This document shows, piece after piece, positions 1-5,241 of a DNA stretch of 5,241 nucleotides (position 1 is its first letter; each line of letters starts with the position of its first letter). The translations under genes and the position numbers were made by a program. Source of the stretch: Promethearchaeota archaeon (GTDB taxonomy: Archaea; Asgardarchaeota; Lokiarchaeia; Sigynarchaeales; SOKP01); the NCBI GenBank assembly GCA_014729315.1, contig WJKD01000535.1, positions 1 through 5,241 of the forward strand, written 5' to 3'. The notes beneath the pieces are model-generated. The model was not told the origin of the DNA, ran no database searches, and worked only from the letters and a program-made list of their open reading frames with translations.

Positions 1-649
1 GAACAACATTTTTTGGTGGACTAGTTTTTGAAGAAGAAGATGTAGATATATTTGGTCTAGAAGAGATTGATTTAGCTTTTTTCGTAGTTGATTGGGTTTC
101 AGGTTGCATTTTAGGTGTAGGAGTTGATGTGGTTTTCTCTGCTACAGCTGATTTCTTGAGGTTCTTTAGTGCCGGAGAGATAGATTCTTTCTTTTTCTTA
201 TCCACTTTCACGATTTTTGGAGACGTATCAGGAATTTCACCACGATCGTACATTTTTTCTCGTTCGACATTTCTAATATACCTCATATCGGCTAACTTTT
301 CTTTAACTTCCATCGATTTGAAATTAAAAGTCCTTAAAAATTCTCGGGGTTCGTCACCCTGATCGACGGATACGATCTTACAACGATGAAATGCTGCTTC
401 TTTAACTAGTTCCTCTTGGAGTGCACTAGCAACTCTTGAGCTTATAAATCGCTTCCTCACGTGGGATTTTGAACCTTTCCAGATAAATATTCTTCTAATA
501 TCTTCTTTAACTATTACGACAACTTGTTCAGGATGTAAGATATTCTGACCGTTATCTTCACGAAAATAGTCTTCGGTTATGTTTAATCGCTGTCTTTCAC
601 CAGAATCATTTAATTCGTAAACCATGAAATAATCGTAACTGTCTGACAT
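1..649 (-). CDS. Gelsolin-like domain protein with Lys/Ser/Thr/Pro-rich tail, 3' end off the window
   Basis: An ATG at 647-649 opens a frame that stays open to the left edge, giving 216 residues without a stop. Residues 5-108 resemble one gelsolin/severin/villin repeat. The core strand IRRIFIWKG (51-59) matches the family's hydrophobic-x-W-x-G strand. It is followed by a basic amphipathic helix (about 62-83), the strand KIVSVDQG and the signature DQGDEPREF (96-104), close to the eukaryotic 'dqGkEpeeF' pattern. Residues 111-140 are a charged helix. From 144 onward the chain is disordered, with about 16 Lys, 23 Ser/Thr and 8 Pro in 73 residues. In the family such domains bind actin and often calcium; Asgard archaea encode gelsolin-like proteins that act on actin, and this family assignment is from recognition of the motif. 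I see no Shine-Dalgarno sequence before the ATG, consistent with a short leader from the TATA element near 684. A second domain may follow off the window, so total length and actin activity are unknown. Confidence 0.8.
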   Translation of the reverse strand, partial: MSDSYDYFMVYELNDSGERQRLNITEDYFREDNGQNILHPEQVVVIVKEDIRRIFIWKGSKSHVRKRFISSRVASALQEELVKEAAFHRCKIVSVDQGDEPREFLRTFNFKSMEVKEKLADMRYIRNVEREKMYDRGEIPDTSPKIVKVDKKKKESISPALKNLKKSAVAEKTTSTPTPKMQPETQSTTKKAKSISSRPNISTSSSSKTSPPKNVV

Positions 650-679
650 TTTTTCTTGGTTAAATAAGTAAAGTTGTGA

Positions 680-689
680 TATATAATTA
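680..689 (-). promoter_or_regulatory. Candidate TATA box for the gelsolin-like gene
   Basis: On the minus strand the element reads AATTATATA, centred about 35 bases upstream of the ATG at 649. An archaeal TATA box lies roughly 26 bases before the transcription start, which would give a leader of about 9 bases. That fits the absence of a Shine-Dalgarno sequence. The spacer is very AT-rich and a second TTTATAAATT element lies at 722-731, so the choice is uncertain. Confidence 0.35.
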
Positions 690-810
690 TAATGAAAAAT
701 ATAATTCTATTCTTTTAAACAATTTATAAATTATACCTATAAAAATTTTAGTTCTTCAAAAAATAGTGAATGATTGGGATCTTTTGTTAGAAAAAATTCT
801 ACATATAACT

Positions 811-845
811 AGTAAAAAAATGATCTCGTTAAAAAATAATAAAAT
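811..845 (-). terminator. T-rich archaeal-type terminator after the zinc ribbon-LURP-one gene
   Basis: Read on the minus strand, two T-runs (831-836 and 814-820) lie 50-85 bases downstream of the stop codon at 896-898, with no clear hairpin. Archaeal transcription commonly ends at such U-tracts without a stem-loop. The position is right for ending the gene at 896-1588 before the gelsolin-like gene begins, but long T-runs are also common in AT-rich spacers. Confidence 0.35.
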
Positions 846-895
846 CAAACCTAAAATGAAATGTGATTTAAGAAGTGAAGCTTTTAATTTGTATT

Positions 896-1588
896 TTATT
901 GATCGTGCATCACATTATCAATGCTGAGCACAAAACCTACTAATATCCGTCTATCTGTAGTATTATCGTGGATTCTTAAAGCGTAGGTGTCCTTAAAATC
1001 GAACATACCTCCCAAGAAGATATCCCGCCATCTATCAGCTTTTTCTATCTCTGCAATAATTTCACCGCTAGAGAGATCTTTTACCTTGAAGGAGAATCCC
1101 ATAAAATTGCCGACAGCCTCGTACCAACGATTACCTTCGGGATCTTCCAAATAGAATTTTGGTTTAAACAATGTGAGAATCTTCTTTTTTATACGAGCAA
1201 TAAGATTACCCTCGGGATCTTTGAGATCTTGGGCGCCTCGTGCTGAAATCAATTTGGCGTGAATAGTCGCAGCAACAGTCCCGTCTAATTCTCTGAGTTC
1301 TACCTTTCTTCGAATGCTTAAAATCTTCCTTTTCATCTTGCCTATTACATTTCCATCTTTATCCAAGATGTCTCCAGAACCCCAGTCCCAATAACCTTCT
1401 TTGAGTATGTAATAATTACGATTTAAGTCAAATAATCCTCCATTTCCAGTAGAAGGCGCTGGTTGGAGTGCAGATGCTGCTTTTGATTTCTCTTGTTTCT
1501 CTTCGATATTTTCTGGTAGCTTAGATCCGCAAGATTCGCAGAAATTCTGATTTGGGCGGACTTCCGCACCGCAGTTTGGACAATTCAA
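896..1588 (-). CDS. Zinc ribbon fused to a LURP-one-related (Tubby-like barrel) domain
   Basis: The 230-residue product begins with a short zinc ribbon, CPNC (3-6) and CESC (17-20), whose four cysteines would bind one zinc ion. A charged, then Ala/Pro-rich linker (25-50) leads into a beta-rich domain of about 175 residues (55-230) that resembles the LURP-one-related/YxjI family, related in fold to Tubby and phospholipid scramblase barrels. Visible hallmarks are successive 'DxxGNxI' hairpins (77-82, 124-130, 149-153) and a hydrophobic C-terminal segment, RILVGFVLSID (214-224), which in the family forms the helix threading the barrel. Two strand pairs are near copies, DKDGNVIGKMKRKIL and DPEGNLIARIKKKIL, 47 residues apart. 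There is no signal peptide and no convincing membrane segment, so it is probably cytoplasmic, possibly at the membrane surface. The start is TTG: the frame has an upstream stop at 1610-1612 and no ATG or GTG, and the first CxxC pair begins at residue 3. Function is unknown; scramblase activity is not implied. Confidence 0.85.
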   Translation of the reverse strand: MNCPNCGAEVRPNQNFCESCGSKLPENIEEKQEKSKAASALQPAPSTGNGGLFDLNRNYYILKEGYWDWGSGDILDKDGNVIGKMKRKILSIRRKVELRELDGTVAATIHAKLISARGAQDLKDPEGNLIARIKKKILTLFKPKFYLEDPEGNRWYEAVGNFMGFSFKVKDLSSGEIIAEIEKADRWRDIFLGGMFDFKDTYALRIHDNTTDRRILVGFVLSIDNVMHDQ

Positions 1589-1594
1589 TTTTTT

Positions 1595-1600
1595 TCCCTT
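1595..1600 (-). promoter_or_regulatory. Purine-rich ribosome binding site supporting the TTG start
   Basis: AAGGGA on the minus strand ends 6 bases before the TTG at 1586-1588, a usual Shine-Dalgarno spacing. It supports initiation at TTG, since no ATG or GTG exists in this frame after the stop at 1610-1612. The match to the archaeal anti-Shine-Dalgarno sequence is only partial. Confidence 0.45.
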
Positions 1601-1665
1601 ACTTTTTTTCTAGTTGTATCCATTTCATAATTTCGATTAAATTAAGCAAGAATTGGTAATATTGT

Positions 1666-1676
1666 CTTATAAATTT
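1666..1676 (-). promoter_or_regulatory. Candidate TATA box for the zinc ribbon-LURP-one gene
   Basis: The minus strand reads AAATTTATAAG here, about 83 bases before the TTG start, which implies a leader of roughly 55 bases. A second TATA-like sequence, TTTATAG, lies just upstream near 1680-1686. A leader of this length agrees with the gene having a ribosome binding site, but the region is so AT-rich that the assignment is weak. Confidence 0.25.
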
Positions 1677-1749
1677 AAGCTATAAACGATAGTAATAATT
1701 TTTTAGTAATTAATCCGAACCAATACAAAAAACATCAATTTAAATCTAT

Positions 1750-1789
1750 AAAAAAAAAAAAATTCAACATAATGATTAAGTAAAAAAAA
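1750..1789 (-). terminator. Double poly-T terminator downstream of the decayed gene
   Basis: On the minus strand, 8 T's (1782-1789) and then 13 T's (1750-1762) begin within 5 bases of the stop codon of the decayed gene at 1793-1795. No stem-loop precedes them. This is the most obvious U-tract terminator in the window and would separate that unit from the zinc ribbon-LURP-one gene. Confidence 0.45.
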
Positions 1790-1792
1790 GAA

Positions 1793-2275
1793 TTACTCCC
1801 ACACAACCTTCATAATACTAGTTCTAGACTCTTTTTCTTCTTCTATATGAACAACAATGCAAGTGTGTTTAAAGATTCTTTCACAGATTCCTCGAATGAA
1901 TCCCTCATAAAGATCTGGGTAGATGTGATAAAGACCCTCGATGATTATTATTTTTATAAGACCTGCACAGACTCCAAGACTTCCTATTCATCCTTTTCTC
2001 TCTTTTCCTTTTACATTAAAAGATGTAGTTTCGTTAAGTTTATTGTCGAAATCAGCTGGATTTTGACAATCTTTAAATAAATTGGTTCTTTGATTTAGTA
2101 ATGTATATCCCTTTCCAAGAGCTATTGCCGCTGGACTCAAAGCTTTAATTTATTCAGCAAAAATTTTAGTGGAACCCAATTACTGAGTTTTATCTTCGTG
2201 ATGTCGAAGAATAAGTTTTTTACGACATTTTGTGCAACCTCTGGGATTGAATTCTTTTAAAATTTCGTTTATCAT
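1793..2275 (-). pseudogene. Decayed gene with three in-frame stops; 3' half V4R/HNOB-like
   Basis: From an ATG at 2273-2275 to a TAA at 1793-1795, one minus-strand frame of 161 codons reads as protein but is broken by TAA (2180-2182), TAA (2150-2152) and TGA (1988-1990). The 5' segment carries a CxxC motif, GCTKCRKK. The middle (1991-2149) contains SPAAIALGKGYTLLNQRTN. The last 64 codons are the most convincing: a long hydrophobic run, then GLYHIYPDLYEGFIRGICER, a strand, a charged turn and the closing strand SIMKVVWE. A helix with G-F-x-x-G-I-x-E-x-x-F followed by two strands recalls the end of V4R or haem-NO-binding (HNOB) small-ligand sensor domains; this is pattern recognition only. After the TGA no ATG, GTG or TTG occurs in frame until four codons before the closing VVWE, so this part cannot be an independent ordinary gene. 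A GAGG precedes the ATG by about 10 bases. In the 5' third another minus-strand frame is open (about 2143-2259), so an old frameshift there is possible. A TATA-like element lies near 2364-2371. Confidence 0.6.
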
Positions 2276-2489
2276 TATTAAAACATTCCTCTTGAGTCAA
2301 CACCCTCGTTTCCTATAAGCATGAATTCTTACCTTTTTATTTAATTAATTTAAATAAGAATTTATTATATAACAAGATCGTTTATATCTCATAATTAAAA
2401 TTCCGCAAGTGAAGATAAGCAATAATCTAAAATTTTTGATAACCGATAGATTTCTAAAGCAAGATTCAAAATATTTTAATTCAATAAGA

Positions 2490-2524
2490 TTTAACTAATG
2501 TTTAACTAAAGTATTTCACTAATG
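2490..2524. repeat. Three 11-bp direct repeats next to the synthase promoter
   Basis: TTTAACTAATG (2490-2500), TTTAACTAAAG (2501-2511) and TTTCACTAATG (2514-2524) share the pattern TTTmACTAAwG. The first two are contiguous and the third follows after 2 bases, so the copies recur at 11 and 13 bases, close to one helical turn. They end directly against the TATA box at 2526. Placement and spacing suit a bound regulator, either an activator or a repressor. No regulator gene is identified. Confidence 0.5.
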
Positions 2525-2525
2525 C

Positions 2526-2534
2526 ATATAATAA
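2526..2534 (+). promoter_or_regulatory. TATA box of the archaetidylserine synthase gene, probably leaderless
   Basis: ATATAATAA is centred about 20 bases before the ATG at 2550. With the usual archaeal distance of about 26 bases, transcription would start within a few bases of the ATG. No Shine-Dalgarno sequence lies between, which fits a leaderless or nearly leaderless mRNA. Confidence 0.5.
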
Positions 2535-2549
2535 AAAGTGTAAATTAAT

Positions 2550-3311
2550 ATGTCAAGTATTCCGTCTCTTCTTAAACATAAAGATTATATAACTCTCATC
2601 GGCACGACGTTAGGTGTAATCGCCCTTATATGTGCTGTATTAGGAACTAGAACTTTTGTATCTGTTGGATTTTTTCTCATCTCGTTAACATTAGGAACAG
2701 ATTTATTAGATGGGTTTATCGCTCGCAAAACTGGTACGGTAAATAAAATTGGTATTGAATTGGACTCGTTGTCTGATTCTCTAACATTCGGAATCGCTCC
2801 ATCGATTCTTATATTTCAAGCTTTTAAGAGAGGAACACCTTATGATATTTTCTTAATTATTGGTTGCGCTTGTTTCGTATACGGAGCGATCCTCAGACTT
2901 GCCAGATTTAATATTACCGTTGAAGAAGAACCGGGATACAAAGGAGTTCCAACACCATTGAGTTGTTTAATGGTGATCACATTTTTTTACGCAAATTATT
3001 TCTATGTGTTAGCTTCAGGGGATCCAACTTATCCGTTTATCGATATTTCTTACTATGCAGTTCCGGTAATAATGATTTTAATAGGCTGGTTTAACATAAC
3101 AACATATATACAATTTAAAGAGAAGGGCAAAGGGGTCTACATTTTGTTCCTCGTATTTGCTCCTCTATCTCCCATTTTTGGCATTGTGGGATTATTATTA
3201 ACTAATTTCGCTGTTTTAATCTTTGTTTCTTTCTTTTTCTTAATTGCTTTTTTCTTTTTAATTGGATATGTAATCGTTGGTTTCGTAATAAACGCAAGAA
3301 ATAAGAATTAA
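2550..3311 (+). CDS. pssA: CDP-diacylglycerol/CDP-archaeol-serine O-phosphatidyltransferase (archaetidylserine synthase)
   Basis: This 253-residue integral membrane protein carries the complete CDP-alcohol phosphatidyltransferase signature, D51-x2-D54-G55-x2-A58-R59-x8-G68-x3-D72-x3-D76. The four aspartates bind the divalent metal pair and activate the attacking hydroxyl. The later motif LRLARFN (115-121) with GVPTP (132-136) is characteristic of the PssA (serine) branch rather than of glycerol- or inositol-phosphate enzymes. In archaea that branch transfers CDP-archaeol to L-serine, giving archaetidylserine and CMP; the acceptor is inferred from family. Hydrophobic segments lie at about 13-31, 36-50, 80-92, 98-116, 136-155, 168-183 and 196-247, the last long enough for two helices. 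That gives about eight segments, more than the short bacterial form and usual for archaeal members. The ATG is supported by the TATA element 20 bases upstream and no credible upstream start. No decarboxylase partner is visible nearby. It converges on the coiled-coil gene, stop to stop, across 68 bases. Confidence 0.92.
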   Translation: MSSIPSLLKHKDYITLIGTTLGVIALICAVLGTRTFVSVGFFLISLTLGTDLLDGFIARKTGTVNKIGIELDSLSDSLTFGIAPSILIFQAFKRGTPYDIFLIIGCACFVYGAILRLARFNITVEEEPGYKGVPTPLSCLMVITFFYANYFYVLASGDPTYPFIDISYYAVPVIMILIGWFNITTYIQFKEKGKGVYILFLVFAPLSPIFGIVGLLLTNFAVLIFVSFFFLIAFFFLIGYVIVGFVINARNKN

Positions 3312-3379
3312 TAGATTGGCGAATTAAACCACTGGATTTCATAAGCAGATCTTAATTAACTTAGAGATTATTAACAAAT

Positions 3380-5241
3380 TTATAATAGTCTTTTCTTCCA
3401 CGATTCAATCTCCTTCTGAATCTTCTTAATGTCTTCTTGATTAAGGATTTCGTCTTTTAATTTATAATCATTGATTATTCTACTAATATCGTGTAAAGTG
3501 ACGGAAAAACCTTTTTTCTCCAAGATAATGTCAGCAATTTCTTGCAAATTAGCACTAAATTGATTACCCTTCATTTGATTTAGAGTATTAATAAGAGTTT
3601 GAAATGCTAAGTTTATTTGTTTTGCAACTTCTGGTCTTGTTTTTGGTTTATTAATCTTTGGGGTTTCTTTAGATAACTGATCTTTCTTTTGAACTCCTTT
3701 ATCTAATTGATCTGACTTAATTACCTTAGTTTTTTCCATAGTTTTCGCTTCTAGATCAGATTTAGTCGTTTTTGATTTCGGTATAATTTTATGCGGTTTC
3801 TCCAAGAGGATAGTATCTAACTTCTCAGATGTGTCATGCTGTTTTTTGCTTGGAAATTTATCCAATGGCATTGTTTCTTTTGTTATATACGCCTTCCCTT
3901 CACCAGCTAACCAAACCGCATCAATAATCGGATTTAATAATTTAATAAAATCCTCATTGTTTGTAGCGATTCCTAAAAAATCGTCAAAATTTTCCTTCGA
4001 ATTGTTTTTCAGTAAACCCATTATTAATAGTTTTTCGTCGCCATTCACTAAGATGATGTTTTCGTTGGATATTTTTTTAAATGTTATATTTTCAAGTTCG
4101 TTTAATTTTTGAACTATACTATTAGAATGAGGATCTGCTGAAGCAATTTTAACGCGAACATTGTCAATTCTGTCAATAAACTGTTCTTTTCTTATGTAAT
4201 CTTTAATTTTTGGGATTATAATTGTTATTTTTTGGTTAGAATTGGAAATAACATTTAATAGTTCTTCTTTAATTTTGTATTGACTATTAATCTGCCACAA
4301 TTGATCGATAGCGATATTTTTGACTGCATATTCATTATTGACGAAATCTTTCAGTAAATTCTCAATTGGAATATTTAAACCTGCTACTTGGTTCAAAGAG
4401 TCGTAGACAATTTCCTTTATGTCCAAGAGAATTGTATCTTTTAGAGCTTTTTTTCTTTTTTCTAATGTTTCAATTTCACTCTCTATGGATCTTTCTAACG
4501 AATTTATTTTTTTCTCAAAACTACGAATCAGATTAGCATAAAGGTTATTCAGTTCTTCAATAGTTCTTTCAGATGTGTTTAATCTCTTTTTAAAAGGGTT
4601 AAGTATGTTATTATCTATAGGCTCCTTAATCTTATCGAATTCTTCCTCAATTAACTCATTTAGGTTGACACTGAACTCGTCAAGCATAGTCTGTAGGTTA
4701 GATTTAAACGATTCTTCTATAATTCTTATAATTTCTTCCAATGTTTCTGTTTTTTTAAATTCTATAGTTTTTATGTTGTTGTTGATTTCTGTTTTTATCG
4801 TTGTTAAAATTTTAATGAGATTTGCAAATTGGATTTGAGTTATCCCCTTAATTTTTTGATGAAGATCTCCAAAAATCTTCTTTAAAGGTGATTCTAATTC
4901 CTTAAACTTTTCAATTTTTTTAGCCTTTTTGATTAAATCAGCAACATCCTCTTTCTGAATGAAAGTATCTTCATTAAAATCCTTTTTTATTTCATTAAAT
5001 CTATTATATAATGAATTAAGGTCTATCTTCTCTTTCTTTGTAAAAATTTGATTTAATGAATTTATCATAAGACCATAGACAGCATCTTTAATGTTCGGTA
5101 GATTAGAATTAATGTTTAAGTAATAATTTAGAATTGGATTAAAAGGGGGAATAGCGAAATAATGCAACAGGATCTCGGAACTCTTTGGGACTATTTTAAC
5201 TAATAAATCAGCATCAGTTAATTCTTTAATTACGAAAGAAA
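3380..5241 (-). CDS. Large coiled-coil protein with a TrmB/PLD-like domain lacking HKD residues, 5' end off the window
   Basis: The frame ends in TAA at 3380-3382 and is open to the right edge, giving 619 visible residues. The only possible start inside is a TTG at 5165-5167, but the 24 codons before it read as ordinary protein (e.g. IKELTDADLLVKIVPKSSEI), so the true start is probably beyond the window. Numbered from that TTG codon: residues 40-310 are mostly alpha-helical with heptad-like coiled coil at about 125-250. Residues 312-422 form an alternating strand-helix domain (KITIIIPKI; VRVKIASADPHSN; NENIILVNGDEKLLIMG; FDDFLGIAT; FIKLLNPIIDAVW). This resembles the phospholipase D-like fold at the end of TrmB-type regulators; the place where PLD enzymes have HxKx4D reads NENIILVNGD, so it should not be catalytic. 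A Lys-rich linker (425-512) leads to a compact helical domain (515-595). No signal peptide or membrane segment is seen. If the missing N-terminus holds a winged helix it would be a regulator; otherwise a structural or scaffold role is possible. Function unknown. Confidence 0.75.
   Translation of the reverse strand, partial: SFVIKELTDADLLVKIVPKSSEILLHYFAIPPFNPILNYYLNINSNLPNIKDAVYGLMINSLNQIFTKKEKIDLNSLYNRFNEIKKDFNEDTFIQKEDVADLIKKAKKIEKFKELESPLKKIFGDLHQKIKGITQIQFANLIKILTTIKTEINNNIKTIEFKKTETLEEIIRIIEESFKSNLQTMLDEFSVNLNELIEEEFDKIKEPIDNNILNPFKKRLNTSERTIEELNNLYANLIRSFEKKINSLERSIESEIETLEKRKKALKDTILLDIKEIVYDSLNQVAGLNIPIENLLKDFVNNEYAVKNIAIDQLWQINSQYKIKEELLNVISNSNQKITIIIPKIKDYIRKEQFIDRIDNVRVKIASADPHSNSIVQKLNELENITFKKISNENIILVNGDEKLLIMGLLKNNSKENFDDFLGIATNNEDFIKLLNPIIDAVWLAGEGKAYITKETMPLDKFPSKKQHDTSEKLDTILLEKPHKIIPKSKTTKSDLEAKTMEKTKVIKSDQLDKGVQKKDQLSKETPKINKPKTRPEVAKQINLAFQTLINTLNQMKGNQFSANLQEIADIILEKKGFSVTLHDISRIINDYKLKDEILNQEDIKKIQKEIESWKKRLL

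Follow-up and report, generated by a model that had tools for sequence, protein, structure and literature searches.

A Lokiarchaeal gelsolin-type domain with changed calcium-ligand positions, followed in its complete relatives by a second conserved domain

Introduction

The gelsolins, profilins and actins found in Asgard archaea are a main line of evidence for a regulated actin skeleton that predates the eukaryotes. According to PMC9433394, the Asgard 2DGel and ProGel proteins have so far been examined for severing, capping or sequestering activity. The stretch of DNA analysed here, a Lokiarchaeal contig of 5241 bases (the window), is the sole contig listed for a gelsolin-like protein whose open reading frame (ORF, 649..2) is still open at the window edge. 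The locus raises the question of what such a domain is joined to in the complete protein, and what that protein could do.

A gelsolin-type fold on a truncated gene

The gene, of a class referred to here as gelsolin+X (1DGelX-like), occupies 2..649 on the minus strand, with an ATG start at 649; its 5′ part of 216 codons is present and its 3′ end is lost at the contig end. Residues about 7-112 (314..631, minus strand) form a gelsolin-type domain according to Pfam, PDB sequence matches, an AlphaFold2 model, Foldseek and VIA-align. The three motifs from which an earlier note had read a gelsolin domain could all be located on the minus strand: the IFIWKG strand with its WxG gelsolin signature (473..490; WKG at residues 57-59) in the ORF translation and the alignment, the long basic helix (residues 64-83, 401..460) in the alignment and the AlphaFold2 model, and the DQGDEPREF motif (338..364) in the ORF, alignment and model, where it makes up the domain's final strand and short helix. 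R52, R53, I56, W57 and G59 are invariant in an alignment of 57 rows. The conserved segment that follows the domain (residues 113-134, 248..313, minus strand) has M113, D121, Y124, R126 and N127 as invariant residues.

The profile evidence is divided, in that Pfam Gelsolin (PF00626) matches the window protein at E 0.0013 and its 19 bits fall below the curated cut-off of 21, a threshold that the relatives L022, L068 and P0013 pass with 22.1, 21.3 and 21.8 bits. A PDB sequence search placed Asgard gelsolin-type chains in all of its first five ranks (E 2.5e-5 to 0.0022), in keeping with the Asgard origin proposed earlier for the protein. The AlphaFold2 model is confident over the domain (ten-residue block means of 77-95 for residues 1-120) and contains the gelsolin-repeat fold, a five-stranded sheet with a long and a short helix, as the earlier note had expected. 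All 50 matches listed by Foldseek, and likewise all 50 listed by VIA-align, belong to the gelsolin superfamily or show actin in complex with a partner of gelsolin type; the best fold match in VIA-align is ProGel, the structure of which was solved in complex with actin. On the predicted model and these searches, a gelsolin-type fold for the N-terminal part is virtually beyond doubt. The window protein is almost certainly a member of the gelsolin+X family.

The remainder of the truncated protein is a disordered basic linker rich in Ser, Thr, Pro and Lys (residues 135-216, 2..247, minus strand), with a net charge of +12 across residues 151-216. Its 82 residues bear out the earlier estimate of at least 70 disordered residues; in the tail of the model, 47 residues have a pLDDT below 50 and the remainder mostly lie between 50 and 80. 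A short conserved motif within it, SPAL (167..178, minus strand), recurs in the alignment as SPA[LIMF] in 87 of 105 long relatives. PPPTPPKK-type proline runs, which may be profilin targets, occur in the linkers of the divergent members L112, L118 and L129.

Changed calcium-ligand positions

Two positions of the long basic helix, K66 and Q78, lie opposite acidic residues of Asgard 2DGel domains. We take them, from gelsolin structures, to be type II and type I calcium ligands, respectively. Opposite K66, the eight aligned 2DGel domains have Glu (seven) or Asp (one) and ProGel has Lys; opposite Q78, the alignment places Asp in five of the eight, and gaps or inserts adjoin the remaining three there. 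Lys occupies position 66 in 107 of the 120 matches listed, and Lys or Arg in all 79 locus proteins; position 78 is Gln in 117/120 and 79/79, respectively, counts in which three of the 120 proteins are out of register and from which one of 80 locus proteins, lacking the motif, drops out; in 19 of 20 divergent members position 78 is Arg. PMC9433394 reports that the Thor, Heim and Loki 2DGels retain both calcium sites in each of their two domains. Since Lys66 stands where all eight aligned 2DGel domains are acidic, and Gln78 where five of them have Asp, the calcium dependence suggested earlier for the window domain is unlikely as judged from sequence.

Domain order in complete relatives

A homology search with the window protein returned 495 proteins at E <= 1e-3 among 691 candidates. 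It reached proteins of up to about 378 aa (1.75x the query), longer relatives being visible only in loci, and the domain counts rest on the best 120 of the 495 matches, the window's own protein included, of which 105 reach at least 300 aa. Profiles that draw in part on these rows assign every one of the long relatives one gelsolin-type domain and one further conserved domain, X; a single gelsolin N-domain match per protein was also found in the 79 locus proteins. The missing 3′ half of the window gene presumably follows its relatives. The earlier note had offered a linker to a second domain as one use for the tail; in the relatives this is what the tail is, and the domain to which it leads, X, is unrecognised as gelsolin by sequence.

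In the model of the relative P0004 (367 aa), the gelsolin domain and a disordered stretch are followed by X, which spans 205-292 with one helix and five strands, and by a SAP-like module of two helices at 320-352; the cores of X and of the SAP-like module have block means of 82-95. X compared with PDB sequences gave a best E of 0.23, and the matches listed in structure searches with the long-relative model were taken up by gelsolin entries, so that the X fold was barely probed. A search among proteins of about 51-163 aa for X as a free small protein gave 18 matches, 17 of them on contigs of 726-2710 bases; the five inspected resemble fragments of longer proteins, and this candidate was set aside, with counter-examples in L115 and L116, where an X domain alone makes up an ORF of its own, about 90 aa long, next to the gelsolin+X ORF. 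By profile, proteins of L020, L021, L037, L044, L052, L056 and L077 have two X domains each.

The C-terminal ends vary. A SAP-like module was found in 65 of the 105 long relatives by a profile from two seeds, so this count may be low; the module has a median net charge of +1 (range -3 to +7, 65 proteins). In 51 members, chosen mostly for their SAP-like end, Pfam matches at E <= 0.1 comprise Gelsolin (42), Rho_N (39), HeH (39), SAP (18) and Ish1 (8). The C-terminal module of many relatives thus matches the SAP, HeH-LEM and Rho_N families of helix modules, whose overlapping names would suit DNA, RNA or protein binding alike; the window contig ends before such a module. Among the 40 long relatives lacking the SAP-like module, the last 60 residues carry a net charge of +8 or more in 29 and a lower one in 11. 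An LPxIP-type motif lies close to the C-terminus in 95/105. One gelsolin+X paralog (L075:7995-9047) has a helix-hairpin-helix end (HHH_5 E 8.6e-5, under cut-off) in place of the SAP-like module. The nearest long relative among the matches listed, P0002, has X, lacks the SAP-like module and has a short end, and the tree places the window together with L001 (SAP) and the basic-ended L002, L005 and L015, at a support of 96/72 that is not starred. Because this group mixes SAP and basic ends, it does not predict the end of the window protein.

Distribution and earlier descriptions

A scan of a species-level genome collection gave 92 relatives, of which 80 were kept, all titled Lokiarchaeota or Lokiarchaeia. 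Source names among the matches listed, where given, are Promethearchaeota or other Asgard names (Thor-, Loki-, Hermod-, Hod- and Odinarchaeota). In the phylum of G001, the family profile matched 205 of 227 genomes at E <= 0.001, many weakly and perhaps through other gelsolins; X-domain matches were found in 134/227. At divergent X loci, a gelsolin domain was present in the same ORF in all 20 fetched, and a profile of divergent members gave 897 matches among the candidates scored; in the best 120 of these, the named minority is Thorarchaeota, Lokiarchaeota or Promethearchaeota, bar one subsurface metagenome. From the genome, X-locus and divergent-profile counts, gelsolin+X looks like a wide Asgard architecture; with 495 relatives, and X in 134 of the 227 genomes, a gelsolin domain with such a tail is by these sequence counts not rare.

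The class has probably been named before. PMC9433394 refers, citing a 2020 paper, to a 1DGelX class of Asgard gelsolins with two members in MK-D1 and three in GC14_75, a name that implies one gelsolin domain plus something else and by which it is compared with gelsolin+X here. In PMC6393860, cls.008013 (Lokiarch_14920), listed in 2019 as 'Related to Villin-1/gelsolin' in 7/8 Asgard genomes, is likewise a widespread, divergent, gelsolin-like protein annotated as hypothetical; likened by its description, it may be a gelsolin+X protein. The two better-characterized groups differ from the window protein in layout. Thorarchaeota ProGel (PDB 7c2f) is a single-domain protein according to PMC9433394, whereas the window domain heads a longer one: the window protein has 216 aa and is incomplete, and X follows in all 105 long relatives. 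The 2DGels (7c2g, 7c2h, 7whf, 7whg) share the gelsolin fold and an Asgard host with it but have two gelsolin domains with calcium sites, where the relatives of the window protein, itself cut, have one with changed ligand positions. The same source describes C-terminal extensions of the Loki and Heim 2DGel forms. In the open-licence literature searched, chiefly the titles and abstract openings listed and exclusive of the 2020 source of 1DGelX, the X domain, the SAP/HeH end and the gene row of the short paralog described below were undescribed. The present analysis contributes the domain layout, shows that calcium-ligand positions have changed, and describes the neighbourhood together with the actin row of the paralog.

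Two gene neighbourhoods

The window holds three further genes: one for a protein with a zinc ribbon and a LOR/scramblase-like domain (896..1588, minus strand; LOR E 1.8e-11, Scramblase E 7e-5), a CDP-alcohol phosphatidyltransferase gene (2550..3311, plus strand) nearest to phosphatidyl-/archaetidylserine synthases and under NCBIfam cut-offs, and one for a long protein with its 5′ end cut by the contig (3380..5239, minus strand), which has no Pfam family over cut-off and measures 658 aa in L020. All three are conserved neighbours. Ortholog and paralog groups were taken from the tree (L080, which has no family ORF by the rule used, was left out), giving 49 ortholog loci, 35 of them with 3.5 kb upstream, and 30 paralog loci, 27 of them testable. 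The synthase-like gene and the long-protein gene lie upstream in the same orientation in 35/35 testable ortholog loci, and the zinc-ribbon LOR gene in 29/35, with the opposite strand in three of the other six; none of the three genes was found in the 27 testable paralog loci. By a criterion of our own, hitherto unpublished, the four genes of the window have the order and orientation of Lokiarchaeal ortholog loci.

Between the LOR and synthase genes, nearly 950 bases (1600-2540) contain short ORFs only (77 and 50 aa) and are possibly gene remains. A tRNA scan and an Rfam search at gathering scores gave no matches in the whole window. Across 600-1000, a Sigma-70/terminator scan found four promoter-like sites, where shuffled sequence gives 3.1 on average, and zero terminator-like sites.

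Each of the 20 genomes picked from the loci has an Actin (PF00022) match over cut-off, and in none is the best E above 1.7e-87; actin relatives of bacteria likewise matched this profile in 6 of 14 controls. On several contigs, a short gelsolin+X paralog lies near an actin-family gene. Ten regions were fetched, eight of them chosen for that proximity, which inflates the actin count: a gelsolin+X gene and a Roadblock gene are present in 10/10, an actin homolog and an ACT-type gene in 9/10 and a VWA gene in 8/10. The conserved row comprises a gelsolin+X, a Roadblock, an ACT-type and an actin-family gene, mostly with VWA (L131-L138 and L140), other ORFs intervening in L136 and L138; in L139 the row is without its actin part, and an actin-family gene lies some 90 kb off on the same contig. 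The names rest on one representative each (Robl_LC7 E 7.7e-6, VWA E 9.4e-9, Actin E 3.2e-45 and, under cut-off, ACT E 1.3e-4). This actin gene row is that of the divergent paralog and not of the window gene.

A candidate function and its competitors

Fold, family, domain order of the relatives, changed calcium-ligand positions and conserved neighbourhood come directly from the computations; the function proposed on top of them is conditional. The second domain of the relatives and their often DNA- or RNA-binding-type end suggest that gelsolin+X may connect the archaeal actin skeleton with another component of the cell. An N-terminal single, calcium-independent domain of gelsolin/ProGel type would bind archaeal actin through its long basic helix, and it is rather likely that the domain does bind actin. 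The conserved segment and the flexible basic linker would join it to X, a second conserved beta-rich domain whose partner we leave unspecified, and at the C-terminus a SAP/HeH-like module or a basic tail would hold nucleic acid or another anionic surface, a property for which we see an even chance in the complete protein. Such a protein would serve as a flexible tether between that surface and actin, or a regulated actin end. This combined reading, linking actin to nucleic acid or another anionic surface, is the one we favour, tentatively and at somewhat less than an even chance. Several observations speak against it: actin-contact residues are not mappable onto the model, and function does not follow from a fold by itself; the SAP-like module is weakly positive, and 11 of the 40 SAP-less ends are not strongly basic; P0002 does without the module, and the window ends before the C-terminal half; and the conserved neighbours of the orthologs are lipid-type genes and one unknown gene rather than actin genes, the actin row belonging to the divergent paralog. 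A bolder version, in which Lokiarchaeal gelsolin+X proteins, through ends of SAP/HeH (LEM-like), helix-hairpin-helix or basic histone-H1-like type, link actin filaments directly to the chromosome, as a prokaryotic forerunner of the actin-chromatin links at the eukaryotic nuclear envelope, strikes us as quite improbable.

The lipid-type neighbours are the main support for a different arrangement, a membrane-linked cortical actin regulator. Here the gelsolin domain would engage actin, and the linker, X and the basic tail would attach to anionic lipid, with the LOR/scramblase-like protein and the phosphatidylserine-synthase-like enzyme as partners. The conservation of both genes at ortholog loci, their absence from the paralog loci, the LOR and Scramblase matches and the basic tails fit this arrangement; yet a median of 208 bases separates the LOR ORF from the gelsolin+X ORF (29 loci), which does not make a tight operon, the synthase gene is on the other strand, and the C-terminal modules match families of nucleic-acid type. 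We regard it as unlikely, if far from negligible, and judge in much the same way the idea that the fold has been co-opted as an adaptor between proteins, without binding to actin, for instance for Roadblock or small-GTPase partners. The gelsolin domains of Sec23/Sec24 are such adaptors. A Pfam score under cut-off, changed calcium-ligand positions, extra invariant residues absent from ProGel (e.g. HRCKI) and the Roadblock gene beside the short paralog in every region fetched are in line with an adaptor, but the same row has an actin-family gene in nine of the ten, and the best fold match is ProGel in complex with actin. The earlier picture, in which an unstructured tail is attached to an ordinary Asgard gelsolin under calcium control, agrees with the fold and the Asgard kinship, but sits badly with X and the frequent C-terminal module of complete relatives and with K66 and Q78 at the calcium positions, and is highly improbable.

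Perspective

Widespread, with its calcium-ligand residues lost, a second, conserved domain and exchangeable ends of nucleic-acid type, gelsolin+X provides named proteins with which the attachment of the archaeal actin skeleton may be probed.
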